A DNA stretch of 38,671 nt from a virus: IMG/VR virus record IMGVR_UViG_3300046810_000225, positions 1 through 38,671 of that record, one strand, 5' to 3'. Position 1 is the stretch's first letter. Each line of letters begins with the position of its first letter. Under the pieces are notes generated by a model. The model saw nothing but the letters and a program-made list of their open reading frames with translations, had not been told where the DNA came from and made no database searches. Both the position numbers and the translations under genes were made by a program. Of this stretch, positions 1 to 38,671 are shown piece after piece.

Positions 1-127
1 TTGCCGCATTCACACCAGCAAAGATGGTGATATGCCTTCTGTATGACTGCGGCCCTTGGTGCAATAACCGTAAGCCGCCCGAACACATCACCCTCTTTAA
101 CCTTCGATTCTCTCTTTGCCATTTCCG
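1..127. repeat. Terminal direct repeat, left copy (circular-assembly overlap)
   Basis: The first 127 bases are identical to bases 38545-38671. The length 127 is a common largest k-mer of de Bruijn assemblers, so the repeat is most simply the untrimmed overlap of a circular contig. Both ends carry coding sequence that continues sensibly across the joint: ninG ends inside it and the HNH gene starts inside it. A true short terminal repeat of the packaged DNA cannot be excluded from sequence alone. Confidence 0.93.
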
Positions 128-780
128 GTCCTCGCTCGCAACTTCATCAAATGCCTTACGCGCTTTCTGAAAATCGCTTTAAACCGCATAAGGTAATCAT
201 GCGAGAATTTGGCAACTCCGTTGTGATGCTCAATGCGCTCCACCAGTTCAATGCCAATCTTCTCGATTAGCTTGATTCTATACTTGACCGCATTTGATGA
301 CAAGTGGCGATTGCATTTGACGCATTGCTTGTGAATATTGAGCGTATTTAGGCGGGTTCCTGGGCTTGAACCGGCTGAACGCAGATGCCCGGCGTCCCAG
401 ACATCCGTTTTTGTGATTGGATATGAGACCCCGCAGCTTATGCAGGGCAATGCTTCGTCTCGAAGCCTCACATATGCGTTGACTGCCGCTTGTGCCTCAC
501 GCATGTAATCCGACTTCGTTTTTAGCTTTTCGCGCTTGGCCTTGTCGGCTGCCCGCTCGGCCTTGGCCGTGGCCAGCTTCTGTTTCGCCACTCGGGCCTT
601 GGCGATCACCACTGCGCAGTCTGCGCTGCACCAGACCTTGAACGGCTGTTTCGGGTCGGGCGCATACGGTGCCCGACAGGCTCGATTCGCACACTTGCGC
701 AGCTTCGGCTTGCCGGGCTGCGGTTCCCGCTGGGACGGGAACGCGGTGCGCTTCATTGGCGCTTTGCGCTGGAGCGTCAT
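97..780 (-). CDS. ninG: NinG/Rap-like recombination nuclease
   Basis: This 227-aa protein matches the lambda NinG (Rap) family, which in lambda is a structure-specific nuclease acting on branched recombination intermediates. Visible features are an N-terminal cysteine cluster (RKCANRACRAPY, then CSADC) followed by a lysine/alanine-rich coiled-coil segment. The conserved C-terminal domain carries CISCG, the HLRSAGSSPGTR segment and a QCVKCNRHL zinc-binding motif. Its ATG shares an ATGA overlap with the stop of the methyltransferase gene upstream. Its 3' end lies in the terminal repeat and, on the circular map, overlaps the start of the HNH gene (ATG at 122/38666) by 26 bp. Together with the Sak3 and NinB genes on the other strand it forms a recombination set. 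The 3' half looks less GC-rich than the structural genes. Family assignment is secure; the exact reaction here is inferred. Confidence 0.93.
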   Translation of the reverse strand: MTLQRKAPMKRTAFPSQREPQPGKPKLRKCANRACRAPYAPDPKQPFKVWCSADCAVVIAKARVAKQKLATAKAERAADKAKREKLKTKSDYMREAQAAVNAYVRLRDEALPCISCGVSYPITKTDVWDAGHLRSAGSSPGTRLNTLNIHKQCVKCNRHLSSNAVKYRIKLIEKIGIELVERIEHHNGVAKFSHDYLMRFKAIFRKRVRHLMKLRARTGNGKERIEG

Positions 781-1535
781 AGCAGCGATTCCTGCACTTG
801 CTTGGCTGGATGATGGGTGAATAATTGCTGTTGCGAATACGCTTGCTCAATACGGCGGCATGCTATCTCAAAGTATTCCTGTGACTGCTCAACCCCGATA
901 AAGCGCTTCCCTTCCATTAGCGCTGCTACACCGCTTGTGCCACTCCCCATGTACGGATCGAGCACTACTACCCCATCAATGGCACTAATGGCCTTCTGCG
1001 CCATTGAGAGTGGCATAACGGCAGGATGCTGAGCATCTTTGCGGTTTGTCTGCTCAACGTTCCATACGTCTGTCAGGCATAAACGGTTATTCAGCTTGTC
1101 ATCCTCGTTTTTCAAGCACACCATCAGGACTTCATGTACTGGGAAAAAACGGCGCTTGTCCACGTTCGCGCCACTACCTTTATTTATCACTACCTGCTGA
1201 TGTACAATCCATTTTGTGCGGTTGAGCCATTCTAGCGGGCTGATTAGACGACCGCCAACGATCCTGTTTTTATGGCTGTAAAGCAACGGGCCATCAACCA
1301 CTGAATACAACATGTCGCACAGTTCAATCTGCGATTGCTGGTATTGCGGCTCCGGCATGTCGTCAGAAAAGTTTTTGTATTCCCACTTTACCGAATTGTC
1401 CCCCTTCATTTGGTGAAAACCTCCCAAGTTATATGGCGGCGAGGTAAGGCACGCATCAACTTTCCCAATCAGCGGTAGAATATCCTCGCACGCCCCGCAA
1501 TACAGCGTCGCATCCCCAATAATCACCGGCTTCAT
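777..1535 (-). CDS. Beta-class DNA methyltransferase (N6-adenine or N4-cytosine)
   Basis: A 252-aa site-specific DNA methyltransferase. The catalytic motif IV, TSPPYN, is near residues 31-36 and the SAM-binding motif I, DPYMGSGT, is near 193-200. The order IV before I is that of beta-class amino-methyltransferases; SPPY fits N4-cytosine or N6-adenine methylation. I chose the ATG at 1535, not an upstream GTG, because it forms an ATGA overlap with the previous stop and starts the conserved fold directly. No restriction enzyme gene is adjacent, so it is probably an orphan enzyme that protects phage DNA from host restriction or marks it for regulation. The tail contains SQQQLF, loosely like a sliding-clamp-binding peptide (speculative). 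Base composition is visibly less GC-rich than that of neighbouring genes, which may indicate recent acquisition. Confidence 0.9.
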   Translation of the reverse strand: MKPVIIGDATLYCGACEDILPLIGKVDACLTSPPYNLGGFHQMKGDNSVKWEYKNFSDDMPEPQYQQSQIELCDMLYSVVDGPLLYSHKNRIVGGRLISPLEWLNRTKWIVHQQVVINKGSGANVDKRRFFPVHEVLMVCLKNEDDKLNNRLCLTDVWNVEQTNRKDAQHPAVMPLSMAQKAISAIDGVVVLDPYMGSGTSGVAALMEGKRFIGVEQSQEYFEIACRRIEQAYSQQQLFTHHPAKQVQESLL

Positions 1536-1927
1536 GCCATCGCCTTTTCTGCCGCTGCGCACGCCTGCGCCAGCAGCCCCACCTCGATCTGCGGCAAGGC
1601 CCGCAAGTACCATGCAAACGCCTGTTTCAGCGCGGCATATTCGGCCGTGGTCAGGTCCAGCAGCTTGGTTGGCCGGGCCGCTGCCTTTCGCAGCATCGCG
1701 TACGCTTTCGTGACCAGGTCATGAAAGGCTTTCGACTTGGTGGCGGCGGCGATGTAGCTGGCAATGATCAGGTGCGTGGTCAGGTGATTAGCGCCCGATC
1801 CGGTGCACTGGCCCCGGTGGGCGGCGTCGAAATGGCACATCAATGGCAGTGCCACCGCGTTCGCATCTTCTTTCCCAACTCTCTGCTTGCAAGCAACAAG
1901 TGCCAGCGGGTTGAGGTGGCGGGTCAT
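1532..1927 (-). CDS. Hypothetical protein, 131 aa
   Basis: I do not recognise a named family. The protein is alanine-rich and mostly helical. Its N-terminal third contains two cysteines and several histidines (CHFDAAHRGQCTGSGANHLT), which could bind a metal. The ATG overlaps the stop of the upstream HTH gene, and its own stop overlaps the methyltransferase start, both as ATGA. It is therefore translated as the second cistron of the early leftward operon. Position between a regulator and a DNA-modifying enzyme suggests an early role, but nothing more specific can be supported. Confidence 0.8.
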   Translation of the reverse strand: MTRHLNPLALVACKQRVGKEDANAVALPLMCHFDAAHRGQCTGSGANHLTTHLIIASYIAAATKSKAFHDLVTKAYAMLRKAAARPTKLLDLTTAEYAALKQAFAWYLRALPQIEVGLLAQACAAAEKAMA

Positions 1928-2100
1928 GCTTTCCCCTTGAAGTAGTCAGCCAGCTTCTTGACCGTCGAAAAGGCCGGCGTGGTGTTGGTGCCCTTGGCGA
2001 TGCGGTACACCGTCATGTAGGACAAGCCCACCTTGCGCGCGATTGACTTGAGGTTGGTGTCGGCCAGCTGGCGCACCACGTATTGCAGATCATCGTCCAT
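1924..2100 (-). CDS. Small HTH DNA-binding protein, 58 aa (candidate phage regulator)
   Basis: A compact helix-turn-helix protein whose core reads LKSIARKVGLSYMTVYRIAKG, followed by a short helix ending at the stop. At 58 residues it is the size of Cro-type repressors and lacks any oligomerisation domain of a CI protein. It is the first gene of the leftward early operon and shares ATGA with the next gene. One copy of the phage's 14-bp palindrome (2109-2122) lies 9 bp before its start, next to a TATAAA -10, so autoregulation is plausible. The ribosome site (AAGGG) is modest. It is one of three encoded candidates for the protein that binds the eight sites; the others are the XRE protein at 9513 and the winged-helix protein at 36512. 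Binding specificity is not shown by the sequence. Confidence 0.85.
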   Translation of the reverse strand: MDDDLQYVVRQLADTNLKSIARKVGLSYMTVYRIAKGTNTTPAFSTVKKLADYFKGKA

Positions 2101-2108
2101 GTTTGCCC

Positions 2109-2122
2109 TTGTTTAAGATCAA
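2109..2122 (+). promoter_or_regulatory. Operator-like site 1 (TTGTTTAAGATCAA)
   Basis: This 14-mer fits the window-wide consensus TTGacnnAgATCAA. It lies immediately downstream of the leftward -10 hexamer at 2127-2132, over the predicted start point, and ends just before the ribosome site of the HTH gene. That position suits a repressor acting on its own promoter. Confidence 0.6.
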
Positions 2123-2126
2123 TGTG

Positions 2127-2155
2127 TTTATACTGTACTCCTAACGCCGACATAT
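2127..2155 (-). promoter_or_regulatory. Leftward early promoter (weak -35)
   Basis: On the minus strand TATAAA (2127-2132) matches five of six -10 positions and lies 27 bp before the HTH start codon. No good -35 is found at 17 bp. A TTGCAA lies 22 bp upstream, which is too far, and pairs better with TACAGT as an alternative -10. Some activation may therefore be needed. Confidence 0.4.
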
Positions 2156-2184
2156 TGCAAGCGTAAGAAAGTTATAAATTGCGA

Positions 2185-2213
2185 TTGACATGAGAAACCG
2201 AACGCGCTAATCT
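2185..2213 (+). promoter_or_regulatory. Rightward early promoter, consensus -35
   Basis: TTGACA at 2185-2190 is a perfect -35. A 17-bp spacer leads to TAATCT at 2208-2213, a moderate -10. The predicted start lies about 70 bp before the exported-protein gene, and the leader contains a short hairpin (CTCGG...CCGAG at about 2220-2242) and a GGAGG ribosome site. Together with the leftward promoter it makes 2101-2292 a divergent control region. Confidence 0.6.
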
Positions 2214-2292
2214 GTTCTCACTCGGCGGCCACTGCCACCGAGGTGCAGCAGGCGCCCCGGCACGCCCTCATGCCGCCACTTGTGGAGGAATC

Positions 2293-2496
2293 ATGTTCAA
2301 GAAAGCAGTCGCAGCGCTTGCCTTACTGGCCGTGGTGGTGCCGGCGTTTGCCGCACAGGCGATCTGGACCGGCAGGCAGGTGCAGGTCACCACCGTCACC
2401 TACCAGGTCGCGTGGAATTGCGAATACAACTACCTGGGCCAGAAGTTCTGGCGCACCTACCTGTACAGCTGCCCGAACAGCGTCGAGGTCCAGTAA
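2293..2496 (+). CDS. Small exported protein with signal peptide, 67 aa
   Basis: The first about 23 residues form a classic signal peptide: MFKK, a hydrophobic run (AVAALALLAVVVPAFA) and an AxA-type cleavage region. The mature part is about 45 residues, rich in tyrosine, tryptophan and valine, with two cysteines about 16 residues apart that could form a disulfide in the periplasm. A perfect GGAGG precedes the ATG. I recognise no family. It is the first gene behind the consensus rightward promoter, so it should be made early, where phages often place host-takeover or superinfection-exclusion factors. A periplasmic or envelope target is inferred from the signal peptide only. Confidence 0.8.
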   Translation: MFKKAVAALALLAVVVPAFAAQAIWTGRQVQVTTVTYQVAWNCEYNYLGQKFWRTYLYSCPNSVEVQ

Positions 2497-2541
2497 CCGC
2501 AACGCGGCGGGCAATGGTGCGCGCCGAAACCGGAGATAAGA

Positions 2542-2883
2542 ATGAGCAGCAAGCACGCCGAACCCTACGTGTTCACCGAACTGGAACTAGCCATCGCCCC
2601 CGGCCTGCTGCTGGCCGCCGACAACCGCGTGCCGGTGCTGGTCGAGTTCAGCTACAGCGCGGGCCAAGCGGCGCGCGACTTCGGCCACCCCGACGACCGC
2701 GACGACGGCGTGCCGCCCGAGCTGGAGCTGCTGGCGGTCAAGCTGGCCGACCTTGCCACCTTCGGCACCGATGGCTTCGCGCTGGGCGTGGAGGCCGAGG
2801 CCGACCTGCTGCCGCTGCTGTCGGCGGTGGACCGCAGCACGCTCGAAGATGCGATGTTCGCCAGGGTGGCGCGCAAGAATTGA
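2542..2883 (+). CDS. Hypothetical acidic protein, 113 aa
   Basis: A soluble, strongly acidic protein with many Glu, Asp, Leu and Ala residues, probably helical, and no membrane segment. CGGAGATA precedes the ATG at a good distance. No family is recognised. It is the second gene of the rightward operon. Its stop codon overlaps the -35 box (TTGACT, 2880-2885) of the next predicted promoter, so readthrough and a new start probably coexist here. A DNA-mimic or anti-host role would suit an early acidic phage protein, but that is speculation. Confidence 0.75.
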   Translation: MSSKHAEPYVFTELELAIAPGLLLAADNRVPVLVEFSYSAGQAARDFGHPDDRDDGVPPELELLAVKLADLATFGTDGFALGVEAEADLLPLLSAVDRSTLEDAMFARVARKN

Positions 2884-2908
2884 CTTGAGCAAGGTCAATT
2901 TCTATACA
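2880..2908 (+). promoter_or_regulatory. Rightward promoter for the annealing-protein operon
   Basis: TTGACT (2880-2885, five of six) and TATACA (2903-2908, four of six) are separated by exactly 17 bp. Operator-like site 2 (2885-2898) fills the spacer, so a bound protein would block RNA polymerase. The leader to the next start codon is about 270 nt. Confidence 0.55.
2885..2898 (+). promoter_or_regulatory. Operator-like site 2 (TTGAGCAAGGTCAA)
   Basis: This copy lies between the -35 and -10 of the promoter at 2880-2908. It matches the late-operon site (TTGCGCAAGATCAA) at 12 of 14 positions. Confidence 0.65.
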
Positions 2909-2942
2909 GAAAAGTAGTAGATTCGCGTTTCTTTATTCCATT

Positions 2943-2956
2943 TTGACGCAAATCAA
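2943..2956 (+). promoter_or_regulatory. Operator-like site 3 (TTGACGCAAATCAA)
   Basis: This copy matches the FNR/Anr half-site pattern TTGAT-N4-ATCAA at 9 of 10 positions and contains a TTGACG -35-like hexamer. It is centred 58 bp from site 2. Confidence 0.65.
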
Positions 2957-2971
2957 TAGCCTGCATGGATT

Positions 2972-2985
2972 TTGATCTGCGTCAA
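2972..2985 (-). promoter_or_regulatory. Operator-like site 4 (TTGACGCAGATCAA on minus strand)
   Basis: This is the inverted partner of site 3, identical at 13 of 14 bases, with centres 29 bp apart. It fits TTGAT-N4-GTCAA when read on the plus strand. Confidence 0.65.
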
Positions 2986-3184
2986 CAATTTTCAAGTTGT
3001 AGCATCGCAATTTCATATGGTTGTGTGACGCAGTCCCGATCCGTACTCTGTGCCTTTATAGGCTTTACGTCTTTCCGACTACAAGCCTTGGGCAAGAACA
3101 GCGCTCAACCAGCCGCGCGGCTTCCAACTTTATGGACGACTCCGCTTTACCTATATGCAGTGACTAACAATAACAGGGGAACAG

Positions 3185-3361
3185 ATGGACGAACAAATCC
3201 GAGTGAAACACCGCCTGCCGGAACCGCAGCGCCAGGCACTCCGCGAGCAGTACGCCAAGGCCACCGAGAAGTGGTCGGGCAAGGCGCAGCGCATCGAGCC
3301 GACGCTGGAGGAACTGGCGCGGCGGCAGGGCGATATCGACAGCGGCGCTGTGCCGTTCTAA
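3185..3361 (+). CDS. Small charged protein, 58 aa
   Basis: A 58-residue, highly charged, Gln/Arg/Glu-rich helical protein of unrecognised family. A GGGGA ribosome site stands 5 bp before the ATG, and the stop is 19 bp before the Sak3 gene, which has its own good ribosome site. As the first cistron behind the three-operator control region, it probably serves with the annealing protein, but there is no direct evidence of function. Confidence 0.75.
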   Translation: MDEQIRVKHRLPEPQRQALREQYAKATEKWSGKAQRIEPTLEELARRQGDIDSGAVPF

Positions 3362-3380
3362 CGACAACCAAGGGAAGAAG

Positions 3381-3974
3381 ATGAGCGATACGTTAAACCC
3401 GTTTGTAAAGCTGGCCCTGATCGACGTCAGCCAGCATATCGAGAAGAAAGCGAACCTGTCCTACCTGTCGTGGCCGTGGGCGGTCGACCAGTTGATGCGC
3501 GCCGACCCTGCCGCCAATTGGGAGTTCCACGAGCCGACCACGTTTGGCAAGACCGTGATGGTGTCGTGCACCGTGACCGCGTTCGGCAAACCGATCAACA
3601 TGCACCTGCCGGTCATGGACCACAAGAACAAAGCGGTCGAGAACCCGGACGCGTTCGTGGTCAACAAGAACATGATGCGCTGCTTGGTGAAGGCCATCGC
3701 CTGCCATGGCCTCGGGTTGTACATCTACGCCGGGGAAGACCTGCCGGCAGACGAAGACGGCAATTCGGTCAAGCCGGCGCGCCCGCAAGCGCCACAGCGC
3801 CGTCCAGCACCACAGCATCCGGTCGACATTCCGACCCTGTGCTCGGCGCTGCAAGCCTGCGAGACGCTGGCGTCCCTCAAGGATACCTTCGCCAAGGCAT
3901 GGATCGAGAGCGGCCACAATGCCGACATAAAAAAATGCTACGACCACCGCAAGGCTGAACTGGAGGCGGCTTGA
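3381..3974 (+). CDS. DUF1071 (Sak3-type) single-strand annealing protein
   Basis: This 197-aa protein has the DUF1071 signature near its N-terminus: SQHIEKKANLSYLSWPWAVD, followed by the W-F-x-x-T-F pattern and an NPDAFVVNKNMMRCLVKA segment. This family comprises phage Sak3-like single-strand annealing recombinases, related in fold to Rad52. The annealing core is about residues 1-125. A proline-rich linker (PQAPQRRPAPQHP) follows, then a helical C-terminus of about 60 residues that could bind single-strand-binding protein or another partner. The ribosome site (GGGAAGAAG) is strong. It sits with NinB on this strand and NinG on the other. No exonuclease gene is visible next to it. Confidence 0.85.
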   Translation: MSDTLNPFVKLALIDVSQHIEKKANLSYLSWPWAVDQLMRADPAANWEFHEPTTFGKTVMVSCTVTAFGKPINMHLPVMDHKNKAVENPDAFVVNKNMMRCLVKAIACHGLGLYIYAGEDLPADEDGNSVKPARPQAPQRRPAPQHPVDIPTLCSALQACETLASLKDTFAKAWIESGHNADIKKCYDHRKAELEAA

Positions 3975-4276
3975 ACCTCGACGCCTTGCCTGCTGATCTG
4001 CTGCTGGCACGTGGGAAGTATGCGTCGGTACGCAGCGCCCACGAGGACGAAAAGAAGCGCCTCCAGGTGCTGTGCGGCGGTCTGGGTGCCACGGCCGCGC
4101 AAATCCTGCGCGCGATGCAGCCGGACCATGACGCGATCCCCGATGCGCAAGCGGTCGACGGGCTGCTGGCCGCCTGCCGCAAGGCGGTCGATGACATTGA
4201 CGCCTGCTGCGCCAACATCGATGTGCTGGCAGCGCAGCGGGCCGCACTCAAGCCGGCGGCTTGGCCGAAACGATGA
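3971..4276 (+). CDS. Hypothetical helical protein, 101 aa
   Basis: The start is a TTG that overlaps the stop of the annealing-protein gene (TTGA), preceded by GGAGG four bases upstream. The product is Ala/Leu/Asp-rich and almost entirely helical, with heptad-like spacing that suggests a short coiled coil. No family is recognised. It lies between the annealing protein and NinB, with its stop overlapping the NinB ATG, so translation of the three is coupled. It may be an accessory recombination factor, but this rests on position only. Confidence 0.75.
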   Translation: MNLDALPADLLLARGKYASVRSAHEDEKKRLQVLCGGLGATAAQILRAMQPDHDAIPDAQAVDGLLAACRKAVDDIDACCANIDVLAAQRAALKPAAWPKR

Positions 4277-4686
4277 GCAAGAAAACCTTCTTCCTGGCCC
4301 ACCCGGCCGCGCGCCGGAATGCCGCCGCCTACTGCATGGAAGCGCCGGATGGCTGGATGGTCGTCGTTTCCGAGCCGACCAAGAAGCGCATTCAGGAGGA
4401 AAAGTATCACGCGATGATTGGCGAGATCGCGGCGCAAGTTGAGCACATCGGCCGCAAGTGGGACTTGGACGACATGAAGCGCCTGCTGATCGACGAGTTC
4501 GCCGACGAAATGCGGCTGGCCGGCACGCCCTTGCACCACGACGGGCGCGTGATCCCCAGCTTCGACGGCCGCCGCATCGTCCAGCTGGGCATCCAGTCGC
4601 GCGACTTCTACGTGAAAGAGGCGGCGCAGTTCATTGAATTTTTGTATGCCTTCGGCGCGACACGTGGCGTCATCTTCAAAGAATAA
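4273..4686 (+). CDS. ninB: NinB (Orf) family recombination mediator
   Basis: This 137-aa protein follows the NinB/Orf pattern. It has an N-terminal strand-rich part, then KYHAMIGEIAAQVEHIGRKW, DDMKRLLIDEF, VIPSFDGRRIVQLG and a C-terminal FIEFLYAFGATRGV. Lambda Orf is a dimer that binds single-stranded DNA and SSB and substitutes for RecFOR in loading recombinases. I chose the ATG at 4273, which overlaps the previous stop (ATGA), over a TTG twelve bases upstream. It is the third protein of a coupled block with the DUF1071 annealing protein. NinB and NinG being encoded on opposite strands in separate early operons differs from lambda, where both lie in the nin region. Confidence 0.87.
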   Translation: MSKKTFFLAHPAARRNAAAYCMEAPDGWMVVVSEPTKKRIQEEKYHAMIGEIAAQVEHIGRKWDLDDMKRLLIDEFADEMRLAGTPLHHDGRVIPSFDGRRIVQLGIQSRDFYVKEAAQFIEFLYAFGATRGVIFKE

Positions 4687-4701
4687 CCACAAGGAGAAAA
4701 C

Positions 4702-5241
4702 ATGGGAACACCACACAAGCACGCGGCAATCATCAAACAGTGGGCAGACGGTCAGCAGATTCAGGCGCGGCAATATGACGAGGACGAGTGGGATGATATC
4801 GCCAGCCCGCAGTGGCATCCGAATTTGCAATACCGCGTCAAGCCGGAGCGGGCGTATCCGACCACGCAAATGGAGCCGAGCGACCTTTGGGAGATTTACG
4901 ACCGATTAAACCTCTCCGGCGGGAAGTCGCTAGTAACGGTCGTCAACGCTGCCCTGCGCCACGCCATCGACCACGACCAGGTTGTCCCCATGGCCGAAGT
5001 GCAGGAAGTGGCGCGCCAGCTGGCAGAGCAGGGGCGCGACAAGGCGAAGGCCAACCAAAACATCGACTTCACCATCAAGGCCGGGGACGTAGTTGAGAGC
5101 CCGCACTTTACCCTGAGCAGGTTGATCGTCGTAGATGTTAATTGGGCGCTGCGTGCCGTTGCTCTACGGCTCGGCCAAGATGGCGGTATCGTTGTCTGGC
5201 CCGCCGAAGGTTTATCGAAGATCGCCACCGTCAAGGACTGA
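4702..5241 (+). CDS. Phage accessory protein with KHA...YRVKPE N-terminal module, 179 aa
   Basis: The first 50 residues (HKHAAIIKQWADGQQIQ...WHPNLQYRVKPE) form a module that recurs at the start of many uncharacterised phage accessory proteins. A helical middle part and a strand-rich C-terminus (DFTIKAGDVVESPHF) follow. AAGGAGA precedes the ATG. No enzymatic motif is visible. It is one of the cluster of small rightward accessory genes and its function is unknown. Confidence 0.8.
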   Translation: MGTPHKHAAIIKQWADGQQIQARQYDEDEWDDIASPQWHPNLQYRVKPERAYPTTQMEPSDLWEIYDRLNLSGGKSLVTVVNAALRHAIDHDQVVPMAEVQEVARQLAEQGRDKAKANQNIDFTIKAGDVVESPHFTLSRLIVVDVNWALRAVALRLGQDGGIVVWPAEGLSKIATVKD

Positions 5242-5245
5242 CCCC

Positions 5246-5614
5246 ATGGCCCTGAACCTGAAAGAGAAAGCCGAGTTCGCGCGCCTGCAAGCCGAAGTGC
5301 GGATCGCGCGGGCGCTGCGCTGGACCGAGCCGGTGGCGCGGGATTTGCCAGCGCCGAAGGACTCCAGCACCGTTTCGCAAGGCTGGGATTACAACATTCA
5401 CACTTGCAAGGTAGAGCCAGCATGGTCGAGCAGCATCTACCACGGCTGGGGTGAATACATTCGCGGCGAAAGCCCGCGCAGCCAGTATTCGTTTGCACTC
5501 TACAGCGCCGAGCTTCTGGCCCTGCGCGCCCTGCGTTGCGAACTGGAGCGCAAGGCAGCGGAGGCGCTGGCGGCGATTGATGCGCGCATCGAACAACTGA
5601 AAGGAGCGGCATGA
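5246..5614 (+). CDS. Hypothetical protein, 122 aa
   Basis: A soluble protein with helical, charged ends and a central part rich in aromatic residues (WDYNIHTCKVEPAWSSSIYH). I chose the ATG at 5246, 4 bp after the previous stop, rather than extending upstream into that gene. The C-terminal helix (ELERKAAEALAAIDARIEQL) looks like a coiled coil and may drive oligomerisation. The stop overlaps the next ATG. No family is recognised. Confidence 0.75.
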   Translation: MALNLKEKAEFARLQAEVRIARALRWTEPVARDLPAPKDSSTVSQGWDYNIHTCKVEPAWSSSIYHGWGEYIRGESPRSQYSFALYSAELLALRALRCELERKAAEALAAIDARIEQLKGAA

Positions 5615-5817
5615 GCATCTTCAATACCCTTACCAACGTGGTCAAGGCAGGCGTCGCGGTGGCCGTTTCACCGATTGCGCTGGCGGCCGATATCGTCACC
5701 CTGCCGGGCAGTGCTTGCGACCCGAATGCAGGCCCGTTCGACCGAACCGGAAAGATGCTAAATGCTGCTGGACGTTGCATAACTGAGGCTATCAAGCCCG
5801 ACTCAATTGATAGCTAA
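5611..5817 (+). CDS. Small hydrophobic-segment phage protein, 68 aa
   Basis: This resembles a widespread family of short phage proteins beginning with a pattern like M-S-x-x-x-T-L-x-x-V-V-K-A, followed by a moderately hydrophobic stretch (AGVAVAVSPIALAADIVTLPG). That stretch may associate with the membrane. A GGAGC ribosome site stands before the ATG, which overlaps the preceding stop. Two cysteines lie in the second half. The function of the family is unknown to me. Confidence 0.75.
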   Translation: MSIFNTLTNVVKAGVAVAVSPIALAADIVTLPGSACDPNAGPFDRTGKMLNAAGRCITEAIKPDSIDS

Positions 5818-5836
5818 AAACAATTAGCTCTAGTAC
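5807..5836 (+). promoter_or_regulatory. Possible internal rightward promoter
   Basis: TTGATA (5807-5812) and a poor TAGTAC (5831-5836) are 18 bp apart in the 71-bp gap after the 68-aa gene. An AGCTAA...TTAGCT stem lies across the spacer but has no U-tract, so it is not an intrinsic terminator. Confidence 0.25.
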
Positions 5837-5888
5837 AGCGCACGTGGCACACTGAGCACTTCTTACCAACACATCAGGAGTGCTCAAC

Positions 5889-6068
5889 ATGCTGCATGAA
5901 ATTCAAGTCAACGTGGTCAACGAGTTTGGCCGCAAGCGGATCAAGCCGGTCGACCACAACGCCGAGCTGTTCTGCAAGCTGCTCGGAAGTAAGACGCTGA
6001 CCGAGGACAACATCGCCGTCATCAAGCAGCTCGGCTTCACCGTTACCGTCGTGCCGGAGGAGCTGTGA
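5889..6068 (+). CDS. Hypothetical protein, 59 aa
   Basis: A short basic/acidic mixed protein of unrecognised family (MLHEIQVNVVNEFGRKR start). I take the ATG at 5889 because AGGAG lies 8 bp before it; an in-frame GTG at 5880 would overlap that ribosome site. It follows the only gap of note in this part of the operon, so it may be the first gene of a subcluster. Its stop overlaps the GTG of the next gene. Confidence 0.72.
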   Translation: MLHEIQVNVVNEFGRKRIKPVDHNAELFCKLLGSKTLTEDNIAVIKQLGFTVTVVPEEL

Positions 6069-6358
6069 GCGCCCTGCACGAAGTCAGCGCCCTGTTCACG
6101 CCGATGCGCCTGACCGGCCACGGCAACACCGCTGTCGTATTGCGCGGCAATGCCGGCGGCTTCGACCTGCGCGGCTGCCCGGCCGGACCGCAACTGGCGG
6201 CATTCATCCAGCGCGCCTGCAACCACCATGCCGACCTGGTGGACGCCTTGCAGATTACGCTCGACCTGATCCAGCAGCTGGAAGGCATGGACAACCGCGC
6301 CGAGCCAGCCACCGATGTGAGCCAACTGCACCGGCTGCTGGCCAAGGTGCGCGCATGA
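6065..6358 (+). CDS. Hypothetical protein, 97 aa (GTG start)
   Basis: The start is a GTG that overlaps the previous stop (GTGA), with GGAGG just before it. The C-terminal half (AFIQRACNHHADLVDALQIT...LIQQLEG) is a helical segment of a type common in phage hypothetical proteins, with a conserved NHH-x-x-L-V core. No enzymatic motif is seen. It is translationally coupled on both sides. Confidence 0.72.
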   Translation: MSALHEVSALFTPMRLTGHGNTAVVLRGNAGGFDLRGCPAGPQLAAFIQRACNHHADLVDALQITLDLIQQLEGMDNRAEPATDVSQLHRLLAKVRA

Positions 6359-6501
6359 AGCGCCTGCCGCACGTGCCGCCGCGCACTCCGTGGCAGGACA
6401 TTCAAGCCACCCAGCGCCGCCACAAGTGGATCGAGCGCGCTGCCTACGTGGCCATCGGGCTGGTGCTCGTCGCCATCCTGTGCGGCCAGATCGGAGCGTA
6501 A
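6355..6501 (+). CDS. Small single-pass membrane protein, 48 aa
   Basis: The N-terminal half is basic and cytoplasmic-looking (PPRTPWQDIQATQRRHKWIE). The C-terminal half is one hydrophobic helix (AAYVAIGLVLVAILCGQIGA), so this is a short membrane peptide with N-in orientation predicted by the positive-inside rule. The ATG overlaps the preceding stop (ATGA). Such peptides are often missed. A role in host membrane modification is conceivable but unsupported. Confidence 0.7.
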   Translation: MKRLPHVPPRTPWQDIQATQRRHKWIERAAYVAIGLVLVAILCGQIGA

Positions 6502-6503
6502 CC

Positions 6504-6725
6504 ATGCTAATCGAAGAAAAATTCAACAAGCGCAGCGCCGATCTGATGGAAGTGCAACCGCCATCGTTTCATGTTGGCCCCTACTATTCTGCTCTCGGCA
6601 TCAAGGCGACTTTTCACCTGATACCTGGCGAAGATACCCGTACGATCTCGGCCCACATGACGCCTTCCGAAGTTTTGCAACTGGCAGAAAACCTGATTGC
6701 CGCCGCGCGTCGCTCAATGCGCTGA
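6504..6725 (+). CDS. Hypothetical protein, 73 aa
   Basis: The ATG at 6504 follows the previous stop by 2 bp, with GGAG about 8 bp upstream. The protein is small and mixed alpha/beta, ending in a helix (SEVLQLAENLIAAARRS). I do not recognise the family. No metal-binding or catalytic motif is evident. Confidence 0.7.
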   Translation: MLIEEKFNKRSADLMEVQPPSFHVGPYYSALGIKATFHLIPGEDTRTISAHMTPSEVLQLAENLIAAARRSMR

Positions 6726-6755
6726 TTCCACCATACCACCACCAAGGGAGAACAC

Positions 6756-7799
6756 ATGAACGAGAATAAATGCATCTGCGGCGAGCCTGAAACGGCTGGC
6801 ACCACGCACCGCACCGATGGGCCTTGCTACATTGCCGAGCGCGCCACTAAGACAGAGGGTGGCGAGGCGGTGGAATTCGTGCCCGATACTTCGCAAGACT
6901 GGGCAAAGCTCGACGGTGCCGTTGCATGGCATCTAATCGAGCGCCATGCTGACAGTTGGGATGAAGTTGGCAACATGATGGAATCGTGGCTTGCCGCCCG
7001 CGCCACCGCTCAAGCCGCGCCAGCCACCCCGGCACCAGCCGATCTGATAGCCTTGCTGCGTAAGCCAGAAGGCGTGGTGTCTCGCGGCGTTATGGTCGAT
7101 GCCATGAAACGCGCCGCCGACCTTTTGGAACAACGCGCCACCCCGGCACCAGCCGCCCCGCAAGCAGTACAGGCACCGACCGAGCAGACTCAGCAGGGCC
7201 ATGTGATGCCGCGCTTTGCGGCACCCGCTGGCCAACATGACGCGGGCGAATTGGCTCGGCGCTTGGAAATTACACAAGTCATGCTTGAGCAGGAGCGAAT
7301 GAAGAATGCCCATCTGCTGGATGTAATGATGTCGGTTTATCGACTCGCGCCGCGCGGCGAAGACATCAGGCTGCCCGATGGCCGGGTGTTTCGCTTCAAC
7401 GACCCGAACGCAGCCGAGACGCTGAATGCGTTGGGCCGTGCCATCCATGCGATACCCGAGAAGGCCGCGCAGGCGATGGCCAGCCGGTTCCGCGCGCAGG
7501 GCGGAATCACAAGTGACGAATCAACCGCCGCCCCGAGCAGCACCGAGGCACGCGCTACCGCAGCCGAGGATGCGCGGGATGCTGACCGCTATCGGTGGCT
7601 GCGCGATGCAAAAGCGAACGTTGCGCAAGTTCTGGACAAGAAAACCGATTGGATACCTCCTGATGAGGTTGTGCCAGGTGTCGGCGGGTACTGGGTCTAC
7701 GAATACCGCGCTGGTGACGAACTGGACGAAGCCATCGACGCCGCCATGCGCACCACCAGCCAGGAACCGGCAAGCGGCACGGAAGGCGGTGCAGCGTGA
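6756..7799 (+). CDS. Modular Ea22-like phage protein, 347 aa
   Basis: A low-complexity, Ala/Pro-rich modular protein of the kind often labelled Ea22-like. It begins with a small Cys/His cluster (CICGEP, then C near residue 24) that may bind zinc. Helical segments are separated by PAPAA linkers, then comes a segment ASRFRAQGGITSDE. It ends with the motif DADRYRWLRDA...DELDEAIDAAM, which recurs in phage accessory proteins. The ASRF-x-QGG segment is shared with the protein at 8720, also at DNA level, showing module duplication. GGGAGA precedes the ATG. Function is unknown; lambda ea22 lies in a delayed-early accessory region. Confidence 0.8.
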   Translation: MNENKCICGEPETAGTTHRTDGPCYIAERATKTEGGEAVEFVPDTSQDWAKLDGAVAWHLIERHADSWDEVGNMMESWLAARATAQAAPATPAPADLIALLRKPEGVVSRGVMVDAMKRAADLLEQRATPAPAAPQAVQAPTEQTQQGHVMPRFAAPAGQHDAGELARRLEITQVMLEQERMKNAHLLDVMMSVYRLAPRGEDIRLPDGRVFRFNDPNAAETLNALGRAIHAIPEKAAQAMASRFRAQGGITSDESTAAPSSTEARATAAEDARDADRYRWLRDAKANVAQVLDKKTDWIPPDEVVPGVGGYWVYEYRAGDELDEAIDAAMRTTSQEPASGTEGGAA

Positions 7800-8116
7800 A
7801 ATATTCCAGCATCCATGCGGGTGATACCTACTACACCGTCAGCCGTCACAAGATGGGCAACACGACGCTTAGTACCGTCGCAGTCCATCGCGTGAAAGTC
7901 ATCAGCTGCGATTCGGTGAAAGAGACCGTCACCGCGAGTTGGAACGGCAATGCGGCGCGCACCTACTTTCAGCGCGATTACTCGAAGTGGCGTGCGACCG
8001 AACCGTTGCTGATTCGTAGCGGCCTGATGGGCGCAGCGCGCCTCGCTACCCGCGACGAAATCAAAGCACACAAGGCGGCAAGCGGCACGGCTGCGAACCA
8101 AGGAGAGCAGCAATGA
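7796..8116 (+). CDS. Hypothetical protein, 106 aa (GTG start)
   Basis: The GTG overlaps the stop of the preceding gene and GGAAGG lies upstream. The protein is beta-rich in its first two thirds (HAGDTYYTVSRHKMGN...TVAVHRVKVIS) and looks like a small barrel. It is followed by a basic segment and a low-complexity tail. No family is recognised. Confidence 0.72.
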   Translation: MKYSSIHAGDTYYTVSRHKMGNTTLSTVAVHRVKVISCDSVKETVTASWNGNAARTYFQRDYSKWRATEPLLIRSGLMGAARLATRDEIKAHKAASGTAANQGEQQ

Positions 8117-8331
8117 GGGCGAGCATTGACCAAACCGGCACGCTGACGGTGCAAGCAGACAACGAACTCGAAGCGTACGCGCTTGATCGGTGGGCAGATG
8201 GCTATTTCGGCAAAGACGATTCGGCCCAACGCAAATCGGTGCTCCTCATTCAGCCCACCGTAGCCCGCGCCACCCCTCCAGCGCAAAGCGGCACTGCTGG
8301 CACACCGGATGCGGAAGGGGCGCAGCAATGA
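8113..8331 (+). CDS. Hypothetical protein, 72 aa
   Basis: The ATG overlaps the preceding stop. The visible core is LTVQADNELEAYALDRWADG, a short strand plus helix, followed by a disordered Thr/Ala/Pro-rich tail. This core pattern occurs in small phage accessory proteins of unknown role. The stop overlaps the next ATG. Confidence 0.7.
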   Translation: MRASIDQTGTLTVQADNELEAYALDRWADGYFGKDDSAQRKSVLLIQPTVARATPPAQSGTAGTPDAEGAQQ

Positions 8332-8708
8332 GCGACTTCTACGTTATTAGCCTGAAGCACACGCCGAAGCGGGACCGCTACATCACGTTCTGGCGGCCCG
8401 ATGACAGGGGCTACTGCTGGAAGCTGTCGCGGGCGGGCAAGTACACCCGCGACAACGTGATGGCGCACCTAGGCTACTACAACAGCGGATGCAGCAATAT
8501 TGCCGTGCCGTGTGACGTGGTGGACGCTATGACCGTCACGACGACCGCCGCCGACATGATCGACGGACCAGACGGCCCTGCCGTGCTGAACACGCCCGCG
8601 AACATGCGCAAGCTGATGGCCGCAGTGATCCAGCCCCCAGCATACAAGATGCGCCCAGCCGCGATCTACTTCGGGCGCAACAGTGAAAATTATCGGGCTT
8701 CGGCCTAG
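8328..8708 (+). CDS. Conserved phage hypothetical protein, 126 aa
   Basis: The start ATG overlaps the previous stop. The sequence (FYVISLKHTPKRDRYITFWR, then GYCWKLSRAGKYT) resembles a family of phage accessory proteins of unknown function. The YVISLKHT start and the W-R-P-D/GYCW spacing are the recognisable parts. A helical C-terminal half ends in RPAAIYFGRNSENYRA. No catalytic residues can be proposed. Confidence 0.75.
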   Translation: MSDFYVISLKHTPKRDRYITFWRPDDRGYCWKLSRAGKYTRDNVMAHLGYYNSGCSNIAVPCDVVDAMTVTTTAADMIDGPDGPAVLNTPANMRKLMAAVIQPPAYKMRPAAIYFGRNSENYRASA

Positions 8709-8719
8709 CAAGGACCACC

Positions 8720-9784
8720 ATGACCGACAACACCAAGCGCGGCACCGATGCCGCCCCTACTCCGGCCTGCAAAACATGCGATGGCGAACGCTTCATCGAG
8801 CGCGCGCTGTCATCCACCAGCTACACGAACGTGCCATGCCCCGATTGTGCCGCCCCTACTGCCAGCGCACCGAGCGGCGAAGCGTATAACGTGACGTATT
8901 CGCAATTCGCGAATCGCGAACATACGCCTATCGCCCCCGCTATCGAACAGCAAGCGGAGGCCAAGTTGACCGATGCGCAGTACCTAGAAATCCTCGAACC
9001 TACGCTTTCGCGCGCTGGTGTGAGGCGATTTCTGAACGGCGATCCTATCGAGCTTTACCCCGGCCATATTCAGAGCATCATTGAACGCGCTCGCGCCCAC
9101 CTCTCCGCAACTAACAGCGAAGCCCAGCCCATCGCCAGCGTTCCCGCTCAACCAGAACAGGCTCAGCAGTCGAACGTATTGCCGCCCACGCGCGGCACCG
9201 GAGGCCAACACGGTGCGGGCACTCCGGTGCTGACGGATGAGCGGATCATCGAGGTATGCGAGCAAACCTGCGGCTGGCTTGCTGGCGCTCCAGATGCCGA
9301 ACTCGTCGCCTTCGGCCGCGCCATTGAAGCAGAGGTAGCCAGCCGGTTCGCGCAGGGCGGCGTAACGAGCAACGAAGCGGTGCGGGCGGCAGTGCTTGAT
9401 GAAGTGGCCGCATCGTTCAAGCACAGCTTCCGGCCAGAAGATCGGCTGGACCCCGATTACATCGCAACTTGCATCTTGTCGCACAAAAATGAAATCCAAC
9501 AAGGGAAGCAGCATGCAGAAAAACACGCTCGGGCCGACCATCAAGGCGCTGCGGAAGATGAACGGCATGACGCAGGCGCAACTGGCGCTGGCGGTGGGGC
9601 TGGAGCGCACCAGCATCACCAACATCGAGAAGCAAAATCAGGTGGTCACGGATGTGTTAGCAGCGAAGATCGCGGAGGTGCTGGGGTATCGGATCGTGGT
9701 GAAGTTCGAGCGGCTGTGAACGCCCCATCAGCCGCACAGGAAGGCAAGCAGGCCAGCGCGCCAGGACAAGGAGAGAGCAAATGA
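8720..9784 (+). CDS. Modular Ea22-like protein with zinc-ribbon start, 354 aa (3' part overprints an HTH gene)
   Basis: The first 45 residues carry two CxxC pairs (ACKTCDG at about 17-20, PCPDC at about 40-43), a DnaJ-like zinc ribbon. Ala/Pro linkers, a helical middle and a module ending AFGRAIEAEVASRFAQGGVT follow. The last module is shared with the 347-aa protein upstream. From about residue 265 the frame runs through the HTH gene at 9513-9719 and turns into Gly/His/Glu-rich low-complexity sequence. It then ends with an ATGA overlap onto the next gene. Either the long frame is real and overlaps the HTH gene out of frame, or the protein originally ended near 9510. The N-terminal 260 residues are well supported, the tail less so. 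Confidence 0.7.
   Translation: MTDNTKRGTDAAPTPACKTCDGERFIERALSSTSYTNVPCPDCAAPTASAPSGEAYNVTYSQFANREHTPIAPAIEQQAEAKLTDAQYLEILEPTLSRAGVRRFLNGDPIELYPGHIQSIIERARAHLSATNSEAQPIASVPAQPEQAQQSNVLPPTRGTGGQHGAGTPVLTDERIIEVCEQTCGWLAGAPDAELVAFGRAIEAEVASRFAQGGVTSNEAVRAAVLDEVAASFKHSFRPEDRLDPDYIATCILSHKNEIQQGKQHAEKHARADHQGAAEDERHDAGATGAGGGAGAHQHHQHREAKSGGHGCVSSEDRGGAGVSDRGEVRAAVNAPSAAQEGKQASAPGQGESK
9513..9719 (+). CDS. XRE-family HTH protein, 68 aa, nested in another frame
   Basis: A complete HTH_3 domain: TIKALRKMNGMTQAQLALAV forms helices 1-2, GLERTSITNIEK the recognition helix, and KIAEVLGYRIVVKFERL the ending. A good ribosome site (GGGAAG) precedes the ATG. The gene lies wholly inside the 3' part of the 354-aa frame, shifted by one reading frame. 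The protein is a likely transcription regulator of the rightward operon or of host genes, and a second candidate ligand for the operator-like sites. The C-terminal GYRIVVKFE ending recalls antitoxin-like XRE proteins, but no toxin gene is adjacent. Confidence 0.85.
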   Translation: MQKNTLGPTIKALRKMNGMTQAQLALAVGLERTSITNIEKQNQVVTDVLAAKIAEVLGYRIVVKFERL

Positions 9785-10203
9785 GCACCCGTGACGACAA
9801 TCAATCGCCCTTTGATTGGGCGCCGCCAATCCGGTACGAAGAACAGCGCGCCACCCCGCCAGCGCCCAGCACCGTCGAGGTGGACGAGAACAGCAATCCG
9901 TTATTTGCCGTCCTGAAATTAGCCCTCGGCTCGCTCGCATTACATGACTTCGACGAAGCGCAAAAGCTCGGCGCACAAGCCCGCGCCGCTCTCGCAGCCA
10001 AGCCAGCCGCCAGCGCGGAACCGGGCCGGGGAGTGGGTGAAGCGGCGCGGGATGCGGCGCGATTTCGGTTGGCGATCGCAGAAGATGACAATGCCGAAAC
10101 GCTTTATGCCGCCGTGCTGAGCCACGCGCCCGACGGCGAAGCGATCCGGCGCGAGTTCGACAGCTATTTCGGTGCCCCAGCAGGCGGGAAGGACAGCGCA
10201 TGA
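9781..10203 (+). CDS. Small modular Ea22-like protein, 140 aa
   Basis: The ATG overlaps the end of the 354-aa frame and follows AAGGAGAG. The N-terminus is polar and disordered (DDNQSPFDWAPPIRYEEQ). The C-terminal part carries ARDAARFRLAIAEDDNAETL...IRREFDSYF, resembling the ARDADRYRWL motif of the 347-aa protein. It therefore appears to be a third, shorter member of the modular family. Function is unknown. Confidence 0.72.
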   Translation: MSTRDDNQSPFDWAPPIRYEEQRATPPAPSTVEVDENSNPLFAVLKLALGSLALHDFDEAQKLGAQARAALAAKPAASAEPGRGVGEAARDAARFRLAIAEDDNAETLYAAVLSHAPDGEAIRREFDSYFGAPAGGKDSA

Positions 10204-10334
10204 ACCGCACCCCGATCCTGCGCAGCGGCCAGCGCCGCGCCTTCCACAAGTGGCGCTGGCTCAAGGAGCGCCGAAGCGGATGGGACCGGCGCCAGCGCGC
10301 CGTGCTACCCGGCTGGGCCGATGCCGTTCAGTAG
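10200..10334 (+). CDS. Small very basic protein, 44 aa, last gene of the rightward operon
   Basis: A short Arg/Trp-rich peptide (GQRRAFHKWRWLKERRSGWD) whose ATG overlaps the preceding stop. Its last 30 bp overlap the end of the convergent late gene at 10305-10499. The high positive charge suggests nucleic-acid binding, but no family is recognised. Coding status rests on the coupled start and the unbroken operon pattern. Confidence 0.6.
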   Translation: MNRTPILRSGQRRAFHKWRWLKERRSGWDRRQRAVLPGWADAVQ

Positions 10335-10499
10335 CTGGTCGCGCTCGGCTTCGTAGTCGGTTGCGCAGGACGTCGCGCACCACAGCGCCCCCTTGCCGAG
10401 CGGTTCGGCGCAGTAGTGGCAGGCCCGTTTTGGCAGCAGCGGGGCATGGGCCATGATCGCGGCTTGGCGCTCGGCGTCGATTTCGGCCAGGGTTTTCAT
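10305..10499 (-). CDS. Small zinc-finger-like protein, 64 aa, last gene of the late operon
   Basis: An N-terminal helix (MKTLAEIDAERQAAIMAH) is followed by CHYCAEPLGKGALWCATSC, a four-cysteine C-x2-C-x11-C-x3-C pattern typical of a small treble-clef zinc site. Proteins with this layout are common near phage lysis genes but uncharacterised. The ATG shares an ATGA overlap with the holin-like gene upstream. The 3' end overlaps the rightward operon's last gene by 30 bp. Confidence 0.8.
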   Translation of the reverse strand: MKTLAEIDAERQAAIMAHAPLLPKRACHYCAEPLGKGALWCATSCATDYEAERDQLLNGIGPAG

Positions 10500-11020
10500 T
10501 TGGCCGGCATCGATTGCGCGAGCATGCGGGTTTTCTCCATGCTGTTCTTGGTGGTGCCGTAGAAATACGCGAACATCACGCCAACCACGCTGGTGATCAG
10601 CACGCCGAGGATGGTGTCGGCCACGCGCTGCCCGGCGACTGGCAACGGGGCGAAGGTGACGGCGCAGAAATAGGCCATGCTGAACGCCGACCAGACCGAG
10701 GCGAAATAGTAGACGAAGCGCTTGCTGAAAATGTCGTCCTGCCCAAGCGCGGCCACCTGCATGGTTCGTGCGTTCTGGACGTCGGCCAGCAGCGCGGCGG
10801 TCAGCAGCGTATCGGCCTCCAGCACCTTCTGCTGGAACTCCAGCGCCTTGGCCGGGTCGGCTTGCAAGGCGGCCAGCGCGGCATCCGGTGCCGCTGTCCC
10901 GGTGACAGTCTGCGCGATGCCGACCACGTGCGCGGCCACCGAGGCGGCCATGTCGTTACCGCTGAAATACTTGATCAGGCTGGGCGCAAGCTGCGCCAGC
11001 CCAAGAAGGATCGGGGCCAT
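10496..11020 (-). CDS. Holin-like protein, GTA 3TM-holin type, 174 aa
   Basis: The N-terminal part has one hydrophobic segment (APILLGLAQLAPSLIKYF), then a charged helical section (DPAKALEFQQKVLEADT). Two strong transmembrane helices follow near residues 110-155 (FVYYFASVWSAFSMAYF and ILGVLITSVVGVMFAYFYG). The tail YGTTKNSMEKTRML is the recurring ending of the three-TM holins first described in gene-transfer agents. Such proteins release lysozyme through the inner membrane. The ATG overlaps the lysozyme stop by one base (TGATG). The cassette contains two further membrane proteins, so which one acts as holin and which as antiholin is open. Confidence 0.8.
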   Translation of the reverse strand: MAPILLGLAQLAPSLIKYFSGNDMAASVAAHVVGIAQTVTGTAAPDAALAALQADPAKALEFQQKVLEADTLLTAALLADVQNARTMQVAALGQDDIFSKRFVYYFASVWSAFSMAYFCAVTFAPLPVAGQRVADTILGVLITSVVGVMFAYFYGTTKNSMEKTRMLAQSMPAK

Positions 11021-11442
11021 CAGAATTCTCCTGTGCGGATCATGTCGGTAACCCGCTTGGCGCGGGCGGGAACCTGCTTCTGCCATTTGCTGTCGAGCGC
11101 AGCGGCGGCGGCGGCATCCCAGCGGCCCGCCTGCAACAGCGCCAGCGTGTGCTTGAAGGCCAGCAGGCCCGCCAGCCCGAGCTGGAAGCACATGTTGGCC
11201 AGCGCATTCTGGCGCGCGTCGTTGAGCGAACGCCACCATGGCAGAGCATGGTCCAGTTCGCGCTCGACCTTGTCGATGTCGTTCTTGAGCATCAGGTCGA
11301 TCTCGTCGTCGGAGAAGTCGCGGTCAGTCAGGTTCCGGCCGACACCCCCGGTCCAGCGCGGCGGGTCGGCAGTGTCACGGTAGATGCGCGACTTGCGCCC
11401 TTCGTCGACGGTCAATTGTGCGGCCAGTTTCGCGCGGTCCAT
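11020..11442 (-). CDS. T4-type lysozyme (endolysin), 140 aa
   Basis: A glycoside hydrolase of the phage lysozyme (GH24) family that cuts the glycan of peptidoglycan. The catalytic triad is visible as E14 (VDEGRK), D23 (IYRDTAD) and T31 (RWTGGVGRN). The D-to-T distance is two residues longer than in T4 lysozyme and the usual TIGxGH reads TGGVGRN. The rest follows the family, including FSDDEIDLMLKNDI and the R-x-N-A-L-x-N core. There is no signal or SAR helix, so export needs a holin. I chose the ATG at 11442, which has AAGGAA 7 bp upstream, over a GTG 18 bp earlier that has no ribosome site. Confidence 0.9.
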   Translation of the reverse strand: MDRAKLAAQLTVDEGRKSRIYRDTADPPRWTGGVGRNLTDRDFSDDEIDLMLKNDIDKVERELDHALPWWRSLNDARQNALANMCFQLGLAGLLAFKHTLALLQAGRWDAAAAAALDSKWQKQVPARAKRVTDMIRTGEF

Positions 11443-11443
11443 G

Positions 11444-11674
11444 TTATTGTTCCTTGGCACGCCAGAAGCGCACCAGCTTGAGGGTCTGGTAGGTCAGCAC
11501 CACCAGGCCAGTCAGGCAGCCGATGCAGACCGAGACGAAGCCAACCCAGCTTTGCAAGGTCGCCAGCAGCATCGTCGCGCCGAAGGTGGTATTTACGGCA
11601 GCCATGGTGGTTGCCACTTTCGGATTGCTGGCGATGACCTCAATGGCCGACTTGATGCTTTCGGGTTCTTGCAT
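11444..11674 (-). CDS. Two-TM membrane protein, probable holin, 76 aa
   Basis: A polar N-terminus (EPESIKSAIEVIASNPKVA) is followed by two hydrophobic helices (TTFGATMLLATLQSWVGFVS and IGCLTGLVVLTYQTLKLV) and a basic tail (RFWRAKEQ). This is the layout of class II holins. It lies directly before the lysozyme gene. I prefer the ATG at 11674. An in-frame TTG at 11689 lacks a ribosome site, although the ATG's own site is weak too. Confidence 0.75.
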   Translation of the reverse strand: MQEPESIKSAIEVIASNPKVATTMAAVNTTFGATMLLATLQSWVGFVSVCIGCLTGLVVLTYQTLKLVRFWRAKEQ

Positions 11675-11768
11675 GCCGTCGTCTTTCAAGAGTAAAGTTG
11701 ATTGCGGAAACGATCACGACCGCAAACCAGATCGAGCCCCAAATGATCAGCATCATGGCGGTCCACAT
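11640..11768 (-). CDS. Out-of-frame transmembrane peptide, 42 aa, or frameshifted end of the upstream gene
   Basis: In the +1 frame relative to the 135-aa gene, an ATG at 11768 opens a frame beginning with a clear membrane helix (MWTAMMLIIWGSIWFAVVI, then SAINFTLERR). The same DNA read in the 135-aa frame gives RHDADHLGLDLVCGRD, which looks unlike a membrane protein. Either this is a separate small gene overlapping both neighbours, or the 135-aa protein is normally completed in this frame by frameshifting, a mutation or a sequencing indel near 11768. No strong ribosome site or slippery heptamer is visible. Confidence 0.45.
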   Translation of the reverse strand: MWTAMMLIIWGSIWFAVVIVSAINFTLERRRHARTRKHQVGH

Positions 11769-12093
11769 AGAGTAGTCGCAGCCCCTGTGCCAAACTGAGC
11801 AACGCCATGCCGGCGTTGTAGAAAATGGGTGGCAGGTAGGCCATGTAAAAGAGCCAGCCTGCCGCATTGCCGAGCATCGATACCAGCAGCAGCGCTTCGG
11901 TGTCGCTGCACAGCCGACCAGCCAGCAGGTAAGGCGCGGCTGCCAGCAGCACCATATCGAACAAGGCGGCGCTGCCGTGGAACACCAGCATGCTGATGTC
12001 GGTATTCGGCAGCGCTTCCGTGGCAACCGCATGGATGGCCCACAAGGCGATGATCAGCGCAGCCATGCCGACCCGCCGCCGCCAGCCGTTCAT
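11686..12093 (-). CDS. Polytopic membrane protein of the lysis region, 135 aa
   Basis: Four hydrophobic helices can be drawn: AALIIALWAIHAVAT; MLVFHGSAALFDMVLLAAAP; ALLLVSMLGNAAGWLFYMAY; and AGMALLSLAQGL. After residue 110 the sequence becomes polar and unlike a membrane protein, while the +1 frame continues with a perfect helix. The gene may therefore be frameshifted (see 11640-11768). The ATG overlaps the stop of the 30-aa gene upstream. It may be an antiholin or unrelated membrane protein; I do not recognise the family. Confidence 0.72.
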   Translation of the reverse strand: MNGWRRRVGMAALIIALWAIHAVATEALPNTDISMLVFHGSAALFDMVLLAAAPYLLAGRLCSDTEALLLVSMLGNAAGWLFYMAYLPPIFYNAGMALLSLAQGLRLLYVDRHDADHLGLDLVCGRDRFRNQLYS

Positions 12094-12182
12094 TTCTTCT
12101 TTTTCGGGGCCGGGGCTTTCGATTCTTCCGGTGGTCGCTGCTTGCCGCCGCCGGCACCGGTCGCGTTCAGGGGAGATTGCAT
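12090..12182 (-). CDS. Lys/Pro-rich micro-protein, 30 aa
   Basis: A 30-residue peptide ending PPEESKAPAPKKKK, with GAGAGG 6 bp before the ATG and a stop that overlaps the next ATG (ATGA). It fills the otherwise empty space between the tailspike and lysis genes. It is disordered and basic. Coding is supported only by the ribosome site and the coupled stop. Confidence 0.5.
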   Translation of the reverse strand: MQSPLNATGAGGGKQRPPEESKAPAPKKKK

Positions 12183-12216
12183 GGCGTTCCTCTCAGGTAG
12201 TTGTTGAACAGCATCG

Positions 12217-12240
12217 ATTGTAGCGAGTTGGCGCAAGGTA
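12217..12240 (-). promoter_or_regulatory. Possible promoter of the lysis cassette
   Basis: In the 68-bp gap after the tailspike gene the minus strand reads TACAAT (12217-12222), five of six for a -10, with only a weak -35 (TAGCAA) at 18 bp. It could allow separate timing of lysis genes. Confidence 0.3.
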
Positions 12241-12250
12241 TTGCTAAAAA

Positions 12251-14056
12251 TTATTCCAGCGGATAGTCGGCGGTGAAGCTCAGGATATCGCCGGCAGCCA
12301 GCGTCACCGCCGGGTTGATGCCCAGGTTGCCGGTGCTGGCGTTGGTCCGGAACACCAGGATCGAAGCCGCGTTCAGCACCGCTGCCCCGGTGTAGATGGT
12401 GCCGCCGCCGGTCACCAGCATGAAGGTGCCGACCGGCAAGCCTACCGCCGACGCCTTGGCCGGCAGCGACGTGTCCAGCGACACGGCGATGGAATTGGCC
12501 GCCGTGCCGGCTGCGTTGGCGGTGATCCGGCCGCGCATCTGCACCTGCTGGCCGGCGACCGTGGCCTCGTTCAGCGTGACCGTCTGGGCCGGGGTGTTGT
12601 TCTGCGACAGCGACAAGGTGGTCGCCACGGTGGGGCCGAGCACGTCGCGCATGGTGCCGGTCTTGGCACCGCCGACCCCGCCGGTATTGGTGATGCAGTT
12701 GTAGCGCTTGAACGAGCCGACCCCCTGAATGCCGTTGGCAGCGTTGTCGTCGAAATAGCACGACTCGAAATCGGTATCGCTGGAGCCGATGCCCAGATTC
12801 GCCTTGCGGATGTAGCAGCCGGCAAAGCGCGTGTTGACGCCGCTGGAAATCGAGACGTTGTCGACCACGGTGCCGGCATTCGACTGGAACAGGCTGTTGT
12901 TGAAGGTGTTGCTGTAGCCCTTAATCCGGACGTCGTAGGTCTGGTTGTCCTCGACATCGAGGCCTTCGAACAGGTTCAGGCGGCAGATGTCCGAGGTGAT
13001 GTCGAGGCCGATGTTCATGCTCTCGGCGGTGCCGCCCTGCCACACATTCAGGATCGCATTGGCGAGCACCCAGCCGGTCTTGGTCGAGCCGGCCCCCTGC
13101 CCGCTGGCCTCGCAGTTCAGGAACAGGTTGGCCTGGCTGTGGTTGTCGACCACCCCGTCGTCGTCCAGCTTCCAGTAGGCGGCCGGGCGGGACGTCATCG
13201 ACCCGACGTCATCCGAGACCAGGCAGTGGTCGTAGGTGTTCAGCACCGCGAACTCCAGCGAGAAGCCGACGTCGGTGCCCTCGCGCGCCTCCAGGTTGCG
13301 GAACATCGAGCGCACCACGCGCCGGCTCTGGAACACCTTGGTGATCGCCGGGCCGCCCTTGAACTGGATGTTCTCGATCCGCATGCCCTGGACCAGCGCC
13401 GCCACGCCGTCCAGCTTGAAGCCGACCCCGGTGCCGGCCGAGAAATCGAAGACCACCCGGCCCCGGCCGACGATGGCCACCCCGGCGCGGGCGAAGTTGG
13501 TGCCGGCCGTCAGCACATAGCTGCCGGCCGGGATTTCCACCATCCCGTTGCCGCGTGTTGCCGCTTCGGTGAGCGCGGCCAGCAGCGCGGCGGTGTTGAC
13601 GGCAGCGCTGGCGGCCGTGTCCATCCCGAACTGCCTGGCGTTGATCGTGTCGCGCAGCTCGGCCTGCACGGTGCGCAAGATGGCCCCGACGCCGGACTGG
13701 ATGAAGCCGACCAGGGAGGCGCCGAGGGTCGAGGCCAGCGTCGCCATGAAGGCGGTCACCGCGCCCCACACGCCGGCCGGGTCGGTGTTGAAGTTGTCGA
13801 CCGGGTAGCCGCTAATCTGGACCCCGTGCTCGTTCTTCAGGTCGAGCTTGTAGTTGCCGGACCAGTACACGGTGGCCTCGCCGTGCGCGTCCAGCCGGAT
13901 CGGGTTGTCGTGCGGCACCAGCCCGGCCGCATCGGTATAGGCGTCCTTGGGGGCGCTGGTGCCGGCCGCATAGGTGTACAGCAGGCCATTGACCAGCGGG
14001 CGGCCGTTGTTGTCGTAGAAGCGCTGGCGCGGCGCGGGCATCAGGGTGGTGGTCAT
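12251..14056 (-). CDS. Tailspike, receptor-binding protein with beta-helix, 601 aa
   Basis: Residues about 1-100 form a particle-binding domain of the P22-tailspike kind (PAPRQRFYDNNGRPLVNGLL, YWSGNYKLDLKNEHGVQI, YPVDNFNTD). A helical/neck section follows, then from about 130 a right-handed parallel beta-helix of pectate-lyase type (VEIPAGSYVLTAGTNFARAG, then repeated short strands with N, G and C). The last about 120 residues are a beta-rich trimerisation/tip domain. Such spikes trim on podovirus tails and bind or cleave surface polysaccharide; the catalytic residues cannot be assigned from sequence. AGGACG precedes the ATG. Its place between the ejection proteins and the lysis genes fits. 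Confidence 0.88.
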   Translation of the reverse strand: MTTTLMPAPRQRFYDNNGRPLVNGLLYTYAAGTSAPKDAYTDAAGLVPHDNPIRLDAHGEATVYWSGNYKLDLKNEHGVQISGYPVDNFNTDPAGVWGAVTAFMATLASTLGASLVGFIQSGVGAILRTVQAELRDTINARQFGMDTAASAAVNTAALLAALTEAATRGNGMVEIPAGSYVLTAGTNFARAGVAIVGRGRVVFDFSAGTGVGFKLDGVAALVQGMRIENIQFKGGPAITKVFQSRRVVRSMFRNLEAREGTDVGFSLEFAVLNTYDHCLVSDDVGSMTSRPAAYWKLDDDGVVDNHSQANLFLNCEASGQGAGSTKTGWVLANAILNVWQGGTAESMNIGLDITSDICRLNLFEGLDVEDNQTYDVRIKGYSNTFNNSLFQSNAGTVVDNVSISSGVNTRFAGCYIRKANLGIGSSDTDFESCYFDDNAANGIQGVGSFKRYNCITNTGGVGGAKTGTMRDVLGPTVATTLSLSQNNTPAQTVTLNEATVAGQQVQMRGRITANAAGTAANSIAVSLDTSLPAKASAVGLPVGTFMLVTGGGTIYTGAAVLNAASILVFRTNASTGNLGINPAVTLAAGDILSFTADYPLE

Positions 14057-14062
14057 GGCGTC

Positions 14063-15985
14063 CTATCGGTTGGGTGGTTGGGCGAGCGCGTTCTGCGCCG
14101 GATTCAGCGCCGCATCGACCTTCTTGCTCAGCGCGTTCGAGGCGGCGCGCTTGGCAACGTATTTGGCGGCGGGCCCGAGCACCGGCCCGACCACCGGGAT
14201 GGCATTGGTCCGGCTCGATAGCTTGTCCAGCGCGGCCACCATTTTCGTTGCGGTATTCGAGTAGTTGACGGAGCCGGGCGGGGTCGTGTACAGGTCGACG
14301 GCCAGGTCGCGCACGTCGCGCAAGGTCTGCGCCCCCTGCTTGCCGTAGATCGCCGTTAGCTTGCCGTCCGCGTCCAGTTCGTTGATGATGGCCTTGATCT
14401 TGGCTTGCGAGCCGATCACGTTGCCGGCCGTATCCGCGCCCGCGTTGCCGAACATCTTTTCCTTGATGTGCTCGGTCAGTGCGCCGCGCAAGTCCTTGGC
14501 GGCTTGCTGGCCGGCGGCCACGATGGCGGGATCGGTGCCTGCCTCATGCGCCTCCAGCACGCGGAACAGGTGCCGGGTGTCATCCAGCGAGCCGTCGAGG
14601 ATGCTGTGCTTCATCACGTCTTCGAAGGCGACCGCGCGGTCCTTGGTGCCGGGCTTGGTGCGTAGCAACTTGTCGACCACGTCGCGGTCGGCAAATTCCT
14701 TGGCATAGTTCTCGTACGCGCGCCGCGCCTGCTTGAACAGCGCGCCGCCCTTGCCTTCCTGCGCACTATCGATCAGTGCCTTGGCTTCCTTGCCGAAAAC
14801 CACGTTCGGCGTGCCCGGCTCGGCCAGCTTGTTGATGGCCTGGCGCAAGTCCTCGGAGGCGTCCAAGGTCATCACGGTGCGACTCGGGCGCTGCCCCAAA
14901 GTCAGCGGGTCATAGCCGCCACCTTCGGTCTTGGCGTTCTGTTTCAGTTCGCTTTCGATAGTGCTGACAATCGGCGCCAGCTTGTCCTTGCCCTTGTTCT
15001 TGGCGACCCACTCGGCCAGCGCGGTGACGTCGACCGGGGCCGCCATTTCGCCGGCGGCGCGCGCCTGCGCATATTGGGCGCGAATGCCGGCCTCCTTGGC
15101 TTGCTGCTTGGCCTCCACCGCATTGACCACCGACTTGCCCGTGGCGCGCAGGCTTGCTGCCTGTGCTCCAGTCTGCTCGCCGAATTCGTTGAACAGGGAT
15201 TGGACCCGTGCGTTCTGGTCGGCGTAGCGAGCGTCGATGGCCTTGCCTTCCGGCGTTTTCGCCGCCTCGCGCTCGAAGCCGACATCCTCCATGGTGCGGG
15301 TCAGCTGGCCCTTGGTGGGCTTGATGCCGAACTGCGCGAACCGTTGCGCCCGCAGCGCTTCCTCTGCGGTCGACGCGGCACCACCGCCGGCCATCGCCGG
15401 GGCAGGCTTGGCCAGCAGGTTGCGCCATGGCTGCGGGTTGGCCGCGACGGCCGCATCGGCGGCACCTTGCGCGGCGGCACTCGGCCCGGCCAGCCCCCGG
15501 ATCGCCTGCATCGACGAGCCAGCACCGCGCGCCAGGGCGTTCAGTTCGGGGATCGGGATGCCGACGATGCCGCTGTCGGCCAGTTTTTCGCCTGCCTGCT
15601 GGACGATGGCACCGCCAGTCTGGGTGCGCGGCTGGTAGGTCAGCGCGTTGGCCACCCGTCCGGCCAGCTGCTCGCCCTCGCGCACGCCTTGCTGGGTGCC
15701 GTAGTGGCCGCCGACCAAGCTCTTGCCGACGCCGGCCACGCTGCCGACCGCGCCGCCAACGATGCCCGATGCCATCGCCAGCGGCGCTTCGAGCACGCCG
15801 AACGCCTTGCCCAGCAAGTTGTCTTGCGGCGCTTCTTGTGGCGAGGCTTGGCGCGCAGCAAAGGCGCGTTCGGCGGCGCTCACCGGAATCTCGGCGGCAG
15901 GTGCGCCGACCGGGCGCGCGCTGGCTAGGTCAAAGCCGCCTTTGGCTGGCGCGGCCGGCTTGGCTGTGGCGAGGTCGAAGGCCAT
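14063..15985 (-). CDS. DNA ejection protein, P22 gp16-like position, 640 aa
   Basis: The N-terminus has two imperfect copies of FDLATAKPAAPAK / FDLASARPVGAPA. A Gly/Ala-rich, mildly hydrophobic segment follows (LAMASGIVGGAVGSVAGVGKSLVGG), then long helical coiled-coil regions and a C-terminal hydrophobic part (AIPVVGPVLGPAAKYVAK). Size, composition and gene order (after two other ejection candidates, before the spike) fit the podovirus ejection proteins that leave the virion and form a channel through the envelope. An AGGAGGT ribosome site is within the previous gene and the stop/start overlap is TAATG. I assign the role mainly by order and composition. Confidence 0.75.
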   Translation of the reverse strand: MAFDLATAKPAAPAKGGFDLASARPVGAPAAEIPVSAAERAFAARQASPQEAPQDNLLGKAFGVLEAPLAMASGIVGGAVGSVAGVGKSLVGGHYGTQQGVREGEQLAGRVANALTYQPRTQTGGAIVQQAGEKLADSGIVGIPIPELNALARGAGSSMQAIRGLAGPSAAAQGAADAAVAANPQPWRNLLAKPAPAMAGGGAASTAEEALRAQRFAQFGIKPTKGQLTRTMEDVGFEREAAKTPEGKAIDARYADQNARVQSLFNEFGEQTGAQAASLRATGKSVVNAVEAKQQAKEAGIRAQYAQARAAGEMAAPVDVTALAEWVAKNKGKDKLAPIVSTIESELKQNAKTEGGGYDPLTLGQRPSRTVMTLDASEDLRQAINKLAEPGTPNVVFGKEAKALIDSAQEGKGGALFKQARRAYENYAKEFADRDVVDKLLRTKPGTKDRAVAFEDVMKHSILDGSLDDTRHLFRVLEAHEAGTDPAIVAAGQQAAKDLRGALTEHIKEKMFGNAGADTAGNVIGSQAKIKAIINELDADGKLTAIYGKQGAQTLRDVRDLAVDLYTTPPGSVNYSNTATKMVAALDKLSSRTNAIPVVGPVLGPAAKYVAKRAASNALSKKVDAALNPAQNALAQPPNR

Positions 15986-17439
15986 TAATGCACCTCCTCG
16001 AACTGCTTGCCGTCCGGACTGACATACGCCTTATTGCCCTTGGCGTCGACGTGCAAGGCCCAGCCTTTGGGGTTGGTCGGTGCCGGTGCTGCGGCTTCTT
16101 TCTTGCTGTAGTCGAAGCGCGTCTTGGCGTCCTTGCGGCCCGTGGCCAGTTCGTACTGCTGCATCAGCCCCTCTTTTTGGGCTTCCATCAGGTGCTGATA
16201 GGTCTGGATCACGCCCTTGAGCTGCTTTTCGGTCTTGGCGTTGTCCAGCAGATGCGCCAGCTCCTGGCGCTCCTCGACGCCGCCGCCACCCGCCACAATC
16301 GACTTCAGCACTTCCTTGGCGACAATGCCCTTGGCCGCGTCGAAGTTGGTCGGCGCCGTGCTGCCGGTCTGCTGCGCAATGATGTTGCCGAACTTGTTGA
16401 CCAGCGGGACATCCTTGTTCGCCAGCGCGTCCACCAGCCCGTCCAGTTGCTTGAGGTGGTCGGAGGCCACCGCGAACGAGCGGATCGAACTGCCCTCTTT
16501 CCCGGTCGAGAAGTCGCGCATCGCCTTGATCTTGCCGGCGTACTCGGTGGCGTCATAGTCGGGGTACTTCTGCGCGACCCGCTCCATCATCTTGACGATT
16601 TGCGGGTTGCGCAGCGCCATGCCGGACGGCGGTGCCATTTTTCCTTGCCCGATCAAGTCCACCGTGGCGTCCGAGGTGTCCCCGGCCGGCTCGGTGGCCT
16701 GCTGGAGATCGAACGCGAGCCGCTTGGCGGCCGTCCGTTCGGTGGCGCGGCTGTCGGCGCTCTGCGTGATCGCGCTTTCGCTGAGGGTGGTCGGCACCCC
16801 GCCCAACCCCGGCACGCTGGTCATGCGGCTGACGCCGCCGAGGTTCTGCGTGTGGATGGTCGGCTTGTTCAGTTCGGTGAATTTCTCGATCCCGAGCGCG
16901 GATTTCTTCAGCAAGTCCTCGAACCCGCCCGGCGTCTGGATCGCCTTCATGATCGAGGCGCGAGCCTGGTCGGCCGTGACGCCGCGCGCCGCCAGTTCCG
17001 GCCCCAGCACCGGGTCGGCGTGGTTGGCTTCGTGCCAGGCAATGTATTCTTCCGGCGTGCGGACCGTGGCCAGGTACTCGCGCGACTGCTTGAGCTTGGT
17101 GTCGATCAGCTCGGCCTTCTGCTTGGCCGTCTTGGCCGCCGTTTCGTCGGCATCGGCAAAGCTCTTTTGCAGTCCCGGCAGTTTGGCCCCCAGTCCGGCA
17201 CTGGCTACGCTGGTGTACAGCTTGTTGCGGTCGACCTTGCCGTCCGCACCCACTGCGGATTGGTACGCCTTGGCCAAGGCGTTGTCCTGGTCGATGCCGC
17301 GCTGCTGCTCGGCCATCTTGGCGCGCGCCATCTGGAGGCCGAGCGCGTTGGTCTGCGCGGTCTGGGCCTCGTTGTCGTACTCCTGCACCGTCTTGGGCGG
17401 GCGCAGCAGGTTTTGGTAAATACTGGTATCCAGTGGCAT
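15985..17439 (-). CDS. DNA ejection / internal virion protein, P22 gp20-like position, 484 aa
   Basis: A soluble, helical Ala/Lys/Gln-rich protein with a conserved-looking C-terminal half (SFAVASDHLKQLDGLVDALA, TNFDAAKGIVAKEVLKSI, GGVEERQELAHLLDNA). This half recurs in podovirus structural/injection proteins of beta-proteobacterial phages. The final residues (GWALHVDAKGNKAYVSPDGK) form a small beta-hairpin tag, which often ends such proteins. AAAGGA precedes the ATG. With the neighbours on each side it makes a three-gene ejection block. Confidence 0.75.
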   Translation of the reverse strand: MPLDTSIYQNLLRPPKTVQEYDNEAQTAQTNALGLQMARAKMAEQQRGIDQDNALAKAYQSAVGADGKVDRNKLYTSVASAGLGAKLPGLQKSFADADETAAKTAKQKAELIDTKLKQSREYLATVRTPEEYIAWHEANHADPVLGPELAARGVTADQARASIMKAIQTPGGFEDLLKKSALGIEKFTELNKPTIHTQNLGGVSRMTSVPGLGGVPTTLSESAITQSADSRATERTAAKRLAFDLQQATEPAGDTSDATVDLIGQGKMAPPSGMALRNPQIVKMMERVAQKYPDYDATEYAGKIKAMRDFSTGKEGSSIRSFAVASDHLKQLDGLVDALANKDVPLVNKFGNIIAQQTGSTAPTNFDAAKGIVAKEVLKSIVAGGGGVEERQELAHLLDNAKTEKQLKGVIQTYQHLMEAQKEGLMQQYELATGRKDAKTRFDYSKKEAAAPAPTNPKGWALHVDAKGNKAYVSPDGKQFEEVH

Positions 17440-17450
17440 GGTTCGTCCTT

Positions 17451-18224
17451 TCAGGTGCTGAGGCTTTCGCCATTGGGCAGGGTCCAGCCGTCATTCCCGC
17501 CGCTGAACTGGTTGCCATAGGTCAGGCCATTGCCGCCGGTCGCAATCGGCCGGTTGTACTGGTTCCACGCGCTGATGCCCTGGTTCAGCGCCCCGGTCAA
17601 TGCGTTGCCGTTGGCGAGGTAGCCGGACGCCCGCGCATTCCCGGCCCCGAGCGCGTTCTGGCCAATCTGGGCACCGGTCGCCAAGATGCCGGCGCCGACA
17701 TTCGCGCCGACCTGGCTGCCGGCCGCCGTGGTCTGGCCGACGGCGGTCTGCCCGATCCCGGCCAGCGACGCCAGCCGGTTCTTGTTGATCGTGTCGCGGG
17801 AGAACGCCTCGCCGTACTTCGTGCTGGCATAGTCCTGCGCGTAGCGGGTCGACGCTTTCAGGGCCGCCCCGGACAGCAGCCCGCCGCGCGCCGCCGCCGC
17901 ATTGGTCAGCCCTTTCATGCCCTGGTCGAGCCCGAACTGGTAGCCCGGCTCGGAGGCCAGGTCGGCCCCGGTGAAGTCCTTGGCGCCGGCCAGCTTGTTC
18001 AGCGCGGTGTAGCCCGCCGCGCGGTACGGCGCATTGTCGGCCCGCGCCAGGTCCAACTGCTTCTGCTGGAAGTCCTGCGCCTCGCGCTGTGCCTGCAATG
18101 CCGAGGCGTTGGCCTCGCGGGTGGCATCCATCTGCGCGTCGATGGCCTTGTTGGTGTTGTGGTTCGAAATCGCGCCGTTCAGCACCGCGCCGCCGATGGC
18201 CGCTCCTGCTACCCAAAAAGTCAT
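17451..18224 (-). CDS. DNA transfer protein, P22 gp7-like, 257 aa
   Basis: The N-terminal AAIGGAVLNGAISNHNTNKA is followed by a long helix (ANASALQAQREAQDFQQKQL). Then come PYRAAGYTALNKLAGAK, EPGYQFGLDQGMKGLTNAAA and RGGLLSGAALKASTRYAQDY. This pattern is the hallmark of a large family of phage injection/tail-assembly proteins. The Gly/Asn/Ala-rich C-terminus is flexible. I chose the ATG at 18224, which overlaps the cupin stop (ATGA) and has GAAGGGAA upstream. It is expected to be ejected into the host ahead of the DNA. Confidence 0.82.
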   Translation of the reverse strand: MTFWVAGAAIGGAVLNGAISNHNTNKAIDAQMDATREANASALQAQREAQDFQQKQLDLARADNAPYRAAGYTALNKLAGAKDFTGADLASEPGYQFGLDQGMKGLTNAAAARGGLLSGAALKASTRYAQDYASTKYGEAFSRDTINKNRLASLAGIGQTAVGQTTAAGSQVGANVGAGILATGAQIGQNALGAGNARASGYLANGNALTGALNQGISAWNQYNRPIATGGNGLTYGNQFSGGNDGWTLPNGESLST

Positions 18225-18697
18225 GATCCGATTCCCTTCATAGCGCCATACGTCAGCACGCCCGGTTTCACCTGGTTGCCGGGGCCATAATTCGATGCGG
18301 CGTCGTCCTCGCACAGTTCGCGCTCGACCGCTTCCAGGTCCATGCTCGCCACCCGGTGCATGGTGATCGTGACCGCGTCCTCCAGCGCCACCACCAGCCG
18401 CTGGGTGCCCGGTTTCGACACGATCACGTCGCCCGCATGGTGAATGGTGGTCTGGTGCTCGCCCCGGATGCCGATCGAGCCGGACGCCACGATGTAGAAA
18501 TGCTCCTGCTTGTGGACCCGCCCCAGGGTGGCGATGTCCTTGGCGCGCGCCACCCGGCGGCAGTACAGGAAGCTGCCGTCGGCCTGCGGGATGAAATAGT
18601 GGTCGGTCACTGGCTCGACCTGCGGCAAGGCCGACAGCTCGGCGCGGAACGCCGCCACTTGCTGCGGCGTCAGGGCGGGGGCGGTAACGAGCTGCAT
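18221..18697 (-). CDS. Cupin-fold virion-associated protein, 158 aa
   Basis: The middle of the protein reads as a cupin barrel: HYFIPQADGSFLYCRRVA, GRVHKQEHFYIVASGSIGIR, HHAGDVIVSKPGTQRLVVAL. The classic metal-site HxH is reduced to H-K-Q-E-H-F. Similar small cupin proteins occur in the structural regions of podoviruses. The tail (NYGPGNQVKPGVLTYGAM) is Gly/Pro-rich. Whether it is an enzyme or a structural tail component is unclear. It is coupled to both neighbours by overlapping start/stop codons. Confidence 0.7.
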   Translation of the reverse strand: MQLVTAPALTPQQVAAFRAELSALPQVEPVTDHYFIPQADGSFLYCRRVARAKDIATLGRVHKQEHFYIVASGSIGIRGEHQTTIHHAGDVIVSKPGTQRLVVALEDAVTITMHRVASMDLEAVERELCEDDAASNYGPGNQVKPGVLTYGAMKGIGS

Positions 18698-19017
18698 CAG
18701 ACGATGTCCGTCGCGGTGTAGTCGAACGCCACGCCCAGCCCGGAGGCCTTGACCAGCCCGGCCGCGTTCAGCCCCTTGCCGATCAGTTCAGGGCAGTTGT
18801 ACGACTCGCCGGCCGCAATCGCCCGCGCGCTGATCCTCGGATGCACGGCGGCAGCGGCGTCGACGAACGACACCGAGCACAGCACGGGTGCCCCGGTGGT
18901 GTTGACCAGGGTCGCGCTCTTGATGATGCGCACCGTGTTGGCAGGGACCGCCGTGCCTTGCGGGTCGAGCGTGGCGGTCAGGGTCGCGCCGTCGAAGATG
19001 AATGTAGTGATGGCCAT
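18697..19017 (-). CDS. Small beta-rich virion protein, 106 aa
   Basis: The sequence alternates Thr/Ala/Val-rich strands (TTFIFDGATLTATLDPQG, SATLVNTTGAPVLCSVSFV). It resembles small decoration or tail-surface proteins found next to podovirus tail genes. AAGGAA precedes the ATG. The stop overlaps the cupin start by one base. No precise family is assigned; a structural role is inferred from the fold pattern and location. Confidence 0.65.
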   Translation of the reverse strand: MAITTFIFDGATLTATLDPQGTAVPANTVRIIKSATLVNTTGAPVLCSVSFVDAAAAVHPRISARAIAAGESYNCPELIGKGLNAAGLVKASGLGVAFDYTATDIV

Positions 19018-19032
19018 TGAGTAGGTTCCTTG

Positions 19033-20004
19033 TTATGCGCCGATGCCGTTGGCGATCAGCGCGGTGCGCAGGTTGTTGGCCAGCGTGATCACGGTCGGCA
19101 GGTCGACCGCCGCCGCGCCCAGCGCCAACGCGGCTTGCGGGGTCTTGCCGTTGCAGCCAAACCCGGCCACGACTTGCAGGCCGGTGGTCGAATGGGTGGC
19201 GACCAGCGTGTTGAAGCAGTAGATGCGGTGCGGCACCGCGCCGACGTTCTGCTGGATGTTGCGCTGCCACGAATAGCCGGTGGCCTCGTCGCCGCCGAAC
19301 TGCACCGACACCGCGTTGGTGCCGTTGGTGTTGAACGAGGCGGTATTGCCGGACGACGGCAGGGTAAACGGCCCGGTGGTGGCGGTCAGGCTGGTGAAGG
19401 CGCCGCTGTTCGGGGTGGTGCTGCCAATCGGGTCTGGCGCGGCCCAGTCCTTGCCGTCCAGCTGGTCGGCGTTCAGGTTGGCCACCTTGGTGGTACTGGC
19501 CACCGACAGGGGCGCGGTGCCGGTCGCCAGGGTCGAGCTGATCTGGCCGGAGGCGGCCAGGGTGGTGACCTGTGCGGTGTTCGGCGTGCCCGCCCCCAGC
19601 TTGCCGGGGCGCTCCCAATCGACGCTGCCGGTCGACGAGGCCGAAGTGAACGCCTGCGCCGTTTCCAGCATCCGCAGGCGCTGGTCCATGGCGGCCAGTG
19701 GTGCCCCCGAGGCCAGTGCCGCGATTTGTTGTTCCAGTTGCGCGATGCGCCGCGTGTTCTGCGCTTCCAGCGCGCGGCTGTCGAATACGGTCTTGAGCGC
19801 TTCGACCTCCTTGCGCAGCTCGGCCAGATCGGCGCGCGACATGGCAGGATCGGCATCGATGGCGGTGTCGGCCGCCAGTTCCGGCAGGGTAATGCCCCCC
19901 GTTTCGGCGCCGATCTGGCGCAGCAGGTGCAGCAGCGCATCGGCCTGCACCCGGTCGAAGCCGAGCGCCAGCAGTCCGGAAATCTCGAGCTTGACCACGC
20001 TCAT
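19033..20004 (-). CDS. Fibrous virion protein with coiled coil and tail-fibre repeats, 323 aa
   Basis: Residues 1-110 are helical with a coiled coil (RKEVEALKTVFDSRALEAQ). Residues about 110-215 have tail-fibre-type repeats (QVTTLAASGQISSTLATGTA, KVANLNADQLDG, STTPNSGAFTSLTATTG). A beta-rich C-terminal domain follows (VQFGGDEATGYSWQ...PHRIYCFNTLVATHS). The NADQLDG segment is a frequent fibre motif. I take the ATG at 20004, overlapping the gp10-like stop (ATGA). It may be a needle, side fibre or plug attached to the tail hub. Confidence 0.75.
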   Translation of the reverse strand: MSVVKLEISGLLALGFDRVQADALLHLLRQIGAETGGITLPELAADTAIDADPAMSRADLAELRKEVEALKTVFDSRALEAQNTRRIAQLEQQIAALASGAPLAAMDQRLRMLETAQAFTSASSTGSVDWERPGKLGAGTPNTAQVTTLAASGQISSTLATGTAPLSVASTTKVANLNADQLDGKDWAAPDPIGSTTPNSGAFTSLTATTGPFTLPSSGNTASFNTNGTNAVSVQFGGDEATGYSWQRNIQQNVGAVPHRIYCFNTLVATHSTTGLQVVAGFGCNGKTPQAALALGAAAVDLPTVITLANNLRTALIANGIGA

Positions 20005-21416
20005 GAGGTGCCCCGCCGCGCGTCCAGGAACGCGCCTTGCAGCACGATCTTGGCATTGGCCGTGGTCGACACCTCGAACACCCGGTCGCGGCCCATGCCG
20101 AGCCGGTTGAAGTTCGGCTTGTGCTTGTAGCGCCCCGTGGTGCCGAGCGAGGTGGTCAGCATGTTGCTCCACGTTTTGCCGCCGTCGTCGGACCAGCGCA
20201 AGTAGATTTGCGCATCGGTGCCGGTCGGGCTGATCCCGGCTTCCATGTCCAAGGTCAGCTTGTCGAAGCACTGGCGCGCGCCATCGGAGCTCAGGTGCTG
20301 GAACGCCTTGATGCGGGGGATCGGCTGGCCGGCGTCGGTGTAGGTATCCAGATCGAGCGCGTACACGTTGCCGTTCTCCCAATCGCCCACCAGGTGCTGG
20401 CGCTGGTGGAACACATGGCAGTTGTCGCGCACCCGGCCCAGGTTGTTGGCACTGTCGCGCCAGGCGCGTTCGTGCCATTGGGCGGTGGCGGCGTCATACA
20501 CCCAGGTCTTGCCGGCGGCCGGGAAGGTCAGCTGATACCACGAATGGCCGTCCATCTGGTACGAGAAGCCCTGCGCATCGTCGATCCGCGCATAGCCGCG
20601 CAGTTCGGTCTCCAGCGCGTGGGTGCTGATCCGTTGCGGCTGGTAGCCCTGCATCTTCCACACCATCGCGTCGCCGCGCTCGTCGGAGCCGAGCCAGAAC
20701 ACGCTGTTGTCCATCCGGCACGGCGAATGCTTGGCGGCGCAGCCCACTTCCATGGTGGCACCGGAAATCCGCTCCAGCGGGAAGTCAGCCGCGCCGCCGA
20801 ACGAGAACACTTCTGTCGACTTCGCGCCGAACAGGATCAGGTCGTTGTGGTCCTTGATGTGGCGCACCATGTTGTCGGGCACCGACTCGGCCGAGGCGAA
20901 GTCGAGCGCGTCGAGCGAGGTGGTCAGCGCGCCGGTAATGTAGAACTGCTGGGTGCCGGGCCGGTTGAAGATGAAAAACCCGTTCAGGAAGTCGACGAAA
21001 TCCGACCCGTACCAGCCGGTGCCGCTCATGACCCCGGTTGCGAGGCTGGACAGGTTGACGGTCGGCGCGGTCAGCGTGCCATCGGTGAACACCACCTCGA
21101 TGCCGTTGTCGGCCGCGTACACCGGGCCGGTCAGGGAGGCCAGCGCGGTGGTCAGCACCCATGTGCCACCGCTGTAGCGATACAGCTCGGCACCGCGCAC
21201 GCCGAACAGGTCGCCGTTCGACGCTTCATACAGGCAGCGCACCGGGCCAGTGCCGGGAATCGTGCTCCACAGGGTACGGCCGGGGGTGCCGTAGAACGTG
21301 GTCGGGGCCGCCGCATCGGGCGGATTCGCCTCAACGTATAGGTTCACCGACCTTTGGGCGCTCGCGATCAGGCTGCGCGCGCTGTACGACGCCGACAGCA
21401 GCGAAATGCGCGCCAT
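20001..21416 (-). CDS. P22 gp10-like tail hub (packaged-DNA stabilisation) protein, 471 aa
   Basis: Family features include VNLYVEANPPDAA with TPGRTLWS at the start. In the second half come STEVFSFGGAADFPLERISG, CAAKHSPCRMDNSVFWLGSD, VWKMQGYQPQRISTHALE and YQMDGHSWYQLTFP. P22 gp10 forms a hexameric hub that closes the portal after packaging and carries the needle and spikes. The gene directly follows the gp4-like gene with a one-base overlap (TAATG), as expected for the tail-machine module. Confidence 0.88.
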   Translation of the reverse strand: MARISLLSASYSARSLIASAQRSVNLYVEANPPDAAAPTTFYGTPGRTLWSTIPGTGPVRCLYEASNGDLFGVRGAELYRYSGGTWVLTTALASLTGPVYAADNGIEVVFTDGTLTAPTVNLSSLATGVMSGTGWYGSDFVDFLNGFFIFNRPGTQQFYITGALTTSLDALDFASAESVPDNMVRHIKDHNDLILFGAKSTEVFSFGGAADFPLERISGATMEVGCAAKHSPCRMDNSVFWLGSDERGDAMVWKMQGYQPQRISTHALETELRGYARIDDAQGFSYQMDGHSWYQLTFPAAGKTWVYDAATAQWHERAWRDSANNLGRVRDNCHVFHQRQHLVGDWENGNVYALDLDTYTDAGQPIPRIKAFQHLSSDGARQCFDKLTLDMEAGISPTGTDAQIYLRWSDDGGKTWSNMLTTSLGTTGRYKHKPNFNRLGMGRDRVFEVSTTANAKIVLQGAFLDARRGTS

Positions 21417-22072
21417 TACTCGGCCACCCCGAAGCAGATCGGCGCGGTTTCGGCCGCGTTCTTGAGCATCAGTGCGCGCCGCATCAGGAAGCGCTTCTCG
21501 ATGTCGGCGCGGGTGGCCAAGTCGACCCCGAATTTTGGGCAGACTTCATACGCCACCCACAGGCCGAGCCCGCCAATCCAGGTCTGCGCGACGTCCGGCG
21601 TCATGTCCAGTTCGGCATCGCTGGCAATCGCCTGGTAGGTGATCGACAGGCCCGGGTCGAGCGTCGGCACCGGCCACAGGTAGCCGATGTTGTTGGGCGC
21701 GATGTACAGGTGGGTCGGGTGGGTCGCGCTCGCGGACTGCTGCGGGATCGCCTCGTAGGCGGCCTTGCTGATGATTTGCAGGGCGATATCCGCCGCCGCC
21801 TGCGCGAACGTGACCACCGGCGAGCCGTAGTAGTCGGCCGGCAGCGATACCTGGCCCGGCAGCAGCGCCGACCACGCCAGCGCGGCGCGCGGGGCGGTGA
21901 TCTTCGGCCACGTGTAGCCGTGCAGCGGCAGTTCCTTGAGGATGTTTTGCAGCGCCCGGTTGCAGACGTCGTAGTCCTCCGCCGACGCGGTCTGCCCGGC
22001 GCCCAGCTGGCCGATCAGCTCCAGCGCGTCGGTCAGGATGTCGGTCGTGGGCAGCGTCCAGGCGGTGCTCAT
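21416..22072 (-). CDS. P22 gp4-like tail accessory factor / head-to-tail adaptor, 218 aa
   Basis: The start (TDILTDALELIGQLGAGQTA, YDVCNRALQNILKELPLHGY) and the YIAPNNIGYLWPVPTLDPG and CPKFGVDLATRADIEKRFLM segments match the gp4-like adaptor family. P22 gp4 binds below the portal and begins tail assembly. Unlike P22 gp4, I see no muramidase motif that I could defend. The gene lies between the capsid genes and the gp10-like gene, which is the usual place. Confidence 0.85.
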   Translation of the reverse strand: MSTAWTLPTTDILTDALELIGQLGAGQTASAEDYDVCNRALQNILKELPLHGYTWPKITAPRAALAWSALLPGQVSLPADYYGSPVVTFAQAAADIALQIISKAAYEAIPQQSASATHPTHLYIAPNNIGYLWPVPTLDPGLSITYQAIASDAELDMTPDVAQTWIGGLGLWVAYEVCPKFGVDLATRADIEKRFLMRRALMLKNAAETAPICFGVAE

Positions 22073-22357
22073 TTAGATCGGCTCGACGGTGTAGTTGAAT
22101 TGCGGGAGGCGCACCTGTTTCTTGTTGCCGTCGCCGTCCTCGACCACGGTGGTGATCACCGCGTCGCGCACCACGGCGAGGAAATGCTCGTCGATGGTGG
22201 TCTCGACATTGCGCTTGTACAGGTTCAGCTTGAAATTGTGGCCGATCTCGATGTCGCCGCCCTCGCCGTGGAAGGTGATCTTGTACTGCTTGAGCACTGG
22301 CTTTTTTGCCTTCGTTTCAGGCTTTGCCAATACCACTTCGTTGTCTGCTTCTGCCAT
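22073..22357 (-). CDS. Hypothetical virion-region protein, 94 aa
   Basis: A charged N-terminus (Lys/Glu/Ala) precedes a compact domain (QYKITFHGEGGDIEIGHNFK, VETTIDEHFLAVVRDAVITT). I do not recognise a named family, although similar genes often sit between capsid and adaptor genes of podoviruses. GGAGA precedes the ATG. The stop abuts the next start (TAAATG). It may be a minor head or head-completion protein. Confidence 0.72.
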   Translation of the reverse strand: MAEADNEVVLAKPETKAKKPVLKQYKITFHGEGGDIEIGHNFKLNLYKRNVETTIDEHFLAVVRDAVITTVVEDGDGNKKQVRLPQFNYTVEPI

Positions 22358-22375
22358 CTGATGTCTCCAAAGAAT

Positions 22376-22395
22376 GCCCGGCGCGGCGGCCGGGC
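22376..22395 (-). other. GC-rich hairpin after the decoration gene
   Basis: GCCCGGC and GCCGGGC pair perfectly around a 6-base loop in the gap between two structural genes. On the minus-strand mRNA the stem is followed by AUUCUUU, too weak a U-tract for a confident terminator. It may be an attenuator or mRNA-stabilising 3' end. Confidence 0.5.
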
Positions 22396-22405
22396 GTGGT
22401 TGAAC

Positions 22406-22732
22406 TTACGCGCAGGCTTCCCAGTAGAACGTCTTGCTGGCCACCATCGTGGTGGCGGTCAGCGTGAAGCTGGCGCCGCTGACAGCGACGCCGTTGGTGG
22501 TTTCCAGCGTCATCGTGCCAGCCGCCACCGTGTGCAGCGACGAGGCCGAGGCCATGCCCTCGAACCACTCATCGACGATGCGGTCGGTCAGGTTGACGAA
22601 CTTGACATAGCGCGGCACGAAGCCGAGCGTGATGGTGGCGGCGGCAGCGGCGCTGGCGTCGGTGACGATCTTGCCGACTGCGAAGCAGTTGACGCCGTTC
22701 GAGTTCGTTTGCGTGTTGGTAGACAGTGCCAT
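22406..22732 (-). CDS. Small capsid-decoration-like protein, 108 aa
   Basis: A beta-rich Thr/Ala/Val protein (ITLGFVPRYVKFVNLTDRIV, GASFTLTATTMVASKTFYW) directly downstream of the major capsid gene. This is the classic place for a head-decoration or stabilisation protein. GAGGAG precedes the ATG. Strong hairpins lie on both sides of the gene, which may separate its expression level from that of its neighbours. The role is inferred from place and fold. Confidence 0.7.
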   Translation of the reverse strand: MALSTNTQTNSNGVNCFAVGKIVTDASAAAAATITLGFVPRYVKFVNLTDRIVDEWFEGMASASSLHTVAAGTMTLETTNGVAVSGASFTLTATTMVASKTFYWEACA

Positions 22733-22755
22733 GGTGGCTCCTCAAAGGTGGGGGA

Positions 22756-22777
22756 ATGCCCGCCGGGCAGCGGGCAT
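22756..22777 (-). other. GC-rich hairpin after the capsid gene
   Basis: ATGCCCGC and GCGGGCAT pair perfectly around a 6-base loop between the capsid stop and the next gene. No U-tract follows (CCCCC). With the hairpin at 22376-22395 it brackets the decoration gene, and both end in GGGCATTC. Confidence 0.55.
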
Positions 22778-22790
22778 CGTCAAGCAGTCG

Positions 22791-23783
22791 TTAGGCGGTC
22801 GCCAGCGTCTCCAGACGGATCATCCATGCCTGGTTCAGGATGGTGGTGGTGGTGTCGGCCTTCCAGCCCACGGTCGAGCGCTGCTCCAGCGGGTCGGCCG
22901 AACCAGCCGAGCCGAGTGCCTTGACGTAGGTCTTCATCGCGTTGCCCGACAGTGGCGACAGGCCGTAGGCTTCGGCCGCGATGATCAGGGTCGCGTACAC
23001 GTCGTTGGTGCCGCCGCCGGTGGCCTTCAGGCCGGCCGTGGTGGCGGTGGTGGCGTTGGCCCAGATTTTCGCGTTGGTCGAGGTGACGAAGCGGATGTTC
23101 TTGTAGGCGCCGATCTCGTCTTCCATCACGCCCATCTGGGCCGGGTAGTCGGACACGGACTTGAAGCCGGTGATCTGCTCCAGGTCGTATTCGACGTCCG
23201 GGTGCACGATGCCGATGAACGCCTTGCGGATCGCGCCGGTGCCCACGCCATCCGACGGCGGGATGCCTTCCTTCATGAACTTGGCGTTCTGGTTCTTGAG
23301 GAAGCGGATCGCCTTGTCCAGATCGGCTCCGGCAATCTTGGCGATCAGCGCCAGGCGGTTGGCCACGCCGTTGGCGTAGGCCACGTTGGAGCCGGCCACC
23401 AGCACGTCGCGGCGCACCTGGTCGATGGTGGTGCCGGCTTGGTCGCCCAGCACGTCGGTGGCTTCGGTGACCACCGCGTCCTGGTTGGTCAGCGAGACCA
23501 GGTCGGACAGGGTCACGTAGTCGCCGTACTGCGCCAGCGTGCTGGTGACGTCGGTGACGGCCAGCGACGAGCCGGACGGGGTCACGCCCTCGACCAGCGC
23601 GGTGGTGGCGGGAGTCAGTTGCGAGTAGCGGCGGAACTTGATCTGGTTGCCGCTGCGCATCGAAATCGGGCGCTGCTGGCCGAAGCGGCCGTGCACGTCA
23701 TTCGGTTGGGCGCGCGACAGCAGGTTGCGGTCGTAGAACGCCTGCACGCCTGGTGCGACTTGGGTGATGGTGGTGGTTGGCAT
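22791..23783 (-). CDS. N4-gp56 family major capsid protein, 330 aa
   Basis: Family features are the start (APGVQAFYDRNLLSRAQPND), GNQIKFRRYSQLTPATTALV, then QYGDYVTLSDLVSLTNQDAV. After that come DQVRRDVLVAGSNVAYANG and FIGIVHPDVEYDLEQI with the ENIRF-like KNIRFVTST. This is an HK97-fold shell protein of the N4-gp56 type, the main building block of the head. AGGAG precedes the ATG. It follows the scaffold gene by 17 bp, as in other members of this capsid group. Confidence 0.92.
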   Translation of the reverse strand: MPTTTITQVAPGVQAFYDRNLLSRAQPNDVHGRFGQQRPISMRSGNQIKFRRYSQLTPATTALVEGVTPSGSSLAVTDVTSTLAQYGDYVTLSDLVSLTNQDAVVTEATDVLGDQAGTTIDQVRRDVLVAGSNVAYANGVANRLALIAKIAGADLDKAIRFLKNQNAKFMKEGIPPSDGVGTGAIRKAFIGIVHPDVEYDLEQITGFKSVSDYPAQMGVMEDEIGAYKNIRFVTSTNAKIWANATTATTAGLKATGGGTNDVYATLIIAAEAYGLSPLSGNAMKTYVKALGSAGSADPLEQRSTVGWKADTTTTILNQAWMIRLETLATA

Positions 23784-23800
23784 ATGTTGCTCCTATCGGT

Positions 23801-24571
23801 TTAAAGGCCCTTTGCCCGTCGCACTTCCTTGGCGAACTCGGCATCAGACATGTTCTTGATGCGATTGACCGCCTCGACATCGGGGTTCGGCGCGTCACGC
23901 TTGCCGCTGGCCCCCGGTGCCGGGACGCTCATCGCGTTCTTTTCGGCCTGCTTCGCGCTTTCGATGGCGAACCGCTTGCCAACCTGGCGCTCGACGTGGG
24001 CCAATTTCTCTGCCGTGATATCCCGGATGGCTACCAGTGGATCGCTCCACGCATCGCCGGCCGCATCGCGCTTGGCCACCAGCGCCTCCACCAGTTCCGG
24101 GTCTGCATCGGCCGCGAAGATGCCCGGATGGGCCGCTTCGATGGTCTGCATCCAGTTCTGGTGCGCCGCTGCTGCCGCCTGCTGCGGTGCCGGGTCGCCT
24201 GCCACGTACTTGATCGCTTCCACCAGCTCTGGATTCGTGTCCAGAATGGCGGGGCGGGCCGCTTCCCGTTGCGCCGCTTGGCGCTCGCGCTCGATTTCCG
24301 CCAGCCGTTGCGCTTGCTTGGTTGCCCAAGCCTTGTTGTCTGCTACTTGCTTTTCAGCGCGCTCCAGACGCTCGCGTAACGCCTTGACTTCATCGGCTTC
24401 CGGTGCTGCCGCCTCGACTTTTGGCGCTGCTTCCTTCTGTGCTTCCGGAGCTTCTGGCTCTTTCGGCGCTTCCGGTTCTTTCGGGGGAATCGCTGGCGCG
24501 GCCCCTGCGTCTAAAGCTGCTGCTGCTGCGTCGTACTGCTTCTGGTATTCCTCCGGTGATAAATCCGACAT
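23801..24571 (-). CDS. Scaffolding protein, 256 aa
   Basis: An acidic, Ala/Glu/Pro-rich N-terminus (PPKEPEAPKEPEAPEAQKE) leads into a long coiled coil (ALRERLERAEKQVADNKAWA...LAEIERERQAAQREA). A helical region with HPGIFAADADPELVEALVAK follows, then a basic C-terminal tail (NMSDAEFAKEVRRAKGL) of the type that binds capsid subunits. Composition and its place between portal and capsid genes identify it as scaffold. GGAGA precedes the ATG. Confidence 0.85.
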   Translation of the reverse strand: MSDLSPEEYQKQYDAAAAALDAGAAPAIPPKEPEAPKEPEAPEAQKEAAPKVEAAAPEADEVKALRERLERAEKQVADNKAWATKQAQRLAEIERERQAAQREAARPAILDTNPELVEAIKYVAGDPAPQQAAAAAHQNWMQTIEAAHPGIFAADADPELVEALVAKRDAAGDAWSDPLVAIRDITAEKLAHVERQVGKRFAIESAKQAEKNAMSVPAPGASGKRDAPNPDVEAVNRIKNMSDAEFAKEVRRAKGL

Positions 24572-24615
24572 TTACATCTCCTTGCTGGGCCGTCCGATAG
24601 GGCGGGAATCCATGG

Positions 24616-24858
24616 TTACTGTGCAGCGTCCGATGGCTCGGAGAGTGCTGCGGCTAAATGGTCGCGCTCGACTTGCAGCGTGGCCGGTAAATCAATCAGG
24701 CGGCGCAGTTCCTTGATCGCGCCGCGCGTCTGTTCGTTGTTCTCGCCAATCAGTTTCAGCGTCAGTTCATCAATGCGGCGCCCGATCTCGGCGGCAAAGC
24801 GCGGCCAGGACGGGCACGCAGCCAGTGCCAGGTCGAGCTGATTCAGGCGCTCGCTCAT
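24616..24858 (-). CDS. Small helical protein between portal and scaffold, 80 aa
   Basis: An all-helical protein (SERLNQLDLALAACPSWPRF, ELTLKLIGENNEQTRGAIKE, LIDLPATLQVERDHL) whose ATG overlaps the portal stop (ATGA). A similar small gene occupies this slot in other podoviruses. It may assist portal or scaffold assembly, but the function is unknown. Confidence 0.75.
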   Translation of the reverse strand: MSERLNQLDLALAACPSWPRFAAEIGRRIDELTLKLIGENNEQTRGAIKELRRLIDLPATLQVERDHLAAALSEPSDAAQ

Positions 24859-26972
24859 GCTGGCGGCTCCATCGGTTCAGGTGCGGGCGCTGGCGGCGCT
24901 GGTTCTGGCTGGGCGGCTGGCTCCATTGCCTCCGGCTGCGGCTCGGCCGTTTCCGACCCCGTTTCCGCTGCGGCGTTCGTTTCCTGCTGCTGGGCGATGG
25001 CATCGGCGCCGATGTCGAAGCCGACTTCGTTGGCCACCTGGGCGATCATTTCGGGCGTCATGTACTGCGCAATCACCTTCAGGCGCTCGGTATGGGCCTT
25101 GTAGGCCTCGATGCGGCGGTTCTCGGCGTTCTCTTCGGCCTTGGCGTGCAGTTCGTTGAATTGCTGTCCCAGGTCGTGCAGCGCCTTTTCCATTTCCTGC
25201 GCGTGCTGCTCGGTCTGCTGCATCTGCTGCTGGACTTGCGGCGGCAGCTGTTCGTTGCCCTCTTCCTTGAGGATCGGCGATTCCTTGCCGATCTCCATCA
25301 CGTCCCAGGTCTGCTCCAGCAGCTCGCGCGCATCGACCAGCGGCGCGGTGGCCGGGTTGCTCATCGCGAACTCGGCAAACGCGCGCAGCTTGGAGGTCAA
25401 GACTTCCTTCTGCATGAACGACGAGGTGCCGGTGGCCTGCCATTCCATGAACGACGACTTGCCGAACTGCTTGATGCGGCCCCACAGCTCCGCCGTTTTC
25501 TTGCCGTGCAGCTTTTCGACGGTGTCCACCTCCAGGTACTTGAGGTTCCAGTCGATCAGGCGCTCGATCATCGGCTCGATCCAGTTCTCGTCGATGTTCT
25601 GGATCACTTCCTTCAGCGGCAGCGACGAGGCCGACATGATCATGCTGATCCCGGTCGCGGTCTTGTTCAGGTTGCTGCTGTCGTCGCCCTGCGTGTACTT
25701 GGTGATGCCGGTGTCGTCGTCGGAAAACTGCTCGCTGACCTTGATCGCGTCGAGCCAGCCGCCGGTAATGTCCTGCTCCTTGTGGTCGATGATCGCGGTC
25801 TGCCGCTCTTCCGGCGACAGGTTCGGCTTCATCTGGTACACCTTGCCGGGGTATTTCTTGAAGTCCTCGCCCGGCAGGAACGCAGAGCGGTCGACCGACT
25901 TGGTCCCCAACAGGGCCATGCCCTTGCCTTCCATGAACAGGCGGAACGCGGCGTTCACCACCTTCTGGTGCGGCGCGTTGTTCTCAGCCACGCCGACGCC
26001 CCAGATTTCGTGCGGCTCGTCCTCGTACTGGCAGGCCATCGCCGCGCTCTTGCCGCCATACGGGGCGGCATTGGCTTTGACCACCACGCCGCCGGCCATG
26101 ATGATGATCGCGTCGACCATCTCGCCCGAATCGACCTCGCCCACAATCGGCGCGGCCTCGCTCAGCGTGCGCTTGGGCACCTTGCCGAAGAAGCGTGCGA
26201 CCCGGATGCGGTCGCCCTTGTGCCAGTACTGGACGTTGGCGCGCAATTGCCCTTGGCGGTCGGAGCCGGTGTCGGTGCCCGTCTCGCCGCCGCTCAGCAG
26301 CGCCTGGTCGATGTTCTTGTACGATTTGTCGGCCTTCCACGCCTCGACCGTGTGGCGGCTTTCCATGGTGGTCCAGAACAGGCCCAGCCCGTCGGGCAGG
26401 CTGCGCGCCTCCGGGTCCGGGCTGACGTCGGCCGTGTTGGCCAGCATGAAGTACGGGTGGTCGTACTCGAACTTCTGTTCCTTGATCGCGGTGTAGCCGA
26501 GCGCATTGTCGGCGCTGGTCTCGACCAGGCACTCCTTGCGCACGAACGGGCCGAACATGAAGCCGGTGCCGTAGGTGGCCAGCGTGTCGACCCCGCTTTT
26601 CAGCAGCGCCTTGGCGTTCATCCGCTCCAGCTGGGCGGTCAGGATTTCCTCGACCGTGTCGGAGAAAGCGCGCAGTTCCTCGTTGACCGGGTTGGTATCG
26701 AACGGGAACTTGCCGTTGCCAAACAGCGCATCGTTGATCTTGGCGCGGGCGGCGCGCACCTTGTTGCGGGTCGAACCGACGAAGATGCCGACAGCGGTCT
26801 TGGCACGGGCCGCGCCGGTGCCCTTGGTGTCATTGTCGCGCGGGATGCGCAGCTTGTCGCCGTAGCAGTCGAGCAGCTTGAGCTTTTGCGGCTCATGCGC
26901 CTGCTCCCATGCCAGCAGCCGGGTTTCGAGCAGCTGGTCGAGCGCGGATGCCTGGGGAAGAGTGTCGCTCAC
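24855..26972 (-). CDS. Portal protein, 705 aa
   Basis: A P22-type large portal: LLDCYGDKLRIPRDN; ARAKINDALFGNGKFPFDTN; GVDTLATYGTGFMFGPFVRK; PHEIWGVGVAENNAPHQKVV; and TATGISMIMSASSLPLKEVI (the channel/crown region). A long Gln/Glu-rich helical barrel follows (QQQMQQTEQHAQEMEKALHD), with a Pro/Ala/Glu tail. The dodecameric portal is the DNA entry and exit channel. The start is GTG with AGGG upstream. It follows its own likely promoter at 27016-27024, 87 bp after the terminase gene. Confidence 0.9.
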   Translation of the reverse strand: MSDTLPQASALDQLLETRLLAWEQAHEPQKLKLLDCYGDKLRIPRDNDTKGTGAARAKTAVGIFVGSTRNKVRAARAKINDALFGNGKFPFDTNPVNEELRAFSDTVEEILTAQLERMNAKALLKSGVDTLATYGTGFMFGPFVRKECLVETSADNALGYTAIKEQKFEYDHPYFMLANTADVSPDPEARSLPDGLGLFWTTMESRHTVEAWKADKSYKNIDQALLSGGETGTDTGSDRQGQLRANVQYWHKGDRIRVARFFGKVPKRTLSEAAPIVGEVDSGEMVDAIIIMAGGVVVKANAAPYGGKSAAMACQYEDEPHEIWGVGVAENNAPHQKVVNAAFRLFMEGKGMALLGTKSVDRSAFLPGEDFKKYPGKVYQMKPNLSPEERQTAIIDHKEQDITGGWLDAIKVSEQFSDDDTGITKYTQGDDSSNLNKTATGISMIMSASSLPLKEVIQNIDENWIEPMIERLIDWNLKYLEVDTVEKLHGKKTAELWGRIKQFGKSSFMEWQATGTSSFMQKEVLTSKLRAFAEFAMSNPATAPLVDARELLEQTWDVMEIGKESPILKEEGNEQLPPQVQQQMQQTEQHAQEMEKALHDLGQQFNELHAKAEENAENRRIEAYKAHTERLKVIAQYMTPEMIAQVANEVGFDIGADAIAQQQETNAAAETGSETAEPQPEAMEPAAQPEPAPPAPAPEPMEPPA

Positions 26973-27015
26973 GAATCGCGCCCTAACATGTGGATGTGGG
27001 TCAAATTTACGTTGG

Positions 27016-27024
27016 ATTCTAGCA
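27016..27024 (-). promoter_or_regulatory. Extended -10 promoter before the portal gene
   Basis: The minus strand reads TGCTAGAAT: a TGn extension plus TAGAAT, five of six for a -10. It lies in an AT-rich 87-bp gap between the terminase and portal genes, about 45 bp before the portal GTG. No clear -35 is needed for this promoter type. It may boost head-gene expression. Confidence 0.55.
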
Positions 27025-27059
27025 TTAATTCACAAAAGAAATAGATTATTTTGGCAACA

Positions 27060-28331
27060 TCAGAAATACAGGCCGCTGTCGTCCGGCTGCGCTTGCGGCA
27101 AGGGCGGCAACCTGCCCCAATCCTCGTTGCTCATATCCTCGGCATTGACCGCCACGTAGCGCAGGTTGTCGGCACCGTGGCTCCATTCGTCGTGGAACGG
27201 TGCGCCCGGCTCCTGGGTCTGCTGGTTGACGCTGCGCCGGTAGCGCTTGGCGCACTGGATCAGGCGCGCGCACCTGGTCTTGTCGATGTACAGGCGGCCA
27301 AAGGTCATGCGCGCCAGCCGGATGCCGTCCTCGACGCTCATGTTCTTGGTGATCTTGACGGTCCAGCCGAGCGCCTTCATCACGTCCTCGGCGCTCTTGC
27401 CGGTCTGAAAGTTCTTGTGGCGGCCGTCGTGCGGCAGGTACAGCGTGCCCCAGTTGTATTTGCGCTCTTTCAGCAGGTTGCTGTAGTAATCCAGCGTCTT
27501 GTGGCTGTCCTCGATGTACTCGATCAGGCGCAGCTCGCTGCCGTGCTTTTGCACCAGGCTGATCGCCATCGCGTCGTTCCAGCCCAGGTCGAACACCACA
27601 TGGACCTTGAGCAGCGGGTCGTACGGCACATTGCACAGGCGCCGCTCCTGTTCGGCCTTGGCGACCTCGGCGTAGTAGATCGCCCCGGCCACGGCCGGCA
27701 TGCACTTGCCCTCCCAGATGTTCTGGTACTCGGCGGTGGGCAGGGTCAGCTTGGCGTGCTGGCGCTCCTTTTCCAGCACCTCGGGAAACCATGGGTTGTC
27801 GGTGTAGTTCATGTCGACGATGATCGCGTCGTCGGGGGTGTTGATGATGAAGCGGTCGTAGGTCTCGTCGGTCTCCAGCTCCGGGTTGAACGACAACCAG
27901 ATTTCCGAGCCTTCCTTGCGGATGGTCGGGATCAGGGTTTTCCATGAACGCTTGCTGACGCTCTGCGCCTCCTCGACCCACACGATGTCGCAGCCCTCGA
28001 ACGACTTGATCGAGTCGACCGTCTGGTCCGACAGGCCGGAGAACGAGAACTCCGAGCCGTTGCGCCCGCGAATCTCGTTTTCCAGCACCTGGTAGAACGT
28101 TCCCAGCCCCAGCGCCTCGATCTGGTCCTTCAGCAACTTGTGCACCGATTGCTTGATCGACTTCTGCACCTCGCGGGTGCACAGGATGCGCAGCTTGGAC
28201 GCGGAGGCCAGGATCAGCAGCGCGCGGGCAAAGCTCCACGACTTGGCGCTGCCCCGCCCGCCCTTGGCACCCTTGTAGCGGGCCTTCTTGGTCAGCAGGA
28301 ACTGGAGCTTGTCGGGGAAATCAACCTGCAT
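27060..28331 (-). CDS. terL: Terminase large subunit, 423 aa
   Basis: The packaging motor ATPase and nuclease. Walker A is GGRGSAKS (24-31), Walker B is CDIVWVEEA (about 114-122), and the coupling motif is SFNPE (about 147-151). The nuclease domain carries DLGWND (about 248-253) and LPHDG (about 299-303). The type is PBSX/Terminase_3-like, the class usually linked to headful packaging. The start overlaps the small subunit by 11 bp with no separate ribosome site, so translation is coupled. The circular assembly without fixed ends agrees with circular permutation, but this is inference. Confidence 0.94.
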   Translation of the reverse strand: MQVDFPDKLQFLLTKKARYKGAKGGRGSAKSWSFARALLILASASKLRILCTREVQKSIKQSVHKLLKDQIEALGLGTFYQVLENEIRGRNGSEFSFSGLSDQTVDSIKSFEGCDIVWVEEAQSVSKRSWKTLIPTIRKEGSEIWLSFNPELETDETYDRFIINTPDDAIIVDMNYTDNPWFPEVLEKERQHAKLTLPTAEYQNIWEGKCMPAVAGAIYYAEVAKAEQERRLCNVPYDPLLKVHVVFDLGWNDAMAISLVQKHGSELRLIEYIEDSHKTLDYYSNLLKERKYNWGTLYLPHDGRHKNFQTGKSAEDVMKALGWTVKITKNMSVEDGIRLARMTFGRLYIDKTRCARLIQCAKRYRRSVNQQTQEPGAPFHDEWSHGADNLRYVAVNAEDMSNEDWGRLPPLPQAQPDDSGLYF

Positions 28332-28734
28332 CGCGCGGCTTGATGAAGTTGATGTTCCAGTTCATGTCGACCGGGCCGCCATTCGGGCCGGATAATTCAG
28401 TACGCTCGACGTACAGGCCGGATGCCTTGCCACGCGCCACCTCAGCAGAGATGGCAGCGCTCATCTGTCCGGATGCCTCCGCCGCTTCCGACAGGCTCCT
28501 GAGCCGTTCTAAATGGCTGGCGAGGGTGATTTGCGCCGCTTCCACGGCAGGCTTGCGCAATTCTGCCACCCTAGAGGCCACGTTGGGGTCTGCCATGAGT
28601 TTCGACGCCGACTGGTTGACCGACAGCGGCTTGGTGTCTGGCTTGACCCGGTAGGCAGCGCGGTAGGCGTCCGACTGGTTCATGCCAGACGCGACGGCTT
28701 GGGCAAACCTTTCCTGTTGCGGTGAAATGCTCAT
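28321..28734 (-). CDS. terS: Terminase small subunit, 137 aa
   Basis: The N-terminal half is a terminase small-subunit DNA-binding domain (SPQQERFAQAVASGMNQSDA, then NQSASKLMADPNVASRVAEL). The C-terminal half is a helical oligomerisation region, and the short tail (NGGPVDMNWNINFIKP) contacts the large subunit in this family. It selects the packaging start site. The ribosome site is weak (AUAAAG). The paired palindromes upstream (28752-28836) are candidate recognition or control elements. Confidence 0.88.
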   Translation of the reverse strand: MSISPQQERFAQAVASGMNQSDAYRAAYRVKPDTKPLSVNQSASKLMADPNVASRVAELRKPAVEAAQITLASHLERLRSLSEAAEASGQMSAAISAEVARGKASGLYVERTELSGPNGGPVDMNWNINFIKPRDAG

Positions 28735-28751
28735 CTTTATCTATGCGCTAA

Positions 28752-28836
28752 TACTATATCTAGTGGCGCACCCTGTGTATTCGGGTAAAAACCCGCGTTT
28801 TCCGGCACTTTCGCCTTCCTACCTACTACATCTAGT
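28752..28836 (-). promoter_or_regulatory. Paired palindromes and possible promoter upstream of terS
   Basis: TACTATATCTAGT (28752-28764) and TACTACATCTAGT (28824-28836) are 12/13 identical, near-palindromic and spaced exactly 72 bp. The first contains, on the minus strand, TATAGT (28753-28758), a good -10 with a poor -35. A CGGGT-AAAA-ACCCG hairpin (28782-28795) lies between them. They could bind a late regulator or the small terminase. Confidence 0.45.
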
Positions 28837-28844
28837 AGCCGTGG

Positions 28845-29165
28845 TCAGGCGTTGACGGTGAAGGTGGTTACGTCCGAAATCAGGTTCAGCGGCGGCACTG
28901 CCCCGGTATTGGTGAACGTCAGGCGCGCGCTGTAGCTGCCTGGCAGGGTCAGGTCGCCATCTTGGAAGTAGTAGCGCGCGTACTGGTTGGCGGCGAACGT
29001 GCCCTCGCTGGTCACCAGCGGCACCGCCGGCACCGTCACGTTCGCTTGCGTGCGCGTGATCACGGTCGCATCCGGGCGGGTGATCTCCAGCCGCAGGGCG
29101 GTGAAGGCGCTGATGTTGTAGTTCACGTTCAGGTTGTACTGAATCCCGTATTCGCCAACGTTCAT
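28845..29165 (-). CDS. Ig-like/BppU-like small virion protein, 106 aa
   Basis: The pattern NVGEYGIQYNLNVNYNISAF, LRLEITRPDATVITRTQAN, ARYYFQDGDLTLPGSYSARL is that of a beta-sandwich domain. Such a domain is common in phage baseplate and fibre-associated proteins, where it often helps assemble receptor-binding proteins. GGAG precedes the ATG, which overlaps the LamG-gene stop. It is the last gene of the five-gene surface module and precedes the 110-bp region before terS. Confidence 0.7.
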   Translation of the reverse strand: MNVGEYGIQYNLNVNYNISAFTALRLEITRPDATVITRTQANVTVPAVPLVTSEGTFAANQYARYYFQDGDLTLPGSYSARLTFTNTGAVPPLNLISDVTTFTVNA

Positions 29166-30577
29166 ATGAACTCCACTGTCTGGTTGAGCGCGTCGTCGCG
29201 CAGGACGCTGCTATTGTTGATGGCCGACTGGCGCAGCAGGGTGGTGGCCGCGCTGGTGCTATGCAGCGTCCCGGCGTTTCGGGCAATGCTGGCGAGCAGC
29301 GCCGTTACTTGGCCATGGACGCTGGCCGCGCGCATGATCGTGTAGCCGATCACCACCGGTGGCGGGGCCAGCAGGCCTTGGCGGATGGTGGGTGCATAGC
29401 CGGTCAGGGTGAGCGTGCTCGCACTCGGCTGCACGCTCTGGTGGGCGCTGCGGGTGACGGTGGGCGCGAACCCGGTCAAGGTCAGTGCGCCCGGTCCCGG
29501 CACCTTGCTGCTCGATCCGGTCTGGTTCAGGGTCGGCGCAAAGCCGGTGAACGCAAGCGACCCGGCCGATGGTGTTACCGACTGGTTCCCGGTGCGCGCC
29601 ACCGTGGGCGCGAAGCCGGTCAGCGTGAACGCGCCCGCGCTTGGCGTCACGCCTTGGTTGGCAGTGCGGGCCACGCCCGGGGCAAAGCCGGCGAAGGCCA
29701 TGCCTCCCGCGCCCGACGTCACTGTCTGGGTGGTGCTCTGGGTCAGGGTCGGCGCGTAGCCGGTCACGGCCAATGCCCCGGCGTTCGGGGTCAGGCTGGT
29801 GATGGTGCCGCTGGCCGCTTCTGCCACCAGCAGGCGCGGGGCGCTGGCGAACAGCTGCCACGGGTTGGCGCTCAGGCTCGCCACCTCGGCATCGCTCAAG
29901 GTGCGCTTGAAGATCAGCACGATGCTGACGTAGGCCCCCGAGAGCTGCTGGCCCGCCTGGTTGCCGCCGCCGCGCGAGCCGATGGCGAACTGGTCAGTGT
30001 CGTTCGGGAACGATCCCGTCAGCGCGGCGCTGTTCTTCAGGATGCCGTCGACGTACAGCTTGGCAGTGACCTTGTCATAGGTGCCGCACAGGGGCACCGG
30101 GCGACCCCGGTACGGGTCCAAGCCGCCGCCCACGGAAGCCGCCGGCACCAACACCGCATTGCCGCCCGCCAAGCCGCCAGTACCAAACGCGAACTGCTGG
30201 TTGGCGCTGCTGATCGACAGCGAATAGTCCCAGTTCGACTGGACCCGGCCGCACACGAAGTTCGACACGCTGCTGGTGTCGGGAATGAACACTTCCGCGA
30301 ACAGGGTTTGGTTGCTCAGTCCGTTAAAGCTGAGGTCGGGCCGGGTGCCGAAGCTGATATCACCGTTGCCGGCAAACTTGCGCCCGATCCGGCCCGCGAA
30401 CGCTTGATTGGCAGGGCGCGTGCCTTCGGTGCTGCCGGATTTGCCGGTGACGAGGTCGATGTCGCCCGCCGACGCCACCCATGCCAACGCCAGGCTCCTG
30501 GCCAGCGGGTGCGACCAGTCGAGCCGCACCGCCTGCTGCGGCTGCCGGGTGCGGCGGGTGACGAACGGCAGGGGCAT
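29162..30577 (-). CDS. LamG-domain virion surface protein with six 24-residue repeats, 471 aa
   Basis: Residues about 15-245 form a concanavalin-A/LamG-like sandwich (GLSNQTLFAEVFIPDTSS, LCGTYDKVTAKLYVDGIL). They end in the SLSANPWQLF motif that commonly closes such domains in phage proteins. Residues 261-401 are six tandem 24-residue repeats with the core G-x-F/L-x-x-T-G-F/Y-A-P-T. The last 70 residues are helical (VHGQVTALLASIARNAG). It is probably a glycan-binding decoration or side fibre. The repeat number could vary between isolates. The start directly follows the upstream stop (TAAATG) with little ribosome site. Confidence 0.82.
   Translation of the reverse strand: MPLPFVTRRTRQPQQAVRLDWSHPLARSLALAWVASAGDIDLVTGKSGSTEGTRPANQAFAGRIGRKFAGNGDISFGTRPDLSFNGLSNQTLFAEVFIPDTSSVSNFVCGRVQSNWDYSLSISSANQQFAFGTGGLAGGNAVLVPAASVGGGLDPYRGRPVPLCGTYDKVTAKLYVDGILKNSAALTGSFPNDTDQFAIGSRGGGNQAGQQLSGAYVSIVLIFKRTLSDAEVASLSANPWQLFASAPRLLVAEAASGTITSLTPNAGALAVTGYAPTLTQSTTQTVTSGAGGMAFAGFAPGVARTANQGVTPSAGAFTLTGFAPTVARTGNQSVTPSAGSLAFTGFAPTLNQTGSSSKVPGPGALTLTGFAPTVTRSAHQSVQPSASTLTLTGYAPTIRQGLLAPPPVVIGYTIMRAASVHGQVTALLASIARNAGTLHSTSAATTLLRQSAINNSSVLRDDALNQTVEFI
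29375..29797 (-). repeat. Six tandem 72-bp coding repeats
   Basis: The repeats encode units such as TPSAGAFTLTGFAPTVARTG and TPSAGSLAFTGFAPTLNQTG. They are diverged at DNA level but keep a 24-codon period. The unit predicts three short strands plus a Pro turn, so the array is probably a rigid beta-stalk. Confidence 0.85.
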
Positions 30578-31096
30578 TTAGACCGTCTGCGCCTGGATGC
30601 GCTCGTACTGGAAATCGTGGTTGCCGGCGGTCGAATTCAGCGCGGCCCCGGTGTTGTGCACCACGAACAGCCCCCAGAATTTCGGCATCGCACCGAACAG
30701 GCTGGCAATGCTGACCGGGGCGAACGGGTAGGCCACGTTCGAGGTGGCGCTGACCACGATGGACGCCACCAAGCGCAGCGCCGACGCCTTGATGCCGGCA
30801 TTCGTCACGGTCTCGTTCGAGTCGGTGCCGTCGAACACGTCGGGGTAGGTCGGCGTGCCGGCCGCGGTCTTGTAGCTGGCATAGGCCCACACCTCGATGG
30901 TGGTGTTCACGGTCGGCGTGGTGCCGGTCGTGATCACCCCGGACACCAGATGGTCGAGGTCGAGGTTGGTCGTGTTGTCGACCGCATTCGATTCACGTCC
31001 GGCCAGCAGGTTGGTGTCGGACGCCAGCGACGCTACGCCGAGGGTCAGCGCAACGCTGCTGGTGGCCGGGTATTGGGTCTTGAAGGTGGCGGCCAT
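30578..31096 (-). CDS. Beta-rich virion protein, 172 aa
   Basis: A Thr/Ala/Ser/Val-rich protein (KTQYPATSSVALTLGVASLA, DHLVSGVITTGTTPTVNTTI, MPKFWGLFVVHNTGAALNS) of a type seen among small phage virion proteins. SIASLFGAMPKFWGLFVVHN suggests a jelly-roll or decoration fold. It is part of the surface module upstream of the LamG protein. Function is unproven. Confidence 0.7.
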   Translation of the reverse strand: MAATFKTQYPATSSVALTLGVASLASDTNLLAGRESNAVDNTTNLDLDHLVSGVITTGTTPTVNTTIEVWAYASYKTAAGTPTYPDVFDGTDSNETVTNAGIKASALRLVASIVVSATSNVAYPFAPVSIASLFGAMPKFWGLFVVHNTGAALNSTAGNHDFQYERIQAQTV

Positions 31097-31099
31097 GGC

Positions 31100-31399
31100 T
31101 TACCCCAGCGCGATCAGGTTCGGGATCACCGAGTTGACCTGATACTGGATTTCGGCGTCGGTGGCTGCGCCGGGGTTGACCGCAATCGTCGGATTGCGCA
31201 GCACCTGCATCGCGACCTGGCGCGGCGTCACCGTGGCCTTGTCCTGCAACACCACGTTGGCCCAGTCGGCGCGCTGCTGGTGGTGGTCGGTCAGCGGCGA
31301 CTCGGCCATGATGTCCTGCGCGGCGGTCCACAGGGCGACCTGGCAGCGGCCCTGGAACAGCGGATCGTTGGCGGCGTTGTAAATGTCGGCGTAGGCCAT
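31100..31399 (-). CDS. Small virion-module protein, 99 aa
   Basis: A helical protein (ADIYNAANDPLFQGRCQVAL, DWANVVLQDKATVTPRQVAM) resembling small proteins that accompany phage head or decoration genes. The N-terminal pattern A-D-I-Y-x-A-A-N-D-P-x-F is conserved-looking. AAGGAC precedes the ATG. It may be a chaperone or a connector for the module, but its role is unknown. Confidence 0.7.
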   Translation of the reverse strand: MAYADIYNAANDPLFQGRCQVALWTAAQDIMAESPLTDHHQQRADWANVVLQDKATVTPRQVAMQVLRNPTIAVNPGAATDAEIQYQVNSVIPNLIALG

Positions 31400-31408
31400 C
31401 GGCGGTCC

Positions 31409-31876
31409 TTATGGGGTATGGGTGGCGGCCACGATCCCGCTGGCGTTCGGCGTGATGGTCAGCGTGTTGCCGGTGGTGGTGGCGGGCACGTCGGCCGGGG
31501 TGCTGTCGCCGAGGAAGTAGCCGACCAGCGGGTCGACCTTGCCGTTCAGGGTGCCGGACACGCGCAGCACGGCGGTGCGCCAGGCCGGAATCGAGCCACC
31601 CGATGCGGTCCACGAGGTCGGGTCGCCAGTGAACTTGACCGTGCCGGCCGCCAGCGTCACCGCATCGTTGGCCAGGGTGGCGCCGCCGGCCGTGTAGCCG
31701 TTGGCGGTGGCCAGTTCGTTGGTCAGGTCGGCGTACACTTCGTGGGTCGCCACGCCCGGCGTGTAGGCGCTGGTGTGCAAGGTCCACTTGAAGGTGTTGG
31801 CCGGGTCCAAGAGGTGGGTGGCGTTGACGACATTCAGCAACGCCTTGTCGAACATGGTGAAGGTGCCAGCGGCCAT
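31409..31876 (-). CDS. First late gene: beta-rich virion protein, 155 aa
   Basis: The sequence (FTMFDKALLNVVNATHLLDP, TFKWTLHTSAYTPGVATHEV, SWTASGGSIPAWRTAVLRVS) is typical of a family of phage surface proteins. These begin with a short helix followed by a beta domain containing W-T-x-S-G-G. The ATG at 31876 has GGGGAA upstream. It is the first cistron of the late operon, directly after the operator-bearing promoter. Confidence 0.75.
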   Translation of the reverse strand: MAAGTFTMFDKALLNVVNATHLLDPANTFKWTLHTSAYTPGVATHEVYADLTNELATANGYTAGGATLANDAVTLAAGTVKFTGDPTSWTASGGSIPAWRTAVLRVSGTLNGKVDPLVGYFLGDSTPADVPATTTGNTLTITPNASGIVAATHTP

Positions 31877-31890
31877 CGGATTCCCCGTGA

Positions 31891-31913
31891 TTGATCTTGC
31901 GCAAAATGTATCA
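31891..31913 (-). promoter_or_regulatory. Late promoter with operator-like site 5
   Basis: On the minus strand an extended -10, TGATACATT (31905-31913), is followed at once by TTGCGCAAGATCAA (31891-31904), a copy of the 14-bp motif over the predicted start point. No good -35 is seen; the region upstream is the preceding operon's terminator. Confidence 0.55.
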
Positions 31914-31920
31914 CGGTGGA

Positions 31921-31949
31921 AAGAAAAACGCCAGCGGATGAGGCTGGCG
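31921..31949 (-). terminator. Intrinsic terminator of the second leftward operon
   Basis: A perfect 7-bp stem (CGCCAGC/GCTGGCG, 7-base loop) is followed on the minus strand by TTTTTCTT. It separates early replication genes from the late operon, whose promoter begins 8 bp further on. Confidence 0.85.
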
Positions 31950-32021
31950 GAGGGTACTGCATGGCGCATCCGGCGCGGCTGATACCCCGGAGATACCGGG
32001 TAAGGGAGCCGCTTCCATGAC

Positions 32022-32225
32022 CTATGCGCCTGCCGGGCATTTCCGTGTCACCGGCTGCGGCGAGTGTTCAACGTGGTGGCCGGCGCTGATCCCGGCTTGC
32101 CGCTTCCTCGTCGTCGGCGGCTCATTCATTAGCGCATCAGCCTGCGCATTCACCACACGACTGGCGACTGGTGTAGAAGCCTTACAGAACGGACTACACC
32201 CGAACTGAACGCCATCAATCGCCAT
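32022..32225 (-). CDS. Doubtful small gene, 67 aa
   Basis: This frame is codirectional with the operon and fills the space before the terminator, which favours coding. Its residues include three cysteines and a His-rich part (GISAGHHVEHSPQPVTRKC). However, no ribosome site precedes the ATG and a similar-length frame exists on the other strand (32017-32208). It may instead be untranslated leader or a structured RNA. Confidence 0.3.
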   Translation of the reverse strand: MAIDGVQFGCSPFCKASTPVASRVVNAQADALMNEPPTTRKRQAGISAGHHVEHSPQPVTRKCPAGA

Positions 32226-32274
32226 GCGTATGGTGACTGGTTACGCCAGTCAGGCGGCTGCGTTAATTCTGCCC

Positions 32275-32379
32275 TTATTTCTGTTTCTGATCAACATCTT
32301 TCGGTGCCGGGATGAGCGGCCAGCGACAGGTTTCTGGCCGGTGGCCGGAGCCGCCGCAGCGCGGGCATTCGTGCGTCAT
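32275..32379 (-). CDS. Zinc-knuckle micro-protein, 34 aa
   Basis: The peptide starts MTHECPRCGGSGHRPETC, a C-x2-C-x9-C arrangement with a histidine, like half of a DnaJ-type zinc knuckle. Its ATG overlaps the stop of the membrane-protein gene (ATGA), which supports translation. Function is unknown. Confidence 0.6.
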   Translation of the reverse strand: MTHECPRCGGSGHRPETCRWPLIPAPKDVDQKQK

Positions 32380-32531
32380 GCGGTCACCGTGCCGATGATG
32401 GCAACCGCGATGATGATCAGCCACAACGGGATCAGCCAGGCCCATGCCGTGCCGGAATACTGGTCAACTGGGCAATCGCGTCCTTGGCGCGGGCAATCTC
32501 CTGAGCCATTGCAGCATTCGTCGCGCTTCAT
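32376..32531 (-). CDS. Small Cys-rich single-pass membrane protein, 51 aa
   Basis: Four cysteines lie in the first 20 residues (ECCNGSGDCPRQGRDCP), followed by one hydrophobic helix (AWAWLIPLWLIIIAVAIIGT). The ATG overlaps the stop of the HTH/coiled-coil gene. An early membrane peptide of unknown role. Confidence 0.7.
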   Translation of the reverse strand: MKRDECCNGSGDCPRQGRDCPVDQYSGTAWAWLIPLWLIIIAVAIIGTVTA

Positions 32532-32770
32532 GCGCCTCCCTTGGCCTTGGCCTTGAGCTGGTCGATCTGGACGCCCAATTTTGCACGCTTCTGTTCCAGT
32601 TTGGCAATCTCGGCGTGCAGCTCGTGGCGCTCGGCCGCTGCCAGGTTGACCAGTCGCCGGCACTCGGGGTCGCGGCTGATCGTGCTCTTGTCGGCCCCGC
32701 TCAGGCGCGCGGCGTCGGCCGGCTTCCTGCCCTGCCGGATCAGGTCGCGGGCGGCTTGGATTTTGCTCAT
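32528..32770 (-). CDS. Small HTH plus coiled-coil protein, 80 aa
   Basis: Residues 1-35 contain a helix-turn-helix of resolvase/terminase style (ARDLIRQGRKPADAARLSGA, DKSTISRD). The rest is a Lys/Glu/Leu coiled coil (IAKLEQKRAKLGVQIDQLKA). It could be a transcription regulator or, given its location next to the late operon, a late-gene activator. The ATG overlaps the preceding stop. Confidence 0.75.
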   Translation of the reverse strand: MSKIQAARDLIRQGRKPADAARLSGADKSTISRDPECRRLVNLAAAERHELHAEIAKLEQKRAKLGVQIDQLKAKAKGGA

Positions 32771-32997
32771 GGGTTTGCTATTCCTTTCTGCTTCATCGTC
32801 TCGTCGGCAATCGCCAGCAGGCGCCCCAGGTTGAGCGAGCGAAAGTGGATGCTGGCCGCCAGGTGCCCGGTCGGGGTATCCGGGTACGGGTGGGTTTCGT
32901 GGATGCCGCCGCCGAAGATCGCCACCTTCGGGCCGGACAGCACCACGCCGAAGCGGTGGGCTCCGCTCATGAACAGTTTGCAGCTGGCATCAAACAT
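32767..32997 (-). CDS. Hypothetical protein, 76 aa
   Basis: A compact mixed alpha/beta protein (AHRFGVVLSGPKVAIFGGGI, then a polar loop HETHPYPDTPTG). CAGGAG precedes the ATG. The stop overlaps the HTH gene start. No family is recognised. Confidence 0.72.
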   Translation of the reverse strand: MFDASCKLFMSGAHRFGVVLSGPKVAIFGGGIHETHPYPDTPTGHLAASIHFRSLNLGRLLAIADETMKQKGIANP

Positions 32998-33037
32998 GGT
33001 GGCTCCTGTGGCCCGCCGAAGCGGGCGCGGGGTGGTG

Positions 33038-33280
33038 TTAGGTGAATTGTTTGACGGTGTTGGTATCGGCCATCAAGGCGACACGGTTGCCCAATTCGTC
33101 CTTGTAGATCGCGAGTACGTCTTTAACGACACGGATGCAATGCATGTCGAACCCTTTGCCCGACACCATTAGCGGGTGCTTGGCCGGCAGGGCGGCATCG
33201 ATGCGGCTGGCGCCGTTCGACTTGGCGACTTTGACGAAATCCACGATCAGCATTTCTTGTTTTGCGGTTACCTTTGCCAT
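33038..33280 (-). CDS. Hypothetical protein, 80 aa
   Basis: A basic N-terminus (MAKVTAKQEMLIVDFVKVAK) leads to a small alpha/beta domain (VSGKGFDMHCIRVVKDVLAI). I chose the ATG at 33280, which has GGAGAAAA upstream. No family is recognised. It lies between the zinc-type protein and the 76-aa protein in the early operon. Confidence 0.72.
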   Translation of the reverse strand: MAKVTAKQEMLIVDFVKVAKSNGASRIDAALPAKHPLMVSGKGFDMHCIRVVKDVLAIYKDELGNRVALMADTNTVKQFT

Positions 33281-33353
33281 GATCTTTTCTCCAGTTCTCG
33301 CCGCGCCCAGTGCGCTGCCCATGAACGTACTATCCGCTCATTGCACAACTCTG

Positions 33354-33584
33354 TCAACGACTTTCTGCACTTTGTTGCGTCTTTTGTTGCGCCATCCACC
33401 GCCCCCGCGCCTGCCGCTCGGCCAGCGGCGCGCGGTCGTACGCGATGCAGTACGGGCCATCCCAGCGCACGAACGGCTCCACCGGGCCGCGCTCGCCGTC
33501 GAAGCCGTGGCAGGGCGCGAGGCCGTGGGTGGCCTGCTGGTAGGCGTAGTGGCGGCACTCGCCGCAGGTGGCGCCCCGGCTCAT
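33354..33584 (-). CDS. Four-cysteine small phage protein, 76 aa
   Basis: The N-terminal ATCGECRHYAYQQATHG plus downstream C residues (APCHGF, GPYCIAY) form a C-x2-C...C...C zinc-site pattern. That pattern is common in small phage proteins described only as hypothetical. The ATG overlaps the stop of the PAPS-reductase-like gene, so the two are coupled and may act together. Confidence 0.72.
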   Translation of the reverse strand: MSRGATCGECRHYAYQQATHGLAPCHGFDGERGPVEPFVRWDGPYCIAYDRAPLAERQARGRWMAQQKTQQSAESR

Positions 33585-34336
33585 GCTGAATATTCCTGCT
33601 CGGCCATCTCGCAAAAGAATGAACATGAGGGCAGCTTTTCGTTTCGGCGCGCTTCGCCGGCTGGAAGCGCGCGCAAGGAAAAGCGCTCATTCGTTTTGCG
33701 GTCCAGATGCAGATTTGCGCCGGGGCCGATTTCTTCCTGGACCCGCGCCAATTCCTCGAATTGTTCGGGGAAGTCCTCGCGGATCGTCCGCCAATACCCC
33801 ATGCCGCCCTTGACGCAGCCGATACAGTTGGCATTGTCATAGCCCATGCGGTACATCAGCGGCAATTCAATTCCGGCCCGCAGCACCATGGCCTTGCAGT
33901 CTTCCTTGCCCAGCCCGGCGTCGATGAGCGGCGCAATCATGGGGCGGTCGGGGTTGCGCTCGCGGAAATCGTCGGCGCGGTCCGCCTCCTCTGCGGTAAA
34001 CCCGAACACGATCACATCGCCTGGGCGTTCCAATTGCGAGAGCAGCCGACGCTTGAGGATTTTCGTGCAGGGCGCCCCGCGCGGCCCCTTCATGAACCGC
34101 TCACGTCGGAACACTTCCACGGTGGAGGCGTTGTATTTTTCATCACGCAACACAGTAATTGGTCGGCCAAACCATTGCTCGCATTCCGCAAGAAAGCGGC
34201 GGTTGTCGTCATGCTCTTGTTGAATAAATGCGTTGACGATCAACACTTCATGCGTTGCCGTATATTTTGCAAGCGTCAGCTTCGTCGCCACCGCCGATGC
34301 TGCACCACATGAAAATTGACAGATCATCCGTTCCAA
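33581..34336 (-). CDS. PAPS-reductase-like (PP-loop) protein, 251 aa
   Basis: The family is the adenine-nucleotide alpha-hydrolase/PAPS reductase superfamily. The PP-loop is FSCGAASAVA (8-17), with Cys in place of the second Gly of the usual SGGxxS. C90 (GAPCTK), C171/C174 (NCIGCVKGG) and C238/C242 suggest a possible iron-sulfur or zinc site. Phages often carry such proteins; roles proposed include sulfur transfer and nucleotide chemistry, and none is established here. I keep the TTG at 34336, which has AGGGG at ideal distance; an ATG nine bases later is also possible. Confidence 0.8.
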   Translation of the reverse strand: MERMICQFSCGAASAVATKLTLAKYTATHEVLIVNAFIQQEHDDNRRFLAECEQWFGRPITVLRDEKYNASTVEVFRRERFMKGPRGAPCTKILKRRLLSQLERPGDVIVFGFTAEEADRADDFRERNPDRPMIAPLIDAGLGKEDCKAMVLRAGIELPLMYRMGYDNANCIGCVKGGMGYWRTIREDFPEQFEELARVQEEIGPGANLHLDRKTNERFSLRALPAGEARRNEKLPSCSFFCEMAEQEYSA

Positions 34337-34354
34337 AGTATTCCCCTGTTGTCG

Positions 34355-34519
34355 TTATTGTTGCGCCGCTTCCTCGGCCGCTTCCCGTGCTAGGCTGCCC
34401 GCCAGCAGCAAGTCGCGGCTGACCTCCAGCAGCTTGGCGCGGTGGGCGTGGATGCTCATCTTGGCCTGCTCGGTGGCGATGGGCTGGTGCGGCTCTTGGT
34501 CGGTCTCGGGCTTATTCAT
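34355..34519 (-). CDS. Small helical protein, 54 aa
   Basis: A polar start (NKPETDQEPHQPIATEQAKM) is followed by one long amphipathic helix (HRAKLLEVSRDLLLAGSLAR, EAAEEAAQQ). AGGGAG precedes the ATG, which overlaps the end of the preceding gene by 8 bp. No family is recognised. Confidence 0.68.
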   Translation of the reverse strand: MNKPETDQEPHQPIATEQAKMSIHAHRAKLLEVSRDLLLAGSLAREAAEEAAQQ

Positions 34520-34661
34520 GGGTGTCTCCCTTGTTGTGGTGGTAGGTGAAAAACAGCATCAGCCCCAGCCCCAGCGCGCACAGCGCCAGCCCGAAGGCCG
34601 GGTCGAGCACCAGTTCGGCGCTGAGGATGGCAAGGGCGAGCAGGAGCAGGGCGGTACTCAT
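34512..34661 (-). CDS. Two-helix small membrane protein, 49 aa
   Basis: Two hydrophobic helices (ALLLLALAILSAELVL and GLALCALGLGLMLFF) are followed by a polar His-rich tail (TYHHNKGDTHE). The ATG overlaps the DnaC-like stop (ATGA). It is made early with replication proteins, so a role in holding replication at the membrane is conceivable but unsupported. Confidence 0.72.
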   Translation of the reverse strand: MSTALLLLALAILSAELVLDPAFGLALCALGLGLMLFFTYHHNKGDTHE

Positions 34662-35440
34662 TTCGCGCTTCCACGGTGCGAATCCCAATCGAACGTCACC
34701 CACAGCCCGCCCTCGCGCAGCCGGTCGAAGCTGCGGTCGCCAAGGAACTGTTTCATGCCAGCCTTGTTCTGGTTGGTCAGCAGGATCATGGGCATCATGT
34801 CGCGGTAACGTTTGTCGATGATGTCAAACAGCGTGACCTGCTCGGCATCGGTGCCGTATTGCACGCCAACCTCATCGAGAATCAGAAGGCCGAGTGAGGA
34901 CAGCATGTCGAGCACTTCGGTTTCGGTTTTCTCCGCGCCCTTGCGCCAGGTGTCGCGCACCATCCGCACCGCATCAATCGCGGAGGTGTAGAGCGCCGTC
35001 CGGCTTGCCATCACCGCCAGCGCAATCGCAATCGCAAGGTGGCTCTTGCCGGTGCCCGGCAGGCCGGAGAACACGATCACCGTTCCCTTGCGCATGTGCT
35101 CGTCGTAGTTCTGTGCGAACTCCATGGCAATCGCCAACGCCCTTTCCTTGGCGTCGGTATCGGCCACGAAGCTGGCGAAATCCTTGCTGCGGTAGCGGAA
35201 CGGGATGCCGGCACGATTGATGCGCGCTTCCATGCGTTCCTGCTCGCGCCGCGCCACCTGCGCCGCCTCTTCCTCGGCCCGTTTTGCCGACGCTGCGGCC
35301 TCGCATGCCGGACAGCCGCGCCAGTGCGTGTTGCGCATCATCTTGATGCCCATGCTGACGTAATCGCCGTGCTGCTCGCAATGGGCGGGCTTTTCCAGTT
35401 GCTCAATCAAGCCGCACGCGGGTTTAAAACCGTCCGTCAT
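34658..35440 (-). CDS. DnaC-like helicase loader ATPase, 260 aa
   Basis: An AAA+ protein of the DnaC/DnaI type that would load the host replicative helicase. Walker A is GLPGTGKS (126-133) and Walker B is LLILDEVG (185-192). A sensor-like ILLTNQN follows at about 219-225. The N-terminal part has C21, C43 and C46 (CPAC), a likely zinc site, and a charged helix. It overlaps the DUF1376 gene by 17 bp. The pair corresponds to lambda O and P in function. No phage helicase or polymerase is present, so host enzymes are required. Confidence 0.9.
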   Translation of the reverse strand: MTDGFKPACGLIEQLEKPAHCEQHGDYVSMGIKMMRNTHWRGCPACEAAASAKRAEEEAAQVARREQERMEARINRAGIPFRYRSKDFASFVADTDAKERALAIAMEFAQNYDEHMRKGTVIVFSGLPGTGKSHLAIAIALAVMASRTALYTSAIDAVRMVRDTWRKGAEKTETEVLDMLSSLGLLILDEVGVQYGTDAEQVTLFDIIDKRYRDMMPMILLTNQNKAGMKQFLGDRSFDRLREGGLWVTFDWDSHRGSAK

Positions 35441-36215
35441 CGCTTACCCCTTCCTGATAATCCAGTTGATCGAATCCGCTGTGGCGCGATGGCTTGGCAG
35501 GCTGATCCGCGCGCCGTCCAGCCGCTTGGCTGGCCACCCATGCAGCCTCAAATCCCTGCCAGCCACGCGAGCAGCACAACTGCAAGGCGGCTTCCAGCGT
35601 CAAGCCGGCCTTGACCGCTTCGGCGGCAATCTTGTCCATCGCGGTTTTGGTAACAGCTGCCCGCTTCTGCTTGCGCAGTGCCTTGAAGTCGGCAACCACC
35701 TGAGCATCCACTCCGGGGAACAACACAGCATCGCCGCAAGGCGGTGCGCTCGGTTTTTCTTTGGTTACTGGTTTATGGTTATTGGTTATTGGTTCTTGGT
35801 TAGCTTGTGATCCGGTTCCTATCGGGTTCCCGCTGGCAACCGGATAGGAACCCACGGATAACCCGCTGGGTTTTTCTGGGTTATTTTTAACTGGCCTGCC
35901 GCCTTTGCCGCCGTTGACTTTGGCGATCACGGCCTTCTTGCGGTAGTCGGCAATCTCGACGTCGCAGCGCTCGTTGCGATAGCCATCTTCGGCCAGCGTG
36001 AACTTGAGCAACAGAATCGAGGCGACTATCTCGCGGTCACCATCCCGACGCGCGCCGACCATCGCACAAATCTTGTCGAGGTTATCGGGAAACGGCCCTT
36101 CGGTGTCGTAATACACGTCGAGCATGTCGCGGTATATCCAGCGCTCCTGGGCCGTCATGTTGAACGTCCCAGAGCGGAAATCACCGATATGGAAAGGGTA
36201 GTAGTTCACCGGCAA
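35424..36215 (-). CDS. DUF1376 replication initiation protein, 263 aa
   Basis: The first about 90 residues are the DUF1376 domain (VNYYPFHIGDFRSGTFNMTA, RWIYRDMLDVYYDTEGPFPD), found at the start of phage replication initiators. A Pro/Asn-rich linker (NPIGTGSQANQEPITNNHKP) joins a C-terminal helical part (LTLEAALQLCCSRGWQGFEA). That part ends near the DnaC gene and is a likely interaction region. The start is non-ATG, either TTG at 36215 or GTG at 36209, with a poor ribosome site and a potential hairpin over it. Translation is probably regulated (see 36208-36250). The origin may lie in the linker-coding region, which contains repeated TTATTGGTT-like sequence at 35760-35805. Confidence 0.87.
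   Translation of the reverse strand: MPVNYYPFHIGDFRSGTFNMTAQERWIYRDMLDVYYDTEGPFPDNLDKICAMVGARRDGDREIVASILLLKFTLAEDGYRNERCDVEIADYRKKAVIAKVNGGKGGRPVKNNPEKPSGLSVGSYPVASGNPIGTGSQANQEPITNNHKPVTKEKPSAPPCGDAVLFPGVDAQVVADFKALRKQKRAAVTKTAMDKIAAEAVKAGLTLEAALQLCCSRGWQGFEAAWVASQAAGRRADQPAKPSRHSGFDQLDYQEGVSDDGRF
35757..35806. repeat. AT-rich GGTTATTGGTT-type repeats inside the DUF1376 gene (possible origin)
   Basis: The linker-coding segment contains several near-copies of GGTTAYTGGTTT / GGTTATTGGTTATTGGTTC in an otherwise GC-rich genome. In lambda-type phages the origin lies inside the initiator gene in a comparable linker. Identification as an origin is by analogy only. Confidence 0.4.
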
Positions 36216-36250
36216 AGCACTTTCTGAAGAGGCCGGTTAGTAAGACCGGC
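36208..36250 (-). promoter_or_regulatory. Possible translational attenuator over the DUF1376 start
   Basis: On the mRNA three complementary hexamers occur in order: GCCGGT (36250-36245), ACCGGC (36237-36232) and GCCGGT (36213-36208). Arm 2 can pair with arm 1 (7-base loop) or with arm 3, which overlaps the TTG/GTG start codons. The stop codon of a 30-codon leader frame (36237-36239) falls in the arm 1/arm 2 hairpin. The two folds are mutually exclusive. Confidence 0.4.
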
Positions 36251-36329
36251 AGGATTCACGCCCGAACGGAAGCACAGGCATGGCCCATGTCGCTTCAGAA
36301 AATGCTTTGGATAGTTGGTCATTGCGCAT
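36237..36329 (-). CDS. Possible leader peptide, 30 aa
   Basis: A 30-codon frame (MRNDQLSKAF start, RESCRSY end) lies between the operator region and the DUF1376 gene and ends inside the attenuator hairpin. The same frame is open back to an ATG at 36425. The ribosome site is poor (ACGGA touching the ATG), so translation is uncertain. The rest of the 36216-36511 gap holds the operators and a terminator. Confidence 0.3.
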   Translation of the reverse strand: MRNDQLSKAFSEATWAMPVLPFGRESCRSY

Positions 36330-36382
36330 TCCGTTTGTAGGTGTCGGATTACTAGCCCGACAAATCAATTGTCCGCTGTAAA

Positions 36383-36396
36383 TTGATTTTCGACAA
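36383..36396 (-). promoter_or_regulatory. Operator-like site 6 (TTGTCGAAAATCAA on minus strand)
   Basis: This is the third copy of the 14-bp motif in the replication control region, centred 22 bp from site 7. A further half-palindrome GACAAATCAATTGTC lies at 36359-36373. Confidence 0.5.
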
Positions 36397-36404
36397 ATAC
36401 AAGA

Positions 36405-36418
36405 TTGGTCTAAATCAA
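36405..36418 (+). promoter_or_regulatory. Operator-like site 7 (TTGGTCTAAATCAA)
   Basis: The middle copy, matching the invariant TTG, A8 and TCAA positions. Its centre is 28 bp from site 8. Confidence 0.55.
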
Positions 36419-36432
36419 TACTCATTTATAGC

Positions 36433-36446
36433 TTGATCTATGTCAA
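36433..36446 (-). promoter_or_regulatory. Operator-like site 8 / -35 of the replication promoter (TTGACATAGATCAA on minus strand)
   Basis: The first six bases on the minus strand are TTGACA, a perfect -35. A TATAAA (36425-36430) follows only 10 bp later, and a weaker GAGTAT stands at 17 bp. A bound protein would cover the -35. It matches TTGAT-N4-ATCAA at 9 of 10 positions. Confidence 0.6.
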
Positions 36447-36465
36447 TACGCCACGCACAGGCAAC

Positions 36466-36487
36466 AAAAAAGCCACCCGAAGGTGGC
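36466..36487 (-). terminator. Intrinsic terminator of the first leftward operon
   Basis: GCCACC-TTCG-GGTGGC, a 6-bp stem with a UUCG tetraloop, is followed on the minus strand by six T residues. It lies about 25 bp after the stop of the winged-helix gene and just before the replication promoter. Confidence 0.9.
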
Positions 36488-36511
36488 CTATGCTTTTCTG
36501 GTGTGATAGCG

Positions 36512-36856
36512 CTACAAGCCGAGCGCCGCCAGCCATGTCTGCGCCGGAATCTGCGGCTGCTCCCAGCTCTGCACGATGATGCGCTTCGGCAGGCCGCCCC
36601 CGTCGCGCAGCGAGTCGTCCATGCCGAGCGTCCACATGCTGCCGCGCACGCCCGGTTCCTTGCGGCCGATCACCAGCCCGTCGGCGTTCAGGCGCGCCAC
36701 CGTCATCCGCACCAGCGGCAGCGGAATGTCCAGCACGGCGGCAATCTCGGTGGCGCGCTGGTTGGGCCGGGCCTCGATGTAGGCCAGCACCTTGTTGCGG
36801 ATGGTTTGCTCGGTGGCGGGCGGCACGAAGCCGGGGACAGGGTATAAATGCGTCAT
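36512..36856 (-). CDS. Winged-helix DNA-binding protein, 114 aa (candidate regulator)
   Basis: Residues about 20-70 are a winged helix-turn-helix (RNKVLAYIEARPNQRATEIA, VLDIPLPLVRMTVARLNADG, wing LVIGRKEPG). The gene is last in the first leftward operon and stands directly next to the three operator-like sites and the terminator. The C-terminus QTWLAALGL resembles the QNLFSALGL end of the neighbouring protein. AAAGGAG precedes the ATG. It is a plausible regulator of the replication promoter. Confidence 0.78.
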   Translation of the reverse strand: MTHLYPVPGFVPPATEQTIRNKVLAYIEARPNQRATEIAAVLDIPLPLVRMTVARLNADGLVIGRKEPGVRGSMWTLGMDDSLRDGGGLPKRIIVQSWEQPQIPAQTWLAALGL

Positions 36857-36866
36857 GTGTGCTCCT

Positions 36867-37361
36867 TTACAGTCCCAGTGCCGAAAACAGGTTCTGCGGC
36901 GCAATCTTTGGCTTGCGCCACTTGGACGGCGGCACATGCACCACCACCGGGCCGCCGTCGACCTTCTTGGCCACGCGGCGGTCCTCGGCCTGCCGGTTGC
37001 GGCGGGTGGCGCTCAGCACCCGGTCGGGCTTGTCGCCCAGCGCGTACACCGGCTGCCAACGCCCCAGCCCGTTGACCGGCGGCTCATGGCCGGCCACGTA
37101 CACCAAGCGTTCTGCGCGCAGGCGCGGCAAGTACTTGAGGATGGTGACGCCGATAAAGCCGGTGACCACCTCCAGCTGGCGCCGGGTGCCCGGCATGGCC
37201 GCCAGAATCAGTGCCTTGGTGTCGGCGCTGCTCTTGGCCAGCGGCGCGTTGTAGTTGCGGCGCCAGTCCTGGTAGTGACCCTGGCACATGCCGCGCGCCA
37301 GCGTTTTCTTGCCACAGGTGCCAATCTTGCAGATCGGGTGCAGGTGCGCGCGCTTGCTCAT
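36867..37361 (-). CDS. Zinc-finger plus winged-helix protein, 164 aa
   Basis: The N-terminus has CKIGTCGKKTLARGMCQGHY, a C-x4-C-x8-C-x2-H zinc motif often seen in phage DNA-binding proteins. A winged-helix region follows (ALILAAMPGTRRQLEVVTGF, YLPRLRAERLVYVAG), then a basic linker and the C-terminal QNLFSALGL. It overlaps the previous stop by ATGA and has AAGGAG upstream. It is probably paralogous in part to the 114-aa protein. Confidence 0.78.
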   Translation of the reverse strand: MSKRAHLHPICKIGTCGKKTLARGMCQGHYQDWRRNYNAPLAKSSADTKALILAAMPGTRRQLEVVTGFIGVTILKYLPRLRAERLVYVAGHEPPVNGLGRWQPVYALGDKPDRVLSATRRNRQAEDRRVAKKVDGGPVVVHVPPSKWRKPKIAPQNLFSALGL

Positions 37362-37585
37362 GCAATCTCCTTGAGTTCGTCGAATAAGACCTGGCGCTGG
37401 TCGGGCCGCACGCGGCGCGTGTGCAGGGCTTCGTACACGCGAAATTCGCCGTCAGCCGGGTCGCAGCATTTGCGGTACTCGTCGGCCATGGCGCGGTCAA
37501 CGAAGGGCGCGGTGTTGATCGGCTGCCAGCCGGTGGCGGTCAGGCGCTGGACGTCCCAGCCACGATGGTTGTCGGCTTTTCTCAT
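37358..37585 (-). CDS. Hypothetical protein, 75 aa
   Basis: A soluble protein with a Trp/His-containing start (NHRGWDVQRLTATGWQPINT) and a charged helical end (RRVRPDQRQVLFDELKEI). The ATG overlaps the stop of the membrane-protein gene and its own stop overlaps the next start. No family is recognised. Confidence 0.72.
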   Translation of the reverse strand: MRKADNHRGWDVQRLTATGWQPINTAPFVDRAMADEYRKCCDPADGEFRVYEALHTRRVRPDQRQVLFDELKEIA

Positions 37586-37881
37586 GCGCCACGCCCATTC
37601 TTGTGGATATCGTTGCGCAGGCGCTCGCGGATTTCCTCATCTGTCGCCAAGCGGTGGGCCGTGAAAATCGAAATCACTGGTGCGATCCAGAACAGAAGCG
37701 GCAGAATTATCACCAGCAGAACGCGCGCCACCGCGCCAATGAATTCGACCAGTGCCTCACCAAACAAACCGCATGCAGGCATCAGGTGCTGCCACATCGT
37801 CAGCATATTCAGCGTTAATTCCTTGGCTCCGTCACTGCCATTCAGGTAGATATCCCAGCGTCGTTTTAGGTGTAAGCTCAT
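37582..37881 (-). CDS. Small membrane protein, 99 aa
   Basis: A polar/basic N-terminal half (SLHLKRRWDIYLNGSDGAKE) is followed by hydrophobic helices (LVEFIGAVARVLLVIILPLL, FWIAPVISIFTAH) and a charged tail. The ATG at 37881 overlaps the HNH-gene stop (ATGA). Its role is unknown. Confidence 0.75.
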   Translation of the reverse strand: MSLHLKRRWDIYLNGSDGAKELTLNMLTMWQHLMPACGLFGEALVEFIGAVARVLLVIILPLLFWIAPVISIFTAHRLATDEEIRERLRNDIHKNGRGA

Positions 37882-38666
37882 GCGGTCTCCTTGAGTGCCT
37901 TCTTGGAAAGATACTTTCGTACCGTGTCCTCTTTGCTCAACCCTTTTCGCTGGCATAAATAGAAGGACGAGATTGGAATTTTTGCGTGCCGCATCCATTC
38001 GGTTGTGAGCATCGTTACTCCATCCACCGTAATGGCGCGGTCACCGAGCCGATCAGGTCTAAGAAGGTCTGGCAGCTTTATTCCAAGTCGAATTCTCTGG
38101 CCAATTGTGTATTCTGAAATCCCTAAGCGTCGACCCCATTGAGCTATCGTCAGCCGCAATCCGTCATATTCAATGAATACATTTGTTGACGTATTTGAAT
38201 GCTGCTCCTCAGGGGTCTCCCACCGGCAGTTACTTGGGCAATAATTGCCGTTATTGTCGATTCGTCCCAATGAATGCTTTACGCTTGGCTTTGGCCCAAG
38301 GTCCCGATAGAAATTCTCAAATACTCGCCATTCGTCGCAGACCGAAATTCCGCGCCCACCATATTGCGGGTAACGGTCTACAACAGGATTAGTGCAACGA
38401 CTCCACATGCGGTTCCATGTCTGGTATTCAGTCGTCTTTGACATGCCATGCGTAGCTGCGCGCCTCCCGGTTACCTCCCGCGCCAAGCAGCCGCAGCTCT
38501 TTGATTTTCCAAGAGTCAGATTGCTGGTCATGATCAGTTTTTCTTTGCCGCATTCACACCAGCAAAGATGGTGATATGCCTTCTGTATGACTGCGGCCCT
38601 TGGTGCAATAACCGTAAGCCGCCCGAACACATCACCCTCTTTAACCTTCGATTCTCTCTTTGCCAT
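37878..38666 (-). CDS. HNH homing-endonuclease-like protein with NUMOD-like repeats, 262 aa
   Basis: The N-terminal zinc ribbon (CWCECGKEK ... SCGC) and the HNH segment (HSLGRIDNNGNYCPSNCRWE) match free-standing phage HNH proteins. Two NUMOD-like DNA-reading modules follow (YDGLRLTIAQWGRRLGISEY and DGVTMLTTEWMRHAKIPISS). The start at 38666 (equal to position 122) has GAGGA upstream and overlaps ninG by 26 bp on the circle. The gene looks clearly less GC-rich than its neighbours, as expected of a mobile homing gene. Whether it is still an active nuclease is unknown. Confidence 0.87.
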   Translation of the reverse strand: MAKRESKVKEGDVFGRLTVIAPRAAVIQKAYHHLCWCECGKEKLIMTSNLTLGKSKSCGCLAREVTGRRAATHGMSKTTEYQTWNRMWSRCTNPVVDRYPQYGGRGISVCDEWRVFENFYRDLGPKPSVKHSLGRIDNNGNYCPSNCRWETPEEQHSNTSTNVFIEYDGLRLTIAQWGRRLGISEYTIGQRIRLGIKLPDLLRPDRLGDRAITVDGVTMLTTEWMRHAKIPISSFYLCQRKGLSKEDTVRKYLSKKALKETA

Positions 38667-38671
38667 TTCCG
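38545..38671. repeat. Terminal direct repeat, right copy
   Basis: Identical to bases 1-127. One copy should be removed when the map is closed to a 38,544-bp circle. Confidence 0.93.

Follow-up and report, generated by a model that had tools for sequence, protein, structure and literature searches.

The locus raises the question of why a set of related dyads stands in front of the replication genes of a phage and again at its other early operon, and of which protein reads them. The window analysed, IMG/VR record IMGVR_UViG_3300046810_000225 at its full length of 38,671 nucleotides, begins and ends with the same 127 bases (a 127-bp terminal repeat), and was thus treated as an apparently circular, complete phage contig; no integrase was identified among the scanned proteins, a subset of its ORFs. 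The leftward genes begin at a small HTH gene (2100) and continue over the contig ends as far as a wHTH gene (36856-36512), after which come an intrinsic terminator (36489-36470), the dyads of set B, a leader, and the DUF1376 and DnaC genes, so that the dyads do precede the replication genes as the preliminary description had claimed. On the rightward side, cluster A lies upstream of ORF 3185 and of the gene for the Sak annealing protein; for ORF 2542, the genome collection contained no relative. Three relatives were compared, G002 (IMGVR_UViG_3300046558_000145), G017 (IMGVR_UViG_3300046492_000179) and G013 (IMGVR_UViG_3300047445_000182), the last revealed by a tandem-box scan of IMG/VR in which, among the matches listed, many resemble coding repeats, together with two incomplete contigs, G016 and G018. 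The features at the replication promoter, in the direction of transcription, are as follows.

36470..36489, minus strand: intrinsic terminator of the upstream leftward genes; stem sequence differs in G002, G013 and G017, pairing kept
36433..36446, minus strand: box B1, TTGACATAGATCAA, an exact TTGAYNNNNRTCAA, at about -78.5 from the putative start
36405..36418, minus strand: box B2, TTGATTTAGACCAA, one mismatch, at about -50.5
36383..36396, minus strand: box B3, TTGTCGAAAATCAA, at about -28.5; its left half is the putative -35
36391..36396, minus strand: putative -35, TTGTCG, a candidate in four phages, matched by TTGCGT in G018
36368..36373, minus strand: putative -10, GACAAT (GAGAAT in G018), overlapping the reported palindrome
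36359..36373, no strand: reported palindrome, GACAAATCAATTGTC, broken in G017 (CACAATTGATTTGTC)
36213..36361, minus strand: structured RNA leader of the replication transcript, -57.9 kcal/mol, z -5.2
35424..36209, minus strand: DUF1376 replication protein, first gene past the promoter
34658..35440, minus strand: DnaC-like helicase loader

Set B is a real, conserved and promoter-linked feature. It consists of three dyads fitting TTGAY-N4-RTCAA, with the plus-strand letters TTGATCTATGTCAA (36433-36446), TTGGTCTAAATCAA (36405-36418) and TTGATTTTCGACAA (36383-36396), and their centres are 28 and 22 bp apart, exactly as first reported. Box B1 is kept in G013 and G017, and with one spacer change in G002, while B2 reads CTGATTTAGATCAA in G013 and G017, with its single mismatch on the opposite side; both the 28-bp distance from B1 to B2 and the 22-bp distance from B2 to B3 hold in four of the four phages. 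The three relatives thus carry the set at identical spacing while the flanking genes have been exchanged, and in G002 the operator block is nearly unchanged where the replication genes, the upstream genes and the terminator stem all differ. Across the box alignment, variable positions number 4 of 60 in the half-sites, 10 of 24 in the spacers and 12 of 37 in the linkers (the P values for these counts assume independent columns, and these are related phages), and a spacer can change with its half-sites intact, e.g. TTGACGCAAATCAA vs TTGACTCATATCAA at cluster A. Conserved half-sites combined with changing spacers are what one expects of a protein-bound dyad.

Chance fails as an explanation of the dyads. 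The window contains 17 matches to TTGATNNNNATCAA with two mismatches or fewer, against 6.5 expected and a maximum of 14 in 100 shuffles, and the genome has three copies of the exact TTGAYNNNNRTCAA, all within clusters A and B, against 0.13 expected. Simulated genomes never produced three sites with at most one mismatch within about 104 bp, and two in only 6 of 400 runs; shuffling each block never gave three sites. Moreover, among 60 dyad permutations of the half-site, TTGAY had the most exact matches.

The counterpart at the rightward operon is cluster A, with three sites in the window (2885-2985); a weaker additional box lies at 2109.

2885..2898, plus strand: box A1, TTGAGCAAGGTCAA, in this phage only
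2943..2956, plus strand: box A2, TTGACGCAAATCAA; the G013 counterpart is TTGACTCATATCAA
2972..2985, plus strand: box A3, TTGATCTGCGTCAA, 29 bp from A2; the G013 counterpart is TTGATCTAGGTCAA

Both clusters are retained in G013 and G017, with the 28/22 spacing at B and 29 bp at A, but cluster A has two sites there, since site 2885 lies within a stretch of about 22 bp that these phages lack. The earlier statement of three sites at each of two early promoters is therefore right for B in four phages and for A in the window, and has to be relaxed for A elsewhere. G016 and G018 have one A-type box each, behind the same ORF. The top weight-matrix candidates for the A promoter also put a box on the -35 or within the spacer; the core promoter at A is less certain than at B, and it is not conserved. 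The A and B leaders are no more similar to each other than shuffles.

How the boxes sit on the promoter is clearest at B. A simple promoter scan found nothing, and a weight-matrix scan gave the candidate TTGTCG-17-GACAAT, common to the four phages, with TTGTCT-17-CACAAT as its form in G017. Transcription would start at about 36361, which coincides with the beginning of the invariant leader hairpin, and the boxes would then be centred at about -28.5, -50.5 and -78.5, a layout that seems repressor-like because B3 covers the -35. In the diverged G018, the sequence departs from the others just past the same terminator, B1-B3 are absent, and in their place are two boxes 22 bp apart, TTGCGCAAGATCAA and TTGCGTTCCGTCAA, with altered left halves TTGCG, the last of which supplies the -35 of TTGCGT-17-GAGAAT. 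The proximal box thus sits on the -35 both in the window and in G018. The perfect -35 hexamer TTGACA that had been noticed in the outermost copy does exist (minus strand, 36446-36441), but it was rejected as the main promoter since its -10 partner is GAGTAT in the window and G002 and CAGTTC in G013 and G017. Likewise, the palindrome is present as described, but a role as a fourth operator was discarded because it is broken in G017, and the sequence probably combines the -10 with the 5′ strand of a hairpin in the RNA.

Judged by its letters, TTGAY-N4-RTCAA is the FNR/ANR consensus, an identity that the preliminary description missed; three sites are exact and several have one mismatch, far above chance. 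We favour, at somewhat less than even odds, a host regulator of the CRP/FNR family (Fnr/Anr type) as the reader of the boxes. According to this hypothesis, the B sites would be the operators of the leftward replication promoter TTGTCG-17-GACAAT, and since B3 lies over the -35 and the spacer, with the other two boxes 22 and 50 bp upstream, their occupation would block RNA polymerase; cluster A, their mirror at 2885-2985, would impose the same block on the other early operon. An Fnr/Anr-type reader from the host would couple early transcription of the phage to oxygen shortage or a related redox signal. The wider proposal is slightly more tentative, namely that phages of Oxalobacteraceae-like hosts may have both early promoters wired to host Fnr, so that replication is held back or released by oxygen or redox without a repressor of their own.

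Several findings point to the host. No Crp-type HTH or Crp/Fnr protein was detected in the phages, and the HTH and wHTH genes vary between phages while the boxes are constant, which we count for the host reading. Relatives of the portal protein were found in Janthinobacterium genomes, which also encode several Crp/Fnr proteins, some with the E..SR motif, and one Janthinobacterium ccoN promoter holds TTGACACAGATCAAGC, which matches box B1 of G002 at all 16 nt; this Janthinobacterium is likely a relative of the host. The host group would be Oxalobacteraceae or other Burkholderiales, as judged entirely from distant prophage relatives whose own regions carry no boxes. Herbaspirillum we take to belong to the same family as Janthinobacterium. 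The motif of Herbaspirillum Fnr3 is relaxed at positions 1 and 14, with C/G and C/T preferred at positions 6-7 (PMC5934665), and the phage boxes, in the orientation chosen with TTGAT on the left, favour C and T at positions 6-7 and are relaxed at positions 1 and 14, as Fnr3 is. In putative host genomes, the box occurs 233 and 125 times, vs 3 and 4 times for the reversed pattern, counts that were set aside as proof because most of the sampled matches lie within coding sequence. None of the B boxes would lie at a usual activating position of Fnr, near -41.5 or -61.5, and the positions deduced above would allow only repression by Fnr. The match to FNR is also weakened by the fact that a dyad sharing the -35 tends to resemble TTGAC..GTCAA. 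Two more points count against a host reader, the altered left halves TTGCG in G018 and the perfect co-occurrence of ORF 32528 with the B set.

That last point brings forward proteins of the phage itself, for which there are three candidates.

32528..32770, minus strand: 80-aa protein, HTH plus long helix, the best phage-coded candidate reader; co-occurs with the B set
36512..36856, minus strand: wHTH protein encoded upstream of the terminator, not favoured as reader
1924..2100, minus strand: 58-aa HTH of Cro/C1 type in the divergent position, where the relatives encode other HTH proteins

A dimeric regulator encoded by the phage, Cro-like or an immunity repressor, might shut off both early operons, and we regard this as a realistic possibility that falls short of an even chance. 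An arrangement with sites over the -35 at each of the two early operons is usual for phage repressors, and ORF 32528-32770 lies downstream of the same promoter, so it would be autoregulatory. Its product is predicted to have an HTH head on a long helix (pLDDT 93), although the predicted structure has no significant structural match, and it is 96-99% identical in all four B-bearing phages, with no other relative found in IMG/VR. This co-occurrence may reflect shared descent, other small genes being equally conserved. In G018, the left halves of both boxes change together and ORF 32528 is not detectable; against this, G016 and G018 have single A-type boxes without a detected ORF 32528, both contigs being incomplete. 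A phage regulator also leaves the coincidence with the FNR consensus to be explained. The co-occurrence of ORF 32528 with the boxes and the resemblance of -35-sharing dyads to TTGAC..GTCAA keep this rival close, and host Fnr and a phage regulator are almost equally likely.

The two other HTH proteins are very improbable readers. Both are predicted to bind DNA, and all phages with a B site have a wHTH gene ahead of it, but their recognition regions are strongly different among phages that share the boxes, and the wHTH genes of G018 are nearly those of G002, yet B1-B3 are absent there; uncoupled from the boxes across relatives, both were rejected. Still more remote is the idea of a replication origin with these repeats as its iterons, to which the initiator encoded downstream would bind. 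The boxes directly precede replication genes, but in G002 different replication genes follow the same boxes, the cluster A boxes precede non-initiator genes, and relatives of DUF1376 at about 55% identity are without boxes. It was the presence of identical boxes upstream of different replication genes that led us to reject iterons. As a separate observation, the wHTH proteins (36512-36856, 36867-37361 and relatives) have in common a C-terminal tail resembling QxW.xAL.L, which each phage carries once or twice and which is possibly an interaction motif.

The likeness to lambda OL/OR that had been suggested holds for the layout, in that sets of related dyads with a common motif stand at two early promoters and overlap promoter elements, an overlap that is clear only at B, and conservation across phages, together with the site lying over the -35, supports their role as operators. 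It does not extend to the components. No CI-like gene is visible among the scanned proteins (a subset of ORFs), as had been reported, the only HTH of that kind being the 58-aa protein, which is not conserved with the boxes; no CI/Cro pair was identified, and spacing, motif and number of sites differ, cluster A having two sites in relatives. With FNR/ANR boxes (Herbaspirillum Fnr1/Fnr3, PMC5934665; ccoN promoters), the phage dyads share all ten specified positions and, in G002, the 16-mer of the Janthinobacterium ccoN promoter, but here two or three boxes stand together at an early promoter of a phage, and the proximal one covers the -35 instead of occupying an activating position. A further comparison is with Citrobacter rodentium, where the cas3 promoter is activated by Fnr, which switches on CRISPR-Cas defence in anoxia (PMC12669028). 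There, as would be the case here, oxygen sensing by Fnr is tied to the conflict between phage and host, but in C. rodentium the Fnr site is on a host defence gene and here it would be on a phage promoter. If host Fnr does read the boxes, phage early genes would respond directly to oxygen, a counterpart to that Fnr-driven defence (PMC12669028); the part of the literature that our search covered did not describe Fnr sites at early promoters of phages. Should the reader be a phage protein, the analysis would still have brought out a compact regulatory circuit of two promoters, together with its likely regulator.

Early transcription in this phage group may be controlled a second time in the leader. 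The 149-nt replication leader folds into a hairpin at its 5′ end and a 17-bp stem, which closes immediately ahead of the start codon, and some of the base pairs differ in both partners or have been inserted as pairs in the relatives (covarying, co-inserted); Rfam gave no match anywhere in the window, leader included. A hairpin also occurs in the A leader, at about 3050-3095 (plus strand); to judge from two folds, the changes between the window and G017 appear compensatory in all three segments of its stem. In G018, a strong long stem followed by eight T (L370 4745-4835, minus strand) lies between the promoter and the replication genes, a terminator-like structure, as if transcription needed antitermination.

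Farther along the window, the genes downstream of DnaC include one for a PAPS-reductase-like protein (phrog_424, 33581-34336), and the structural-gene region has an internal repeat of about 70% identity (29388-29566 and 29604-29782), seen in self-matches of the relatives. Tandem TTGAY-N4-RTCAA boxes 31 bp apart occur in other phage contigs as well (L217 5370-5414; L301 406-450), upstream of a TATAAT-like -10 and at roughly -60 and -91, near the positions usual for class I activation by Fnr/CRP.
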